A stretch of 63,678 bases of DNA from Ramicandelaber brevisporus (taxonomy: Eukaryota > Kickxellomycota > Ramicandelaberales > Ramicandelaberaceae). The DNA is taken from NCBI GenBank assembly GCA_025201865.1, contig MU602670.1, forward strand, positions 80,140-143,817. The letters run 5' to 3'. Below, in pieces: positions 1-63,678 of the stretch (position 1 is the first letter of the stretch; each line of letters opens with the position of its first letter). Made by a program: the position numbers and the translations under genes. The notes beneath the pieces are model-generated. The model did no database searches and had not been told where the DNA came from. It saw only the letters and a list, made by a program, of their open reading frames with translations.

Positions 1-233
1 GACATTCCCTCAATTCTATTGCCATCGTCATCAACAGCATCATCACCATCATATTCCATCTGTGCTGCCAATAGCTCTGCTGCTTGTTGTGCTGCCTGTG
101 TTTCAGGGTCTGCATCGTTGCCAACTAGCTGCTCTAATATAGAAGGCGACTCGTCAAATATGTTTGAGGCTGTATCGTCAAGCCCAAACTGCTCTGCAAG
201 CGATGCTGCCGCTGACACTGTTCGGCCTTGCAT
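1..233 (-). CDS. 5' part of an unrecognised acidic protein (runs off the window)
   Basis: An ATG on the minus strand (CAT at 231-233) opens a frame that stays open for 77 codons to the window edge, so only the N-terminus is visible. It starts MQGRTVSAAASLAEQFGLDD and continues with an Ala/Gln/Glu-rich stretch likely to be helical and an acidic Asp-rich run near the edge. It looks like ordinary coding sequence with no stop, and it is divergent from the MMACHC gene starting at 570. I do not recognise the family. The plus-strand shadow frame over the same bases is Ser/Ala-rich and less protein-like. Confidence 0.5.
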   Translation of the reverse strand, partial: MQGRTVSAAASLAEQFGLDDTASNIFDESPSILEQLVGNDADPETQAAQQAAELLAAQMEYDGDDAVDDDGNRIEGM

Positions 234-569
234 CGTTCAACAAAGTCTGTTTTGTTTCTTGTTTTTGTCTCAATTTCGTTGATGTTTACGCTTGGAGGAA
301 ATCTTTGCGCTGAGAGGAAGAGCAAAAGAGAAGAGAAGAGGAGAGAGAGAGGGGGGGAAGCGGGCTATTCGTTCATTCAGTCGCCCCCATTTATTCGTTC
401 GTTCATTCGTTCATTCGCTTGTTCGTTCGTTTGTTCTCAGCAGCTCTCCCTAGAGTGGAGCTGTGGCTCTGTGGCTCTGTGGCTCTGTGGCTCTGTGGCT
501 CTGCTGTGCTCTGCTCTGTTCGTCGACAGTACAAACTCCTTCCTTCTTTCCGTCTCGAAGTGGCTCGAA
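234..569. other. Divergent intergenic region with short tandem repeats
   Basis: This is the presumed shared promoter and leader region between the minus-strand gene at 1-233 and MMACHC. It contains a purine run (GAGAGA, about 325-360), repeats of TTCG/TTCATTCG (about 370-432), and about five tandem copies of an 8-bp unit GTGGCTCT (about 463-505). No conserved ORF is visible. An open frame runs through it in phase with MMACHC, but its translation is simple-sequence. Confidence 0.6.
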
Positions 570-1364
570 ATGACCTCCGTACAACAGCTGGTGACTAGAC
601 TGCTTGAGCAGAAGCTGTCGCAATACGGCTTTGACCTCGTGCACGTATTCCCAGTCCAGCTGTACAACACAAGACTCGCGGCGGCTGTGAGTTCCACAGA
701 CTTTGACCGCTTCAAATTGCCCGAATGGAGTCAACATTCACCGAGCACGACCCTTGGTGTTCTGGTTGGCAATACAAAGAGCCTGTGGCCAGCCTTCATC
801 GACAATCTCGCGCAGGACCCATCAAGACTGGAACAGCATCCAGGTCGTGCCATTGACTCTTACACCGAAGAGGCCATCACTCAGTGTGTTGGCGATGCAC
901 TGAATGAGTCTCATGACGGACATAGTGTCCCACAGCATCGCATCTGGTACTCATTCAGGATGTCACCAGGCGAGCTACTTCCTTTCCAGCGCCTTGTCCA
1001 TTCTGTCGGCTTTGCCCATCTCAATCGATCTGCGAATCTGTGCATTCATCCCAAATACGGACCATGGATATCATTTCGCAGTGTGATTGTCATTGACTGT
1101 CCTGGACCCGCCCTCGATGATCCTAGTTGCCAGGAGCTTGATGATCCGTATCCAGAATGCACACCGTTGATCAGGGAATGGTTCGCGGCCAAGCTCGCCA
1201 CAGCCAAATGGCAAGATTGGGTTCATCTACGCGACATTGCCATGCCTCCGCATACCAAAGAGTATCGATATACAGAGCAGCAGATTCTCTATCACTATAC
1301 AAAACAAGAACACATTCTACGAGATGCCATCAAACAAGATACCATAGCGCAGAAAGCAACGTAA
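570..1364 (+). CDS. MMACHC: MMACHC-like cyanocobalamin decyanase/alkylcobalamin dealkylase
   Basis: The 264-residue product resembles animal MMACHC (CblC, 282 aa), the cytosolic flavin- or glutathione-dependent enzyme that removes the upper ligand of incoming cobalamin before it goes to methionine synthase and methylmalonyl-CoA mutase. The N-terminus (LLEQKLSQYGFDLVHVFPV) matches the family's opening helix-strand. The core stretch LCIHPKYGPWISFRSVIV matches the human CIHPRFGGWFAIRGVV block, and a conserved KWQDWVHLRD helix follows. The ATG at 570 is chosen because everything upstream in frame is simple-sequence leader (GTGGCTCT repeats). Dikarya generally lack this pathway, so the gene points to a cobalamin-using early-diverging fungus. 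No intron is needed. The family call is by eye; the ligand residues are not verified. Confidence 0.85.
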   Translation: MTSVQQLVTRLLEQKLSQYGFDLVHVFPVQLYNTRLAAAVSSTDFDRFKLPEWSQHSPSTTLGVLVGNTKSLWPAFIDNLAQDPSRLEQHPGRAIDSYTEEAITQCVGDALNESHDGHSVPQHRIWYSFRMSPGELLPFQRLVHSVGFAHLNRSANLCIHPKYGPWISFRSVIVIDCPGPALDDPSCQELDDPYPECTPLIREWFAAKLATAKWQDWVHLRDIAMPPHTKEYRYTEQQILYHYTKQEHILRDAIKQDTIAQKAT

Positions 1365-1439
1365 ACATTCCTAATAGCCACTCCAAAAAAAAAAAGAGCA
1401 CAAAATTAATAAAAAAAAATAACTTGAAGATTCGCATCT

Positions 1440-1853
1440 ATGACGAACTCGCCAACGCCAGCCGAAGCTCGACGCCTGTTCCGTGCTGTGTATAGGCTAG
1501 CACAGCGCTGGCCGCTCGACAATCTACGTCCAGATCAGTCGTTTACCACAATGGTACTTGCTCGACTTCGATCAGACTTCCGGTCGACTGCAAGCACCTC
1601 AGCTAACACTTCCGAGCGGTATCAATTCTGGACAAGCGAGCTCAAGGCACTGTCGACATTGCAGAATAACGAGGCTGGCACCAAGTATCCGGTGTCAGAG
1701 CGGATGATGACCCCGCATGCCGACCCAGAGTACTACCATCGCCTTTTGAAGCTCATTGATGAAACCATTGAGCGGCAAAAGGGATCATCAACCCGACATG
1801 GCGACGGCTCCTTCCTTGGTTCTTTCTTTAGCCGCGTCTTTGGCCAACGATAA
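1440..1853 (+). CDS. UQCC2/Cbp6-like mitochondrial complex III assembly factor (probable)
   Basis: A 137-residue basic protein starts 75 bp after MMACHC on the same strand. Its N-terminal half (RAVYRLAQRWPLDNLRPDQ) parallels human UQCC2/MNF1 (YRRFLKLCEEWPVD), and a second block with KALSTLQNN...KYP matches the UQCC2 pattern LARLHSN...KYP. In yeast the equivalent, Cbp6, acts with Cbp3 on newly made cytochrome b. The length is close to the family's 125-160 residues. The resemblance to LYR-motif proteins (LYRM) is an alternative reading, since RLFRAVYRLAQ also looks like an LYR helix. No transmembrane segment is seen. Confidence 0.58.
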   Translation: MTNSPTPAEARRLFRAVYRLAQRWPLDNLRPDQSFTTMVLARLRSDFRSTASTSANTSERYQFWTSELKALSTLQNNEAGTKYPVSERMMTPHADPEYYHRLLKLIDETIERQKGSSTRHGDGSFLGSFFSRVFGQR

Positions 1854-2107
1854 ATGATATAAACACTCCCATCTCTCTCCCTTGTTTTTTTTTTATTAAG
1901 TGTTCAAAATGATGCCAGGTTTCCAGCTTGCTATAGTTATTACTATCATTGTCATTATTGTCATCCTTGATTCAGTGTGGTTCGGTTCGTTTCGCGAAGT
2001 GTTCTTATTCTTATTTTCTTTTCTTTCCTTTTGTTTTTCTTTTTTCCCTTTTCCTCTTCCTTTTCCTTTTTCTTTGTTACTGAGGTTACGATCGCAATAT
2101 TGCAACC

Positions 2108-5100
2108 ATGAACGCATCTGTAAACATTACTCGTAGCAAGTGTGCAAAGAGCGTTGAGCAGATTGAAGGCGATCGCAAACAGTCGCTTGTAGTTGGTCAG
2201 AGGTTGCAGCTACTAAGCACGAGTTGGTATGAGGCGCTGAAAAAGTATGTGGCGGGCGACGATGCTCAGCCAGGCCCGCTCACCAACGCCGATTTGTTTG
2301 CGGCCGATGGAGTCAATCTACGACCTGGCTTACAAGAGAATGAAGATTACATTATGGTATCTGAAGGTACTTGGCGAGCTCTCTTCATGACGTTTCCAGT
2401 CACGTCGTCGTCAAAGTACAAGCAACAGAGTGCCGGTAGCAGTAGCATCAATAGCAGTATCAACAGTAGCTATGTTGGTGGTGGTAGTGGTAGTGGCAGT
2501 GGTAGTGGTAGTGGAACAAACGCGAGGCATAGATCGATTGCAGTTAATGTCATTACGAATCCCACCGATGGCCAACCTATGGCTGAGATTTATCCATGTA
2601 GATTCCATCTGGTTGAATTGGTAGATTTGGCACATGCTCCAGTCCAAGGTCGAGTTGACAGCCTATTTGTCAACAGATCCAGCTACGCTGCTTCAAACAC
2701 GTCAGCAACGCAGTCGACTATAGTTGCGGTATCCAAATATGAGCCTCTGTCAGCACTGTTGAATATGATTAGAAACAGACTGGGAAGAGAATCAGCCAAA
2801 ATGAGATTGTGGCGAGTATCATCTAAATTTGGACTTGACCCAGAATCTGTCTCTCGGCGTCAGACTGAAGAGGCGAATGGATCATGTGCTCCAACAGTTA
2901 TGACTGAGATCCCAAAGAGATTGGATTTGGGATCAGTTGTGCGTAACTATGAGATGGTCACAATGGACGATGAAACAGCTACACTCCAACAGCTCGGACT
3001 TGATTATGAGCCAGTACTGGGTGTTGAGGTTGCTGATGACAATGGCGATGGTGATGGTGGATGGCCAAGTGATAAGGTTACAAGTGATGTTGGTGATATA
3101 GCTCCAAAGAAGAAGTTGCCTATTTTGGTTCATTCGTCATCTTCGCCTAATATTGCAGATACGGCTGTTACAGGCAGCAAATTGGACCATCTCTCACCTA
3201 AATACAGCGAATTAAGACCATCATCCGCAGCCGCAGGCAATGTGGCATCTGCACCTCGATCGTATTTATCGTCTCCGCTCTCGGAGCGTCAGCAGAATCA
3301 GCCAGGTGTTTGCGGTTTGCAGAATTTGGGCAATACATGTTTTATGAACTCAGCGCTTCAGTGTTTATCTAATGTGTCGCTGCTGACTGAATATATGCAG
3401 AGTAATTCTTATAAACACGAAATTAACTATGATAATCCACTTGGGCATAAGGGGCGTGTGGCCAATGCATATGGAGAAGTCATATCTGGATTATGGTCGG
3501 GCTCCAATTCATCCATTGTTCCACGTCACTTTAAATCAACAATTGGCGAAGTTGCATCTCAGTTTCTCGGCTATCAACAGCAAGATGCTCAAGAGCTACT
3601 CGCATTCCTGCTGGATGGATTGCACGAGGATCTCAACAGAGTTAAAAATAAGCCATACATTGAAACTCCAGATTATGATGGTAGCAAGTCAGATAAGGAA
3701 GTGGCTGGTGAATCATGGGATAATTACATTGCGCGTGATAATAGTATTATTGTTGATTTGTTCAGTGGTCAATATCGTTCAACTTTAACCTGCCCAAAAT
3801 GCGATAAACTGTCAGTCAAGTTTGATCCATTCACTTATTTGACTCTTCCAATACCTGTGGGTCCACAGATGGTATCCGTCAATGTCCATTTTGTGCGCTA
3901 TGCTCCTCCATTGATTGGCTCCGAATCACTGCAGCACTCTCTTACTCAGGATCCATCCACGACTGATGCGAGCATATTGACTGCTCCAATCAAAGTTGCA
4001 CTCAAACTCCCCAAGGATTCAACTGCATCCAAACTCACTGAAACTCTCGCTGAAACAGTCAACAATGCTCTATCAAAGCTGCCAGGCAAGCCACAACCTC
4101 CCGTTGATCCATCCCGTTTGATTGCTGTTGAAATATCAGATAACACCTTTGACAAGATTATTTCTCGCAGTGACAATATACCAACTGCCAGTAGCTATTC
4201 AAAGGTCTATGTATATGAGTTGCCAATAAGAGTGCCATCTGCATTGACAGCACTTGAACGCTACAGTAGCTACAGTAGTTCATTCAGCATGTTTGAGGAA
4301 TCAACCAATGCGACATCAGATGATGAGCCAGAGGACGGTTCTGATGAACGAATTGTGCTTCTTGTGCACCATGTTGTATCCGAGCCACCAGCTCGTGCAT
4401 TCTCCAGATACTCAGTTAGTGTCTCTGTTGCAGCCCCACCCAGCTTGGTTGTACTACGTCGCAGCGAACTCACTCCCGATGGTCTGATCCATGGCATTCT
4501 GGCACAGCTCCAGCGATACACCTCAGTTGATTTGGCTACAGCAATCAGCAAAATGACTACGATGCCATCGCAAACTGAGACTGTAGCAGAGCCTGACACA
4601 TCCGCTGCAGATGATGCTATGGAACTGACCCAGTCCGGTAGCGTTGACTCAAATGGCCCGGCTGAGACTAATACACCAGATATGGTGGATGACTTGTTTG
4701 GCGATGATCCAGTTGATGTACCAACCATCAAGTCTGCAGAGCCGCTCCAGCCAAAGAAGTCTATCCCACCGTCCCCGTTGTATGAGCGCTCCAAACTCTT
4801 CTTTGAAACTGAAATCGCAATGTCTGGAAGCAGCTTAAACCCAAAGCCACATGTCAAGTTGTGCAGTAAATATGACTTGGATAATCTGAAGGGAATCGAT
4901 TCAGTGGTTACTGATGATGGCTTGCTTGGTCTAGAAACTGGAATCAACATTGTATGCACTTGGAAGGATACTGCTGCAGATGCATTGCTTGCGTTGAGTC
5001 GAGATTCAAGCTCTGTTACAGGGGATGGAAATGCAATGCAAATTGATTATGATGAAAAGAATATGCAGAATGAAGTGGCAATGTACTGGACACGTCAGTT

Positions 5101-6421
5101 GGCTCTTGATCGAGTCTCAGGCACATTAACAGTCGAATCGGCCGATGGACACACGGCAACAACGTCATCATCATCATCATCATACAACGGCATGTACTCA
5201 AGTCGTTATAGATTATCTTATGATAGCTATGATGCTGATAATGAATCACGCAAGCCAGTCTCAATCTATCAATGTCTCGAAGAGTTTCAACGTCCGGAAA
5301 AGCTAAGCAAGAATGATGAATGGTACTGTGGCAATTGTAAAGAGCATGTTCAAGCAACAAAGAAGATGGATTTATGGAAGTTGCCAGAAATACTCATTGT
5401 TCACTTGAAGCGATTCTCTCAAAAGAGATATCTGCGCGAGAAGCTCGATGTTCCCGTCAACTTCCCTCTTGAGGGTCTAGACATTGCACCTTATCTCACC
5501 GGCAGCGAACCTGGCAGCAGCAGCAGCAGTAGCAGCAACACCGAATCAACAGTCTACAATCTGTTTGCCATCTCGAACCACTTTGGAGGACTCGGCGGTG
5601 GCCACTACACTGCCCATGCCAAGAACTCACGCGATGGCCACTGGTACAACTTTGATGACTCTCGGGCCAGCCGATTCTCAGACACTGAGTCGCTGACCAG
5701 CTCAAGTGCATACATTCTCTTCTATGCACGTGACCACTCCAGTTCTACACCACCGGATGCATCTGATACGGTGGTCACTGATGAAGCTCAACCGCACACT
5801 GTCATCGATCGAGTCAAATCGCTCATTGCCAAGTACAAGGAGCTCGACCCACCTAAACCGCCTGTTGAGGAACTGCCACGCCCGTATAACTCTCGTTTTG
5901 GTAGAACCATCGCATCAACCCAGTTGTTAACAAAGCGAACCAGTAGCCCATCTCCATTAGTGTCGCCAGTGCTCTCAGACTCTCCACTGTCTCCAACATT
6001 GCCCAAGATGAATCCTACATTTGGATTATCGCCTCCAGGCTCACCATCCTCTGCTGATCTCGTCCTGGAAACAGATGACATCGTTATGAGTTCACCAAAG
6101 CGACCATCTCCGGAAACTGAGGATATGGGGATGGATCCAAACAGTATTGTCGCTGCAAAACGATCTCGCTCGTCAAATACCGATGATGGCAATGGAGAGG
6201 GTGAACAAGAACCGGCTGATACGGCCAACTTTGATCATTTTGCACCTGGCTCGCCAAATTCTGTTCACAGCACAAATATGTCCGTTTCATCACTTGTTAC
6301 CATTGAGGAAATGGATCCTGTCCCGATTCCAGCCGCTGCACTCGATACCAATGAAGATGGATTTGTTCAAGTTCCAAGCAGTCCTTCTAGTTTTGAGGAG
6401 GAATATAGACGGGGTGGCTAA
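2108..6421 (+). CDS. UBP12: Ubiquitin-specific protease, Ubp12/USP4-USP11-USP15 type
   Basis: This 1437-residue cysteine peptidase (family C19) removes ubiquitin from conjugates. Domain order: an N-terminal DUSP domain (about 25-120, with the [10 protein letters not shown] and [15 protein letters not shown] blocks), a ubiquitin-like segment (about 210-300), then the split USP catalytic domain (about 398-1205). The Cys box [16 protein letters not shown] holds nucleophile Cys411. The His box [14 protein letters not shown] has His1166, and NFDD follows at 1182-1184. Zinc-ribbon pairs are C562/C565 and C1074/C1077. A long acidic insert separates the two halves of the catalytic domain, as in USP15 and yeast Ubp12. 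Extra Gly/Ser and Ser runs sit at about 115-135 and 1135-1145, and the C-terminal 230 residues are Ser/Pro-rich and probably disordered. The ATG at 2108 is the first in frame after a T-rich leader. Confidence 0.93.
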
Positions 6422-6545
6422 ATGAGTGTCGTATTTTGTTTTGTTTAAAAAAGACAGAAAAGACAGGTGATAATTTAATTTGATGATAGAAGCTGAGTTA
6501 TACATGTTTCATTTTTATTATTATTTTTTAGTTTTAGTTATAGTT

Positions 6546-7712
6546 TTAGTGAGAACGGCTATTGCCATCCTTGAAAGAATCTTCGATCATTTTCCGCAAC
6601 TGTGCGACAAGTCTAGATGATGCATCGACAGCCAGTTCAAACGGTGCTTTTGAAAATGCCATTTCTCCCAGCTTTCTAATGAACTGTTCTTGTTTGCTTG
6701 GTGATCCATCGCTCTGAGTCTGCCAGCTGGCCCAATACTTTTTAGCACCTTCAACACCTGGTCTGAATGTATTTGCTACAAAATCAATCGAGTTTTCGCC
6801 CATTTCGGCAACTTTTACAGCCAGTGACTTGTACTGAATGTTGCCAGTGCGCAATGCATCATCATCAAATGAGTTGAGACTCGGTGACGGCATTGATAAA
6901 ATGCGCTCGACTGCCTTGGATTCGACGAGTCCTTGCGCGTAGAAGAAATAGTGCCTGCCTAGAAACGATTTTGATAAGGCTGACTCGAGCCATTTGCTTG
7001 AGAGCGTCGGAAACGCGCCTGCTGTTTGCTGTGCATTGGAGTGGGCATTCTGTCTCTTGTTGTGAGCTTCTTCTTCGAATGACGATCGACCCTCAGCAGC
7101 GACAGGCATCTTGTGCCAGCAGTACAACTTGACGGCATCTTGTGCATTGACGAGCTTGAACTTGGGCTGTGGATGAGAGTGTTGCTGAGATTGCTGTTGA
7201 TCCGCTCTCAATGTCTCGCCCTTGCTGCTAATCTCATCCACTTTAATGACTTGGATCATCGGACGGGATGTCGATGCTGCAGCTGTAGATTGCCTTGATG
7301 CATCCGCATTGCTCTCATTCTGAGCCACGTGAAGCACCCGCAGGAATCGTATGCACTTGGCACCTGTTTTGAGCCTTCGGAGTGAAAATGTAGTACCTGA
7401 TAGCTCTGTGTTATTGTTGCCGCTGCTTCCACCGCCATGTCCTCTGTGGCTGCCCGCTCTACTGGGCTGGGTTGGGTCGCTGCCGTTCAAGCCGGGATCT
7501 CGCCCACCGCTGCCGTTATTGCTGCTGCTACCAGATGTCTCGCTGGCACTGAAGGAACTAGCTGACGAGGGAAGTGCTCCGGAAAGGCTAAACTCATCTA
7601 CAGCTGCTCGTGTATACCGCGCACTGGTTCGTGGCTGCTGCTGCTGCTGTGGTTGCTGTGGTTGCTGCTGTGGCGGCGATGACACTGACGGGCTGTCTGA
7701 AGAATCGTTCAT
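6546..7712 (-). CDS. Unrecognised protein with low-complexity N-terminus
   Basis: A 388-residue ORF, convergent with the deubiquitinase gene (124 bp between stops) and divergent from HUT1. Residues 1-105 are Ser/Gly/Gln/Pro-rich and probably disordered. From about 106 the sequence becomes globular: FSLRRLKTGAKCIRFLRVLHVAQ, a segment with KFKLVNAQDAVKLYCWHKMP, then a helical C-terminal 150 residues with aromatic clusters (GRHYFFYAQG and KKYWASWQ). I see no signal peptide or membrane span and do not recognise the family. The length, composition and continuous frame make it a credible real gene. The antisense frame across its 5' end is a shadow. Confidence 0.75.
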   Translation of the reverse strand: MNDSSDSPSVSSPPQQQPQQPQQQQQPRTSARYTRAAVDEFSLSGALPSSASSFSASETSGSSSNNGSGGRDPGLNGSDPTQPSRAGSHRGHGGGSSGNNNTELSGTTFSLRRLKTGAKCIRFLRVLHVAQNESNADASRQSTAAASTSRPMIQVIKVDEISSKGETLRADQQQSQQHSHPQPKFKLVNAQDAVKLYCWHKMPVAAEGRSSFEEEAHNKRQNAHSNAQQTAGAFPTLSSKWLESALSKSFLGRHYFFYAQGLVESKAVERILSMPSPSLNSFDDDALRTGNIQYKSLAVKVAEMGENSIDFVANTFRPGVEGAKKYWASWQTQSDGSPSKQEQFIRKLGEMAFSKAPFELAVDASSRLVAQLRKMIEDSFKDGNSRSH

Positions 7713-7909
7713 GTGAGTTTAGGCTGGGTAAAACGCTCTTTTTTCTTCTAATTTTCAGTTTGAGTTGGAGGCAACAACCTGACCAACCAGACGCTGGCAG
7801 CAGATTGGGCTTGATCGTCTCTGAACTAACGAACAAACTGTCTCTTTTTCTTTTCTTTTTTTTTTTATCAAATCCACATTACAAGACAAGGGTAGAGGCC
7901 GTTCGACCA
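7713..7909. promoter_or_regulatory. Short bidirectional promoter region
   Basis: Only 197 bp separate the start codon of the unknown minus-strand gene from that of HUT1, so both promoters must lie here or overlap coding sequence. The HUT1 side carries a T-rich tract (7847-7867), a type of leader that recurs before several start codons in this window. No clear TATA box is visible. Confidence 0.5.
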
Positions 7910-9142
7910 ATGTTCAAGTTCTTGGGCTGTGTACTTGGAATCTACCTGTGCTTCCTGACTTGGGCGCTGCTGCAGGAGAGAGTCACTACGACGACCTATG
8001 GCGAGGACAAGCAGCGATTCCGATATGTAATCTTCCTCAATACGGTGCAGGCTGCTGTGTCTGCCGCTATTGCTACTGGATATCTGCTAGTGTTTGGTGG
8101 TTCTCAGCGGGCCGAGCTGATGCGCTGGCCATCCCCACCAGTCTTGCGCAGGCTGCTGCAAGTGTCGCTCACAAACTCTCTTGCCTCCCCATTCGGCTAT
8201 GCTGCACTGCGGTACATTGACTACCCAACACAAACCCTGGCCAAGTCATGCAAACTGGTGCCAGTCATGTTCATGGGCATTATCTTGTATCGCCAAAAGT
8301 TCCCACTCTACAAGTATGTTACGGTGCTGCTCATTACGGCTGGTGTGTCTGGATTCATGTTGCTTAAGCCGCAGAATCCAGCCAAGGCGGCATCGTCGGA
8401 GGCGGCATTGGCTGGCGTCACATCGATGGAGCGATTACTCGGTCTCGGATTGGTTTTGATCAACCTGCTGATTGATGGTGCGACCAACTCGACTCAGGAC
8501 CACATGATCAAGGAGTTCAAGCTGAGTGGCCGCCAGATGATGATGTACATGAATGGCTTCAGTGTTATGCTCATGGCTGCTTACCTTGTTGTCATTTCGC
8601 CATTTACCAACGGCGAGCTTAGTGGTGCTCTGGCATTCTGCGCAACTCATCCGGCAGTCCTTTACGACATTTTACTTTTCTCAATTTGCGGCGGTCTCGG
8701 TCAGCTCATCATCTTCCATGTCATCGAGGCTTATGGCACTCTGCTCCTGGTCAAGATCACTGTCACCCGGAAGCTGTTTACAATTGTGCTGTCTGTGATT
8801 TGGTTCAAGCACCCAATGGCCATTGGCCAATGGCTCTCAGCTCTGGTTGTTTTCGCCGGTCTTGCTCTGGAAGCCTATGCAAAGACCCAAGAGAAGAAGC
8901 AGAAGATGTCTGCCAAGAGCAAGGATGCACGAATGATGGAGAAGGCTGATCTGCCCACAATCATGTCGGATGAAAGCGAAAAGCAATCTCGGCACTCATC
9001 TCGTTCTCCATCGCCTGCTCCCGAGCTGTACGCGAATGGTGGATTAGGTGCCAGCAGCGCCTTGGACAAGAAGCTGATGGCCGACATTGGACGGCCTGAC
9101 AGCGCCATCAACATGGCTGACACGAAGCTCAGAACTCGCTAG
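7910..9142 (+). CDS. HUT1: UDP-galactose/UDP-sugar transporter homologue of the ER, Hut1 (SLC35B1)
   Basis: A 410-residue multi-spanning transporter of the nucleotide-sugar transporter family, expected in the ER membrane. The N-terminus GIYLCFLTWALLQERVTTT is the Hut1/SLC35B1 signature, and about ten hydrophobic segments follow up to residue ~330. The motif LAKSCKLVPVMFMGII is the family's conserved Lys-containing helix, and DGATNSTQDHM is also characteristic. The start at 7910 is the first methionine that gives the canonical N-terminus; the frame is open further upstream but there overlaps the opposite gene antisense. The C-terminus is extended by about 80 charged and Ser-rich residues (from KTQEKKQKM) compared with yeast Hut1 (339 aa). 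SLC35B1 is reported in animals to act as an ATP/ADP exchanger, so the substrate is uncertain. Confidence 0.93.
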   Translation: MFKFLGCVLGIYLCFLTWALLQERVTTTTYGEDKQRFRYVIFLNTVQAAVSAAIATGYLLVFGGSQRAELMRWPSPPVLRRLLQVSLTNSLASPFGYAALRYIDYPTQTLAKSCKLVPVMFMGIILYRQKFPLYKYVTVLLITAGVSGFMLLKPQNPAKAASSEAALAGVTSMERLLGLGLVLINLLIDGATNSTQDHMIKEFKLSGRQMMMYMNGFSVMLMAAYLVVISPFTNGELSGALAFCATHPAVLYDILLFSICGGLGQLIIFHVIEAYGTLLLVKITVTRKLFTIVLSVIWFKHPMAIGQWLSALVVFAGLALEAYAKTQEKKQKMSAKSKDARMMEKADLPTIMSDESEKQSRHSSRSPSPAPELYANGGLGASSALDKKLMADIGRPDSAINMADTKLRTR

Positions 9143-9664
9143 ATGCTCTACTATTTTTTTTATTAAACTAAATAAATTGATTATCCTAACATGCGTGACT
9201 GTCCTTTTTCTCCGATTAAACTCTCTTTTTGTGTGATGAAATCAGAATTGTTTACCCGCGGTATAGTTGTGACTTCTCTTTCTCATTTTGTTTTTTTTAA
9301 ATGAGAGTGTCTGGGCGACGTCGGCACCACCGTTCTTGTGTTCAAGCAGTGCTCGGGGTAGGAGGGGAAAAGAGTTGTACGGCATATCGGCATATTCAAT
9401 TCAGCCGAAGCCGCCGATGGACAACACAACGGTCCCGAAGGGGTATTTCTCTCGTGAAACCTCTCTCCTACAAAAGATCCCAATAACAGCAACGTGTTGA
9501 CCTCATCTTCCACACACAGCGCACAGCACACGGTCATCTTGTAAAGACATCGCTAACACCAGCACCAGCACTAACACTAACACTAACACTAACGCCAAAG
9601 GCAGCCAACTAAAGACACGTCCATCGTTTTTTTGTTTTGTTTTTTGTTTGTTTGGTTGTATACA
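9143..9664. other. Intergenic region with hexamer repeat
   Basis: No gene is supported here. A possible polyadenylation signal AATAAA lies at about 9170 after HUT1. At about 9555-9595 there are four to five copies of a 6-bp unit ACTAAC/CACTAA, followed by a T/G-rich tract just before the cytochrome b5 ATG. Each repeat contains CTAAC, which is branch-point-like, so a 5' UTR intron is conceivable but not shown. Confidence 0.5.
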
Positions 9665-10090
9665 ATGGCTACAAAAACCGACTCTGGCTCGAAGCTCATC
9701 TCTGTCGCCGAAGTTGCGAAGCATAGCAAATACAACGATGCCTGGGTAATCTGCAACGGCAAGGTCTTTGATGTAACCAAGTTCATCAGCGAGCATCCGG
9801 GTGGCGAAAATGTGCTCATGGAGATTGCAGGAACCGACTGTACAGAGAATTTCGAAGATGTTGGCCACAGCTTGGAGGCGCGTGATATCCAAATGAAGTA
9901 CTACGTCGGCGACTTGGACCAATCAACTGTGGAGAATCACGCTGCAGCAGCGAAGAATGCAGCAGCAGCATCAGGTGGGGCCGAGGCACAGGCGAGGAGC
10001 CGCTCGACTGACAACGGGACTGTCATTTCTCCCCTTTTGGTTATTGCGGCGCTTGTTGCTGCAGCTTACGCAGCCTACAACTTCATGTAA
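9665..10090 (+). CDS. CYB5: Cytochrome b5, tail-anchored (microsomal type)
   Basis: A 141-residue haemoprotein that passes electrons to ER desaturases, sterol enzymes and P450s. The heme-binding core spans about residues 11-85. The axial ligands are His44 (in SEHPGGENVL) and His68 (in EDVGHS). The C-terminus has a linker rich in Ala followed by a hydrophobic span (VISPLLVIAALVAAAYAAYN) with very few residues after it, the layout of a tail-anchored ER protein. The ATG at 9665 follows a T/G-rich leader; the upstream in-frame codons encode that leader. A second, shorter b5 gene lies 281 bp downstream on the same strand. Confidence 0.95.
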   Translation: MATKTDSGSKLISVAEVAKHSKYNDAWVICNGKVFDVTKFISEHPGGENVLMEIAGTDCTENFEDVGHSLEARDIQMKYYVGDLDQSTVENHAAAAKNAAAASGGAEAQARSRSTDNGTVISPLLVIAALVAAAYAAYNFM

Positions 10091-10371
10091 TAAGCAATAT
10101 TGCTAAGCAGCTAACTAAGCCGATCCAAAATGTGTCAAAGGGAGTTTGTCATCATACCTTAAACGTAACTTGTCGCATATGTTTTTTTTTATAGCACTCA
10201 CTCTTTGAACATAGCAAGTTGACGGTGCTGTCGAGAGCACAGCTGCAGACATACCCTTTCAGCAACATCGTAAACAAACATACATATCACACAGTGAACG
10301 CAAGTAAAGTGTATTAAAAAAAAGAACGATAGAAAAAAACAACAACGAGAGCCGAATAGACGACCGCAAAA

Positions 10372-10608
10372 ATGTCAAAAATCACAGCAACGGAGGTGGC
10401 CAAGCACCGTACAAAGGATGACGCGTGGGTGATTCTATTCGGGAAGGTGTACGATGTCACACACTTTTTGAACGAGCATCCAGGCAGTGCCGAAACACTT
10501 TTGGAGGTTACTGGCCAAGATGCTACAGACTATTATTGCGATATTGGGCATTCTGGCGATGCAGATGTTCTCCTTAAAAAGCTCTACATTGGAGATCTTT
10601 TAGTCTAA
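10372..10608 (+). CDS. Small soluble cytochrome b5-like protein
   Basis: A 78-residue single-domain b5 protein. Predicted heme ligands are His36 (NEHPGSAETLL) and His60 (CDIGHSGD). The usual HPGG is HPGS here. It has no linker or membrane anchor: the stop follows directly after the last b5 helix (LKKLYIGDLLV), so the product should be soluble. It is adjacent to the anchored b5 gene but the two differ substantially, so if they arose by tandem duplication it was old. An unseen 3' exon could in theory add an anchor, but I see no convincing donor before the TAA. The leader is A-rich. Confidence 0.85.
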   Translation: MSKITATEVAKHRTKDDAWVILFGKVYDVTHFLNEHPGSAETLLEVTGQDATDYYCDIGHSGDADVLLKKLYIGDLLV

Positions 10609-10807
10609 CTTGAAACCCACGTCAATTCATTTCATTTCATTTCTTCTTGCAGTTGAGTAACCTACATCCTTCAATACGCACAGACTGTATCGGTTTCTCT
10701 CTCTTTCTTTCTTTCCTTAGAACATAATATAATGATATAAACCTTAGGAGTGACTTGTGAAGGAGGGAAAATAAGAAAAAAAACATTGAGGGAATGAATG
10801 ATATTGT

Positions 10808-13687
10808 TTATTGTGAAAGTAGCATGGCAGAAGGTGGAACCATCTTGGCAAATGCAGCACGCACTCTGTCGGACCAGCTGTTGATATTCTCGCGATCCTC
10901 TCCGTCTCCATCGCTGAAAAGACTGTGACGAACAACCTGCCCATAATTGCGACAAATCATGTCAAAGGCATGACGTTGCAACTGGGCAGATCCGACATCG
11001 ACAGCAGCGGCAAAGACACTCACGCAGGTGGCTGGAGTCAGCAGCGGTCTAACTGGCTCCGAAGGATTATCCATGTACGAGACGCCGAGAAGAATCAGAC
11101 GAATGCAGGAGTGAAGCATGCCAGGCAGCATGTACAAGTGAGCTAGTCGCATCGCATCCAGAATGACATCGACGGGGAGTGGGATGGTGGATGAACTGGG
11201 GTGCATCTGATGACGCTGCTGAGGTGAATGCCACAGGTATCCAGTGTAAAGCCAGCATACCAGAGCTGCAACAACAGAGCGACGAGCATCAATGTGCATG
11301 GAGCGAGAGGTGGACTCAAGCATACCAGTACGCGCGCTATCCTCAAAATGCGGCCAGCGTGCCAGCAATATGATGCTGTGAGCACGGAGCGGTGCGCCAT
11401 CTCGAGGGATGAGCAAGTAATCGGACAACGATGCTGCAGAGAACGTGCCAGTGCTCTTTGTGCGACCTAGTTTGAACTTTGGCGCAGTCTGATTGTGCGA
11501 TCGATGTTGACGACGCACATCACAGTCGACACCGCTGTCGTCCATCGCAGTCAGTGAAGATGAGGTGCCACTTGGAGCGTTTGCAGATGGCTTTGGAGAC
11601 GGAGGGCCATTATGACTGCCAGTGTTACTGTTGCTGCGGGTTGGAGTACGGAGATGCGCTCTGATTGTAGGATCATCGTTAAATGTAGGAGGGGCTGAGA
11701 GCTGGCGCGCATCCACAGCCATCATCGGCACAATGTCATCATCCTCCACATCAGACATTGTAGGCATTGGATATGGCGTGGCCAATGGACTGGTTGGTCT
11801 ATGAAGGCCGCTGTGAGCTGGAGTGATATCTTGCATTGGCTGTTCATCCTCATCATCCATTGCATCAATGTCATTATCGTCATCACCATCATCATCATCA
11901 TCGACATCGTCATCGACATCGACATCGTCATCATCATCATTACGTTCCCCATTGCCGTTGTCGCTAGTATCCATATCAATATCGTCAGAATCAAGATAGT
12001 CGCCAAACCCATCAGTATCGATATTGTTGAAATCACTATCAACATCTAGCAATGCCCTGCCGAGGCCAATATTAGTGGAAGAGCTGTCGGGAACTAACCA
12101 GAGTCCAAGTTGATCCAATGGAATTATAACAATATTGACAAATTGGTGTGAGCTTGATAGCTTAGAGGTATCGGCATTGCCCACAAACACTGCTGAGAGG
12201 TCATCATATGAATCCAAGCTACTCCATTCATTAGAGTCTGCCACGGCTGATGTGTTTAAGAAGTGAGGCTGAGAATCTGTGGATGGATCACTGCTTCTTA
12301 CTGTTGATATTTGATGAAGGATAGATGATGGGATTACAGTGAAATAGGCCCACACTGTAGAGTCCGGGAACCAAGTGCTGCCATTAGACACCACCTCATC
12401 CAGTCTGGTCCATTTTCGACTTGGCAAATGAAATCTCCACAGTCCAAATGGATTACTGCGTGTGGTTCCTGCAGCTGCTCCGTTGCGTTGTTGCTGCTGT
12501 TGAGCAGAGCTGGTGTGACTATTTGAAATATATCTGGCAAACACAAGCAGATCCGAATGGCCAATCGGCTCTGCAAATATATTACTCTTCAATGAGGTTG
12601 GCAAATCACCGCTGACTGCCTGGGATTGAACTGTAATTGAAGAGTTTAGAGTAAAGGTGGATGCTTCGGGATATGCACACACAATGCTGACTGATAATTT
12701 ATGACCATTTGCTGGTAGAGTAATATCAACAATGCATACATCTGGGACTGGAACGCCTTCGTCATTCTTGCCACCAACAATTGCAATTCTACCACTAATT
12801 GGGTGAATAATGCTACTTATCGATGAGTTTGAGCTATTGATAGTGGCATTGCCATCGGTGTTGCTTGATAAGACACACGCAGTATGGCTATACCGAGGAA
12901 CAACTCCATCAATTGTAGACCACACTCCACTTCTCAAGTCAAGTACAATTACGTCACCAAGAACATAAGTGCCTCCTCTTCCATGTGTAAATCCTCCATA
13001 AACCACCATGTAGTGTTCGCAGATGATCACTGCCGAATGCAGATATCGACTCAATGGAGCTGTAATCGATACGCCATCCTCACTGCTGGCTGAGTTTGCA
13101 GAGCGATCGGCACGCGCTCTACGGGTTGCACGCCCGCCTCCGCCAGCATTGTTGTCAGTGTCGAGTGCACCAGATGCAGCAGCAGTGGCATAGGCGGCGG
13201 CAGCCTCGGCATCTAAAGTAGTGTCTAACTTAGCCCATGTATGTTGCTGTAGATCATACATCCACACGTCATTAAGCAGCTTCTTCGAGTCGCCAAGCTC
13301 AGATATTCCACCAAATATAACCATCCATCTCCCCATGTAAATGCACGAAGAATGATCGTGTCTACGCATCGGTGCACTGCTATTCATGGAGGAAGACTGA
13401 ACAGGGCAGTTGGACCAATTGGCACTACTGAAATCTAATGCAAACACTTGTTCGTCTGAATCGTGACTATTGCTGCCTCCATATGCTAGCATTCCTCGAT
13501 TGTTTACGTTGACATACGAGCGGCGAATCGATCCAGCCGGAGATGTTCCCTGAGTGCAGCGCGCTTGAAGAGACAATGGGCGTAGTGAAGGATGGACTCC
13601 ATCGAAGCGAGGGGAAGTCAGTCGAGGGACCTCAACGGCTGGTAAACGAAGAGCTGGAGGGGCATCGTGAAGTTGATACAACGGCAT
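10808..13687 (-). CDS. Kelch-repeat and BTB-domain protein (LZTR1-like architecture)
   Basis: A 959-residue protein. The N-terminal half (about 40-420) carries Kelch propeller repeats, recognised by paired motifs such as RRHDHSSCIYMGRWMVIFGG, RYLHSAVIICEHYMVVYGG and RYSHTACVL...GRIAIVGG. A long acidic Asp run (about 545-620) and a Ser/Pro-rich linker follow. The C-terminal BTB fold begins at FSAASLSDYLLIPRDGAPLRAHS (about residue 745) with the later VVAALVCWLYTGYL block. Kelch-then-BTB order is that of fungal Ral2 and animal LZTR1, a Ras regulator acting with Cul3, so a substrate-adaptor or Ras-module role is plausible but inferred. The Asp tract is encoded by an ATC/GAC-rich repeat and may vary in length. 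Confidence 0.85.
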   Translation of the reverse strand: MPLYQLHDAPPALRLPAVEVPRLTSPRFDGVHPSLRPLSLQARCTQGTSPAGSIRRSYVNVNNRGMLAYGGSNSHDSDEQVFALDFSSANWSNCPVQSSSMNSSAPMRRHDHSSCIYMGRWMVIFGGISELGDSKKLLNDVWMYDLQQHTWAKLDTTLDAEAAAAYATAAASGALDTDNNAGGGGRATRRARADRSANSASSEDGVSITAPLSRYLHSAVIICEHYMVVYGGFTHGRGGTYVLGDVIVLDLRSGVWSTIDGVVPRYSHTACVLSSNTDGNATINSSNSSISSIIHPISGRIAIVGGKNDEGVPVPDVCIVDITLPANGHKLSVSIVCAYPEASTFTLNSSITVQSQAVSGDLPTSLKSNIFAEPIGHSDLLVFARYISNSHTSSAQQQQQRNGAAAGTTRSNPFGLWRFHLPSRKWTRLDEVVSNGSTWFPDSTVWAYFTVIPSSILHQISTVRSSDPSTDSQPHFLNTSAVADSNEWSSLDSYDDLSAVFVGNADTSKLSSSHQFVNIVIIPLDQLGLWLVPDSSSTNIGLGRALLDVDSDFNNIDTDGFGDYLDSDDIDMDTSDNGNGERNDDDDDVDVDDDVDDDDDGDDDNDIDAMDDEDEQPMQDITPAHSGLHRPTSPLATPYPMPTMSDVEDDDIVPMMAVDARQLSAPPTFNDDPTIRAHLRTPTRSNSNTGSHNGPPSPKPSANAPSGTSSSLTAMDDSGVDCDVRRQHRSHNQTAPKFKLGRTKSTGTFSAASLSDYLLIPRDGAPLRAHSIILLARWPHFEDSARTGMLESTSRSMHIDARRSVVAALVCWLYTGYLWHSPQQRHQMHPSSSTIPLPVDVILDAMRLAHLYMLPGMLHSCIRLILLGVSYMDNPSEPVRPLLTPATCVSVFAAAVDVGSAQLQRHAFDMICRNYGQVVRHSLFSDGDGEDRENINSWSDRVRAAFAKMVPPSAMLLSQ

Positions 13688-14494
13688 CTCGACTCAACTG
13701 AAGATGACCACGCAAAACACACACGCACAGGTACTCACACAGGTACACACACAGACAGACAGACACGGAGTGGAAAAGAGAGAGAAAGAGAAAGAAAGAG
13801 AGTGTGTGTATGTGGTATAAGGGTAGATGTATGTGTATGTGCGTAAACAATAGGATAGGTACTCAAAAAGAAAACAAAAAGTAAGTAAGTGGAGAGCAGT
13901 ATGCTAGAGATTGTTGTAACTGTAGGTGTAACTGTAGGTGTGGGTGTAGGTGTAACTGTGGGTGTAGCTGTCGTTGTAGGTGTAGCTGTATGAAGGTTGA
14001 TAATAAGGCAAAAAGGACAGCCGACTGCTACGAGTGCGGCGGTGTGCGTGTGTGTGTCTTTTCAGAGTGAGCAAAGTATGCTTATGTTCAAGAACAATCG
14101 AGAGGCAAGAGCGTGACTGGTGGACAGACAGAGCCTTAAAGCGACCAAAAACAAAAGCTAAAAAAACAAAAGGGAAAGCAAGTCAGGTAAAATGAGCTGG
14201 CTGAGAATGATGATGAGATGCGCGAACAAAAAGAGGGAGAAGAGGGAGAAGAGGGAGAAGAGGGAGAAGAGCAAGAGCAAGAGGAAGAGAGAATCAGGGC
14301 CAATCGAGGTGTCGTCAGCGCTTGCAATTACAAGGTTGCACGCCGACCAACTAACTCCTCACCCCTTTCGATCGACATGCCTCTCCCACTCATTCTCCTT
14401 GGCACAACGAGAACTACCATCAATTTTTTTTAATCAAGTAATAAAAAGAAAAGAAAAGAAAAGGACGAGATTAAACACGTTGCCAGTTATTCAT
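13688..14494. other. Gene-free region with minisatellites
   Basis: I see no gene here. It contains an imperfect minisatellite of units like GTGTAACTGTAGGTGTG (about 13915-13990), CA/GT-rich stretches (about 13720-13840) upstream of the Kelch/BTB start, a 9-bp purine repeat GAGGGAGAA in about five copies (14230-14275), and A-rich sequence. Short ORFs here are simple-sequence translations. Confidence 0.55.
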
Positions 14495-15661
14495 TTATCT
14501 TGAAACAGAAAGAGATGATGCCATTTGGCAAGCATTGATAACGAGACCTTGAATGTCATTGTTTGGTTGAGCAGCTGCCACGATGGAGGAGATGTCAAGT
14601 TGCCGGAACGTAGACTTGCTCGCATCAGATGCCAACTGCTTGCGTCTGGTGTAGTCAATTGATTCATCTTCAGAAAGCTGGCAGTGCTGAGTGGCAACAT
14701 GATATAAATGAGCAGATAATATTGCCATTGTAATATTGTCCAGCGCAATATCGAGAAGGTGTCCATTTCTGAACAGAATGTGTAAATGCGCCTTTGAATC
14801 TTGGCTGGAATCTGAGCTGAGCCAAACATCAATCACTCCAAACATGCTCAATTGTGTCTTCCACTGTGCAAATCTCATTCTACGTGCCTGGACTAGCCTT
14901 GCATCCTGCTGGGCGGCTCTTCTTTCAATGTCACTCGCATGTGCAGCTGTGGCATCACGCTTGCGTCTTAGCATGATCACTTGCTGCTCAGCTTGCTCAA
15001 CGTCGTTAGTTAGAACTGCTGTTGTATTTGCCATTCTCTGCGATTCTGCATGTAATTCCTTCATTTGCTTACTCTTTGATTCAATCTGATGATTCATTTC
15101 TTCCAGCGTCATTTTGCTCTGTGATGATGTCTCCTCTGCTGCCAGCTCAGCGTCTACTTCTGCCAACTCTCGCTCTAGCTGTTCGATTTCATTTGCCAGC
15201 GCCAATGCTTCCGACTGCTTTGCCACTATTATTTCACGCTTCTGCATCAACTGTTGACATAAACTCTCCATTGTAGTTCGCTGTGTTTTAACGGTCTGAT
15301 GCAAATTCTCCAAGCTAACTTGACCCTGTCGGCGCTCATGTGACAGCTGTGCAATGTCATCTTCGCTGTTCTCAAATAGCTTCACGTTGAACAGCTCGCT
15401 CAAAAACATCTTCTTGGTATTAGTTTCCACAAAATTGACCTGTAACTTGGTCAGTTGATCAGCATACAGTTCCAAATCGACGGCAACTGACTCGATAAAG
15501 TCCTTCGACTGTGTGGACGATGGATCTGGCTGTTTCTGCGATTGCTGTTTACTGGCACGCCAAAAGTCGCTCAGCAATTCGTCTATAAACAGAACCTGCT
15601 TCTGGTACGATGCAATCTGCTGGCGAATCTCCATCGTACTCACTGGGTTCACTGTGCTCAT
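14495..15661 (-). CDS. SOS7: Sos7-like kinetochore coiled-coil protein (probable)
   Basis: A 388-residue protein with a short N-terminal helical region, a long coiled coil (about 120-270, rich in Glu/Gln/Leu heptads) and a C-terminal globular part with strand-like segments (IDVWLSSDSSQDSKAHLHI and GHLLDIALDN). The segment LTKLQVNFVETNTKKMFLS (about 72-90) resembles the conserved N-terminal signature of fission-yeast Sos7, the KNL1/Spc7 partner at the outer kinetochore (equivalent to budding-yeast Kre28 and animal Zwint). The C-terminal fold would fit an RWD domain. The identification rests on this motif plus architecture; another coiled-coil kinetochore or spindle protein is the alternative. 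The ATG at 15661 is followed by a second Met at residue 10. Confidence 0.62.
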   Translation of the reverse strand: MSTVNPVSTMEIRQQIASYQKQVLFIDELLSDFWRASKQQSQKQPDPSSTQSKDFIESVAVDLELYADQLTKLQVNFVETNTKKMFLSELFNVKLFENSEDDIAQLSHERRQGQVSLENLHQTVKTQRTTMESLCQQLMQKREIIVAKQSEALALANEIEQLERELAEVDAELAAEETSSQSKMTLEEMNHQIESKSKQMKELHAESQRMANTTAVLTNDVEQAEQQVIMLRRKRDATAAHASDIERRAAQQDARLVQARRMRFAQWKTQLSMFGVIDVWLSSDSSQDSKAHLHILFRNGHLLDIALDNITMAILSAHLYHVATQHCQLSEDESIDYTRRKQLASDASKSTFRQLDISSIVAAAQPNNDIQGLVINACQMASSLSVSR

Positions 15662-16443
15662 TGCCGCGATGATTACTGTACTTGTGCCTGTGTGTGTGTG
15701 TGTTTGTGTGCGTGTTTGTGTGTTTGTTTGTCTACAAAATTCATGCTGAGAGAGAGAGAGAGAGAGAAAGAAGAGAATTAACCAAGCTATTGGAGCACTT
15801 CAGCTCATTCAATAAGCAACATCTTGCACTGAATAAACGACTCATGGCTCACTTGAAGCACAGAGGAGAGAGGAGAGAGGGGAAGAAAAAAAGAAAGTGG
15901 TAGAAGACCATGCGCTTTTCAGCTGAACACATGCGAGTGAAGAAAGAAACCGTGCGGGTGTGTTTCAAGCATCAAGAATGTCGCGCAACTCTTCTAAAAT
16001 CGGCACAAGATAAGAGTATAAAAGACAGGGTGTTCAAAAGTGCGGCGAGCAATGTACACAAGTTTGCTTAGGATCGCATCATCCACATCAAAAATAATGA
16101 AAACAAACCACGTGGAATTGGACACAGGAACTGTGCACTCATTGGAAAAGAAAACAAAAAAACAACAAAATAAACGCATGTGTGATGGCTAGTGTGGGAG
16201 ACCGAGTTGAGGCCGTGAGAGAGAATGCGCCAAACCCACGCTATAGAAACTACCACATACCATGTGGTTATCTAAAAGGGACTGTTAGAGAGCTCTTCAA
16301 ACATGCGAGGCGGAGAGTCTTCTGTGGAAGACATCCGCGTTGTGAAAACACCTTGGCGTATTTGTTGTGGAAAATGGCGAGTCAGTCCCGCGCGGATGTA
16401 TGATGAACATCCTCCCCCCCCTCACCCCTCTGTGGACAATCAG
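15662..16443. other. Intergenic region, no supported gene
   Basis: It contains a GT microsatellite (about 15690-15725), a GA run (15748-15768) and A-rich sequence. A TATA-like GTATAAAAG occurs at about 16016. A 72-codon ATG frame at 16185-16403 is open on the plus strand, but its Arg/Cys-rich product matches nothing I know and I do not call it. Confidence 0.5.
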
Positions 16444-16450
16444 TATAAAA
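16444..16450 (+). promoter_or_regulatory. TATA box of the carboxypeptidase gene
   Basis: TATAAAA lies 118 bp upstream of the carboxypeptidase ATG, between a C-rich tract and a CA/TC-rich leader with no ATG in between. This layout fits a strongly expressed gene. It is inferred from sequence only. Confidence 0.55.
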
Positions 16451-16567
16451 TGACCTGCATCAGAGCAAGTCGCGTCGGTTGTATCTGCTTGATTGAATAT
16501 CCATAATCATCACCACCGCCTCCAGCTTCTCCAACATCGCCATAACCATTATCTGCATCATAACCCA

Positions 16568-17833
16568 ATGCGCATCTCCGCTGCTTTAGTCGCTCTTCTC
16601 GCGGCAACCGCTGCTTCTGCTGCCAAGGCTCGTTACGATGGGCACTCGCTCATTCGTATCCTCAACCCCGATATCATCCCCAAGGCCGACTTTGCCCACC
16701 TTGACCGCTGGGGTGTGGCCAAGGCTGGCACTGCCGATGTCCACGTCAGCCCTGCCGAGCTCGTCCAGCTCAAGAAGACGTACGGCGACAAGCTCAAGTT
16801 CGAGGTTATCAACCCGAACATTCAAACCACTCTCGATAAGCACGAGCAAGATATCATCGCTGCTTCCGACAAGGTCAGCACTACCGATGCTGCCTGGCAC
16901 ACTGCCTACCACAACCTTGCCGACATCACCACCTTCTACAAGAACCTGGCCGCCCAGTATCCCAGTGTCGTCAAGTACATTCCATCCATCGGCAAGTCTG
17001 TCAGCGGCAAGGACATCTTCGCCATTGAGATCACGTCATCGGTGTCACCACCAGGCGGAAAGAAGAATGCGTACTTCCAGTTCAACATCCACGCTCGCGA
17101 GTGGATCTCCGGTGCACTGGGCCAGTACTTCTCCGAGCAGCTCGCATCCGGCTATGGCTCCAACTCGCGCGTCACCAACATCCTCGACAACGTCAAGGTC
17201 GCCATCGTTGGTGTCGTGAACCCGGATGGATATGCTTACACCTGGACCAACGACCGCTTGTGGCGCAAGAACCGCCGCGGCAGCTACGGCGTCGACCTGA
17301 ACCGCAACTACGCCTTCGGCTGGGGTGGCCAAGGTGCATCCACCAACCCGAACGATGAGACATACCGCGGTCCTAGCGCCGCCTCCGAGCCCGAGGTTCA
17401 GGCTACTCAGAACTACTTCAAATCGTTGCCAAACAAGATTGTTGGTTTGGATGCCCACTCATACTCCGAGTACATTCTGCGTCCGTACGGCTACACCGGC
17501 TCGCTCCCACCAGCTGCTGACCAGAGCAAGTACGTCGCCGTTGCCAACAAGATGGTGAGCACCATCGCTGCCTCTCGTGGCAAGCGCTACCAGAGCCTGT
17601 CCATCTACAGCGGTCTCTACCCGGCCTCCGGCGGTGCCTCGGACTATTTCTATGGCAAGACTCCGGCTGGCTCTGGCGGTACTGGTGCGTATGGTCTTTC
17701 AGTCGAATTGTCGCCATCGTCCTCCAACTTCAACGGCTTTGTTCTCCCACCGTCCGAAATTACGCCAGTCGGCAAGGAAGTGACGCCAGCCTTCTTTGAC
17801 TTGATCGAATACGCTCTTGCCAACCCACTTTAA
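16568..17833 (+). CDS. Secreted metallocarboxypeptidase A, family M14A
   Basis: A 421-residue zinc exopeptidase made as a secreted zymogen. Signal peptide about residues 1-18 (hydrophobic LVALLAATAASA), propeptide to about 105, then the catalytic domain. Zinc ligands: His175 and Glu178 in FNIHAREW, and His297 in GLDAHSYSEY. Substrate carboxylate contacts: Asn245/Arg246 in DLNRNY. General base: Glu380 in GLSVELS. The S1' position equivalent to Ile255 of CPA/Asp of CPB appears to be a small residue (Ser358 in GGASDY), so an A-like rather than B-like preference is likely. The start at 16568 gives the signal peptide; the upstream in-frame ATG at 16493 would add a His-rich leader. GC-rich synonymous codons are far more frequent here than in neighbours, suggesting high expression. 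Confidence 0.95.
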   Translation: MRISAALVALLAATAASAAKARYDGHSLIRILNPDIIPKADFAHLDRWGVAKAGTADVHVSPAELVQLKKTYGDKLKFEVINPNIQTTLDKHEQDIIAASDKVSTTDAAWHTAYHNLADITTFYKNLAAQYPSVVKYIPSIGKSVSGKDIFAIEITSSVSPPGGKKNAYFQFNIHAREWISGALGQYFSEQLASGYGSNSRVTNILDNVKVAIVGVVNPDGYAYTWTNDRLWRKNRRGSYGVDLNRNYAFGWGGQGASTNPNDETYRGPSAASEPEVQATQNYFKSLPNKIVGLDAHSYSEYILRPYGYTGSLPPAADQSKYVAVANKMVSTIAASRGKRYQSLSIYSGLYPASGGASDYFYGKTPAGSGGTGAYGLSVELSPSSSNFNGFVLPPSEITPVGKEVTPAFFDLIEYALANPL

Positions 17834-17988
17834 ATGTCGTCATCATCACTACCATCATCGTTATCCTCATTATTAACTTTAGCTGTAGCTTGCTATCTAT
17901 CCTCAATTGCTCGTTGTTTACACCAGCCAGGAACACGTCCAGCCTCATTTCCATAAACAAGAAAAAAGAAAAAGAAAATAACGCTGAG

Positions 17989-19164
17989 ATGGCCTTGCGT
18001 GGCGGCTTGTTTGACTTTCTCTGCATGTTCCTTCCGCATCTCGTCGCTGGCTGGCTGCATCAGACGCTGACAGCACTCGCGATCCTCTACGCGCGCGTCT
18101 TTGAGTCGATCCCTGGCCTGTCACCGCTTCACGCTGCGCTCGCCACAAGCTACAGTGCAGTCAACCGACTGATTGATAGTAGACCAGAGCCTGTGATTTT
18201 GTGCCACAAGATGGTCATCCGGCGCAAATACAGCAATGATGGTCGACGGTTGCTTGCCGACTTGGTGGTGAGTTTGGAGAAGGTCTTACGAGGCGAGTAT
18301 ACGAAATCGTGGCAAGCGATTGAGGAGATGGCACTGGCGACCGTATCGAGCGGCAAAAGTAGGGCGAGCGAAGATGAAATCAACCAACTGGCGCGAATCG
18401 TCGGCACGGATATCACGTTACCAATGCCTTCGTTAGACTCTCAAGATGCTGCAGATAATTTGGAGGTGTTTAAGGCACTCTCTAGTGCTTTGGACTTGAT
18501 TGTGCGATATGCTGCAATGCGCCAGATACTCGAATCAAGACAGCGCACGGCTCTTGACAAGTCCAGTGACGACCACAAAGCAACTCTCTCGGAGCTGTGG
18601 CATGCGCTTAAATCAAAAGACGCTGATGCCACTGTTGAGGATGTGCCTTTTGTTTCAGAATACTGGAAGGAAATTGGTTTCCAGGGTTCAGACCCATCCA
18701 CTGACCTCCGTGGCGCCGGCATGCTATCGCTGGATGACCTGCTGTACTTTGCACAAAACTATCCCGCCGAAGCACGGTTTGCACTCGAAAGCTCAAACCA
18801 TCCAGTTTCATGGTATCCATTTGCGACTTTTGGCATCAACCTCACCGGCTTTATCACCAATCAGCTCATTGCAGACAGTTATCTGCAGCTCTACTTGTAC
18901 GCAGTAGCCACTGATGAGTCGTTTGTTCAAGTGTATAGAGAGGTGTACAGCTTCTTGTTCCGTGAGTTCAACAGCTTGTGGATTACACCGCCACTGCCGA
19001 ATGCGGATGGAACGCCGCGGCAGCGAACTGTTATGGATTTCGGTCCACTGTTTGCGAGGTTTGGAGACAAGGTGAAGAACACATTGATGTTGTCAGGAAA
19101 CCACCCGCCGCCAATGTCAATTCGGGCTACATCCGCTGTTGATGATAATAAAAAGCAAACCTAA
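17989..19164 (+). CDS. ELMO-domain protein (ELMOD family)
   Basis: A 391-residue protein. The ELMO domain covers roughly residues 160-350, with the diagnostic block YWKEIGFQGSDPSTDLRGAG (about 222-241) followed by MLSLDDLLYFAQNYP and later HPVSWYPFATFGINLT. Animal ELMOD proteins are GTPase-activating proteins for Arf/Arl2. The Arg in the TDLRGAG motif corresponds to the conserved putative arginine finger, so GAP activity is plausible. The N-terminal 60 residues contain hydrophobic helices (FLCMFLPHLVAGWLHQ), a possible membrane contact, as in ELMOD proteins that start with one. The ATG at 17989 was chosen because upstream in-frame codons are A/T-rich leader. It sits 155 bp after the carboxypeptidase stop, same strand. 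Confidence 0.92.
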   Translation: MALRGGLFDFLCMFLPHLVAGWLHQTLTALAILYARVFESIPGLSPLHAALATSYSAVNRLIDSRPEPVILCHKMVIRRKYSNDGRRLLADLVVSLEKVLRGEYTKSWQAIEEMALATVSSGKSRASEDEINQLARIVGTDITLPMPSLDSQDAADNLEVFKALSSALDLIVRYAAMRQILESRQRTALDKSSDDHKATLSELWHALKSKDADATVEDVPFVSEYWKEIGFQGSDPSTDLRGAGMLSLDDLLYFAQNYPAEARFALESSNHPVSWYPFATFGINLTGFITNQLIADSYLQLYLYAVATDESFVQVYREVYSFLFREFNSLWITPPLPNADGTPRQRTVMDFGPLFARFGDKVKNTLMLSGNHPPPMSIRATSAVDDNKKQT

Positions 19165-19304
19165 GTGAACAGAGTCCTTCCTCTCTCGCCGCTGGCTATA
19201 GCTAAGCAACACTAAGAGAACACATTAATTAAAGCAATGTTTTGCACATTTAACTAAAAGATAACTGAAGTGCGCAGGATCTTTTCTGATTCCCGCTCGA
19301 TATC

Positions 19305-20195
19305 CTACAGGGTTTTGTTCAGCAAGTTGCGGGAGAACTCCACGCCGAAGAAGCAGGCAGCGTTGGCTGGAAAGGCACGAATCATGGCGGCTGGAAGACC
19401 CTTGAACAGGGCTCTTGGACCCTCAGTCTTCATCATGTGCACAAACACATCCTTCAGACCGCTGTACTGACCAGCTGGGGCAGACTGCAGACGAGACTTC
19501 AGGACATCCGGTGGGATGGCGACAGTCCAGTTGGCGACACCAGCCATACCACCGGCGAACAGAATGGCGCCTGGCTTGAGCTGGCTTGGGTCGGAGCCCT
19601 CTGGAGTCAGCAGCTTCTTGACAACCTCGTATGCGCCAAAGTAAGCAACAGATCCTGGAACGTCGCGCATCAAAGTGGCAACGGTTCCGCGGTACAGGGA
19701 CTTAATGCCGCCCTCCTTGATGATACCGGCGGCAGCAGCGAGCGGACCAGAGTACTTGGCGGCAACGCCTGGAGTCTGGCCTTGTACCTGCAGCACAACC
19801 TTGATGCGCTCAATCGGGGTCATCAATGCAGTGGTTGGGATGGCAGAGAAGCCACCGGCAAACAGAATCTGGCCCAGGGTTGGGACATCCTTGCCTGGCG
19901 TGGTGCCCCAGATACGGTGCGCCAGTCTGAAGCCGACATCGTAGCCCCAGAAGCAAGTGGCATAGACGGGCGTGATACCCACCAGCGGGGTCGACATACC
20001 GCGGTAGAAGCCCTTGATACCGTCCGTGGCAAACGTCTTGCGGAAGCAGTCCAGAGTGCTGCTGTACGTGCCATTTGCGCTCGTCTGCATGCGAACTTTC
20101 ACGAGGTCGAACGGCGCGCCAACAACGACCAGGCACATGCCACCAAAGCCGCCGCTCAGGAACGACTTGAGCATAGATGAATCTCCAGACGACAT
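19305..20195 (-). CDS. CRC1: Mitochondrial carnitine/acylcarnitine carrier, SLC25A20/Crc1 type
   Basis: A 296-residue inner-membrane carrier made of three ~100-residue repeats, each with a Px[DE]xx[KR] signature: PFDLVK, PIERIK and PPDVLK. The second motif with TPIERIKVVLQVQ and the C-terminal FPANAACFFGVEFSRNLL block are typical of carnitine/acylcarnitine translocases, which bring acylcarnitines into mitochondria for oxidation. Ornithine carriers are the nearest alternative subfamily. The length fits the family (about 300). Codons are GC-rich and strongly biased, like the carboxypeptidase, suggesting high expression. It is convergent with the ELMO-domain gene. Confidence 0.9.
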   Translation of the reverse strand: MSSGDSSMLKSFLSGGFGGMCLVVVGAPFDLVKVRMQTSANGTYSSTLDCFRKTFATDGIKGFYRGMSTPLVGITPVYATCFWGYDVGFRLAHRIWGTTPGKDVPTLGQILFAGGFSAIPTTALMTPIERIKVVLQVQGQTPGVAAKYSGPLAAAAGIIKEGGIKSLYRGTVATLMRDVPGSVAYFGAYEVVKKLLTPEGSDPSQLKPGAILFAGGMAGVANWTVAIPPDVLKSRLQSAPAGQYSGLKDVFVHMMKTEGPRALFKGLPAAMIRAFPANAACFFGVEFSRNLLNKTL

Positions 20196-20527
20196 TGCTT
20201 GCAGCTTACTCTCTTCTCTTCTCTTCTCTCGTTCTCGTTTGGTATGTGTCTTTCAGTGATGAAGCAGGAAGGGGGTTTGCTGGACAAGATCAACAGCACA
20301 GTGGACGGTTGTGAACTGCAGCGCTTTAAATCCGCCAGCGTACAAGATAGCCCAATCACGGACGCGCTTATCAGTTCGCAAGCACATGAAACGGCTCACC
20401 TGAATGATGACATGTGTTTGTCTGCCCATTCTGGCTCAGCATTAAAAAACAAATCCTTTAGCCGGTTAGCATCACTTGTAACAGAAACAAGCAAGCAGAT
20501 ACGAATTGAACAGTAAAAGAAAAAAAA

Positions 20528-20562
<35 letters not shown>

Positions 20563-20570
20563 GCTGGTGG
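20196..20570. other. Intergenic region with GAAA microsatellite
   Basis: This is promoter and leader for the carrier gene (with TTCTC repeats at about 20210-20232) and 3' region of PSD2. It contains a (GAAA)n tract at about 20520-20560. No gene is seen. Confidence 0.5.
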
Positions 20571-23531
20571 TTAGTTTGATGGCCGAGTAACGGCCGTTCC
20601 GATGGACATTCCCATGCGCAAAAGAGTCTCAATCGACTCGTTGGAATGTTCCAAAATGTCCGCATCGAGCTTGATTCTCCTCGGCTCAAACAGCGCCACA
20701 ATGGTACTGCCGCCGAACTGGAAGTATCCGTGCTCGTCGCCCTTCTGCAGCAGGACACCCGGCTGGCTCGTGAGAACAGTGGATCCGACCATCATGGCAC
20801 CGATGCACACCATGGTAACCTTGCCGAACTGCGGAGAGTCAATGTACGAGACAACACGGGAATTCTCACCGTACACGTCCAGAGTGGACCGAATGGCCAT
20901 TGGGTTGACAGTGTACAGCTGGCCAGAGATGTTTTTGGGCTCGCTGACCACGCCGTCAACGGGGAGATGGAATCGATGGTAATCTTGAGGCGCTAGACGC
21001 CAAATAATCAAGCTGCCGCCTTCGTAGCGCTCGCCCATTGCTTCGTCACCAAGAAGTCGAGCAACACTGAATTGCTTGCCCTTGATCCAGAGCCGAGTGG
21101 CATCATCAATCGTGTTGAACACCATCACGCGAGCATCAGCCGCCGATACGGCAACTGTAGGATCACCCTGCTTTTCGATGGGCCGTGCACTGGGCTTGAG
21201 CTTGCGATAGAAGAACTCGTTGAATGTCGCAAACTGGTCAACAGACAGGAGTGATTCATCCATGTCGAGGCCGTGGAACTTGACAAACGGCGCAATCTGG
21301 GCCACAGAGTCAGGCTGGTCGTACTGGATGCCTTGCTTGACTGACATGGTTTGCAGCAGCTTTTGGACTCGACGATACACGATGCCACGGGCAGCAATAG
21401 ACTGGTACAGCAGGCGGATGCCCATGTGCACGTAGGTTGGAATGCGCTCTTCGATTGGACTGCCTGTGCGACGGTCAATGACAATGATGTTGCCACTGTT
21501 GGCGCCGAGACGATACTTGCCATACCCGAGGCGGTTGAATGCCCGAGAGAACCATTTGCGACTGGCCTGATCTGCAGTCACGTACGATGTGGCAGTGAGA
21601 CGGGCAGTATAGCCACTGCTGGCGCGAGTGGTAGAATCTTTGGAACTGCAGACTGCAACGTGAGTGATCGTGTCGGCATAATCAACCCGGCCATCATCAT
21701 CGAGATCCTTGTCAAGAGATTCGCCACATAATGGACACTGCTTGAGTCCAATTAAGCTTTCACTCTCGGCATTCATGTCGCGTACAATGCCAGCGATAGA
21801 TTCAGACTCATCTTCTGTCAATTCACCGAGCAGACTGGGGCTAGGTGCAGCCGTGTCGAGCCACGGAGGCAATGCAGTCGACGATGATGCCGATACTGAC
21901 ACTGATGGAGTGGATCCAGGTGGCGGCGACGATGGGCTTGAATGAGTCCCGAGATAGTTTTCAAATCCCTCGGCCAGCTCGCCATATGTGAGCTCGTCAT
22001 CCTTGTCTGGATTCTTGCCATACTTACCAAACATCTTGAACAGTGTGCCTGGTCGCAGGAATCCATTCATTGCGCTAACCATTGTAGCAATTTCCATCGC
22101 GCTCATGTGCTTGTTCGAGTCCATGTCATATAGTGGTGCCATTGCGAGCCAGAACTTTTTGCGCAGCACGGCATACGGCACAAAAGTGACATTGAGCCAC
22201 AGACGAGGTGGTTTGCCCTCAGCGGCCACCGAGGGTTTCGAGCCAAGAGAAGGTGTGGATGCTGTGGTGGTGGAAGTGACAGCTGCAGCAGCCGCTGCCG
22301 TGGTAAGTGTGACTGGAATAATACGCTCAACCATGTCAAGATGTGGCGTGAGCTGGCTAGCGTGACTACGCTCACCAGAGTAAACGTTGTCCGTGAACTC
22401 ATCAATCAAGTCCGCAATGTTGATGGAGGCAGTGCCGATAAAGTCGTTCTTGCTCATCTTGTCATAGTCATAAATAGCAAATTGGACCGGCAAGCGCCAC
22501 TGGCTTTCACGAACATGGAAGAAGATACGCTGGCCCCAGACTGGATTCAGCGAGTGACGGACTACATTGGTGCGGAAGACTTTGCGACCGAATGTTGTCA
22601 CCACAAATGCGTCCATATCGAATGAAGTGCGCAGCGAGTTGGGAATATACGGCAAGTCTGCTGCCATCACAATCTCAATACAAACCAAGCCAAGACTCTT
22701 GGTGCCGTTGCTGCCGGTGCTACCAAGGCTTGGAGTGCCAGCCTCGGATATCGGGGCAATGTCTGCAAGCTCATCGTCATCAAGTGTGTTGAGCGGTGAA
22801 TACGACGTCTCCCGAGTTACTCCAGCGCCGGTGCCTTCAACCGGTGGATCCTTGAATGCTGTTGCTGTTGCAAATACTGTGGCGTCGATTGAGCCTTGAG
22901 GAAGTGCACGGAGTCGGGATGCCAACAGCTCAAGCGCCTCCGATACGGCCTCATCCGACCCATCAAAGGCTGCGTTGCGAACAATCGCAACCGATACAAC
23001 AAGCTCACCGCAGACCTTGTCCTTGTGCTGCACACCAACGCGTGGCTGCAGTGGAAGCACAACACGCGGTCGCACTTCCGGGTCGAGCTCACTCAATTTG
23101 ACTGTGCCATCTTCACCAAGCAGTGCTGACGCCAGCAAGAAGTTGTTTTGTCCAAGAAACACACCGCCTCCACCATCGCTGCCTTTACCACGAATACCGC
23201 GCATAATCCGATATCGATCCCAGACCTGCAACGACAGCACAGCCGGAGCATCTGCCGGCTCAATGATTGGGAACTGCAGCAGAGTGTCCCACTGTGGGTC
23301 ACGCGTGCCATACATTGTCTTTGTGCGCTGCTGACTGGCTACACTGCCAAAAGTAGCTTGAACATACGGGTCTGCACCGCCATGGCGGTCTGCTGGCGCA
23401 AGATTACGAGCACACGAAACATACACGCTCAGCAACAGCGGTTCCGGCAGAGCAGCGCCAGGAGCAGCAGCCGTCTTGCTGCTGGAGCCAAACGTCAGGT
23501 TGCGTAGTTTGTTTGAGAGTCTTGTCGCCAT
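20571..23531 (-). CDS. PSD2: Phosphatidylserine decarboxylase 2 (two C2 domains, EF-hand, PSD)
   Basis: A 986-residue proenzyme that decarboxylates phosphatidylserine to phosphatidylethanolamine in endomembranes. Order: an N-terminal C2 domain (about 25-165, with ADPYVQATFG), a second C2 (about 290-400, with MDAFVVTTFGRKVFRTNVV), an EF-hand-like calcium region (YDMDSNKHMSAME and a second loop), a Cys/His segment (CPLCGESLDKD...HVAVC) typical of fungal Psd2, then the PSD domain with DYHRFHLPVDG and the self-cleavage motif MMVGSTVL near the C-terminus. The usual LGST is VGST here; the Ser becomes the pyruvoyl group. The ATG at 23531 is preferred. An in-frame ATG at 23642 would add 37 residues, but they are encoded by the T-rich tract that precedes many starts in this window. 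Confidence 0.95.
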   Translation of the reverse strand: MATRLSNKLRNLTFGSSSKTAAAPGAALPEPLLLSVYVSCARNLAPADRHGGADPYVQATFGSVASQQRTKTMYGTRDPQWDTLLQFPIIEPADAPAVLSLQVWDRYRIMRGIRGKGSDGGGGVFLGQNNFLLASALLGEDGTVKLSELDPEVRPRVVLPLQPRVGVQHKDKVCGELVVSVAIVRNAAFDGSDEAVSEALELLASRLRALPQGSIDATVFATATAFKDPPVEGTGAGVTRETSYSPLNTLDDDELADIAPISEAGTPSLGSTGSNGTKSLGLVCIEIVMAADLPYIPNSLRTSFDMDAFVVTTFGRKVFRTNVVRHSLNPVWGQRIFFHVRESQWRLPVQFAIYDYDKMSKNDFIGTASINIADLIDEFTDNVYSGERSHASQLTPHLDMVERIIPVTLTTAAAAAAVTSTTTASTPSLGSKPSVAAEGKPPRLWLNVTFVPYAVLRKKFWLAMAPLYDMDSNKHMSAMEIATMVSAMNGFLRPGTLFKMFGKYGKNPDKDDELTYGELAEGFENYLGTHSSPSSPPPGSTPSVSVSASSSTALPPWLDTAAPSPSLLGELTEDESESIAGIVRDMNAESESLIGLKQCPLCGESLDKDLDDDGRVDYADTITHVAVCSSKDSTTRASSGYTARLTATSYVTADQASRKWFSRAFNRLGYGKYRLGANSGNIIVIDRRTGSPIEERIPTYVHMGIRLLYQSIAARGIVYRRVQKLLQTMSVKQGIQYDQPDSVAQIAPFVKFHGLDMDESLLSVDQFATFNEFFYRKLKPSARPIEKQGDPTVAVSAADARVMVFNTIDDATRLWIKGKQFSVARLLGDEAMGERYEGGSLIIWRLAPQDYHRFHLPVDGVVSEPKNISGQLYTVNPMAIRSTLDVYGENSRVVSYIDSPQFGKVTMVCIGAMMVGSTVLTSQPGVLLQKGDEHGYFQFGGSTIVALFEPRRIKLDADILEHSNESIETLLRMGMSIGTAVTRPSN

Positions 23532-23804
23532 GAAGAAGTATAATAATAGTAAAAAAAAAACCAAGTAGCGTGCTGATGAGTGTGAGTCCCCAGAGAAAGG
23601 AGCACATACCGAGAAGGAACAAAGAGCTGGCTTGTGCACCATGTCTTATTCAGCACAAATGTAAAAATACCTATTCTACAATGGACGCTTCCTCTCTATT
23701 CGCTCTCTCTCTCTCTCCATTCTACAGTGGATTCTTTTTTTAAATAAAAAAGAAGCTTACTTATTACGACATTATTGTGGAGCGACTATTCTAGGAATGT
23801 TCCT

Positions 23805-24851
23805 CTAATTCGCTACGAGACTGGCTGCCTGTCGGGCTGCGTTGATGATCGGCTCAACAGCATCATCCGCATTGACGTTGATCTCTTCAAATCTTGCCTT
23901 GGTCCTTTGGGCAACTCGCTCGATATCTGACGCATCTGAAGTGAAAGGCTCCAGCGTGCGGCGACACTCTGCCATCAGAATGCGATTCGTACTGTCACTG
24001 GCCGCCAGAGCCTTTGCTAGCTTGGCAGCCGCGCTTTCACCTTCATCCTGGCTGCTCGATGCCTTGAGAACAGGGCCAATCTGTGCCATTCCAACCAGCA
24101 GTGCCATTCCAACTTCGCGCAGCATAATGAGAGCTTCATGAAGAGTGCACGATGGAAGCAACAGTGTGATCAGCTCGGCAAGGGTAGAGGCTGGATGAGT
24201 ATACAAGTGTAGTTCGATGCAGGCAGTGGCAGCCAGAATACTCAATCGCCAGAACCAGCCACCAGTATTGGATCCGCCAAAGAATCCAAGCAGGCTGATG
24301 ATAAACAGGTTGCCAATGCATGTGCCAATGAAGGATGGGAGCGCTGCATAAATGTAGTCTCGCCGTGAAACAACGTGTGCTTGGTAGCTGAGGAATGATG
24401 ACCCGAATCTATCGTATGCAAACCGCCGCACAGGATCTGCCAGTGTCTCATAAGCGAGCCGCAGCAATACAAACTGCTGACCACCATCTGCCGCACTGGT
24501 GTCATCGTTGGCATACTGTCGATCTGGGTGGTAGAGCAAAGAGAGCCGTTTGAATGTGCGACGCAGATACCGCTCGTCAATCGGGTCATGCGGAGACAGT
24601 CCAAACATGGCGTAAAAGTTGGACGGCATCGACATGTATGTATCAACTAGCGTATATGTCAGATACATGAGCATGAGAAGCACAAATGTTATACGCCAAG
24701 TTCTTGCATAGCGCGGTGAGCCTCGGACAGATCGGCGTGCCGGATCTCGCTCCAATGAGAACCAGAACGATACCACATAGTCGGTGACGAGCGAGGGTAA
24801 GAAGAGCCAGCCGACAATATGCAGCAGGCTTTTAACGCCGGAGGAAGACAT
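23805..24851 (-). CDS. Membrane-bound J-domain (DnaJ/Hsp40) protein
   Basis: A 348-residue protein with hydrophobic segments at about 10-32 and 50-70, then a J domain at about 77-145 (NFYAMFGLSPHDP, LSLLYHPDRQYAND with the essential HPD, and LRLAYETLADPVRRFAYDRFG). Further hydrophobic spans follow (about 165-215 and 235-255), and the last 90 residues are soluble and Ala-rich. The J domain stimulates an Hsp70 ATPase. Its place between membrane spans suggests an ER or mitochondrial membrane co-chaperone, but which compartment cannot be told. Uncharacterised membrane J-proteins of this layout occur in many fungi. Confidence 0.85.
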   Translation of the reverse strand: MSSSGVKSLLHIVGWLFLPSLVTDYVVSFWFSLERDPARRSVRGSPRYARTWRITFVLLMLMYLTYTLVDTYMSMPSNFYAMFGLSPHDPIDERYLRRTFKRLSLLYHPDRQYANDDTSAADGGQQFVLLRLAYETLADPVRRFAYDRFGSSFLSYQAHVVSRRDYIYAALPSFIGTCIGNLFIISLLGFFGGSNTGGWFWRLSILAATACIELHLYTHPASTLAELITLLLPSCTLHEALIMLREVGMALLVGMAQIGPVLKASSSQDEGESAAAKLAKALAASDSTNRILMAECRRTLEPFTSDASDIERVAQRTKARFEEINVNADDAVEPIINAARQAASLVAN

Positions 24852-25010
24852 TGCTCGACAGCTTCAACGTGTTGCAAACACTACAATCGTGTTGGAGAAA
24901 GAGAGAAGAGAAAAAAAAAACACACACACACACACAAACAGGAAGAAGAAAAAGTCAAAATTGAAAAATAAAATGGAAAAGGAAAAGGAAAAGGAGGCAA
25001 AGTGCACAAA

Positions 25011-26348
25011 TTAGGACTCGTTGGCAGGAGCTGGCGATGGAGGTATAGAGCCATGCTGCTGCTGCTGCTGCTGCTGCTGTTGTTGTTGAGACTGTTGCTG
25101 TGGAGTGACAGCATCATTGAATGCCAGTGCGATGACAGCCTTTGAATGGCCTTTAAATTCACGAATAACTCTTCCGCTTTCGATACTCCACAGTAGGATT
25201 GTTTTATCAGAAGAGCAAGTTAATAGATACTTGCCATCGCTATTAAATACTGCATCCCAGACCCACATTGAATGGTTCTGTAATTTATGGTATTGCTCAC
25301 ATTGACCAGTTTTTTCATTAAACTTCCAAACAATTACAGATTTGTCAGAAGAACAAGTTACAAATACATTACTGTCAGATGGGGATGTAACTAACCTAGT
25401 AATATACACTCCAGGCCCATGAGGGGTATCGTGCCACAGGGGTGTCAAATCCAACTCGTCCACTTGGAAATTCGACTTCATCTCAGATATAACCACTTTC
25501 CATATGTATAAATCTCCACTCTGGTTGGCTGCATATAAGAAACGCGAATCGTTGGATAGTGCAATTGCTCTCATGGGCACGACATCATCTGGCTTGGGCA
25601 TGTACTGTCTCTCTACCCAATCAGGGTCGAGCAAGTGATAAGCATAAACGCTGCCGGAATTGTCTGCTGTAAATAGTATAACCTGATTAATGTGAAGGGC
25701 ACAGTCATTGATCTTACTCTTTGATGCTATACTGTTGATTAACTGGGGCTGGTATTGCACTTGTGGTTGCTGTTGCTGCTGAGGTTGCTGATGATGAGAA
25801 TGAGGATCAATTGATGCGGGAATCGACATGTATTGGATATCAAACAGGCGGACATAGCCATCCTCGCAACTTGTAACTACTCTCAGTGCAGAATTGCTAT
25901 TGCTCAATCCCTTCAATTGCAAAAACTTGATGCCAGTGACATTGCCTCTGTGGCCAGGCAGTTGAATAGCCTGATGTTGATCTGCATCTATATTATACAC
26001 GGCTGCATTGGAGAAACTAGCCACTCCAAAATAGCCGCGAGACTGATGCAATGTGATTCTATTGACAGTACTACTAATCATTAGTGGAAATGTCTTTACT
26101 ACACTGTTACGTGCAATATCCCACACCTTGACTACATTATCATATCCTCCAGACAACAGCAAAGCTGATACCTGTGTTAAGCTAGCTGCATTTGCATGAG
26201 CTGATTGCTGCTGCTGCTGTTGTTGCTGCTGTTGCTGCTGCTGGATCGCTGCACGATGAGACACACTTGGTGACGCGTTGGCTGAAGCGATCCCACCACC
26301 TGCACCGCCACCGCCGCCGCCAGGATGTCTCATCGGTCCTTTGTTCAT
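25011..26348 (-). CDS. LST8: Lst8-like WD40 subunit of TOR complexes, with polyglutamine inserts
   Basis: A 445-residue seven-bladed WD40 protein. The blade sequences follow Lst8/mLST8: LLSGGYDNVVKVWD in blade 1, LPGHRGNVTGIKFLQ, VVTSCEDGYVRLFDI, then NHSMWVWDAVFNSDGKYLL and IESGRVIREFKGHSKAVIAL in the last blades, where the tryptophan-rich WVWDAVF is characteristic. Lst8 binds the TOR kinase domain in TORC1 and TORC2. The protein is about 140 residues longer than yeast Lst8 (303): a Gly/Pro/Gln N-terminal extension (about 1-55), a Gln-rich loop between blades (about 180-200) and a polyGln C-terminus. The WD core is divergent, so another TOR-type WD protein is a weaker alternative. Confidence 0.83.
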   Translation of the reverse strand: MNKGPMRHPGGGGGGAGGGIASANASPSVSHRAAIQQQQQQQQQQQQQSAHANAASLTQVSALLLSGGYDNVVKVWDIARNSVVKTFPLMISSTVNRITLHQSRGYFGVASFSNAAVYNIDADQHQAIQLPGHRGNVTGIKFLQLKGLSNSNSALRVVTSCEDGYVRLFDIQYMSIPASIDPHSHHQQPQQQQQPQVQYQPQLINSIASKSKINDCALHINQVILFTADNSGSVYAYHLLDPDWVERQYMPKPDDVVPMRAIALSNDSRFLYAANQSGDLYIWKVVISEMKSNFQVDELDLTPLWHDTPHGPGVYITRLVTSPSDSNVFVTCSSDKSVIVWKFNEKTGQCEQYHKLQNHSMWVWDAVFNSDGKYLLTCSSDKTILLWSIESGRVIREFKGHSKAVIALAFNDAVTPQQQSQQQQQQQQQQQHGSIPPSPAPANES

Positions 26349-26489
26349 CTGGGCAAAGGGAGAAAGAGAGAGAGAGTCTTGTTCTTTTGTTTTTTTTTTA
26401 AAAAAAATAAAAACGACAAGTAATTTTGTATGATGTGTGATATCTGCGTGATATATGTGTGCGATATACGATGTGTGATGTGATCGTTA

Positions 26490-28202
26490 CTACCAAAGAC
26501 CCATTCGACTGAATTGTGAAGCGTAGCGCATTGGAGGTACGTTGGGATGAGGGCTTGCTTTGAAGGTATGGTATTCGAGAGTGCAGTCTGGCTTAACAGT
26601 GATGTATGCACCAAGGTTGCCGGATGCATCACAGTAGTTTGGAGCCGAAAACACGGTGACACATTTGCCCTCGTGAACAACTTCATAGCCCTCGTCTTTG
26701 ACTTGGTGAGAGCGAATAATGCACTCAAGACCGCTACGGCGCAAAAATCTCTTGGTAACATCTTGTCCAAACTCAACACCAACACCGCGCGGATTTGGAT
26801 CAATGCCTCTTGGATTCTTGCCTAATTTTGGATCGGACCACAACACCTCCGTCATTACACGGTCCAAATCAACCTTTGAGTTTGACTCTTCATCAGACTC
26901 GGCATCTGTACTGAAGCCATTTTTACCTGACTTCAAGGTAGCTGGACGAGTTAAATCCACGCTACTTGGAGGCTGCCTAAATCTATTGACCTTGCGCAGG
27001 TGCTGAAGAGAAACAGCTGGATCACTGAATAATCCACCGTGAACAACCAATATCTTCTCCTGAAGAACATGGCCCAATGGCAGAGCATTGAATGATTCTT
27101 CAAATAATTTCCAAACCAACTCTGAATACTTGTAAAGAGCCTCGCCCTTAAACCCATAGACTTCATTCATATTGGTAGTTTCATGGTTGCCTCTATTTAA
27201 CAGCATTGAGTTAGGATACAGCCATTTGTATGCGTATAATGTTAAAATAACTTCGATGGAGAATGAGCCTCTGTCCACAAAATCTCCATTGAATAAATAC
27301 AAGTTAGATTCTGAAGGATATCCATTCTCTTCAAATATATTAAGCAAATCATAATACTGACCATGAACATCTCCGCACACTGTTAATCTACCTTTATTAG
27401 CCTCGGGAATGCTTGAGTCAACCACTGATCCCAATTCTTCCATGTATCTAATGGCTGCCAATATAATAATGGTTGCGTATCGCTTATGCAGCTTCTTTTC
27501 ATCTTTGAACCATTTCATCATTTCTCGAACAAACTCATCTGTGATAAAATACTCTCCTCCAACTTCAACACCAAGAAGCGGATCAGTCTCCACATTGTGG
27601 TCACTGCGCTTAGGCAAACGAGGCCCATCATAAGAGTCCTCAACTGATAGCCCTGAAATGTCAATCTTATAGGACGGTCTCTTTTTCTTTGGCATAATTC
27701 CACCAGTGCTACTAATATCATCACCTGCAATGGCCTTTTCAAAATCCATTTTTCTAACAATCTTTTCACATTCTGCCAATTTAATCTGCGCATCTTTGTC
27801 ATTAGGAACTCTGCGCACAACTGCTCTATAATCTGCCAGCGCCGGTTTAAACTGATGCAACGCTATCTTTGCTGCGGCTCTTCTGTAGTACGCTTTAGTA
27901 AAATTGCCATTAATCTCAATGGCCTTGTTGGCGTCAATAAGCGCTGCTCCATACGCCTCTGTCTTGATATAGGCAAATGCTCTGTTACACAGCACGACTG
28001 GCGACTCTGGATCAAGCTCAAGAGAGGCGCTATAGTGCTCAATGGCCTTTTCAAAGTGCTTCAGTTTGAACTGCTCATTGCCAAGATCCTTGAGTTCTTC
28101 AGCACGCTGCTTCTGCTTCTGAGAGTCACCGTTGGCAACAGCAGTAGCGGGATCCTTCTGTGGAGACGGCGGCAGCGCTGGATCTACTGAAGTGTTGCTC
28201 AT
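26490..28202 (-). CDS. PPT1: Serine/threonine protein phosphatase 5 (TPR-PP5, Ppt1)
   Basis: A 570-residue phosphatase. Three TPR repeats (about 32-135, starting AEELKDLGNEQFKLKHFEKA) bind the Hsp90 C-terminus and hold the enzyme inactive. The PPP catalytic domain (about 240-560) has all metal-site motifs: GDVHGQ, GDFVDRG and GNHE, plus IIRSHQVKDEGYEVVH near the end. The start at 28202 gives the normal N-terminus; an in-frame ATG at 28319 would add 39 residues encoded by a T/C-rich leader. Compared with about 500 residues in other species there is a roughly 40-residue Ser/Lys-rich insert before LWSDPKLG and a longer linker after the TPRs. Confidence 0.95.
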   Translation of the reverse strand: MSNTSVDPALPPSPQKDPATAVANGDSQKQKQRAEELKDLGNEQFKLKHFEKAIEHYSASLELDPESPVVLCNRAFAYIKTEAYGAALIDANKAIEINGNFTKAYYRRAAAKIALHQFKPALADYRAVVRRVPNDKDAQIKLAECEKIVRKMDFEKAIAGDDISSTGGIMPKKKRPSYKIDISGLSVEDSYDGPRLPKRSDHNVETDPLLGVEVGGEYFITDEFVREMMKWFKDEKKLHKRYATIIILAAIRYMEELGSVVDSSIPEANKGRLTVCGDVHGQYYDLLNIFEENGYPSESNLYLFNGDFVDRGSFSIEVILTLYAYKWLYPNSMLLNRGNHETTNMNEVYGFKGEALYKYSELVWKLFEESFNALPLGHVLQEKILVVHGGLFSDPAVSLQHLRKVNRFRQPPSSVDLTRPATLKSGKNGFSTDAESDEESNSKVDLDRVMTEVLWSDPKLGKNPRGIDPNPRGVGVEFGQDVTKRFLRRSGLECIIRSHQVKDEGYEVVHEGKCVTVFSAPNYCDASGNLGAYITVKPDCTLEYHTFKASPHPNVPPMRYASQFSRMGLW

Positions 28203-28995
28203 CGTGATTACCTTTCGAATTCGACTATATAAAAAAATCGGAGAAAGAGGGAAAGAAGGAAAGAAGGAAAGAAACTGGGAGGGGAGGGGAAAAGCCACAT
28301 CAATCAAATCACCACTCATTCCACTCTAGCCACAGCTTCCGCTGTTGTAGTATTCAATCAGTGTCGCAAAGTGGCGATTATGTTTGATGAAGATGCCGCC
28401 AGTCCATGTGATCTGTCAAAATAAGAGATGAGATACGATGTGCATTTAACTTTAACAGTGCATGTTTGTCATTTTTATTGATCCACCGCCTCACCACGTC
28501 GAGATTGATGCTACTCAAATGTCATGAGAAGACAAAAACAGTGATGCCTCTACATTAGTACCCATGACATCACTTACCAGGTGCATCAAAGACCCAATTA
28601 ATGTAACACTGTTTTGATCGTCGAGACTTTTGTAAATGGAGCGCTGATACAACGGTTCAATAAGAGAGAGAGTGAGAGAGAGAGAGACGAATAGATGCAA
28701 GGTTCATCAACCTCCTGCATAACAATCAACATTCACTATATCTCCTGCAAACTGGATAAAAATTGAACATCTAGAGTGAACAAATGAGCAAATGAGTGAG
28801 TGAGTGAGTGAGTGCAGCAGAATGCAGCAGCGACAACAACAACAACAACAGCAACAACAGCAACTGAGACGTGCGACTTGCGACTTGCCGACTCGCTCGT
28901 TCTGGTTTGTTCCCTCTCTACACTTTCCACTTTTTATATCTACCGCGTGCTCCTCGCTTTGCACTTTCCTCCTCTTCAGTTCTCACTCCACGCAC

Positions 28996-29043
<48 letters not shown>

Positions 29044-30670
29044 AACGCAAGCTGTCTCTCTCTATCTCCCTGACATTATCCCTGGCACTTTCTACTCCTA
29101 CGCCGTGTACCTGTCCAACGCCGAATCTTTAGCCTGGTATGTCCTTTGCACCCATATTCACACGTCCCGTATCCACATCCGTCGCAATTAGCGCCACAGG
29201 GCGTGAGTACTCGAACATTGTTACTGACTGGCTGATTTGCTTGCGCTGAAGTTCTCACTGTTTATGCAATACTGGTGATGTTGTGCCGCACTCCGTCTTC
29301 GCATCTACCTTTTTTGTTGCTGATCTGCTATTGGATCAAACAGGCCTGCTTTTGTTTCGTGATATTTTTTTTTTTCGTAATTGGATTCTCAAGTGGCGCT
29401 GGTGAGCCGAGCTGAACTGAGCTGAGTTGAACTGCACTGGTGCCGCCACTGTTCAGATCAATATTATTATCTGTTTTTTTTTATCACCAATTGGTGTCCT
29501 CCACTTGTATCGTCCTTTGACTCTCCAGAACTCTTCTCGCTTGTATACTCGCTCTGCTTCCTTCTTTTCTATTGCACAGCAGCCACCACAACCACAACCA
29601 CAACCACAATCACCACTGGTGCTTTTCTTTATTACCGCAGCAGTAGCAACAGCAGTAGCCTCCTTTACCTTCTTGCCTTCACGGTAACTAGGAGGAGTCA
29701 TTTCCATCTACTATTTTTATTCGTCTTCTTTGTTTCTCACATTTGCTACTTCACACGCCTCCACATACACACACACACACTCACACACACACACACACGA
29801 ATCGCGCCAAGCGCAACATAGCCTTTGCTGCCAGGGTTTGCTATCGCTACTACTATCGCTACTACTATTGCTCGCATTCTCTCGTGCTCCGCTGACAGCA
29901 GTAACTCGTCCCTTCCTCCCCTCTTCTCCTTTCCTCCTTATCCAATTTTTGTTTGTGTTCCACGTTTTTGTTTCCAATCCTCGATATCCTGCAACACAAC
30001 AGCTCCCTTTTACCATACCTAGTCTGAGCAAACACGTCGGCATACCTCCTTTATATTCCATACACCTGGTTTGAAGGTTTCAACTTTCATCATCTGCCTA
30101 CTCCTTTTTTTGTTTTCGGCACTGAGCAGCCTTTCCTTTCCACGGCAAACACGTGTGCGTGTGTGTGTGTGCGTCACTCTGCGTGCGCTGTATTCCACCC
30201 TGTTGAAGCATCAAGTTCTGATCAGCGGTAGCAACAAAAACAAACTAAGCACTCTGTCGCTCGAGTCATCAGCATCGACAAGGCACACGTCTTCCATCCT
30301 CTGTTGATTTCTCTCGGCTTGCCAAGTTCCTTTTGGACGATCAGCCGCCACTCAACTCTTCAGACCCGAAATTGATTTCCCATCCTCACGAAAAGTACTT
30401 ACTCACCCAACACATACACACACACATACACACCAGAGGCTCTGTTAGTCTCTCTCGTTTGCCCCCCGTCCCTGTCGTCCCTGTAGCCGTCCTTCTTCCT
30501 TCCTTCCTTCTTTAGTTTGTTTCCTCCTATTACTCCTAAAGAGTCAGCACGTCAACTCCTTCCTCTTCTTCTCCTACCCTGTCCTCCAAAAAAAAAAGAA
30601 GAGGAAACGCGCTCCTTTGCATTCTGACCTCCTATCATAACCACCTGCTCCTTACTGCGGCACTCCATAT
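28203..30670. other. Long gene-poor region, probable 5' leader of the zinc-finger gene
   Basis: This is 2.47 kb without a clear gene. From about 28900 the plus strand is pyrimidine-rich and looks like a long leader of the downstream C2H2 gene, with short upstream ORFs. Simple repeats include CA at 28999-29037 and 29766-29800, CAA/CAG at about 28830-28862, and GT at about 30155-30172. On the minus strand, two short open segments (28326-28412 and about 28578-28640) can be joined in phase by a GTAAGT...CAG intron; see findings. I see no tRNA or rRNA gene. Confidence 0.5.
28999..29037. repeat. (CA)n microsatellite
   Basis: A near-perfect CA dinucleotide tract of about 39 bp in the leader of the C2H2 gene. 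A second interrupted CA tract lies at about 29766-29800. Confidence 0.9.
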
Positions 30671-33600
30671 ATGCAGCTTGACACCTCTTCAAACTTCTCG
30701 ACCCTTGTAGGCGGCATGGCGGCGGCAGTTGCCTCGGCTGCTACCTCAAGTGCCGACACAGCGTCAACTTTGGTGAGTAGCTCTGATATCCAGGTCAAAC
30801 AAGAACACCGTGGCTCTGATATCGCTGCCATGCTAGCTGCTGCTGCCGCTACTGCTACTGCTACGGCTACTGCTACTGCTTCTACCGCGGCTTCTACCAC
30901 TGCTGCCTCCGCCGAGGCTAGTCTCCCTGCTGCCATCCTGGCGACTCCGTCTGCGTCGCTGTACGGCAGTTCCAGCGCTGCTCCATTGTCTATTATGGTT
31001 CCAACGGCTCTATCCAAGAACCCATTGATGTCGCATATCACTCCTGACATTTCACGCTCTGCATCCATTGGCTCTGTTAACAATGCACTTGCCAATCAAT
31101 GCCGCATTTCGACCACCAACAACAGCTTCAGCCTGGCTCACCAGGATGGTCTCGGCGGTGTGATTCCTGCCAGAAACAGCGTATCTTCAGCAACTCCAGC
31201 AACTGCAACTGACTTCACTGGCTACTTTCCAGGAACAAACATCAACGGCAGTTATTTGGCCACTCCAGTCACAGCTGATGCCCAGAATACTGCATTCCCG
31301 CTGGACATTAATGATGGATTGATGAAAATGGGTATGCATCATCCTAACTTTGGTCTGGCTGCTGCGGCCGCCGCTGCTGCAGCATCTGCCGCGGTTGCCA
31401 CCGCCACAGGTGCTATTCCTGGTGCCACAGCATCATCCATCAACACACCAGTGACCGAGTTTAACCCAGCGAGCGCTGCCTTGTCTACAAGCAACATCAC
31501 TGGTCTCGACATTCATCGACAGCTGTCAGTTCAGCTCAACAACAGCCAGTCACTCATCAATCCACTTCCGCAATCAAATGAATCAGTATCAACCCTGGCG
31601 GCTGCGGCCCTCCTCTGTGGCGGCAGTGGTGCTGGTGGTGCTGCGACATCCGGCACTCGCACTCCATATCACCATCAGCGCATTGGCTCGCTCATCCTTG
31701 ATGGTACACAGTCACCTGGTCTAGTGATTGGTGGTAGCCACATTGGCCGCAGTAGCTCGACTGTGTCTCCATCGCTGCCAGTTGCCGGCGGTCTGGTCAC
31801 AATTGCCTCTGCGGCTGCAGCTACTGTCGCTACAAAGAGCGGATCTACGACGCCAGCAGCCTCTCTTCAGAACACTACAGCCACTATTGCAAACGACGGT
31901 TCCAGAGAGATGGATCCAGAGTCGATTTTGCAGACACTCACAATGTCAAGAGCTGGGACGTTGGTCGAGCCCCAGCCAAGCAACGACGGCAACAGTAGAA
32001 ATAGCAGTGAGATTGACAGTGCGAAAAGTGGTTTGGAGGCTATCGATGCCTTGGTATCGTTGAGAGCCATGGCATTTGCCCAAAAGGAGCGACAGCAGCA
32101 ACAGCAACAGTTGACTTCTCCCAGTGATGCAACAACGACGCTTGCGCTTGAAACTGTTTCAAACCAGCTGCCAATAGCAGACACTACCCTGTCAGTACCT
32201 GCATCGGCTGTGGGAATGCATCCATCTATTTCATTGGCTGCCTCCACTATGATTACGGATCCTCATCAACAACAGCAATACATGCTCTACCACCAGCACG
32301 TCCAGCAGCAGCAACAGCAACAGCAGCAGCAGCAACAACAACAACATGAGCAGCAGCAACAGCAACTACAGCAGCAGGCTGGATATGATGCTGTGATGCA
32401 GATGCAGGCTTATGGCCAGCACGGCCAGATTCCACTTGGTCATTATGATACATCCGCACTGCAAGGATATGGAATGATGGCTCAGCAAAACCAGCAGTAT
32501 GGCGCTCTCAGTCAGACTGGATCACATCAACTTTACTATAGTCACGATGGGCAATATGCTGACCTTATTCAACAGCAACACCAGCAGCAGCAGCAACAGC
32601 AACACCAGCAATCACAGTACGCGCTTGGAAGTATGGCTGGCGGTAATGGCAGTATGGAGGGAGTGAATGCATTTGGCTCTACTAATGGGATGCAGGATAT
32701 CATTGCAGCTGCATTTGTTAATGAAGGCGTGCCTACAGCCGACTCATCGTCAATGGCAGAGTCCGTTGCTGAAGCTCCTCCGCGCAAAACGACCACCGGG
32801 AAGGGCCGTGGCAAGCGTGTCGTTAGCAACGACCCACTCGAGAAGCGTCCGCGACCAAATGGCACCAAGCTTCAGCGTCTCAAGAATGGTACGCTCAATA
32901 ACAACAAGCCTCGTCCGTTCACCTGCGCACATTGTGGTCAATCATTCCGCCGTGCTGAACATGAGCGCCGCCATGTCCAAGGCAAGCACCAAAAGGACCG
33001 TCCATTTGTCTGCGACTATCCTGGCTGTGGCCGCAGTTTTACACGCTCTGACAACATGAAGCAGCACTATCGCACCCATTTTACTGAGAAGAAGCGTGGT
33101 GGAGGTCGCACATCCACAGCTGTCAAGCGCGAGAAATCGTCTGCTCAGGGCATGGACCAGATGATGTCGGGCTCTGGCTCGTCGATTTCAGCCTCGAGCA
33201 CTATGCAGGTTGACGATGTCATGGGCATCACTGCCTCTGCAGCTGCGTCTCACCAGCTGCTCGATAACTCTGCCATCTTTGGTAATGCAGCCCTGTCCGG
33301 TGAGCTGGGTCTGGCTGCCTCCCAAGCTATAGCCAGCTTCGGCCATGGGATTCCGCAGGACGGTAGCCACTCTTTCATGGCCGATCCCAACCAACTCCAG
33401 CTGGGTGCCGCTGGCATGGCGACTCAGCTCGGCGTTGGACAGTATGATGCTCAGCAAGCGTACTATGAACAACAACAGCAGCAACAGCAATACTTACTTC
33501 AGCTCCAGCTTCAGCAGCAGCAAGCTCATCAGCAAGCCCAGCAGCAATACATGTTGAACAGTGGTCAGTACCTCCTCCAAGGCGCCGATGCCGCTGCCGC

Positions 33601-33826
33601 TGCCAACACCGCTGCTGCGCTTGCTGCCAATATGGCTCAGAATGGTAATGTTGATCATGCCTATCAGTACCAGTATCAGCTTCAACTTCAACAACAGCTC
33701 CATCAGCAACATCAGCAAATGGCTGGAGCGTCTGCATCCGAGAGCAATGATAACCCAGCCACTGTAGCAGCATCTAATGCTGTAAATGGTGCTGATCATC
33801 TCTTGAACTCGTTCAACTTCAACTAG
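30671..33826 (+). CDS. Glutamine-rich C2H2 zinc-finger transcription factor (Msn2/4-like pair of fingers)
   Basis: A 1051-residue nuclear factor. Two adjacent C2H2 fingers lie at about 749-802: FTCAHCGQSFRRAEHERRH, then FVCDYPGCGRSFTRSDNM ending QHYRTH. A basic region precedes them (GKGRGKRVVSND, KRPRPNG). The helix residues RRAEHERRH and RSDNMKQH resemble Msn2/4 (KRSEHLKRH, RSDNLSQH), which read AGGGG stress elements. The rest is low complexity: Ala-rich (about 55-100), and polyGln tracts at about 540-580, 635-660 and 935-970, likely activation regions. An Ala-rich or Gln-rich activator answering nutrient or stress signals is inferred from the fingers only. The Msn2 nuclear export and PKA-site motifs were not identified. 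The leader is unusually long. Confidence 0.85.
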   Translation: MQLDTSSNFSTLVGGMAAAVASAATSSADTASTLVSSSDIQVKQEHRGSDIAAMLAAAAATATATATATASTAASTTAASAEASLPAAILATPSASLYGSSSAAPLSIMVPTALSKNPLMSHITPDISRSASIGSVNNALANQCRISTTNNSFSLAHQDGLGGVIPARNSVSSATPATATDFTGYFPGTNINGSYLATPVTADAQNTAFPLDINDGLMKMGMHHPNFGLAAAAAAAAASAAVATATGAIPGATASSINTPVTEFNPASAALSTSNITGLDIHRQLSVQLNNSQSLINPLPQSNESVSTLAAAALLCGGSGAGGAATSGTRTPYHHQRIGSLILDGTQSPGLVIGGSHIGRSSSTVSPSLPVAGGLVTIASAAAATVATKSGSTTPAASLQNTTATIANDGSREMDPESILQTLTMSRAGTLVEPQPSNDGNSRNSSEIDSAKSGLEAIDALVSLRAMAFAQKERQQQQQQLTSPSDATTTLALETVSNQLPIADTTLSVPASAVGMHPSISLAASTMITDPHQQQQYMLYHQHVQQQQQQQQQQQQQQHEQQQQQLQQQAGYDAVMQMQAYGQHGQIPLGHYDTSALQGYGMMAQQNQQYGALSQTGSHQLYYSHDGQYADLIQQQHQQQQQQQHQQSQYALGSMAGGNGSMEGVNAFGSTNGMQDIIAAAFVNEGVPTADSSSMAESVAEAPPRKTTTGKGRGKRVVSNDPLEKRPRPNGTKLQRLKNGTLNNNKPRPFTCAHCGQSFRRAEHERRHVQGKHQKDRPFVCDYPGCGRSFTRSDNMKQHYRTHFTEKKRGGGRTSTAVKREKSSAQGMDQMMSGSGSSISASSTMQVDDVMGITASAAASHQLLDNSAIFGNAALSGELGLAASQAIASFGHGIPQDGSHSFMADPNQLQLGAAGMATQLGVGQYDAQQAYYEQQQQQQQYLLQLQLQQQQAHQQAQQQYMLNSGQYLLQGADAAAAANTAAALAANMAQNGNVDHAYQYQYQLQLQQQLHQQHQQMAGASASESNDNPATVAASNAVNGADHLLNSFNFN

Positions 33827-34280
33827 GTTTTATTATACTTTATTTTTTTTATAACATTATATTGCTCGTTCTACTATATCCGTTTTCATTTATGCTCATC
33901 CGTCCTAACTCACCAAAGATAACCCCCCCATTTAAATACTCCAGGATAAGTCATTTTAGTTTTCTTTTTAGTTCTAAATTTAAAAAAAGACGAACGTTAG
34001 TTAAGCCTTAACTTGTAGAATCAAATGAAGCATCTAAGACAAAGACCAATAATTAGGTGGGAATGCACATTTTAAAGAACACGCCGTTATTTCTCCTTCG
34101 CCTAATTATGTCACTTCGAGGCTGCGTTTCACTCTCGACGGTTTGCATCGTGCTTTGAGTAGGGGAGGGGAGGCCATGATTTGCTTATATAGTGAGTCAA
34201 GGATGGTCAAAAACAAATGATTGTAAACAAAAGGAAACGATAATAATAATCACGAATAAATTGAAATAATTAGGGCTGCA
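33827..34280. other. Convergent intergenic region
   Basis: 3' regions of the C2H2 gene and MAF1. AT-rich, with T-runs just after the C2H2 stop and AATAAA-like motifs on both strands near 34255. No gene is seen. Confidence 0.5.
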
Positions 34281-35108
34281 TTAGATCGCAATCTCATGGA
34301 AGGATCGCACGGTGCTTACGCTCCGTCGGCGAGTGACCGCGCGTTGCATACGCGGGCTCAACGGGTATCTATGCAGCTGCTGATGCGAGTGCTCATCATC
34401 AGTGTCTTCGTCAGAACCATGCTCATCGGCATCATGGACATCGTCGGAAAAGTACGCCTCTTCGTCAGAGACTGTGGGCTCGTCGTCTTGGAGCGGTGCA
34501 GAGTGGCTCAGACATCTTGTAGTGAAGAATACAAGACGCTTCATGCGCTTGTTGTAAAAGAAGTAGTTGAGCGACCACACGGAGCCACCTTCATCGTCAT
34601 ATGGGTCAAAAGCCTCACTGGGATGGAAGCTGTACACCTCACATTCATCCAGCTTGACGGCGACATCGACAGCTTCCCATATACGCGATTCCTTGATGAT
34701 GTCTTTGCCGCCAGCACTGCTGAGCGCCGTGTTTATCTCGCCTATAGCGTACCAGGCGGACGACTCGCGAGTAAACATGTCTGGCTTAACACTGGTAAAG
34801 TCACAGTCGGGAAATGCCGAGTTGAGAGTGGACAGCAGAAAGAACAGTGCCCGCCGTGAGGTCTTGGATTCCAGAGGACCAAATGGCGACTCGATACTGT
34901 GTCTAAATACACCGTCGGGAGACACTGTTGTTGCTTCAAGCAACTCCATCTGAATCCGACTCTCAAACTCGTTGTAGCGCTTGCGTTCTGCAGCGGATAT
35001 TGAACAAACATATGTCTCTATACGGCCAAGTACGCGGCCGTCGCTTGGAGTGTCAAAGGCGAGCACTTCATTGACATACTCAAGCTGCTTGTCTTCAAAA
35101 TACTTCAT
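34281..35108 (-). CDS. MAF1: Maf1, repressor of RNA polymerase III
   Basis: A 275-residue protein that, when dephosphorylated under stress or TORC1 inhibition, binds Pol III and shuts off tRNA and 5S synthesis. It starts MKYFEDKQLEYVNEVLAFDT with RIETYVCSISAAERK, the usual Maf1 opening. The C-terminal signatures are ECEVYSFHPSEAFDPYDDEG and GSVWSLNYFFYNKRMKRLVF (about 180-215), nearly identical in pattern to human and yeast. The acidic, Ser-rich tail is typical. The frame extends upstream to an ATG at 35270 (54 more residues), but the conserved start of the family is at 35108, so that is used. A His-rich upstream stretch would be a novel extension if real. Confidence 0.94.
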   Translation of the reverse strand: MKYFEDKQLEYVNEVLAFDTPSDGRVLGRIETYVCSISAAERKRYNEFESRIQMELLEATTVSPDGVFRHSIESPFGPLESKTSRRALFFLLSTLNSAFPDCDFTSVKPDMFTRESSAWYAIGEINTALSSAGGKDIIKESRIWEAVDVAVKLDECEVYSFHPSEAFDPYDDEGGSVWSLNYFFYNKRMKRLVFFTTRCLSHSAPLQDDEPTVSDEEAYFSDDVHDADEHGSDEDTDDEHSHQQLHRYPLSPRMQRAVTRRRSVSTVRSFHEIAI

Positions 35109-35882
35109 GCCGAGAGCGTGATTGTGATTGTGTATGAGAGAAGCTATCTTTGAGTAATCAACGTGAATGTGCAATGCGCAATGTGCAATGTTTTTGTGGA
35201 ATGTGTCAGTGAGAAGCTCCTCTGAGTCAATAGCGGGCCAGAAGCTCGTTGCGAGCAATGTGCGTGACAAGAGAACTGGTAGTGAGTTACGTACTGTTTG
35301 TGGAAAAAAGTACAGCGACTAGCGTAGAAAGATACAACAGTTCAAGTGTTTGCTAATGAGAGGGAAAAAGGAACGTGTTGGTGCGCAGTTAGCTCCTGTG
35401 TCGTGTGTGAGTATGAGTATGTTGTGTATGCACGAGCGCTCGGGCGGTGTTGTTGTTGTTGTTGTGGCAATGTACAGGAAAGTAAAGCGAAAGAAAAAAG
35501 AGGCGGAGGCAGAGGCAGGGTGCTCGCGAACTGTACACGATACTGGGATGGCGTATGAAGCCAGAGCAGCAAGAAGAATCAACAACGGGAACAAGTAGCA
35601 ACAGCAACAGCAACAACAGCAACAGCAACAACAGCAGCAGCAAGTCGATGGAGCCGCAGTGATAGATTTGCGAATGAAAGTTACGATCCGAAATGGTTGG
35701 GTGCAGTTCGAAAGCACAAAAAAAAAAAGAAGAGAAAAGAAGAAGCGAGTCTGTCCATCCGTCCAGCTAGGAAGTCTCAACAATGAGAGGCGCAAGAAAA
35801 GCACCACGAGCAACCAACACAACTTTGTATTTTTGTGGAGCGCAACCTTGACGAATAACGCTGTGGCGAGCCACGTGGAACT
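35109..35882. other. Divergent intergenic region, repeat-rich
   Basis: Promoter region between MAF1 and the gap-crossing gene. It holds a (GTT)n tract at about 35446-35465, a CAA/CAG run at about 35598-35642 and A-rich stretches near 35720-35745. The frames in it translate to simple sequence. Confidence 0.5.
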
Positions 35883-37850
35883 ATGGGCCGGAAGTCTGAG
35901 TATGACATCGAGGACTCGTCCGATGAAGACACTTCTCCGTTTGTGAAGCGCTATGAGGCCATAGACAACGACTCGCAGTCTGATCGCGAGCAGTACGGTT
36001 CAACACAGAGGAGACAGCNNNNNNNNNNNNNNNNNNNNNNNNNNNNNNNNNNNNNNNNNNNNNNNNNNNNNNNNNNNNNNNNNNNNNNNNNNNNNNNNNN
36101 NNNNNNNNNNNNNNNNNNNNNNNNNNNNNNNNNNNNNNNNNNNNNNNNNNNNNNNNNNNNNNNNNNNNNNNNNNNNNNNNNNNNNNNNNNNNNNNNNNNN
36201 NNNNNNNNNNNNNNNNNNNNNNNNNNNNNNNNNNNNNNNNNNNNNNNNNNNNNNNNNNNNNNNNNNNNNNNNNNNNNNNNNNNNNNNNNNNNNNNNNNNN
36301 NNNNNNNNNNNNNNNNNNNNNNNNNNNNNNNNNNNNNNNNNNNNNNNNNNNNNNNNNNNNNNNNNNNNNNNNNNNNNNNNNNNNNNNNNNNNNNNNNNNN
36401 NNNNNNNNNNNNNNNNNNNNNNNNNNNNNNNNNNNNNNNNNNNNNNNNNNNNNNNNNNNNNNNNNNNNNNNNNNNNNNNNNNNNNNNNNNNNNNAACAGC
36501 GAAGGCAACCGAAGAAGCAGGCACAGGTGGATGATATTGAGGACTTCTCATCGCCTCATGCGACTCAGCAGGAAACCGATGTGTTTGAGCACGAGACTGA
36601 CAACCGAACTCGAAAGCGCAATAGAGAACCAGATGCTGTACGCGAACATGCGATCGTTGATATTGTGCAAGACTACGAAGATGGATATGATGAGCTTAGA
36701 AGTGGTGAATCACCGCAGAACTCATCACCTCCGCAGCAACAGCGACAGCGACAGCAGCAACAACAGCAACAACGACAGCAACAGTATGGCTACATTGCCT
36801 CATCGCCAGTTCATCATCTAGCCTTGCCAGAGAGTAATACTAGTAGTAACTACAGCAGCTTTAGCTTTGGCAGGCAACTAGACATTGTCGATACATCAAT
36901 CCGGCATCGTGGTGAGTACACAGAGCGTGACGACATTAGCGATGACGCTCTGGATCCTCCATCCCTGTCGCAGTTGCAATATCTCGACACGCAGTCTACC
37001 GGATACGATGGATATGATGTCAGCTTGACTCAGTTCAGCCGTGCTCTCGTATCAACCAGTTTAATAGACACACTTCCATCAGCTACACCAGCCGTCGGCT
37101 CATCCCCACCTTCCTCACCACCTTCAGACGAGCCCGATGATGACCACGCTGAACCACTATCGCCACCGCAACAGCATGATGCCGTTGTTGATTCTTCTCC
37201 AGCTCATCTCAGTATAGTTAGTGGACTACAGTCGAATCAAGTCCCGCGCTTTGTTCTTCCAAAACAAGCTTATGGTGCTTCATCGCCATTTAAACAGCCA
37301 CTTTCAGATATCAGCATCCAGGAACCATCTGCTACTACTCCGGACTTGCGAATGTCTTCAAAGTCATTCACATCCTCCACAACCACAAAGTCTCTGACTG
37401 GAAAGCGCTCCCGACCAAAGAAAGTTGGTCGGTTTGAGGGTTTATTCCTGGATGCATTGCGTGCAGAGACTTCAAACTACAAATTTTGGAATCGCGATTT
37501 ATCAAAGGACAGATCAACTCTAGTGGTAAATGACAGAACGCTTGCATTTACAGCGTCTATAAAGTGGACAGATTCTGTTGCTGGAATGCCAGTTGCCAAG
37601 TTTGATCATGAAGGTGAGGCACTCATTACGTTTTCGTTGATAATGTTTTCCGATGAAGATAAAGTAAAAAGAGATATCAGTAAAGCAAAAGTCATACATG
37701 TATATCATCCAGTAAGAGAATTGACATCAACCAATTCATCTAAAATATTTTTAGCAATTCGATTCACCTTTTAAAGCCACCAATGTAGTGAGTGTCCACC
37801 AAGTGAAGCCGTCATTCTCAACGATCTGTGTGACGAACTTGGACATGTAA
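35883..37850 (+). CDS. Unrecognised protein, interrupted by a sequence gap, with one 43-nt intron
   Basis: The frame from ATG 35883 (MGRKSEYDIEDSSDEDTS) enters an N gap at 36019; after the gap a frame with QRRQPKKQAQVDDIEDFSS runs on. The real gap length is unknown, so the phase cannot be checked, but both sides are charged and Gln/Arg-rich, as expected of one gene. The middle is disordered (polyGln, Ser/Pro). The C-terminal part (from about GRFEGLFLDALRAE, nt 37430) looks folded. As read, the frame stops at 37774. Removing 37712-37754 joins VIHVYHP to QFDSPFKATNVVSV and ends in DLDM-like residues with TAA at 37848-37850, which reads better. The family is not recognised; the acidic, low-complexity N-terminus suggests a nuclear protein. 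Confidence 0.68.
36019..36494. other. Assembly gap (476 N)
   Basis: A run of N inside a gene. The flanking coding sequence reads QRRQ on both sides, so the gap may cover a glutamine-codon repeat that could not be assembled. Confidence 0.95.
37712..37754 (+). other. Predicted spliceosomal intron, 43 nt
   Basis: Donor GTAAGAG and acceptor TTTTTAG, AT-rich within. It lies between whole codons (phase 0). Splicing replaces a frame that stops 20 codons after the donor with one that continues for 31 further codons of normal composition. It is the only intron I can support in this window. Confidence 0.65.
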
Positions 37851-38147
37851 AAAAAACTCATCCGCAACATTAAACGGCGTCTCAAGATTCATCTGTATCC
37901 TGAGCCCAAGATCATCGCTAAGTGCCTGACACCAAAGAAGAGACGCACTGGAGATTACATGCTCTATCGTAAATGGAAGAATACGACAGGTGCGCTTTAT
38001 TCCTGGTATATAACCATCACTCCGAATCGCATTTAACCCATCCACTTTTTTTTGACTCTATTAATGGCTTGATCAGAACCCTTTTCCCAAACAAAAAATA
38101 CCGAAGAAAAAAAAAACAGGCAGATCAACACATCGTTAACAAAGAAG

Positions 38148-39407
38148 ATGCTGCTCTTGCCGATTACGGGTTGGAAAGTGAACGCCGATGTCAAAGTCGA
38201 CGACCGCAGCGCTGCAGTTGCTGAGAAGAATGCCACGACGAAGCCCAAGAAGGTGAAAACTCAAGCTCTGCAGTCAGCAGCCAGATCAGCAGCAACAGCG
38301 TTTGACGAAAAGCCAGCCAAAGTGAAGGAGTCGAAGCCGGAGAAGACAGAGAAGCAAAAGGAATCAAAGAAGGAAGCATCAGTTGAGGCTACAACGGTTG
38401 GAAAGAAGCGTAAGGCTGCAACTGCAGAGCTCGACAATGCCAAAACAGAGTCTGGCAAAGGTGATGATGATGATGCTAAAGATAGTACCGCTACGACATC
38501 CACATCGAAGCAATCCAAGAAGAAGCAAAAGCAGCAACAGAAGCAGCAGAAGCAACTCCTGCAGCTTGATGAAGCAGCTGAGACCACGGCCGAAGAGAAA
38601 CCATCTCAAGTAGAGCCAAAGCAGCCATCATCAGACTCGAAGACAGTGTCAGCCGCCAAGAGCGAGCTTTCATCCAAGATTCGCGAAAAGCTGAGTGGAT
38701 CAATGTTTCGTATTATCAATGAGAAGCTCTACACCACAACCGGCTCAGAGGCATTCAAGTTCATTTCCGAGGATTCAGAGTCCTTCGACATTTACCACGA
38801 TGGCTTCCGTGCTCAAGTTGCCAAGTGGCCCGTCAATCCAGTTGACCTCATTATCAAAGAACTCTCTGCTCTTCCCAAGCGCATCACCTTGGCCGACTTG
38901 GGCTGTGGTGAGGCACGAATTGCTGCAGCTTTGCACCCCCACAAGCACACTGTCCACTCCTTTGACCTGAAGGCAGTTAATGACAATGTAGTAGCGTGTG
39001 ATATTTCTCATGTGCCTTTGCCTGACGACGCAGGATTGGATATGGCAGTGTTTTGTTTGTCGCTGATGGGAACCAACTTTATGGATTTTGTTAGAGAAGC
39101 CAATAGAATTTTGAAGATTGGTGGAACCTTATACATTGCCGAAGTTGTTAGTCGGTTTACAAATGTCAAGGCATTTATTAAGGCATTGGAAGAGGCTGGA
39201 TTCAAACATACACAGACTGATAATACTAATAAAATGTTTATTACTCTCAAATTTACAAAGACCGCAGCTGCCGTGCAAGACACTGGCAAAACTGGCAAAG
39301 GCAAGAACAAGCAGCAACAACAGCAGCAACAACAACAAAAGACTCAAAAGGATGAAAGCAACTCGAAAGAGCCACTTCTTAAGCCATGCATCTATAAACG
39401 TCGCTAA
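38148..39407 (+). CDS. RRP8: Rrp8, 25S rRNA adenine-N1 methyltransferase
   Basis: A 419-residue nucleolar SAM-dependent methyltransferase that makes m1A in helix 25.1 of the large-subunit rRNA and helps early pre-rRNA processing. It begins with a short hydrophobic GW segment (LLLPITGWKV), as in yeast Rrp8. A Lys/Glu-rich disordered region follows (about 25-180), then the catalytic domain: FRIINEKLYTTTGSEAF, motif I LADLGCGEARIAA, LDMAVFCLSLMGTNF and GGTLYIAEVVSRF. These blocks are diagnostic. The tail has a polyGln tract and ends in KPCIYKRR, the usual basic end. It is convergent with UPF2, with only 71 bp (a TAA repeat) between stops. Confidence 0.94.
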   Translation: MLLLPITGWKVNADVKVDDRSAAVAEKNATTKPKKVKTQALQSAARSAATAFDEKPAKVKESKPEKTEKQKESKKEASVEATTVGKKRKAATAELDNAKTESGKGDDDDAKDSTATTSTSKQSKKKQKQQQKQQKQLLQLDEAAETTAEEKPSQVEPKQPSSDSKTVSAAKSELSSKIREKLSGSMFRIINEKLYTTTGSEAFKFISEDSESFDIYHDGFRAQVAKWPVNPVDLIIKELSALPKRITLADLGCGEARIAAALHPHKHTVHSFDLKAVNDNVVACDISHVPLPDDAGLDMAVFCLSLMGTNFMDFVREANRILKIGGTLYIAEVVSRFTNVKAFIKALEEAGFKHTQTDNTNKMFITLKFTKTAAAVQDTGKTGKGKNKQQQQQQQQQKTQKDESNSKEPLLKPCIYKRR

Positions 39408-39432
39408 TAATAATAATAATAATAATAATAGA
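39408..39432. repeat. (TAA/AAT)n microsatellite
   Basis: About eight AAT units directly after the RRP8 stop codon, in the 71-bp convergent spacer with UPF2. Confidence 0.85.
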
Positions 39433-39478
39433 AATTATCCTTCTCCCTTTAAAAATAATAACGATTTTTAAGCGTTTG

Positions 39479-42400
39479 CTAATAATCAAACAGGTTATGT
39501 GGCTGGGGCTGTGAAGTGCGATGCGAGCTCAGAGATATACCGCGACCACGAGTTGCTGGACCACCACCACCTCGACCACGAACTGTGATTGTGCGCGCAG
39601 CTTGAGAAGGACCCGAAGCAGTTGGACGTCCACGGCCCATGCCGCCAGACAATTGGATAACGATTCGATTGCGATTCTGAACAGGTTTGTTGCGAGATTC
39701 AGACTCATCAGCCATTCGATCGACGCTGCGCAATACAAGTTCTTTGAGTTGCTCTCGCTCAAGTCGCTGCTGATCCACACCAGAAGTAGCCGCGGCTGCA
39801 ATCGATGAATCGGCTGGTACAGCTAATGTGCGCACAGCAAGTTTATTGTGGCGCTTGGTCAACAGCTGGAATGACACCATCGGAGCAGCCTCTTCTTCAT
39901 CATTATTGTCATCACCATCGTCATCATCAGCGTCGCTGTCAATGTTATCACTACCGTATTCATTCATGTCGTCATTCAGATCTGGCTCGGCTAAACCGTC
40001 ATCGTCGTCGTCGTCCGTATCATCCTTGCCTGACTGGTTTGGCTCAGCTGCAAGCATGCGGCGAACCTGTAGAGGAATGTCCATTGTAAATGCTTGGCGC
40101 CGTTCTTGACGACGACCTTCCAAACTCTCAGTCATGGCTGTTGAGAATGCCTTGTTGAAGTCATCCTCTTGCTGCTGTAACCGTTGTCGCTCCAATTCAC
40201 GCTCACGCTCGAGGGCTTGCTCAGCTATCTGACGCTTCATCAGCTCTGCCAGCATTTCAGCTTCAGATATTGCTGCAGCGGATGCATCTTCAGATCCACC
40301 AGTCTCATCCACCACATCATAATCCACCCTACCACCGCCATCATCGAGTCCAGTCGAGCTCACACCCGATGGATCCGCTGCGAGAGTCGGAACACGGACC
40401 ACGCGCTGGGCAGCGAAATCAGCAGCCAGCAGTTCATCCAGAGCTTGAGCTGCTGCATTGTAGCTACTGTAACGGGTAAAGACCACACCACGCTCCTCGA
40501 GTGAATCCAACAGACTATTCAGCACAAAGTCGACATCTTGCGGCATGGCAGAGCCCTCGCATTGTAGCTGCTGTAACGGGTAAAGACCACACCACGCTCC
40601 TCGAGTGAATCCAACAGACTATTCAGCACAAAGTCGACATCTTGCGGCATGGCAGAGCCCTTGGCGTGAACATACAGCTCTAAGAACAACATGAAAGCAG
40701 GCAAACGTGCTTTGCCAGTCGGATCCATCAACAGACTGTGATGCGGTTGATAAGCATGCAATGTGGCAATACGACGGCCGCCAGCTGCTGAAGAGGCTGC
40801 AACTGCACGGAGCGGCTCAACAGCAGCGGCATTCAGCAATGTGCAAGCAAGACGCACTCTGAAAAAGTCACCCGGCGGATCGAGCGGTGGGTGGTAGCTC
40901 GGGACTGGCTTGCCGCGTGGATGGCCCAGTGACAGCACAGAATAAAGAGTGTCAAAGACTAGGGTGGCGCTCGCCAAACCCACCGAGTAGAGTGCACCAA
41001 GGTACTGGACTGCAGCAACACGAGAGCGGTTCTCAGTGTATCGATTGCGCTCTAGGCCAGCGCGAATCAATTCCAAAATGGAGTCAATGACAGCTGTGGC
41101 AAAATCAGGGCGATATGGACGCAGGGAAGCGATAACAGCAGCATACAGTGGCATACTATCAAAGCGCATCGCATCAACCTCGGTAAAGAGACGGAGGCAT
41201 GTGTGGCGGGCACGACGATCGCTGCTCCACGGAACTCGGCGCAGACGGTCAACAACACGTTCGATGGCAGCAGCACGCTTCTCGATAGGCAGACGAGCAT
41301 CCAGTTCGCGGGCTAATAGCCGACGCAAGTAGGCTTCAAGAGGCGGCATCGGAGCAGAGGCATTGACAATTGACGCATCTTGGTGAGCAGCTGGATTGCA
41401 TTGTTCAAGGGCATTCTCCAGTGCTAACACAATTGAAGAGTCACGATGGAGCATCTTGCTTTTGCGCTGCGCCACCTCCAACATTGCCCGAGCACGCTCG
41501 CCAAGCATGCCTGGATCCTTGTACACAAAGCGACCGCATGTCTCCAAATAGGCACTAAGAGCTGCCAGAGCTGCAACGGAGAAATCATCAATGAGCAGCT
41601 TCAGGATGTGCAAGGCAGTGTGAGCAGGCACCACACGGAACTTGGTCAGCTCACCAAGGAAACGAGCAGCCATTACACATCGATCACGGACATGCAGGTC
41701 GGCACGCTTGGCACTTGCACGCAGAGTGCGCTTGAACACTGATTCAAGAATGCTCACTGCACTTTCGCCAAAGACAGGCATTGGGCGAGATAGAGTGGCC
41801 AGCAGACGTGCATAGTACGGAAGCAGATCAGTGCGGCCGCGCGGGACATTCATCAGAGTGGCAATGAGCTGCTCACGAGCAGAACGGGTGTTGAGATAGC
41901 AAAAGTTGACTGCAAATTCATCGGCGCGTTGACGGTTGACCATGTCTGGCAGACGAGAAATCAGCTCTCCAAGCTTCGGAGGAGCATTGGCAAGTGACAC
42001 AACGGGGGCTGAATCTGAAGCAGATGCCGTAGTGGATGATGGTCCATCACCTTCAGCAGTATTTGGCTCATTCTCGCCATCAATATCGAGAGATGCAGCA
42101 AATTTTTCAGCATCCAGAATCAGCTCTTCTTCAGCAGTCTCATCTTCATTGCCAGTTGAGGCATCCGCAGCTGCATCTACTGAACCGGTGGCTGCTGTAT
42201 CAACTGGCTTGCCAGCTCCATCGGTTGGTTTCCATGCCACTGGACGCTTGCGACGACCACCAGTCTCCAAGAGCCCAACAGGCACACTCTGGCGCAAATC
42301 CTCCAGCCTCTCATAGAACTCGAGTGTATCTTGATCTTCCCATTGACTGTTTGGACCAAATGCATCTTCGAGACGCTGCGATCCACCAACCACAAGAGTA

Positions 42401-43815
42401 ACTGTAGTAGCACCAGGTGAAGCAGTCACTGTATCAGTCTTGGCCAGCGTGATCATTGGTACACCAATGGCATCAGCGAGACTCTGAGCATTGGCGAAAA
42501 GTAAACGATGTGTCTTGTCCGCTGATTCAAAGCGCTGTTTGCGGCTTTCGAATAATTCGCCTTTGGAGATGAGCATCTCATTGTCACTGGCTGCCATTTG
42601 ATTAAGGCGCTCGCGCTGTTTCGTCAATAAATTACTTGCCTTCCCAAACAACACTTTGAGCATATCCAACACTTTATCACCATAAATGAATCCAGTCTCC
42701 GCAGCCTCGTTTTCAGCAGAGTCGTCATCATCACTGTCATCAAATGGGTCATCGTCATTATCGTCACCATTGCCCTTTTTGGACACTGATGATGCACTAG
42801 TACTGGTTGCAGCACTGAGGGTTGGAGCAGTTGTAATTTCAGAGCCGAATGCACGAACCAAGAAGACCAATGCTGGAATATTTGCTAATGTATCATTTTG
42901 TTGACCACAGAGCGCTTGAACAGCTGTGAACAGCGCAGATGCCTGCGGACATGGAGGAGGGTCGGTCGAGTGCTTCGAGATAAACATGCTTTTGTTCAAA
43001 GTTGCAGTGGTAGCATCGCGACTCTGATCGCGGACAACAGCATAAATTTGATTATCCTGTGTTAAACCAGCAAGCTCCAGACATCCGAGAACGCGCAGAT
43101 ATGGTCGCAAGCGCAGTAATCGAGCAGCCTCTTCCTTCTCGTCACGCTCGCGCTGTTCCAATGCTGCTGCCTGGGCTTGTTGGCTGGCGGCAATGAGTGC
43201 GGCGTTCGCTGCAGCTGTGGCAGCCGGTGCTCCTGACGAAGATGATGATGTTGGGAGAATGGGTCCGCTGGCCAACGGCGTCAATTTCACAGGTTCAACA
43301 TTGCTCATCAGGGCATTCAAGACGCCTGATACAAATGGCACCGTAAATTCTTCACCGAATCGAGCATGCAGAGCAGAAATGACTTCAGTAGCTGCCACTG
43401 CATCTGCAGCACGAGCGCCTTTAACCGTGATTCCTTCCACCAATGCATCTGCAATTTCCACAACATACTTTGACAATGACAACGACTCGATGTCTTTGAG
43501 TAAAGCATCGCGTGTATCAACTGCAATAGTCATGCGACACTTCTTGACAAAGCCGGTGTTCTTCTTGATGTTGGAGTCACGAGCACGTCCCGAAGAGAAG
43601 TCGCCCAAACCGCCGGCGTCATCAGAAAGGCCAAGCGCACGATTTTGCCAAACTGAGAGATTGGAACGACGGAGAGCGCGTAGCTTTGCGAGCCGATCGA
43701 GACGAACTGCTGCCGAATCCTCAGCAGTAGTGCCAGCAAGCGATGCTGAGGCTGCTGCTGAGGCTGCTGCTGTGGCTAGCGCGGGGGTAGTAGCAGTAGT
43801 AGAAACCGTCGCCAT
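39479..43815 (-). CDS. UPF2: Upf2/Nmd2, nonsense-mediated decay factor (frame broken by a 104-bp duplication)
   Basis: Upf2 bridges Upf1 and Upf3 in nonsense-mediated decay. It has MIF4G-type helical domains: the first begins at about residue 60 (LRRSNLSVWQNRALG, then LKDIESLSLSKYVVEIADAL); later ones cover the middle (GELISRLPDMVNRQRADEF, and a third ending before the acidic tail). The C-terminus has a long Asp/Glu run and the Upf1-binding block VSFQLLTKRHNKLAVRT followed by VPADSS. As assembled the frame shifts at 40455-40661, where a 104-bp unit is repeated. With one copy removed the protein is 1410 residues and continuous, so I treat the break as an assembly or allelic artefact. The ATG at 43815 is the first in frame; codons further upstream lack an ATG. 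Confidence 0.9.
40455..40661. repeat. Tandem duplication, 104-bp unit, inside UPF2
   Basis: Bases 40455-40557 and 40559-40661 are the same sequence with one visible A/G difference (TAGCTACTG against TAGCTGCTG). The shift of 104 bp is not a multiple of three, so the reading frame is lost. Collapsing the repeat restores it. Confidence 0.9.
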
Positions 43816-44006
43816 TCTCCTCGCTGTCGCCGTTGTTGTTGTTCGAGTTGGGTGTTTTGAAAGCAACTTTTGCGGAAGATGAACCAAACTCGCAATCTAC
43901 AACTGCCTTGTTTTTACTAATTTTTTATTTTTTACTGATTCTATCAACCAGCTCATCAGTTGAACAGTGGAAACACATCTCAGCGTCGATCGGCTGCGTT
44001 TGTAAT
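43816..44006. promoter_or_regulatory. Short bidirectional promoter, UPF2/SPT4
   Basis: 191 bp between the two start codons, including a T-rich block at about 43908-43935 on the SPT4 side. No clear TATA box. Confidence 0.45.
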
Positions 44007-44357
44007 ATGTCGTCCATCGTTCCCCAGGACCGCCGTGCTCTGCGTGCTTGCCTTGTTTGCGGTCTTGTCAAAGGTCTCCGCCAGTTCGAACAGGCCGGCT
44101 GCGACAACTGCGAGGACGTTTTGCATCTTAGAGGCAATATCGACAAGGTGCGTGAATGCACAAGCGCCAAGTTTGACGGGCTCACTGCACTGATGAAGCC
44201 GGGCGATTCTTGGCTGGCAAGGTACGGCAACTTTGTAGACAATAAGCCAGGATTATACGCAACCCATGTCACAGGCGTATTGAGTGCAGACGTTGAAGAT
44301 GCAGTTAGGGACAGCGGCCGCAAATACATCCCGAGAGATGGATCCCAATACGAATAA
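44007..44357 (+). CDS. SPT4: Spt4, transcription elongation factor
   Basis: A 116-residue zinc protein that pairs with Spt5 as DSIF and keeps RNA polymerase II processive. The N-terminal zinc finger has Cys15 and Cys18 (LRACLVCGLVK) and Cys32 and Cys35 (GCDNCEDVL). The Spt5-binding strand region follows (SAKFDGLTALMKPGDSWLAR), then GLYATHVTGVL. The length matches the family (about 100-120). The ATG at 44007 is preferred because the open frame upstream overlaps the UPF2 promoter and encodes no conserved sequence. Confidence 0.96.
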   Translation: MSSIVPQDRRALRACLVCGLVKGLRQFEQAGCDNCEDVLHLRGNIDKVRECTSAKFDGLTALMKPGDSWLARYGNFVDNKPGLYATHVTGVLSADVEDAVRDSGRKYIPRDGSQYE

Positions 44358-44575
44358 GCAAAGCGACGGACATGCTGCGATGGCTATCAACTAAACCAAC
44401 CTAATTGATTAATGTAAAACACGATATCTATGATAAGATGGCGAAGCTTGTAGTCCATTCGAGACGACTGAATGACGGCGATGACATTGAAAGAGAGGAA
44501 TTGCATTCATCATCACCATCATTATCTTCACTTTCATTTTGTAATAAAAGGCGACGACTCCATCTCTGATTGAAG

Positions 44576-44685
44576 ATGCAACGACGACAGCGGATCACGT
44601 TTGGAGCTAGTGGCACGAAGCAAACGACAATAGCCCCGTCCCCAGTGCTTGGAGATGGCAGATCTTACAATCCCTGGCAGCAAAC

Positions 44686-44716
<31 letters not shown>

Positions 44717-45214
44717 TCACAGCCAAAGACGCCTCAAAAGCGACAACGATCAACCTCACCACAGCCACGGGCAGCACAAACAGCCACTGCCCAAGCAGAA
44801 TCGCCAGCAGCGACACCTAGAGAACATGCACAGTTGAAGCATGCACAATCAAAGCATCGTAAAATTGATACAACATCGGCATCTGTATCGGCATCAGCAT
44901 CAGCATCAGCATCATTGAAACCTTTAGTCAAACAATCACAAAGGCAACCCAAGAAGTCAGTGTCCAAAGCACCAATACGGTCTCGGCCCACAAAGAAGGA
45001 TCAGTCGTGGCAGCTTGACTATGCAGAATCAGTGCAATCTCAAATGTCAAGCGTTGCAAAAGTGATGGGCTTTGGCATGTTCAAGTCAACTCATGGCAAG
45101 CAAGTTCCTGGAAACATCGAAGGCGAAGCACGGGTTGTACGGCCAAGAAAATATCGTCAGTACGTTAATCGCAAAGTGGGCGGTCTATTTTTAGAAAAGG
45201 TTGGCTATAGCTGA
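44576..45214 (+). CDS. SNRNP27: SNRNP27-like tri-snRNP protein
   Basis: A 212-residue protein. Only the C-terminal ~55 residues are conserved: VMGFGMFKSTHGKQVPGNIE followed by RPRKYRQYVNRKVGG, which matches the SNRNP27 signature of animals (MGFSSFDSTKGKKV, then KRKYRQYMNRKGG). That domain sits near the active site of the U4/U6.U5 tri-snRNP and influences 5' splice-site choice. The rest is low complexity: polyGln at about 38-50, Ser/Ala repeats and basic stretches, in place of the RS-rich N-terminus of the animal protein. The ATG at 44576 is the first in frame. The gene lies 218 bp after SPT4 on the same strand. Confidence 0.86.
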
Positions 45215-46507
45215 GTGAGTAGGTTTAATGTTTAATAATAAGAAAATCATCTTGATGTTTTTATTTTGAATAAAAACTGACAAGAACTGTATTTAAAAGA
45301 GGAAGAGACTGCATGATGATTGCGCCACTAGCCTGACGCCAACAGCTCTTACCTTCATTGATGCATGATGAACTCGGTCCTCCATCGGAGGAGGGGAGGA
45401 TGGTCAAAGAGGAAAAAAGGGACAAGCCACAATGTGCTTAATTGCCGGGAATGTCACACTACACTACACTACACTCACACATGCTCTTAGAGAAGAGCAG
45501 GTGCTCGCCGCAATGTGATCGGTCATTCAAAGTGAGAGAAGAGTATCAATAGTAGTCACAAGACCACCACCACTCCCCCTTCACCGCCTGCTCACTCACA
45601 CAGCCTAAACTGATAATAGGCAATGCACGCCTGTTTCACTGCACACCGCAACACGAACATGTACAGTGAGGAAGGAGCATCAGAGGGGAGAAAGAGTAAA
45701 TGGTGATGAAAAGAGAGAGATAAAAAAGAGAGAGGGACTGGCGTGGTGGTGATGCGATTGATCCCTTCAGCAGCCCTCTCCATCCTCTCTACTCTGCCTG
45801 GTCTCATGAGCCTCTCTCAAAGGAGGTGAAGAATGTATGCGGGAATGAGACAGTCTCTTATTTTTCTTTTCTTTCTTTTCTTTTCCGTCCTCTTCAAGCT
45901 GCTCTCTCGACATGTCCAAGTCTCTCTGCCTTTCCTAATGCGGAACGCCGTAATAAAACTCAATGCGTGGTAGCACAGTACACAGAAGGCAAATGCACCT
46001 GCACCCACCACCTCTTCGAAGCGACAAGGGCGGCGGCGGCGGAACTTGAGGAAAAAGGGAAGAAAAAACAACAACAACAACAACAGCAACAACTACAGAA
46101 CGCCGCAAAAAAATATTGTTCAGTGTCACACGGCTTGGAATGTGCGTGCGTACGCGAGCAGACCGGCTCCCATTCTCTACATCCTCTCTCTATATTCTCT
46201 CCGTCTCTTTCTCTCATGCTTCAAAGAGCTATCATTCAAGTTCAATAACACAAAGAAAGAAAGAACGAACGAAAGAAAAGGCAACTCGCACAAACGAAGA
46301 CACGAAAAAAGAAACACTGAAGACAACGGCAACAACAGCAGCAGTAACCACAGCAACCACAGCAGCAACAGCAACCACAGCAGTAACAACAACCACAGCA
46401 GTAACAACAGAAGCAGCAACAAAAAGAGAAGTATACGGGTTCAACCCAGCAGCTCAGAGTTCAGTTCAGACACAGAACCCACACACACACATACCCAAGA
46501 GCTTGTG
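45215..46507. other. Gene-poor region with simple repeats
   Basis: No gene is supported. There are purine and pyrimidine runs, a short TACAC repeat at about 45460-45475, T-rich sequence at 45855-45890, and a CAA/CAG/ACC repeat zone (about 46065-46095 and 46325-46425). A plus-strand frame at 46046-46783 translates mainly to Asn/Ser/His runs from these repeats and is not called. Confidence 0.5.
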
Positions 46508-46516
46508 TATATAAAA
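46508..46516 (+). promoter_or_regulatory. TATA box upstream of the 32-residue ORF
   Basis: TATATAAAA, 260 bp before the ATG at 46776. The sequence between is C/A/T-rich with many CACA repeats and lacks an ATG in good context, like a leader of a strongly expressed gene. Confidence 0.45.
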
Positions 46517-46775
46517 TATCAAGCTCCCACCTCCACGGAGGCAGCTCCACTGCTTTCACACACGCACACACAGACACACACAGCTTTTCCCATTCGCACA
46601 AACACACTCATTTCTACTTTGATTTATCCAATTCTACACAAGTCCTTCTCCAATTCAACTCACATCGCCCTTTTACAACTTCATAGCTACTGCGAAATCG
46701 TGCAACATTACTTATTCGACATAATCACACACACCCAAACACACTCACACTCACAACAAGACAGCCAAGCAAATA

Positions 46776-46874
46776 ATGGGTGAGACACGTGACTATACGC
46801 CTGAGCTGCACGCTGCTCATCCACAATATGAATTCGACGACTTGGCCCTCCAGCAGCGCAACAGCCCTCGCTAA
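46776..46874 (+). CDS. Candidate 32-residue hydrophilic micro-protein
   Basis: ATG in good context (A at -3, G at +4) opens a 32-codon frame beginning MGETRDYTPELHAAH and containing an acidic YEFDDL motif; it ends SPR then TAA. Composition is normal and unlike the simple-sequence DNA around it. A TATA box lies 260 bp upstream, and T-rich sequence and CT repeats follow. No signal peptide or hydrophobic span. I do not recognise it. It could be a complete small protein or the first exon of a gene whose later exons I cannot see. Conservation in relatives would decide. Confidence 0.45.
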   Translation: MGETRDYTPELHAAHPQYEFDDLALQQRNSPR

Positions 46875-47415
46875 TCATAACATCATCATTATGCTTTCGT
46901 TGTCGCGTTCGCGTTCGCGTTCGCGTTCGACTTCCTATTATTGATTCGACATTCTCTCCCTCTCTCTCTCTCTCTCTCTCTCGACTAACACACACGTTCT
47001 CTCTTTTTCGTGCATATTGATTTTCTATATCCATGTAATTATCAATCTTTTATATTTTTTACTTTTATTTTCTTCTCTGCGTTTTGTGACATCCTGCAAA
47101 ATGTAAATCTGTTTTTTTCTTCTTCTTCTTCCTTTACTGCTACTTTGCGCTAATAATGCTACCACCCACACAACACATAACTTATGCTAACTTCCTGATT
47201 GTTTTTTTTTATTTTCCTTTATTTTAACACATCTTTGTATATTGATCTAAACTTTCATCAAAGTACAAACGGAGGAGGGGGTTATTCAAAGGAAAGATGC
47301 TACGGACAAATCGAGAAAAAGAGGTGAGATGATGAGAGGGGTGAGATGAGTGCAAAATAAAAGGGTTGGAGATGAAACAATGACGAGAATCGAAAAAGGA
47401 AATGAGCTGTGTGGT
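46875..47415. other. Gene-free region downstream of the micro-ORF
   Basis: About five copies of the hexamer TTCGCG (46900-46930), a (CT)n tract (46953-46981), then AT- and T-rich sequence. No gene is seen; it probably carries the 3' end of the micro-ORF transcript and that of the metalloprotease gene. Confidence 0.5.
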
Positions 47416-49403
47416 TTAAAAGAGCAGAGTGTATGCAGCAACAGCAACCGCTGCCAGAGCGGCTGTTGATGAAGAGACGCCACGGGACATGGCACTATTG
47501 GTTGAGCCAGACTCTTTATCGTATGCCAAACGCACTTCGAAAAGTTCGTAACCCATCGAGCGCAAAATGGCTTGGAGGCGTGGACCATACGGCAAATCTT
47601 GACCACGATACTTCATCTCCTCAGTGAGTGAAATGCCACCATTGTAGCTCCAAACCATCAAAAAGTCGTAAGTGCTCTCGTATGCACGGATGGAAATGTG
47701 CGAGAGCGAACTGCCTGGGCTGTACGGGTTAAGGCCAGTCTCAATAAAGATCTTGCTGGAATCCGGGTCAGAGCCCTTGGGATCAACAAGCAGCGTGTTG
47801 AACATGTCGCTTGGTGGAATGTAGGCAAGGTTGCGTGGGTTACCCTGAGAGCGCTCCAGGATGTAAGACGCAGCCTGGATAGCAGCTGTAGACTGGTTGA
47901 ACTTGTCGGCGGCTTGGAGTTGAAGAGTACGAATAGCTGAAGTGTCATCGAAGGAGCTGTTTGCCTTTTTCATGTTGCTGATGCCAGAGAAAGCCTTGGC
48001 GAGCTCCGGAACGTCAAAGTTGCTGTTGAGAGTATCTGCGTAGTTGGACAGACTCTTGCCGGACTTGATGTCGAACAAATAGCGATCGAATGCTGACTCA
48101 TAAAAGCCAGGAGGAGCCCCAGTGCTCATGTTTGATNNNNNNNNNNNNNNNNNNNNNNNNNNNNNNNNNNNGAGCCCTTGGGATCAACAAGCAGCGTGTT
48201 GAACATGTCGCTTGGTGGAATGTAGGCAAGGTTGCGTGGGTTACCCTGAGAGCGCTCCAGGATGTAAGACGCAGCCTGGATAGCAGCTGTAGACTGGTTG
48301 AACTTGTCGGCGGCTTGGAGTTGAAGAGTACGAATAGCTGAAGTGTCATCGAAGGAGCTGTTTGCCTTTTTCATGTTGCTGATGCCAGAGAAAGCCTTGG
48401 CGAGCTCCGGAACGTCAAAGTTGCTGTTGAGAGTATCTGCGTAGTTGGACAGACTCTTGCCGGACTTGATGTCGAACAAATAGCGATCGAATGCTGACTC
48501 ATAAAAGCCAGGAGGAGCCCCAGTGCTCATGTTTGATGTTACATCTTTGGTGTCGAGCAGGAGTTCCGGAGTAAGACCAATTGGAGTATCGAGACCAAAC
48601 GGATCGCGCCACGATGTCGAAATGCCCAAGCCATGGGTGAACTCGTGGTTCATGACATGCTCGAGATCATACAGACCAGACTTGATGGGCGGATCGTCTT
48701 TGAACCACCACGGCGCATCCGAGTTGAAGGTACCAATAATATCATAATCGGTAAATGTGACACCATCAGCACCCTTCAAAAATGTCTTTTTGCCGTAAGT
48801 GTCTTTGCCTTTGGCGCGGTTAGTCTTTGTATCATTGCCAGCCGTAAACTGTCTCACCAGGGCTTGTGGATAAGTACGGAGACGGCCATCGTCACCCTCC
48901 AACAAGAATGTCGCTGCTGGGCCAGCCCTACCGAGGACATATCTACCATTGGAGCACTGACCAAGTCGTTTACAGAACGAGTAGTAGTTGAGGGACACCT
49001 TTATCGGCTTAACGAAATTAACCGTCATTGCCATGTACCCAACGACGCGGTTAGCTGCGGTGCGCACCTTTTCGCACTTCTCTCGTGTGTCGTAGCAATT
49101 GAGCGCTACATTTATAAAATGATTGCCAGCGGGCATTGGTCGAATGGTGTCGCTGGCATCAGCACGGCCAACCTTGAGAGCACGAGACTTACGAAGAGCA
49201 CGGGAGTGCTTGCTGAGTTGGTTGCATGGAGTTGCCGTGCGGAATGCTGGGCGAGGTTCAATAGGGTCAGGATGGGCAAAGCAGGCAGCAAGCTGACCAG
49301 CGTCTGCTGCCACAGGGGATGAGATAAAGGAGACAACTGCCAGAGCCACTGCCAGAGCCGAAGTGGCAAGGATCGTACGGCGAGGACGGACCATCGAGAC
49401 CAT
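47416..49403 (-). CDS. Secreted, probably GPI-anchored HExxH metalloprotease (locus duplicated around a gap)
   Basis: After a signal peptide (about 10-33, LAVALAVVSFISSPVAA), the mature part has paired cysteines (C102/C110, C144/C150) and a zinc motif, MNHEFTHGLG, with His253, Glu254 and His257. It resembles metzincin motifs but lacks the third His at the expected place (GISTSW follows), so the third ligand is unknown. The C-terminus is a Ser-rich stretch and a hydrophobic tail (AALAAVAVAAYTLLF), as in GPI-anchored proteins. Bases 47771-48136 recur identically at 48172-48537 across a 35-N gap; taking one copy gives a continuous 528-residue protein. Similar uncharacterised secreted proteases occur in fungi; substrate unknown. 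An alternative start Met is at residue 4. Confidence 0.8.
47771..48537. repeat. 366-bp identical direct repeat flanking a 35-N gap (assembly artefact)
   Basis: Copies at 47771-48136 and 48172-48537 are identical by eye, offset by 401 bp, with N at 48137-48171. This is the pattern left when two overlapping contig ends are scaffolded without being merged. The coding frame is restored when one copy and the gap are dropped. Confidence 0.9.
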
Positions 49404-49961
49404 CGTCCTTGCTGGCTGCTCGTTTCGGAGAAAGGAAGGAAGAAAGGAAGGAAGGAAGGACTGGGATGAAGGTGTAAGAGGTGCAAGGAGATGGAGCTCG
49501 ATCGATAGAAAAGAGAAAAAGTAAAGGTGGTGGTCGACAACAAAGAGACTGTAGCAAGCGGGCTACCACTGCAAGAACTACCACAAAAATCAGTCTGTGG
49601 ACCTGACTCGTTTGTTCTATTTATTACTGAGCGGAGATTGGCTGCGCTCGATGAAATGGAATCAAACAGCCGATGTCACTACACTTGTACACATCTTCTT
49701 GGTTGTAATTCAATGCATTGACCACGATCAAGATGGTATAGTTTTTTTTTTGATTTTTTTTACGCTTGGTCGTTAGATGCATGAGCCATCGCTGTTATCA
49801 ATTAAGTGGTAGTGATGAATGGTTCCAAGTATAGAGAGAGAAAAGGGGTGAGTCAAGTCAGTCAAGTCAGTCGGACACTCTTCTTTCCGAAGTTCATCTG
49901 CACCAACAGCAACACGAAACACGCGTCGCACAAACCAACTTTTATACCTCATTTGCAAAAC
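49404..49961. other. Divergent intergenic region
   Basis: Promoters of the metalloprotease and CBS-domain genes. It has a (GGAA)n tract at about 49433-49460 and T-runs at 49742-49762. No gene is seen. Confidence 0.5.
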
Positions 49962-50996
49962 ATGTCAACTCGCCATCTGCCGCCCGGCAACAAGCACAAG
50001 CAGCTGCACGAGCTGTGCTACAACGAACTGGACATTCCCGCTGGAGCCAAGCTGGCGTTGGTCGCTGCCACCACCGAAACCACCGTGCGCGACGCCCTTG
50101 CACTGTTGGCTGAGCACAGCATCCTGTCTCTGCCTGTCTACTCCGGCTTCCGTCCTGGTGAGATTACAGCTATTATTAGCATCGTCGATATTCTCATTTA
50201 CCTGACGGGAGGCGATTTGGCAACATCCGCTGATATGACCAAGTTTGACGCGGCTGTTGCTGAGGATCGACTTGGCCATACCGTTGAACGTACGCTGACT
50301 TTGGATTCAGATCGGGAGAGCTATAGAGTGGCTCGATACGAGTGCATTGAGCCGCTGCGCGATGCAATCCGAGCTATGGGCAGCGGGGGCTTGCATCGTG
50401 TTCTTGTCGTGGATGTAGATGGCCGCGGCAGTGGGAAACAGCCCCCAGTGCTGCTGTCGCAGACTGATGTGGTGAGATACATTGAACTCCATCCTGATTG
50501 CGTGTCTTCTCTAGATTTGGATAGTTCCGTTGAAGACTGTCTCAAGCAGCTGCGTTCATCTCCACAGAAACAGACCGGAATTGGATCATCTGGTCATCAC
50601 CACAAATCATCGGATGGAGTTGTGACAGTTCCATCAGACTCAACCACGGCTCTGACCGCTGTGCGCCGTATCGCCAGCGACAAGGTTGGCGCCGTCGCCG
50701 TCATTGATGCAGACGGTCGCATTGTCGCAAACTTTAGTGCATCGGACTGTCGCGGCCTTGTCAACACCACATTGAGCGCGCTCAATATGCCAGTTTTGGA
50801 GTTCCTTTCGCGCGTTACTGCCACCCAGAAGGCGCCGGTTGTGTGCACGCCTGGAAGTACTCTTCGCCAAGTGATTGAGGTGATGCATGTCAATAACATT
50901 CATCGAGTCTGGGTTGTTGACGACGAGAAGAAACCAACTGGTGTCATCACATTGACAGATGTGCTTCGTCTTGTCGAGCTTGCATCTTCCCATTAA
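49962..50996 (+). CDS. Four-CBS-domain protein (AMPK-gamma/Sds23-like)
   Basis: A 344-residue protein with two Bateman pairs of CBS domains, which commonly bind adenine nucleotides. Visible CBS segments: TTVRDALALLAEHSILSLPV (about 33-52), PLRDAIRAMGSGGLHRVLVV, TALTAVRRIASDKVGAVAVI, and STLRQVIEVMHVNNIHRVWV with PTGVITLTDVLRLVE at the end. The last pair is the best conserved and resembles Snf4/AMPK gamma and Sds23/plant PV42 proteins. The exact subfamily is not determined. The ATG at 49962 is preferred because the frame upstream overlaps the leader. The stop codon directly abuts the left end of the inserted element at 51001, so its native 3' UTR has been displaced. Confidence 0.87.
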   Translation: MSTRHLPPGNKHKQLHELCYNELDIPAGAKLALVAATTETTVRDALALLAEHSILSLPVYSGFRPGEITAIISIVDILIYLTGGDLATSADMTKFDAAVAEDRLGHTVERTLTLDSDRESYRVARYECIEPLRDAIRAMGSGGLHRVLVVDVDGRGSGKQPPVLLSQTDVVRYIELHPDCVSSLDLDSSVEDCLKQLRSSPQKQTGIGSSGHHHKSSDGVVTVPSDSTTALTAVRRIASDKVGAVAVIDADGRIVANFSASDCRGLVNTTLSALNMPVLEFLSRVTATQKAPVVCTPGSTLRQVIEVMHVNNIHRVWVVDDEKKPTGVITLTDVLRLVELASSH

Positions 50997-51000
50997 AACA

Positions 51001-51063
51001 TGGGAGGGGGTTATTGCGCCCCAAAATGCGCCCCGTGGGGTGCAATAAACGGTGCAATAACCT
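51001..51063 (+). repeat. Left foldback end of the element
   Basis: Itself an imperfect palindrome: GGTTATTGCGCC near the start pairs with GGTGCAATAACC near the end, around a CGCCCCGTGGGG core. It could form a hairpin. It matches the right end in inverted orientation. Confidence 0.75.
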
Positions 51064-51276
51064 GAAAACAAAATGGTTTAATTTTTATCCCAGGGAGGCA
51101 ATATATATGACCACAATAACGCTCCCTCCTGGCTTCTGACCCAAACGTATCAATCTGCCCAGCGTATGTCTTGAAGTCGATATTTCTCCTCCTCACCACT
51201 TTCAGTACTTTACAGTTTTTAATATCTCATTGCTTGCAACAGCACTCTTCTCGAACTAACTTGCGTCCACATATCA

Positions 51277-51574
51277 ATGGCGACCAGCGCACCCCCCCCG
51301 CGTGCTTGAGCTTCTTGAGCAGATAAATGAGCTCGTCAGTCAGTTGGCTACAGGGCAGCTTACACAGCTGGATTCACAGTTTGGCGAGAAGGCGTCTTAT
51401 GCGGTTGTATGCATCGGTATACTGAATGACCGAATCACGAAGATACGCGATATCTTGTCAAGCCTTCTTGCAGCCTATGGCAACCTCCAGCCGCTTGGGA
51501 CCGTGCCGGGATTTCGGATTGCGTGCGATGGTGTGCCGCAGTCGTGTTTGTTCATTAATTTTTCATTGGACTGA
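51277..51574 (+). pseudogene. Short helical ORF with a one-base frame break at a C8 run, inside the element
   Basis: ATG at 51277 (MATSAPPPRA then stop) is one base out of phase with an 89-codon open frame from 51305 (LELLEQINELVSQLATG and on) that ends TGA at 51572-51574. The two are separated by a run of eight C (51292-51299); one C fewer would give a continuous product of about 98 residues, with an N-terminal ~65 residues that look helical and heptad-like. I do not recognise it; small kinetochore (DASH) or BLOC-type subunits have similar size and make-up, but no motif supports either. It may be a captured host gene fragment, a pseudogene, or a sequencing error in the C run. Confidence 0.38.
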
Positions 51575-52162
51575 CGAATGTCAACCATCTTTCTTCTGTT
51601 TTTTTTTTTTACTATCGTGGCACTGCAACGAATTCGTTCACTCAGCCTGGTCTGTGTTATCCCAATGGTTCAGCCGTCTTTTTTTCCGAGACATGTACCA
51701 GCCACGGTTGTTTCTCCCTTCCTTTCCACTACACACTAACACCTTTATTTCTTACAAGTATTGCTGTCCTCGTCTTCTGGTTACACCGCATCCCACTGCT
51801 CCTGCCGTTGTCTAGAGGTTTCCGTTCGGTGTCTCTGTCTGTCAATCTGTCTGGTTACTCTTTCGACTCGTTCGGTCGGTCATTTCGTATCACACACCTA
51901 CTTGGTTTCAGAACGGCTGACCAAGATGCAAGTCGCTCGCTGTTGGCGCATTTTCCCCAATACCTGATGGGGCTTTGCTGTCCTGTCTACCGGCTAGTTC
52001 TCCACGGGGGCTCAGGCATCGCTACCTTCCCTTGAACAGCGTCGCTGTACTTGGCGTAGTGGTAGTCTGACCTTTATTGGTGGCTGTTGCTCTAACAAGC
52101 ATGGGGTTCAATATGCTTATTATGCGAGCCGGATTCGCCTTGTTCCAGACGGATTTGCATCG

Positions 52163-52231
52163 GGGAGGGGTTATTGCATCCTGGAATACACCCCGGTGGG
52201 GCGCATTTCGGGGTGCAATAACCCCTTCCCA
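52163..52231 (-). repeat. Right foldback end of the element
   Basis: Imperfect palindrome with arms GGGGTTATTGCATCC and GGGGTGCAATAACCCC. Its reverse complement aligns with 51001-51063, including the shared AAATGCGCCCC segment. Confidence 0.75.
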
Positions 52232-52236
52232 TTAAA

Positions 52237-52755
52237 CATCCTCTCAGAACTCCTTTAAAGAAAAAGTATATCTTTTAATAGGCTAACAAAAAGTCATCTA
52301 AACTGCCTTTGCCCTGTCATTGCCATTGTCGCTACCATTGCACAGTGAATGTTCTAATTAGGCACCAGAGCAGTGGATAGAGCTGTATAGAACACTGTGT
52401 ATATATATGTGAGTGTGTGTGTGTGTGTGCGTATGCTCGTGTGATTGAGAGAATGAGTGTGTCACTGAAGTGCACTGAGAGAGTCGAAAGAGCGAACGAG
52501 CGTCGAGATTACCCCATCTACTTTTTGCTGCACTTCAGTTTGACCTGGTCAGCCTCGCATAGTGCATTCAGTCACCTAGAATTCTATTCCATTTTGTTTA
52601 TTCACACACGGCAAGAGGCCCTCCAGCAACGACGTCAGCAACAGCAGCAACAGCAGTAGCAACAGCCTGAATACCCTCTTTCCTCATTGTCCATTGTACA
52701 ACTCAACTCATCAGCTTCACTTTCACTTCCACTTTCTTTTGTTTTGAGTTTGGAA
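52237..52755. other. Leader region of ATG13
   Basis: A GT/TA-rich segment at about 52398-52430, then C/A/T-rich sequence and CAA/CAG codon-like repeats at about 52625-52665. The ATG13 frame is open from about 52687 but has no ATG until 52756. No other gene is seen. Confidence 0.5.
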
Positions 52756-54030
52756 ATGCGGCCCACGGGCGGCAGTAACGGTGGTGTTGGCAACAGTAGT
52801 AACAGTATTAACGGAAGTACCAGGGCAATAGCAGTAGCAGCGGGATCTTCGCCGTCTTTGGCAACAACGGCAACAACGGCAACAACAGCAACAACAGCAA
52901 CAACAGCGATGGCGTCAAGAGAACAACAGCTGGTTCGCAACTTCTACAACAAGTTTGCCCAAATAGTAGTTGGCTCTCGAGTAAACTCTTCAACAACAGG
53001 CAGTGATGGTGCTACGGGTGTAGTAGACCTGGCAGACTCTGTAGACACAATCGACGAGCCTGAGCAGTGTGGCAGTGTATCACGACCTTCCTCTCGAGCA
53101 GGCAGCATTCGTCAGCTACGTCAACAACAGCAACAACAGCAACAACAACAGCAGCAGTCACGAACAAGACAAGCATCCCAGCGCAAAGAACCACGAACAG
53201 ACTGGTGGTTCCACATTGGCACACCAGAGATTACAGACTCGGCACTGCGTAATGCCATCAAATTTTGGCGAGTGGCCAGCATGATGTCAGTAGAGCCGCC
53301 TCCCATGATGATTGACATTGTGCTCGACGTGTCACAACTTGATCCAAGTAGATTTGAACTGTTTGCAGTCGATGTACAGGCTGACACTCCATTGATCCGC
53401 ATCCCTCTGGCTAACAGAGATGGTGAGGAAGAGGAAGAGGAAAACACGTCGGTTATTCAACTGTCAGCTAGTGGTACTGCGGACGACGAGGATGATAACG
53501 AAGGCGATAATGATAGGGATAGACAGTTCAATGGTCCACATCCGCAGCAGTTGAGGCAAACAAACGAGAGTTCAGCGCGAGACCGCAGTCGAAGCCGCAG
53601 TAGAACGCCGGCTCACCTGGGTGCAAGCAGTGAACAACAGCAACAACAGCAGCAACAGCAGCAGCAACAATACACTCCACAGTCACATACACGACAGCGA
53701 ACGAGTGATTCATTGGCATCGGTCACCACAATACCTCGTCACTCACGCAGTACAAGTGCAGCTGGTTGTACAGCAGGCAAGGCCACATCGAGTGGTAATG
53801 TAAAGCCGGAATGTGGAGTACGAACAATTGTGATTGAATCATGGAGACTGCAGCTTATGCATCCACTCCCGCATCCTCCGCCAGAATCAGCAGTTGTGTA
53901 CAAGAAAGCACTGCTATTCTTCCGTTCATTGTATTTGTATACTCGATTGATGCCAGCTTACACATTGAGACATGAAATTGAACATGGAACTCTTGGAATG
54001 TCACATCGACAGCCACAATTGACACCTTCT

Positions 54031-54072
<42 letters not shown>

Positions 54073-57000
54073 GCAACATTAAGCTCAAGTAATGGTCAGA
54101 ATATTACAAGCAGTGGCAGCAGCAGCAACAGCAGTAGAGGTGGTTTAACGCGCGGCAGCTCAATATCTATCACTGCACCGCAAATGTCATCAGAAGGTGC
54201 AAAATTGCTCTCATTGGATTACAGAGTCAGCTCAAGTGACGCAGAATATCGGCGTCGGCAGGTATCTGGACACATGTCAGGGGATTTTACAACCTCACCA
54301 GCACCCGCACAAACAGCTACAGCCATGGCTACAGCTACAACCATAGCTGCAGCCACTGAGAGTTCACTGCACTCGCTTGAAGTTCAACTGGATGAGCCTT
54401 TGGACCGACGCTTCGCTAGCCACAACATCGGCGATAACATCTCAGCAAGCGCAGCCTCTTCACAGACACGGCAATCACATTTGACAACAGTCCGATTCGA
54501 TCCAATTATATCATCAATGGGTACACTGGCCGTGGATGTCACATATCGAAGCAATCTGTCATTTGTTGTTCACGAAATCCAATCTCAACTGCAGTCACAG
54601 CAACACGCATCTCAACAAGCATCAGTTCATGGTACAAGCGAGAGTCCATTGCTTTCAGATATCGATGAAGAATTCTTTGCACCAACCCAGCTATCAACAT
54701 CAACCCGCGATGCACTTCGTTCAAGCACCTCCTCAGCCGCAATGTCACGGCCTGTATCACTTCAACAACGTTCATCTCCACACATTATGCCACTCCACAC
54801 ATCACAGCAGCAGGGTGGCGGGACCAGCGGTGGCTCACTAGCTGGAAGCAGTGCAGGATCTGGACGCGCCATATTTGATATTCCATCGACTTTGCCACCA
54901 TCCGCACCGGCCCAAATTCTGCGCTCCCCGTTGGCTGCCCCTCTGCCGTCAATTCCGATACCAATAACAACAGCAGTTCACTTCTCACGTCCACCTTCCG
55001 CGCGCTCGAATCACTCGTCTCTTAACGTTGTCATCCCCTCCCAGCAGCAACAGCAGCAACCTAAGCAGCTGGCCAGCATTGCACGTGAGGCATCATCTGC
55101 GGGCACGCCAATCACTCCCGTCGCTCGGTTGTTCAACAGATCGGTGGAGCATTCAAGCGGGCTGCGAGCTGCGCTAACATCATCGTCGACTGCACTGATG
55201 GGTGGTGGGTCACTGGGAAGTTCGTTTGGCGGTAGTTCACAGCCAAGTGCAAGCATCATCTTACATCACACTCCACCACAGCCACAGCCACAGCTACAGC
55301 CACAATCAACCATTGGCGATGCGGGCGGAGTCAGCGCAATCCGATATGCCTCAGTTGGTGCACCCGTCACCTCTTCGACAGCAGGTAATGCCAACTATAT
55401 GATGATGGCTCGTGATAGATCGGCTACTTTCCATGGAAGCAGTGGAGACTCCACACACAGCAGTGCTTTCGCCTCTCCACTGCATGCACTCGTATCAAAT
55501 ACTGACAATGGCAGTATCTCAACCATGCCACATGTACGCCAGAGATCCATCTCGCCAATTGGCCAACAGCGGTTCACAATGATTCCCACCACAATGCAAC
55601 AACAACAGCAACAGCAGCAGCAGCAGCAGCAAATTATGGGACTTCCACAGCCCAAGGCTTCGGTCTCGGTCGACGCAGCCAGTCGCTTCAGACTTGCGTT
55701 GCCATCTGGCCTGTCGCGACCTCACTCACCCGTCATTGTTCCTGTGACTATTGGAGAATCAAACGATGCTCGGCAACGGGCTGTGCCATTGCTAGCTGGT
55801 CGCCGCCGCCGCAATACGGATTCAAGCACTGCCACTTCGCCACCTCTTGTTGCTGCCTCAGATACTCCAATGTCAGACTGGGCTGTGCCAGCTGCTCGCA
55901 CTGAAGCCAGGCAGCCCATCTCCATTATCGAAGAGGCAGAGGAGTTGACTGTGTCGCCAACTAACCCTGAGAGCCATGACATTGAACAAGTGGCGGAACT
56001 ACTTCGTCTAATTGACTTGCATCCACAATTGGCTCCAGTGGGCCGCTCGAGTCAGCCGGCAATAGCAGGTCATGGCTCAATTACAACAGAGTCAATTCGC
56101 TCAAGCTCAAGCAGTGGACGTCATCGGCGCCACAGCAGACATCGTCGCCACAGTGATCCTCAAGACTCTGACTCATCGCCTCGTTCCACAAACACGAATA
56201 CAAATGCAATCACGACGGCAACCACAAACACAACAGCTGGCAACAGCGACCTACCTTCGCCAACTAATCCAAGCACACGTGCTGAGTCTATGGCTGGTTT
56301 GTCATCTGCAGCTCTCTCTGCATTAGCCTCACCGTTCTCGGAGGAGCATAATGGAATCGATGCTGCAGGACTTCACATTGAAGTTGGATCCGGTGACGAG
56401 TACTTGGCTACATCGCCTGCCAGTGGTGGTGGAGGTGACGGTGCTGTGGACCCATTATCCGAAGCATCATCGCCGCCTTCCTCTCCGGTGGCCAGTCGTC
56501 TTTATCGGTCTGTTGCCCAAGTTGCTCCAAATGCCATTCCAGCAAGTGTCGCGGTTGGCTCTCGAAGCAAACGTAACTCTTCCAAGGACAATGGTAGCCG
56601 CTCAACCCGCGCAAGTACGATGGCACACAGTAACTACATTCGTCACAGTAAATCGCACGCTTCCAAACGACTGGGTCTCTCAGGACGGTCTTCGTCAGCC
56701 GCTGCATTCGGCCGTCTTGAGCTTCAGTACGGCGACATGTTGAATGCTGTATCTGCTGCCACCACCACATCCACCACCACAGTTGGAACACCGATAACGG
56801 ATACCACAATACGTACCGATGTGATGACAAACAACAATGTTCCATCACTGCCCAAAGTTGCGTCGGTGACTGCGACTAGCGCTGCATCGAATTCACGTCG
56901 CAGTACTCGCGTTCGATATGGGTTTGACTTGGGTGAGGATCAAGATACAAGCAGCAATCTAGGCCATGCAGTTTCTTCACCACCGTCACCACCATCATCA

Positions 57001-57289
57001 TCACCACTGCCTCCGCCTCCAGTGCGGAAGAACGACTGTGTATTCCACATGCCTCGGCCAGCTGTCGTCCAGCCACCCCAACCGTCACCTCCAGCTGCTC
57101 AGCGGTCTGTACTACCACCATTTCAAATCAAACAGCGTCAACAGCAGAATGAACAAGCTCGTGCTTCGGAAGTGATTGCCTTCCCTCCGCTCAGTATTAA
57201 TTCATCCACTAATAATAGATATCCACTAGACTCACCAATGGCAATCTGCACACCATCTCCTCCTACTCCTCAGCAACAGCAACAGCAGC

Positions 57290-57326
<37 letters not shown>

Positions 57327-57432
57327 TAATTACATTATAGATTCAGTTAGCGCACTCGCCTCGCACTTTGTAACAGCGGCTCGACTTTCATCCACATCAA
57401 GTCGGATGGACATTGACGATGACACTGACTAG
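52756..57432 (+). CDS. ATG13: Atg13, autophagy initiation factor (very large, low-complexity)
   Basis: A 1558-residue regulatory subunit of the Atg1 kinase complex, controlled by TORC1 phosphorylation. The HORMA fold is visible in pieces: SREQQLVRNFYNKFAQIVVG (about 54-73), WWFHIGTPEITDSALRNAIK, PPPMMIDIVLDVSQLDPSRF, IVIESWRLQLMHPLP and YKKALLFFRSLYLYTRLMPA, then SLDYRVSSS. These match the fungal Atg13 pattern. Within the fold there are Gln and acidic inserts. The remaining ~1000 residues are Ser/Pro/Gln-rich and disordered, with polyGln at about 945-955 and 1505-1525 and polyThr at about 426-440. Yeast Atg13 is 738 residues, so this is twice the size. The ATG at 52756 is the first in frame. 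Confidence 0.88.
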
Positions 57433-57659
57433 GTTTAATCAATACTCTAAAAAAAAAAGAAAACAGAAGAACATACGCGCTTTAGATAGAGCTTTTGAAG
57501 TTTCATTTTTGAAGACTCATTAAGTGTTTCAAGTGACTTGAAATAGATGTTTGTTTTAATTTGTGTTGAGGAGAGAGCTAAACACCCCGCCACTGTGCTG
57601 ATGATGGTTTGGATTTGATCCAACCCACATGCACACGGCCTCCCTCTTGTCAACAAAAC

Positions 57660-57992
57660 ATGCTTTATATACAACGCTTGCTATTAATCACACCAGTCGT
57701 TCTACTACTGTCATCATCGTTGGTGTGTATTAATGCGGCTCACATTCAGCAGCAATGCACATCGCTGTCCACACAATCCACACAAACAGACACGCCGATA
57801 GCAGCAACAGCCGTACCACAGAGGTGTCAGGTTGCAAAGACGAGCAAAGTGGAGTCATATCAAATCGAAGAAACGAGACGGCAGCTGAGCTCATCAAGGA
57901 ATGACCAGCATCAATATACATGGATTGATGTCTACGTCAGCAACACACTGCTCAGCATTGTTCTTACCACTTTAATCTTTATTATCACTTAG
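57660..57992 (+). CDS. Candidate small secreted protein with hydrophobic ends (GPI or membrane type)
   Basis: A 110-codon frame starting MLYIQRLLLITPVVLLLSSS, a strong signal peptide with a likely cleavage after INA. The middle (~65 residues) is Thr/Ser/Gln-rich with a few Cys. The C-terminus is hydrophobic (LLSIVLTTLIFIIT), as for a GPI signal or tail span. It lies between ATG13 and the kinesin gene, is followed by T/A-rich sequence and has an ATG in reasonable context. I do not recognise it. Composition and the two-ended hydrophobic design argue for a real gene; its small size and lack of known relatives argue for caution. Confidence 0.42.
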   Translation: MLYIQRLLLITPVVLLLSSSLVCINAAHIQQQCTSLSTQSTQTDTPIAATAVPQRCQVAKTSKVESYQIEETRRQLSSSRNDQHQYTWIDVYVSNTLLSIVLTTLIFIIT

Positions 57993-58129
57993 GCTACTTT
58001 GTAAAAAGTTAAAAAAAAAAAATAAGATTTCAAACAAAGGATACAGATGAAGGCGTTAAAAACAAAAACAAATAAGGTTATAAAAGGAAGTTATAAAAGA
58101 AGAAGAAACAAGTCACAGTATAGTGGCCA

Positions 58130-59016
58130 TTACTCGGGTTGCGACGAAGGAGAAGTGGTGGATGATGGCATGATGCTTTCGCGCAGTTTGTTAACAACAT
58201 TCTGGCCCTTCTTGATGCCTGGCAGTGTTTTCAATTCACTCAACCTGCGCAACTCTCTCCGTGTTTCGATATCCATTCCACTGGCATCTGCAGCAGCAAT
58301 TCTGTCGAGATCAATCGGACCAGCCGAATCACCATTTTCGGTATCACCACTACGACCTTGTAGATAGTCAACAATTAGCGATGCAGTCTTGGCACCAATG
58401 CCAGGCAGTCTTTTAATTTGCTTGATATCGCCAGAGTTAATGACACGTAAAATGTCATCGGTTGACATTGGATCAGTTGATGATGCGGCTGTTTTTGATC
58501 GTGATTTGGTCTTCTTTGCTGGAGCGGCTGCTTTTGTAGCGATGGTTGGTATAATCTCAAGGTCACTGTCTGAGCCAGATTCATAGTCATCATCTACCAC
58601 AAATGAGTCCAAATTGTAGTAGTCTGGATCAAGTGAGTCGATTCGATTCCGCTTGTGCTTTTTATTCTTTGTAGTTGGTGGATTGTTCTCAGTGCCAATG
58701 TAACCGAGTACATCATCATCTTCATCCTCGTCATTGCTATCACCGTCATCATCTAAATTGAGCCACTTTTGAACCTGGCTCTTGGTAGCAACCAGTGAGC
58801 GCTTCTTCTTTGGCTCGGCCGCTGCCCCCGCTGTCTGTGAGTGAGATGTTGAGTTGGACATTAAATTGGCTGTAGCTGGCTGCAGTGACTGAAGAATAGA
58901 GCTTCCGAGACCAAACTTGCGCTTTGATGGCTTGACTAGTTTCTCCGCAGAGTGCTTCCCTTCTGGCTCTTGAGCTAGTTGAAGTTCAGAGTCAAATGGT
59001 GAGGTTGATAGCGATA

Positions 59017-59076
<60 letters not shown>

Positions 59077-61273
59077 TTGGAGGCAATGTCTGTTTGGGAG
59101 CCATATTCGATATAGCCATTGTTTGCCGTGTCTTGTTGCCAGCTGCCATCTTCAATCGCTTGTTGAATGCTACAGGTGTATCTGCTGCAAACATGTCCTC
59201 TTCGTCATCATCTAGTCGAGTTGATCTCTTACCACCAGCCACTTGAGCATTGGATGATAGTGATGATGATGACGAAGATGATGATGATGAGAGTGCAATT
59301 GTCGAAGCTGAGTCACTATTGAGTTGTCTCTTTAGTCGTTCAATGGTTTCTGCAATGTCACTTCTGTGCGACTGATAGGATAACACCGTCTTGTATCTAG
59401 CAATGGCTGATTCAATTTTACCGCGCTGTTCATCTGCTTTGGCTGCCTTTTCAAGTGCCTTAATATTCTTCAATTTTGTATCAGGTGATAAGAACTCGGC
59501 CAGCTGCATAAAGTCACTAGATGCGCCACTCGACACGTTAATTTGCTGTTGCTGTTGCTGATGATGTTGATGTTGTTGCTGATGTTGCTGATTCTGCTGT
59601 TGAGTAACCAATGCTTTAATTTCTGACAATTCATTTCTCAATTTCTCCATCTGATCATCTGTAAACTGCTGTGAATTTAACTGTTGCTGCTGCTGTTGTT
59701 GTTGCAGTAAATTACGTCCATTTCCATGCTTTGCTACTGTTGCTCCAATCATGGCTGCCCTGGCCAATGGCTGTCTGCCTGTTGTTGTACTAGTAATTCG
59801 AGCAGCAGCTGTTGATGGGCCAGCTGGTCGTCTCTGAATGTCATCTGGCAAAACAGACCGCGCCAGGCCACCCACTGCCTTGTTATGTATAGCAGCTATT
59901 TGGCCTGGTGGGGACTGTTTTTGCTGAGTTCGACCGTTTGTGGCGCCAGCCAGTCGCTCAGATACTACACGCACTGGACCACCATGAGTAGCAGCAGTTT
60001 CTGAGGAGAAAGAGGATGACGACGAAGATGATGAAGAAGAACTAACTGAGTTTACCACAACTCTGTTAACAATGCTCTTTGTCTTTGTAGCCATAGTTAA
60101 TGTGTTGTAAGTATCATTATAAAAGCCGTAGCCGGGAGCAACATTAACAATCATGGTGGCATGGCTAGCTCCACCAAGCGAGTCCTGTAATATTCTGGTC
60201 AATTTTGATTCTCTGAATGGAATTCTTGCAGCACCCGCATTGATAGCTTCGATAACTTTATTTAAAGTGAATAAAGAGGAGTTAATTGAGCTGCTTTCTC
60301 CAATTCTATCCACTGTGTTTCCTGTTTTTCTATTATCTTCAGATCCTGCCAAATCAATCAAATGCAACTGACCAGTTCTATTCTCTCCACTTTGAGAGTT
60401 TGTATGAGTAATATTAATTGTCAAAATGGCATGTGATCTGCTACTTCCACTGTTTAACTTGGTGCTAGCTACCGATCTATTTTTAACTCCATTGGCATAA
60501 AACTGTTCAAACTCTACAAATGAATCAACTTGTTCATAAGTCAAGCCAACTATTACAACTTCGCCATCTCTCTCTCTAACGTCCAATCCTCTTATACTCT
60601 GGCTATCTCTGCCCTTTTGCAAATCAATTATAGCTTCTTTGTGAATTTCATAGAATGCAATCTCCATTGAGTATCTTCCTGATCTTAGCGATTCTCCAAT
60701 TGTTGCCGGCAAAATACGTGGCTTATTACTACTGCCATTTCTCTTTGATTTCAATTGATGTTGATTAATGTGATCGCCTGCATCTAATCCTGTACAGTTA
60801 AATATGGTTTGCATTGCTCTCATTACAATTCCTGGATCTGATTTGCTTCCTGTCATAGTGTGAGTCTTTCCAGCTCCACTGACTCCATAGCAGAACACTG
60901 TTGCATTGAAGCCCTCCAACACTCGATGTATCATTGGTTCCACATTATCTGAGTAGATGTGTTCCTGGGTTGCTACACTGTCGAAAACGCGGTCAAATTC
61001 AAACTGCCTAGTCTCTCTAACAATACCGTGGCCACCAGCAAGTGATTGGGTCTGCAGCTGAGGTGGCTGTTTGAGGATGAGTGACTTTGGAGGCACAGTT
61101 TCCACAGAGTCGTCTGCCTTTTCGTGCTTCAGGAACGGTCGAACTCTGCATAGCACTTTGACCTTGTATTGCTGTTGCTGTTGCTGTTGCTGTTGATCGC
61201 CATCAACTGAACTTTTGCTGGAAGCGCCATCGCTCACTCGTTGAGCAGACGTTCGTTTCTGCAACAGTGTCAT
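58130..61273 (-). CDS. KIF22: Kinesin-10 (KIF22/Kid-like chromokinesin)
   Basis: A 1047-residue motor. The motor domain is N-terminal (about 36-405): KVLCRVRPFLKHE, P-loop CYGVSGAGKTHTMTG (Lys136), switch I NSGSSRSHAI, switch II LIDLAGSED, and FRESKLTRILQDSLGG. The C-terminus carries helix-hairpin-helix repeats (KQIKRLPGIGAKTASLIVDY and LKTLPGIKKGQNVVNKL), the DNA-binding feature of KIF22/Kid, which pushes chromosome arms toward the spindle equator. A short coiled coil (about 540-580) and Ser- and Gln-rich linkers lie between. It is longer than human KIF22 (665), mostly through these linkers. Poly-Ser at about 735-755 is encoded by a pure trinucleotide repeat. The P-loop variant GVSGAGKT differs from the usual GQTGSGKT but fits Kid (GPTGAGKT). 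Confidence 0.92.
59017..59076. repeat. (ATG/TCA)n trinucleotide repeat coding poly-Ser
   Basis: About 20 uninterrupted trinucleotide units inside the kinesin-10 gene; on the coding strand they read mostly TCA (Ser). Length changes here keep the frame, so it may be variable between strains. Confidence 0.9.
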
Positions 61274-61537
61274 TTTGTTGACGTGAGCTCAAGAAGGGGA
61301 GGTGTGTTTTGTGATTATATGTTTTGTGCGTTTAGTGTCTGCTTCAGAAGTGTAAACAAATAAACAAACAAACCTTCTTGTTTACACACACAGAGAAAAT
61401 ATGCTAGAAAACCGGAGAAGTAAACCGCAAAAAATATTAAAAAAAAGCATAGGGGGAGATTGATGTGAGATTTAGATGTGAGATTGAGATGGATAAATGG
61501 GAATTAGATTGGATAAGTTGATGGCGATGCAAGTTAT

Positions 61538-63352
61538 TTACCGCTTCTTTGACTTGCCACCACGCTTATTCTTCTGAGACTTGTTTACCCGACTTGGCTT
61601 GCTTGCAGGTGCAGAGGTAACCTCAGTATCATCAATAGCTGGAACAGATTCAGAGTCTGCTTCAGTGACGGCAGTATTGGCTGGTGTGGCATTCGACTCG
61701 ACATCTGCATCCACATCATCTTCGATTGTCTCTGACTGTTCTGCAGAGACCTCATCACTAGTAGAGGCACTAACTGGAGCACTATTGTCATCAGCCTGTT
61801 CTTCCTTTTCCTTTTCCTCTTCCTCTTCCGCTTCCACATCTTCAACTACAGCAGCTGTCTCTGATGACTCCACCTCTTCTATAGTCTGTTCGTCTGTAAT
61901 GTCAGTTTGTTCCTGTTTGTTGTTGTCAGCTGGCTGAGGAACATCCGAGGTCTCATCAGTCGTTGTTGCCTCAGGTTCTGCTGCCGAAGCCTTCTCAGCT
62001 ACAGCGGTCGAAGCAGCCGATGTGCGACGAGAGTGAGAAGGTGGGGCAGCATTTGGTTGTTCGACATCTGTAGAGACAGGTTGTGGTTGAAGTTGCTGAG
62101 GCTTTCTCTGAGTGAGTGCATGCTGTGTAGGACTCAATGGGATGTTAGGCATTGACATTCTTGACTTCATTGAGGTACCCAAGTGCGATGGAATTGGACC
62201 TGGAGTCAGCGGTGGCTGCAACTGCGACTGTGACTGTGTCTTTGTCTGTGAAGGTGGTGGAGCAGGTAAAGCTGGAAGCATTTGACCAACGGGGAGTGGG
62301 GTGAGAGTTGTCTTTGGAGCGTTTGGGTTACGCGGAGGCTCATTCAAATATTTGCAGACTGGGCATCTATATTTGACAGTATAGATTTCTTCGGGCAAAA
62401 CGAGGCCATTGTGCTCAAAGCATCTTTTGCAGATCAAAGCATACTTGTTCTCAGGCGATTCTTCTTCTCCAACTAACTTATCCACTAATCTATCATACCA
62501 TGCACGTGTTCCACCTCCCACTGAACTGCTGCCAACCTGTTTATTCAAATCTGTTACACGAACCACTCCTGCCATCGGAACCGCACCTGCTGGAGTTGGG
62601 AACACTGACGATGATAGCGGGGCATTCACAATAGTGCCTGTGGAATCTGGCGGACGCTGTGCATTATGTGTCGGTGACATTGGCCCACGACCAGTTGCAG
62701 GAAGAAGCGCAGGCTTTTGTTGTTGCATCGGCTTCATGGACATTTGCTGCGGCTGTTGTGGGGCTCCGGGTTTACCAGATGCTGGAATAGGCGGCAAAGC
62801 AGGTCTAACGGGCTGCTGCTGACCATGCTGTGGTCGTTGTTGTTGCTGTTGCTGTTGAGGTGACTTGATGCTCAGTGGCTGTTGAGTTGGTGGCTTGCGA
62901 GCCTCATATTTCTCCAACAAGTTCTTGGTTTCATAAAATGCAGTCTTTTTCTTCAACTCTTCCAGCTTAGATGTCTTCTCCGCCGTCAATTTCTTCAGCT
63001 GGTCAATCTGCTTCTTTCGCTGGCCTCTATAGTATGCAATTGTCAATACCCTGGTGTAATGTAAACATGGAATACCTAATACTAGTAGAATGACGTGTCC
63101 AAGCCACTGTTCCATCAATATCTCTCCATCCAGTCCATCGCCTGCCTGCAATCCACTAAAGAACCGCAGATATACAATCGCTGCATACATGCCCCATACA
63201 AAGAGCCCATATATAAGCACTGAAAAGGCGGCTGACTGCTGACGCGTTTGAAGATCGTTCAATCGGCGCTCTCCTTTGACGATCCGGTCCTCCAAACTGG
63301 CGAGGATACTCTCAAAATCGTCCTTCCTCGAACGACTGAAGATGCCACCCAT
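61538..63352 (-). CDS. LNP1: Lunapark (Lnp1), ER three-way-junction protein
   Basis: A 604-residue ER membrane protein. MGGIFSRS at the start matches the N-myristoylation consensus and human LNPK (MGGLFSRW). A coiled coil precedes and follows two close hydrophobic spans (about 45-65 and 85-110: SVLIYGLFVWGMYAAIVYLR and LGHVILLVLGIPCLHY), so both ends face the cytosol. The zinc finger (about 305-345) has CKRCFEHNG and YRCPVCKYLNEPP. The C-terminal half is Pro/Gln-rich, then Glu/Thr-rich, ending in a basic cluster. Lnp1 stabilises three-way ER junctions. The start at 63352 is set by the MGG motif; an in-frame ATG at 63502 would add 50 residues and hide the myristoylation site. Confidence 0.94.
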   Translation of the reverse strand: MGGIFSRSRKDDFESILASLEDRIVKGERRLNDLQTRQQSAAFSVLIYGLFVWGMYAAIVYLRFFSGLQAGDGLDGEILMEQWLGHVILLVLGIPCLHYTRVLTIAYYRGQRKKQIDQLKKLTAEKTSKLEELKKKTAFYETKNLLEKYEARKPPTQQPLSIKSPQQQQQQQRPQHGQQQPVRPALPPIPASGKPGAPQQPQQMSMKPMQQQKPALLPATGRGPMSPTHNAQRPPDSTGTIVNAPLSSSVFPTPAGAVPMAGVVRVTDLNKQVGSSSVGGGTRAWYDRLVDKLVGEEESPENKYALICKRCFEHNGLVLPEEIYTVKYRCPVCKYLNEPPRNPNAPKTTLTPLPVGQMLPALPAPPPSQTKTQSQSQLQPPLTPGPIPSHLGTSMKSRMSMPNIPLSPTQHALTQRKPQQLQPQPVSTDVEQPNAAPPSHSRRTSAASTAVAEKASAAEPEATTTDETSDVPQPADNNKQEQTDITDEQTIEEVESSETAAVVEDVEAEEEEEKEKEEQADDNSAPVSASTSDEVSAEQSETIEDDVDADVESNATPANTAVTEADSESVPAIDDTEVTSAPASKPSRVNKSQKNKRGGKSKKR

Positions 63353-63678
63353 CGATCTGCTACGTGGGTGTTTCGAGTATGGTTGAAAAGCTTGAAACGA
63401 ATTGAGTTGCAAGAAAAAAATAACTGGCGAGCGAGAGAGTGTGCGTGTGCGTTGGACTGGGTTCCACGTAATAACGCTGATTTTATCTGAGGAATGTTGC
63501 ATTCAGAAGAAAAGAAGGAAAGAAGTGTGCTCAACCTGTCAAAGTGACATGCAAAGCACAAACACAGACACGAAGAGAGCGCCTCAAAGCAGTCCTTCGA
63601 AGAACTGCGCACCAGCTGCACGTTTTGCATACCACATGCATTGCACTAAAAAAGAAAAACAGAGAGGAGTTCAGGACG
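63353..63678. other. Upstream region of LNP1
   Basis: Promoter and leader of LNP1 to the window end. AT- and GA-rich, with A-runs on both strands. No gene is supported. Confidence 0.5.

Follow-up and report, generated by a model that had tools for sequence, protein, structure and literature searches.

The 1.2-kb element inserted at the stop codon of a CBS-domain gene of Ramicandelaber brevisporus is probably a non-autonomous cut-and-paste DNA transposon, in which two miniature elements surround a cargo and for which the transposase would come from a helper elsewhere in the genome. The family to which it belongs is new, a variant of the foldback/MITE-type elements. There are at least 13 related copies of it, and its ends are also found standing alone; therefore the element is likely to jump in a helper-dependent way. 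The window, i.e., the whole stretch of 63,678 nucleotides that was analyzed, corresponds to C4:80140-143817, where C-numbers (C4, C52 and so on) designate contigs of the draft assembly of this fungus (17,887,837 bases, or 17.9 Mb, in 510 contigs). The features of the element and of the adjoining gene are collected in Table 1.

Table 1. Features of the element at the CBS-gene stop codon and of its surroundings (window coordinates)
Feature	Position	Strand	Remarks
Whole element	51002..52230	+	1,229 bp, non-autonomous; starts GGGAGGGGG, ends ...CCTTCCC
Left target-site duplication, ATTAAAACAT	50992..51001	.	Includes the CBS-gene stop TAA (50994-50996)
Right target-site duplication, ATTAAACAT	52231..52239	.	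Same as the left copy once one A of the A run is removed
Left end, 61-bp foldback	51002..51062	+	Solo-type palindrome without the outermost ~7 bases of the inner arm
Right end, complete 69-bp palindrome	52162..52230	+	
AATAAA	51044..51049	+	No other in the element; predicted, possible poly(A) signal
Interior, 5' half	51063..51590	+	Leader and N-terminal coding part of a zinc-knuckle gene; inner boundary is approximate
ATG and first ~75 codons of the zinc-knuckle gene	51277..51505	+	Run of eight C at 51292-51299 breaks the frame
Interior, 3' half	51600..52161	+	Differs as a mosaic among copies; one weak 130-bp match outside the copies
Exchangeable cassette, version A of three	51976..52062	+	Alignment columns 1258-1345
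CBS-domain host gene	49962..50996	+	PF00571, four stretches; stop at the insertion

A preliminary description of this DNA, made from the sequence alone, had recognized an insertion at this place, which is upheld, but its boundaries had to be corrected to 51002-52230. It had also proposed CTTCCCATTAAA as a direct repeat around the insertion, and we dropped this as the target duplication: the repeat combines the true duplication with CTTCCC, which is the last six bases of the element on the right and CBS coding sequence on the left. The six-base match on both sides may be due to chance. The inverted ends reported there are real. The outer arms (51000-51034 and 52198-52232) show 91% complementarity across 35 nt, and in the terminal 120 bases the longest exact complementary match is 11 nt, whereas 200 plain shuffles gave 6.4 nt on average and at most 9. 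The internal foldback of each end, again as reported, is also confirmed: the right end gives a z-score of -6.4, with none of 200 shuffles equally stable, and the left end, which folds into a single long hairpin with 19 pairs, gives -2.4 (3/200 shuffles), a score that alone is no more unusual than that of the terminal repeat of the C52 relative discussed below. The first seven bases of the left end are unpaired in the foldback because its inner arm lacks their partners. Thus, the window element has the self-folding inverted terminal repeats of foldback-type elements, a structural class rather than a lineage.

Searching the genome with the element returned at least 56 matching pieces, and at least 13 loci have the interior in common in an alignment. 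Both ends are present in five of these 13 copies (window, C98b, C73, C151 and C104; 1,199-1,384 bp), while the other eight are broken by N runs or contig ends, or, at C119, have no 5' part. C98 contains two copies about 7 kb apart, the first of them broken by an N run, and more fragments of the family are found at C351, C403 and C227. The outer termini are GGGA in most copies and have decayed in C73 and C8. At nine other loci the palindrome, 45-70 bp long, is found without any interior. Seven of these solo palindromes (C5, C8, C20, C28, C57, C122 and C454) match the window ends over most of their length, and the remaining two, C156 (45 bp) and C431, have only the terminal parts in common with them; C305 and C18 are redundant contigs that repeat C454 and C57, respectively. 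The right end of the window element is 90% identical to the C5 and C454 solos, and its left end is 88.5% identical, over 61 bases, to the C20 and C28 solos. As is typical of MITEs, the solo palindromes are short and noncoding, have terminal inverted repeats (TIRs) and, at some of the loci, clear target duplications, and occur in several copies. The solos at C5 and C454 are the same 68 bp letter for letter, and they are flanked by different perfect duplications, TTAATCTA and TATAAAAA; therefore the end module, judging from these two sites, likely moves by itself.

With up to two mismatches allowed, a terminal pattern of the family was found at 53 sites in the whole genome, against 2 for the reversed control, and a second terminal pattern at 51 sites, against 3 for its control. 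Unpaired sites of the terminal pattern at C3 and C142 looked chance-like on inspection and were set aside; another unpaired site, with two mismatches, is seen at C241. Neither pattern gave, anywhere in the genome, a facing pair around an element longer than the 1.5-kb C52 element, as would be expected of an autonomous partner; this result applies to those termini that do not adjoin gaps or contig ends, as several do. The preliminary description had suggested a non-autonomous family with paired inverted ends and target duplications, and this is borne out by the 13 or more copies and their 8-bp duplications. It had also held that ends found only as single palindromes would speak against a transposon; a search of the genome did recover the expected paired copies, together with single palindromes, so that objection does not apply.

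Target-site duplications were evaluated in 16 insertions with both edges available, namely five copies with the interior, two gene-bearing elements and nine solos; the edges were placed by eye from the terminal motif, which leaves an uncertainty of 1-3 bases in C73, C151 and C8. Over 8 bp, the two flanks agree at 92 of 128 positions, whereas 5000 re-pairings averaged 63.5 and never exceeded 84. For the same 16 insertions, a smaller excess is seen at 7, 9 and 10 bp (P 0.039, 0.008 and 0.005), and none at 4-6 or 11-13 bp. Perfect 8/8 duplications are seen in 6/16 own pairs and in none of 240 mismatched pairs, and duplications of at least 7/8 or at least 8/9 in 10/16 own pairs, against 12/240 cross pairs. 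Outside this ungapped set of ten are the window copy, in which ATTAAA(A)CAT is a 9-bp match that needs a 1-base gap, and five of the nine solos (C20, C28, C122, C57 and C431), which show no clear ungapped duplication; the other four (C5, C454, C8 and C156) do. The insertion sites are AT-rich, the commonest form being similar to WTTAAAAA.

The 5' half of the interior matches the leader and the first ~75 codons of a gene that is found in C52, C32 and C2. The C52 relative is 1,519 bp long, with a 64-bp perfect TIR and the duplication AAAAAGAA, and the C32 relative is 1,467 bp long, with the duplication TTAAAAAA; the TIRs of both form short hairpins only (z -2.7, 2/200 shuffles, in C52; z -1.7, 13/200, in C32). 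The gene in these two elements consists of an N-terminal region, a stretch that we take to be AT-hook-like, the motif CSKCHQTGHN, presumably a zinc knuckle, and an acidic tail. In both elements the two parts of the gene are in different frames, with a TAG after codon 85 in C52; at C2, where only partial element-like ends lie beside it, the gene is open across a 258-aa frame. The 1.2-kb copies retain only the leader and about 75 codons, and throughout the genome the N-terminal part has 17 matching stretches at 16 loci, whereas the zinc-knuckle part has three. Among the 12 copies that hold the 75-codon fragment (66 pairs), Kn/Ks is 0.95, so there is no sign that the fragment is kept for its protein in the 1.2-kb copies, as expected of a relic; the value of 0.70 against C2 may reflect an older constraint. 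Profile searches gave only weak Pfam matches, i.e., to zinc fingers for the C2 protein (PF16588, E 2.5e-4, below the cut-off) and to DUF4972 for the 71-aa fragment of the window (E 0.0025, also below the cut-off). When 175 residues of the C2 protein were compared with 28 candidate proteins, none matched at E <= 0.001, and the one match in a PDB search (E 0.048) was counted as nothing.

The copies are mosaics of one another. A cassette of about 87 alignment columns (1258-1345), covered by nine of the 13 copies, falls into three classes when grouped at 85% identity: window and C256; C98b and C104; and C73, C119, C151, C172 and C448. Identity within the classes is 96.7% on average (lowest 94.1%) and between them 54.7% (highest 63.2%), yet the blocks on the two sides of the cassette are, over all 36 pairs, 91.2% and 91.4% identical on average. 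When the two classes of an upstream segment (columns 900-1075; classes 1 and 2) are crossed with cassettes A and C, all four combinations are seen, represented by the window, by C448, by C256, and by C151 and C172. Right-end palindromes of 45, 57-58 and 69 bp likewise pair with different cassettes. Incompatibility between sites was compared locally and after permutation in three sets, picked from the 13 copies for coverage (six copies for the whole length, nine for the 5' half and nine for the 3' half), and in each of them none of 5000 permutations was as low as the observed value. Recombination among the copies is strongly indicated by these alignments, and parts have likely been shuffled between copies.

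The CBS gene survives the insertion, as the preliminary description maintained: its stop lies within the duplicated target, and when the flanks are joined in silico without the element, the same stop is retained and the protein is unchanged. The window frame is 93% identical to the deposited R. brevisporus protein, with full query coverage, and the NCBI protein has the same C-terminus, LASSH; the deposited model skips some residues that are present in the window frame. The uninterrupted target site, if the element is a transposon, would have been CTTCCCATTAAACATCCTCTC. The insertion would likely have struck the stop codon itself, leaving the protein unaltered, and would have displaced the native 3' UTR by 1.2 kb. 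The AATAAA of the element starts 48 bases after the stop, and the 470 bases that follow the element contain none; that the 3' UTR and poly(A) site of this gene come from the element, as the preliminary description argued, would be a guess. A search for an empty allele with 52237-53300 returned, among the 40 of 191 candidates that were scored, only the query itself and short repeat matches.

As to how the element moves, we envisage that a transposase would bind the outer GGGARGGGGTTATTGCAC termini and insert the complete unit at sites resembling WTTAAAAA. Because the inner terminus of the left palindrome is missing, it is the composite that would move, not the left module by itself. After excision, or via ectopic conversion, the copies would be repaired from one another, and such repair may swap end modules and interior cassettes. 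No transposase is apparent in the copies themselves: they have only short open frames, and none turned up when frames from the window, C52, C119 and C151 were scanned with Pfam, in agreement with the preliminary description of the interior. A Merlin (IS1595-type) transposase would be the most likely helper, because of the 8-9 bp duplications, the GG termini and the presence of Merlin genes in the genome. The Merlin/IS1595 domain (PF12762) is found at three places, C384, C426 and C506 (best E 3e-14). The copy at C384 has an open frame of about 310 residues from the first likely start, a 25-bp TIR, GGTTGATGTTCAGTATAGGGGGCGG, starting with GG, and an 8-bp duplication, AGACAATC; the TIRs of the copies at C426 and C506 were not found. 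The R. brevisporus family has the 8-9-bp duplications and the 5'-GG start of the TIR that are seen in Merlin, but its copies contain no DDE_Tnp_IS1595 transposase, and its TIR is unlike that of C384, the only Merlin copy in which both TIRs are seen, beyond the first bases. The link to this helper therefore stands on superfamily features alone, and membership in Merlin is not claimed.

It is quite possible that an element of the same kind is served by another helper, of the P, hAT, Mutator or some unknown type, which moves the GGGARGGGGTTATTGCAC ends and has been lost or is absent from the assembly, and the difference in the sole Merlin TIR seen agrees with this. A Mutator helper had been considered because the family gene has a zinc knuckle and an AT-hook, features that presumably resemble Mutator; this candidate was discarded, since the MULE domain PF10551 has no match in the genome and the control was positive in three of 14 genomes. 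The hAT (PF05699) and KDZ (Zisupton group, PF18758) domains also have no match in the genome, and these two results weigh little, as the controls gave none either. Outside this genome, P elements likewise make 8-bp duplications (in the excerpts of PMC1562414), and Tm1, a Mutator/foldback family, combines composite TIRs with duplications of 8-10 bp (in the excerpts of PMC3169594). A different history, which is possible if somewhat doubtful, would have no pairing of miniature elements: an element of the C52/C32 type would have lost most of its gene, its TIRs would have become palindromic by inverted duplication or recombination, and the solos would be later derivatives, produced by TIR-to-TIR deletion. 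This would account for the leader and the N-terminal gene part in common with C52 and C32, and for the short hairpins of the TIRs of these two; Galileo provides a precedent both for TIR extension and for two-TIR derivatives (in the excerpts of PMC3573991). The lengths of the palindromes (45, 57-58 and 69 bp at right ends, 45 and 67-70 bp in solos), however, fit the exchange of whole modules.

Two further readings concern the interior. The preliminary description had raised the possibility of captured sequence, and we regard it as unlikely that a part of the interior was host sequence taken up by the family. Among the loci that were fetched, the 3' half matches family copies, and outside the copies one stretch (51799-51925) matches C104:37847-37970 at 70% over 130 bp (E about 1e-8). 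This match, which does point to capture, contains CTGT-like repeats and has no family terminus nearby; C104:37847-37970 may represent either the host source or an ancient, decayed fragment of the family. Early capture of the gene is also conceivable in view of the uninterrupted copy at C2 beside merely partial element-like ends, and leader-like sequences at C107 and C30, where terminal repeats were not noticed, may point the same way. Against this, many loci have the same interior enclosed by the same ends, and the zinc-knuckle gene is carried by two further elements with perfect duplications, so that the 5' half is better seen as part of a gene of the family elements. In addition, a 184-aa frame from the C151 copy, the longest open frame used, matched at E <= 0.001 only one of 5.8 billion proteins, a hypothetical R. 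brevisporus gene model (84% over 60% of the query) apparently from contig C119, which holds a family copy; thus, no relative of the 3' half outside R. brevisporus appeared in that search, and Pfam has no family for this frame or for the two frames of the window. Captured host sequence is, then, mostly unsupported. It is still less likely that the mosaic structure is an artefact of a draft assembly in which reads from different copies were fused. Exact runs of at least 96 bases are found in 12 of 78 copy pairs (maximum 175) and could mislead an assembler, so some mixing is possible; several copies stop at N runs or contig ends, and redundant contigs exist (C454/C305 and C57/C18), and with gaps beside several copies the mosaicism could be partly an assembly effect. 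However, the cassette, at only ~87 columns, is below the common read size, site compatibility is local in both halves, and end modules and cassettes are mixed inside contigs of 58-144 kb (window, C98b and C73). A scan for bacterial promoters and terminators gave nothing above shuffles, as expected for a fungus.

Returning to the paired miniature elements as the preferred reading, several known systems resemble the family in part. REPINs are small palindromic repeats that occur singly and as inverted pairs, like the R. brevisporus palindromes, and are moved by a different type of transposase; we know of none with a cargo as large as that of the R. brevisporus element. They also differ in being bacterial (PMC3116915). 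Merlin elements, related to IS1016/IS1595, are defined by 8-9 bp duplications and 5'-GG termini (PMC8101967, in part); the R. brevisporus family has both, in a genome with Merlin genes, and differs in its palindromic ends, in its TIR, unlike that of C384, and in the lack of any transposase found in its copies. Tm1 of root-knot nematodes, a Mutator/Foldback family with 8-10 bp duplications in 45 of 53 cases, similarly includes composite terminal repeats, transposase-less members of ~1.1 kb and short, MITE-like ones; its transposase, however, is Mutator-like and its TIRs are largely tandem repeats (all in the excerpts of PMC3169594), whereas in R. brevisporus each end is one palindrome, also found alone elsewhere, and no MULE domain was found. 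Galileo, a Drosophila element of the P superfamily, has two-TIR derivatives and chimeric copies that are attributed to ectopic recombination and conversion, but its duplications are 7-bp and its TIRs much longer; its 12 chimeric copies are edged by non-matching 7-mers (PMC3573991, in the parts consulted), whereas the mosaics C98b and C73 keep matching 8-mers. For the composite P-MITE of Anopheles, AgaP2-P12MITE, which also has 8-bp duplications, an origin by macrotransposition, with two neighbors moving en bloc, was proposed; its ends come from two P subfamilies, and self-mobile palindromic ends are not described for it in the excerpts of that account (PMC1562414).

In the open-licence literature, we found no account of a family of this kind from Ramicandelaber. 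Its unusual feature is that the larger element is bounded on either side by a version of a miniature element which can also be found by itself in this genome, between duplications of its own, in combination with cassette-like shuffling. Both the origin of miniature elements and the ability of pairs of them to move the DNA between them in eukaryotes have, to our knowledge, been argued mostly from single examples. We tentatively suggest that R. brevisporus may harbor a eukaryotic composite transposon, in which a ~68-bp palindrome moves alone, pairs of it mobilize the DNA between them, and the swapping of end modules and interior segments among copies gives rise to combinatorial elements built from few parts. 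The same palindrome is present alone and as both ends of a larger unit, with readable duplications, in one small (17.9 Mb) assembly, which makes the question of pair mobility directly testable, and the mosaic copies preserve a natural history of how dispersed repeats exchange sequence.

At both edges of the window copy, the duplicated target is directly preceded by CTTCCC, which belongs to the gene on the left (50986-50991) and to the element end on the right (52225-52230). Its presence on both sides is possibly a matter of chance; the loci on contigs C73 and C8 likewise show additional matches outside the duplication.

Within the 3' half of the element, positions 51799-51925 match a stretch of contig C104 outside the family copy (70% over 130 bp), with no family terminus near this match. 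The protein P0008 (GQ42DRAFT_162264), deposited as hypothetical and encoded on a contig equal in length to C119, appears to be a gene model covering the 3' half of an element copy. Contigs C107 and C30 have in common 230 bp at 87%, of which about 120 bp are similar to the family leader region (76% to 51149-51267); no terminal repeats were noticed nearby.

The C351 family copy is interrupted by an insertion of about 4.65 kb, with termini CACAGGTCGTTGAAA... and ...TTTCAACGACCTGTG, an inverted repeat of about 50 bp (82%) and, probably, a flanking 3-bp duplication, TGA, as is the case for CACTA-type elements. The Merlin-type transposon of contig C384 has a 25-bp TIR, an 8-bp duplication, AGACAATC, and an open transposase frame, and its host site, judged by eye, looks like the open frame of a retrotransposon.

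Coordinates of the features discussed (local, position within the named contig stretch)
Feature	Location	Strand
Shared 230-bp stretch, C107	L042, local 2114-2343	
Shared 230-bp stretch, C30	L043, local 2402-2630	
C104 match to 3' half	L045 (C104:36000-45000), local 1847-1970	minus
Insertion in C351 copy	L038 (C351:18600-23564), local 190-4845	
Merlin-type transposon	L062 (C384:4000-10146), local 3960-5064	
Zinc-knuckle frame	C2:38464-38988 (L046, C2:34500-43000)	minus

The draft assembly contains redundant contigs (stretches of C454 and C305 agree at 100% over 1101 bp, and those of C57 and C18 at 99.9% over 813 bp), so that copy counts call for caution. On contig C2, the zinc-knuckle gene of the family forms an uninterrupted frame of 258 aa with element-like ends that are only partial; this is either an ancient family copy or a gene that the host has retained.
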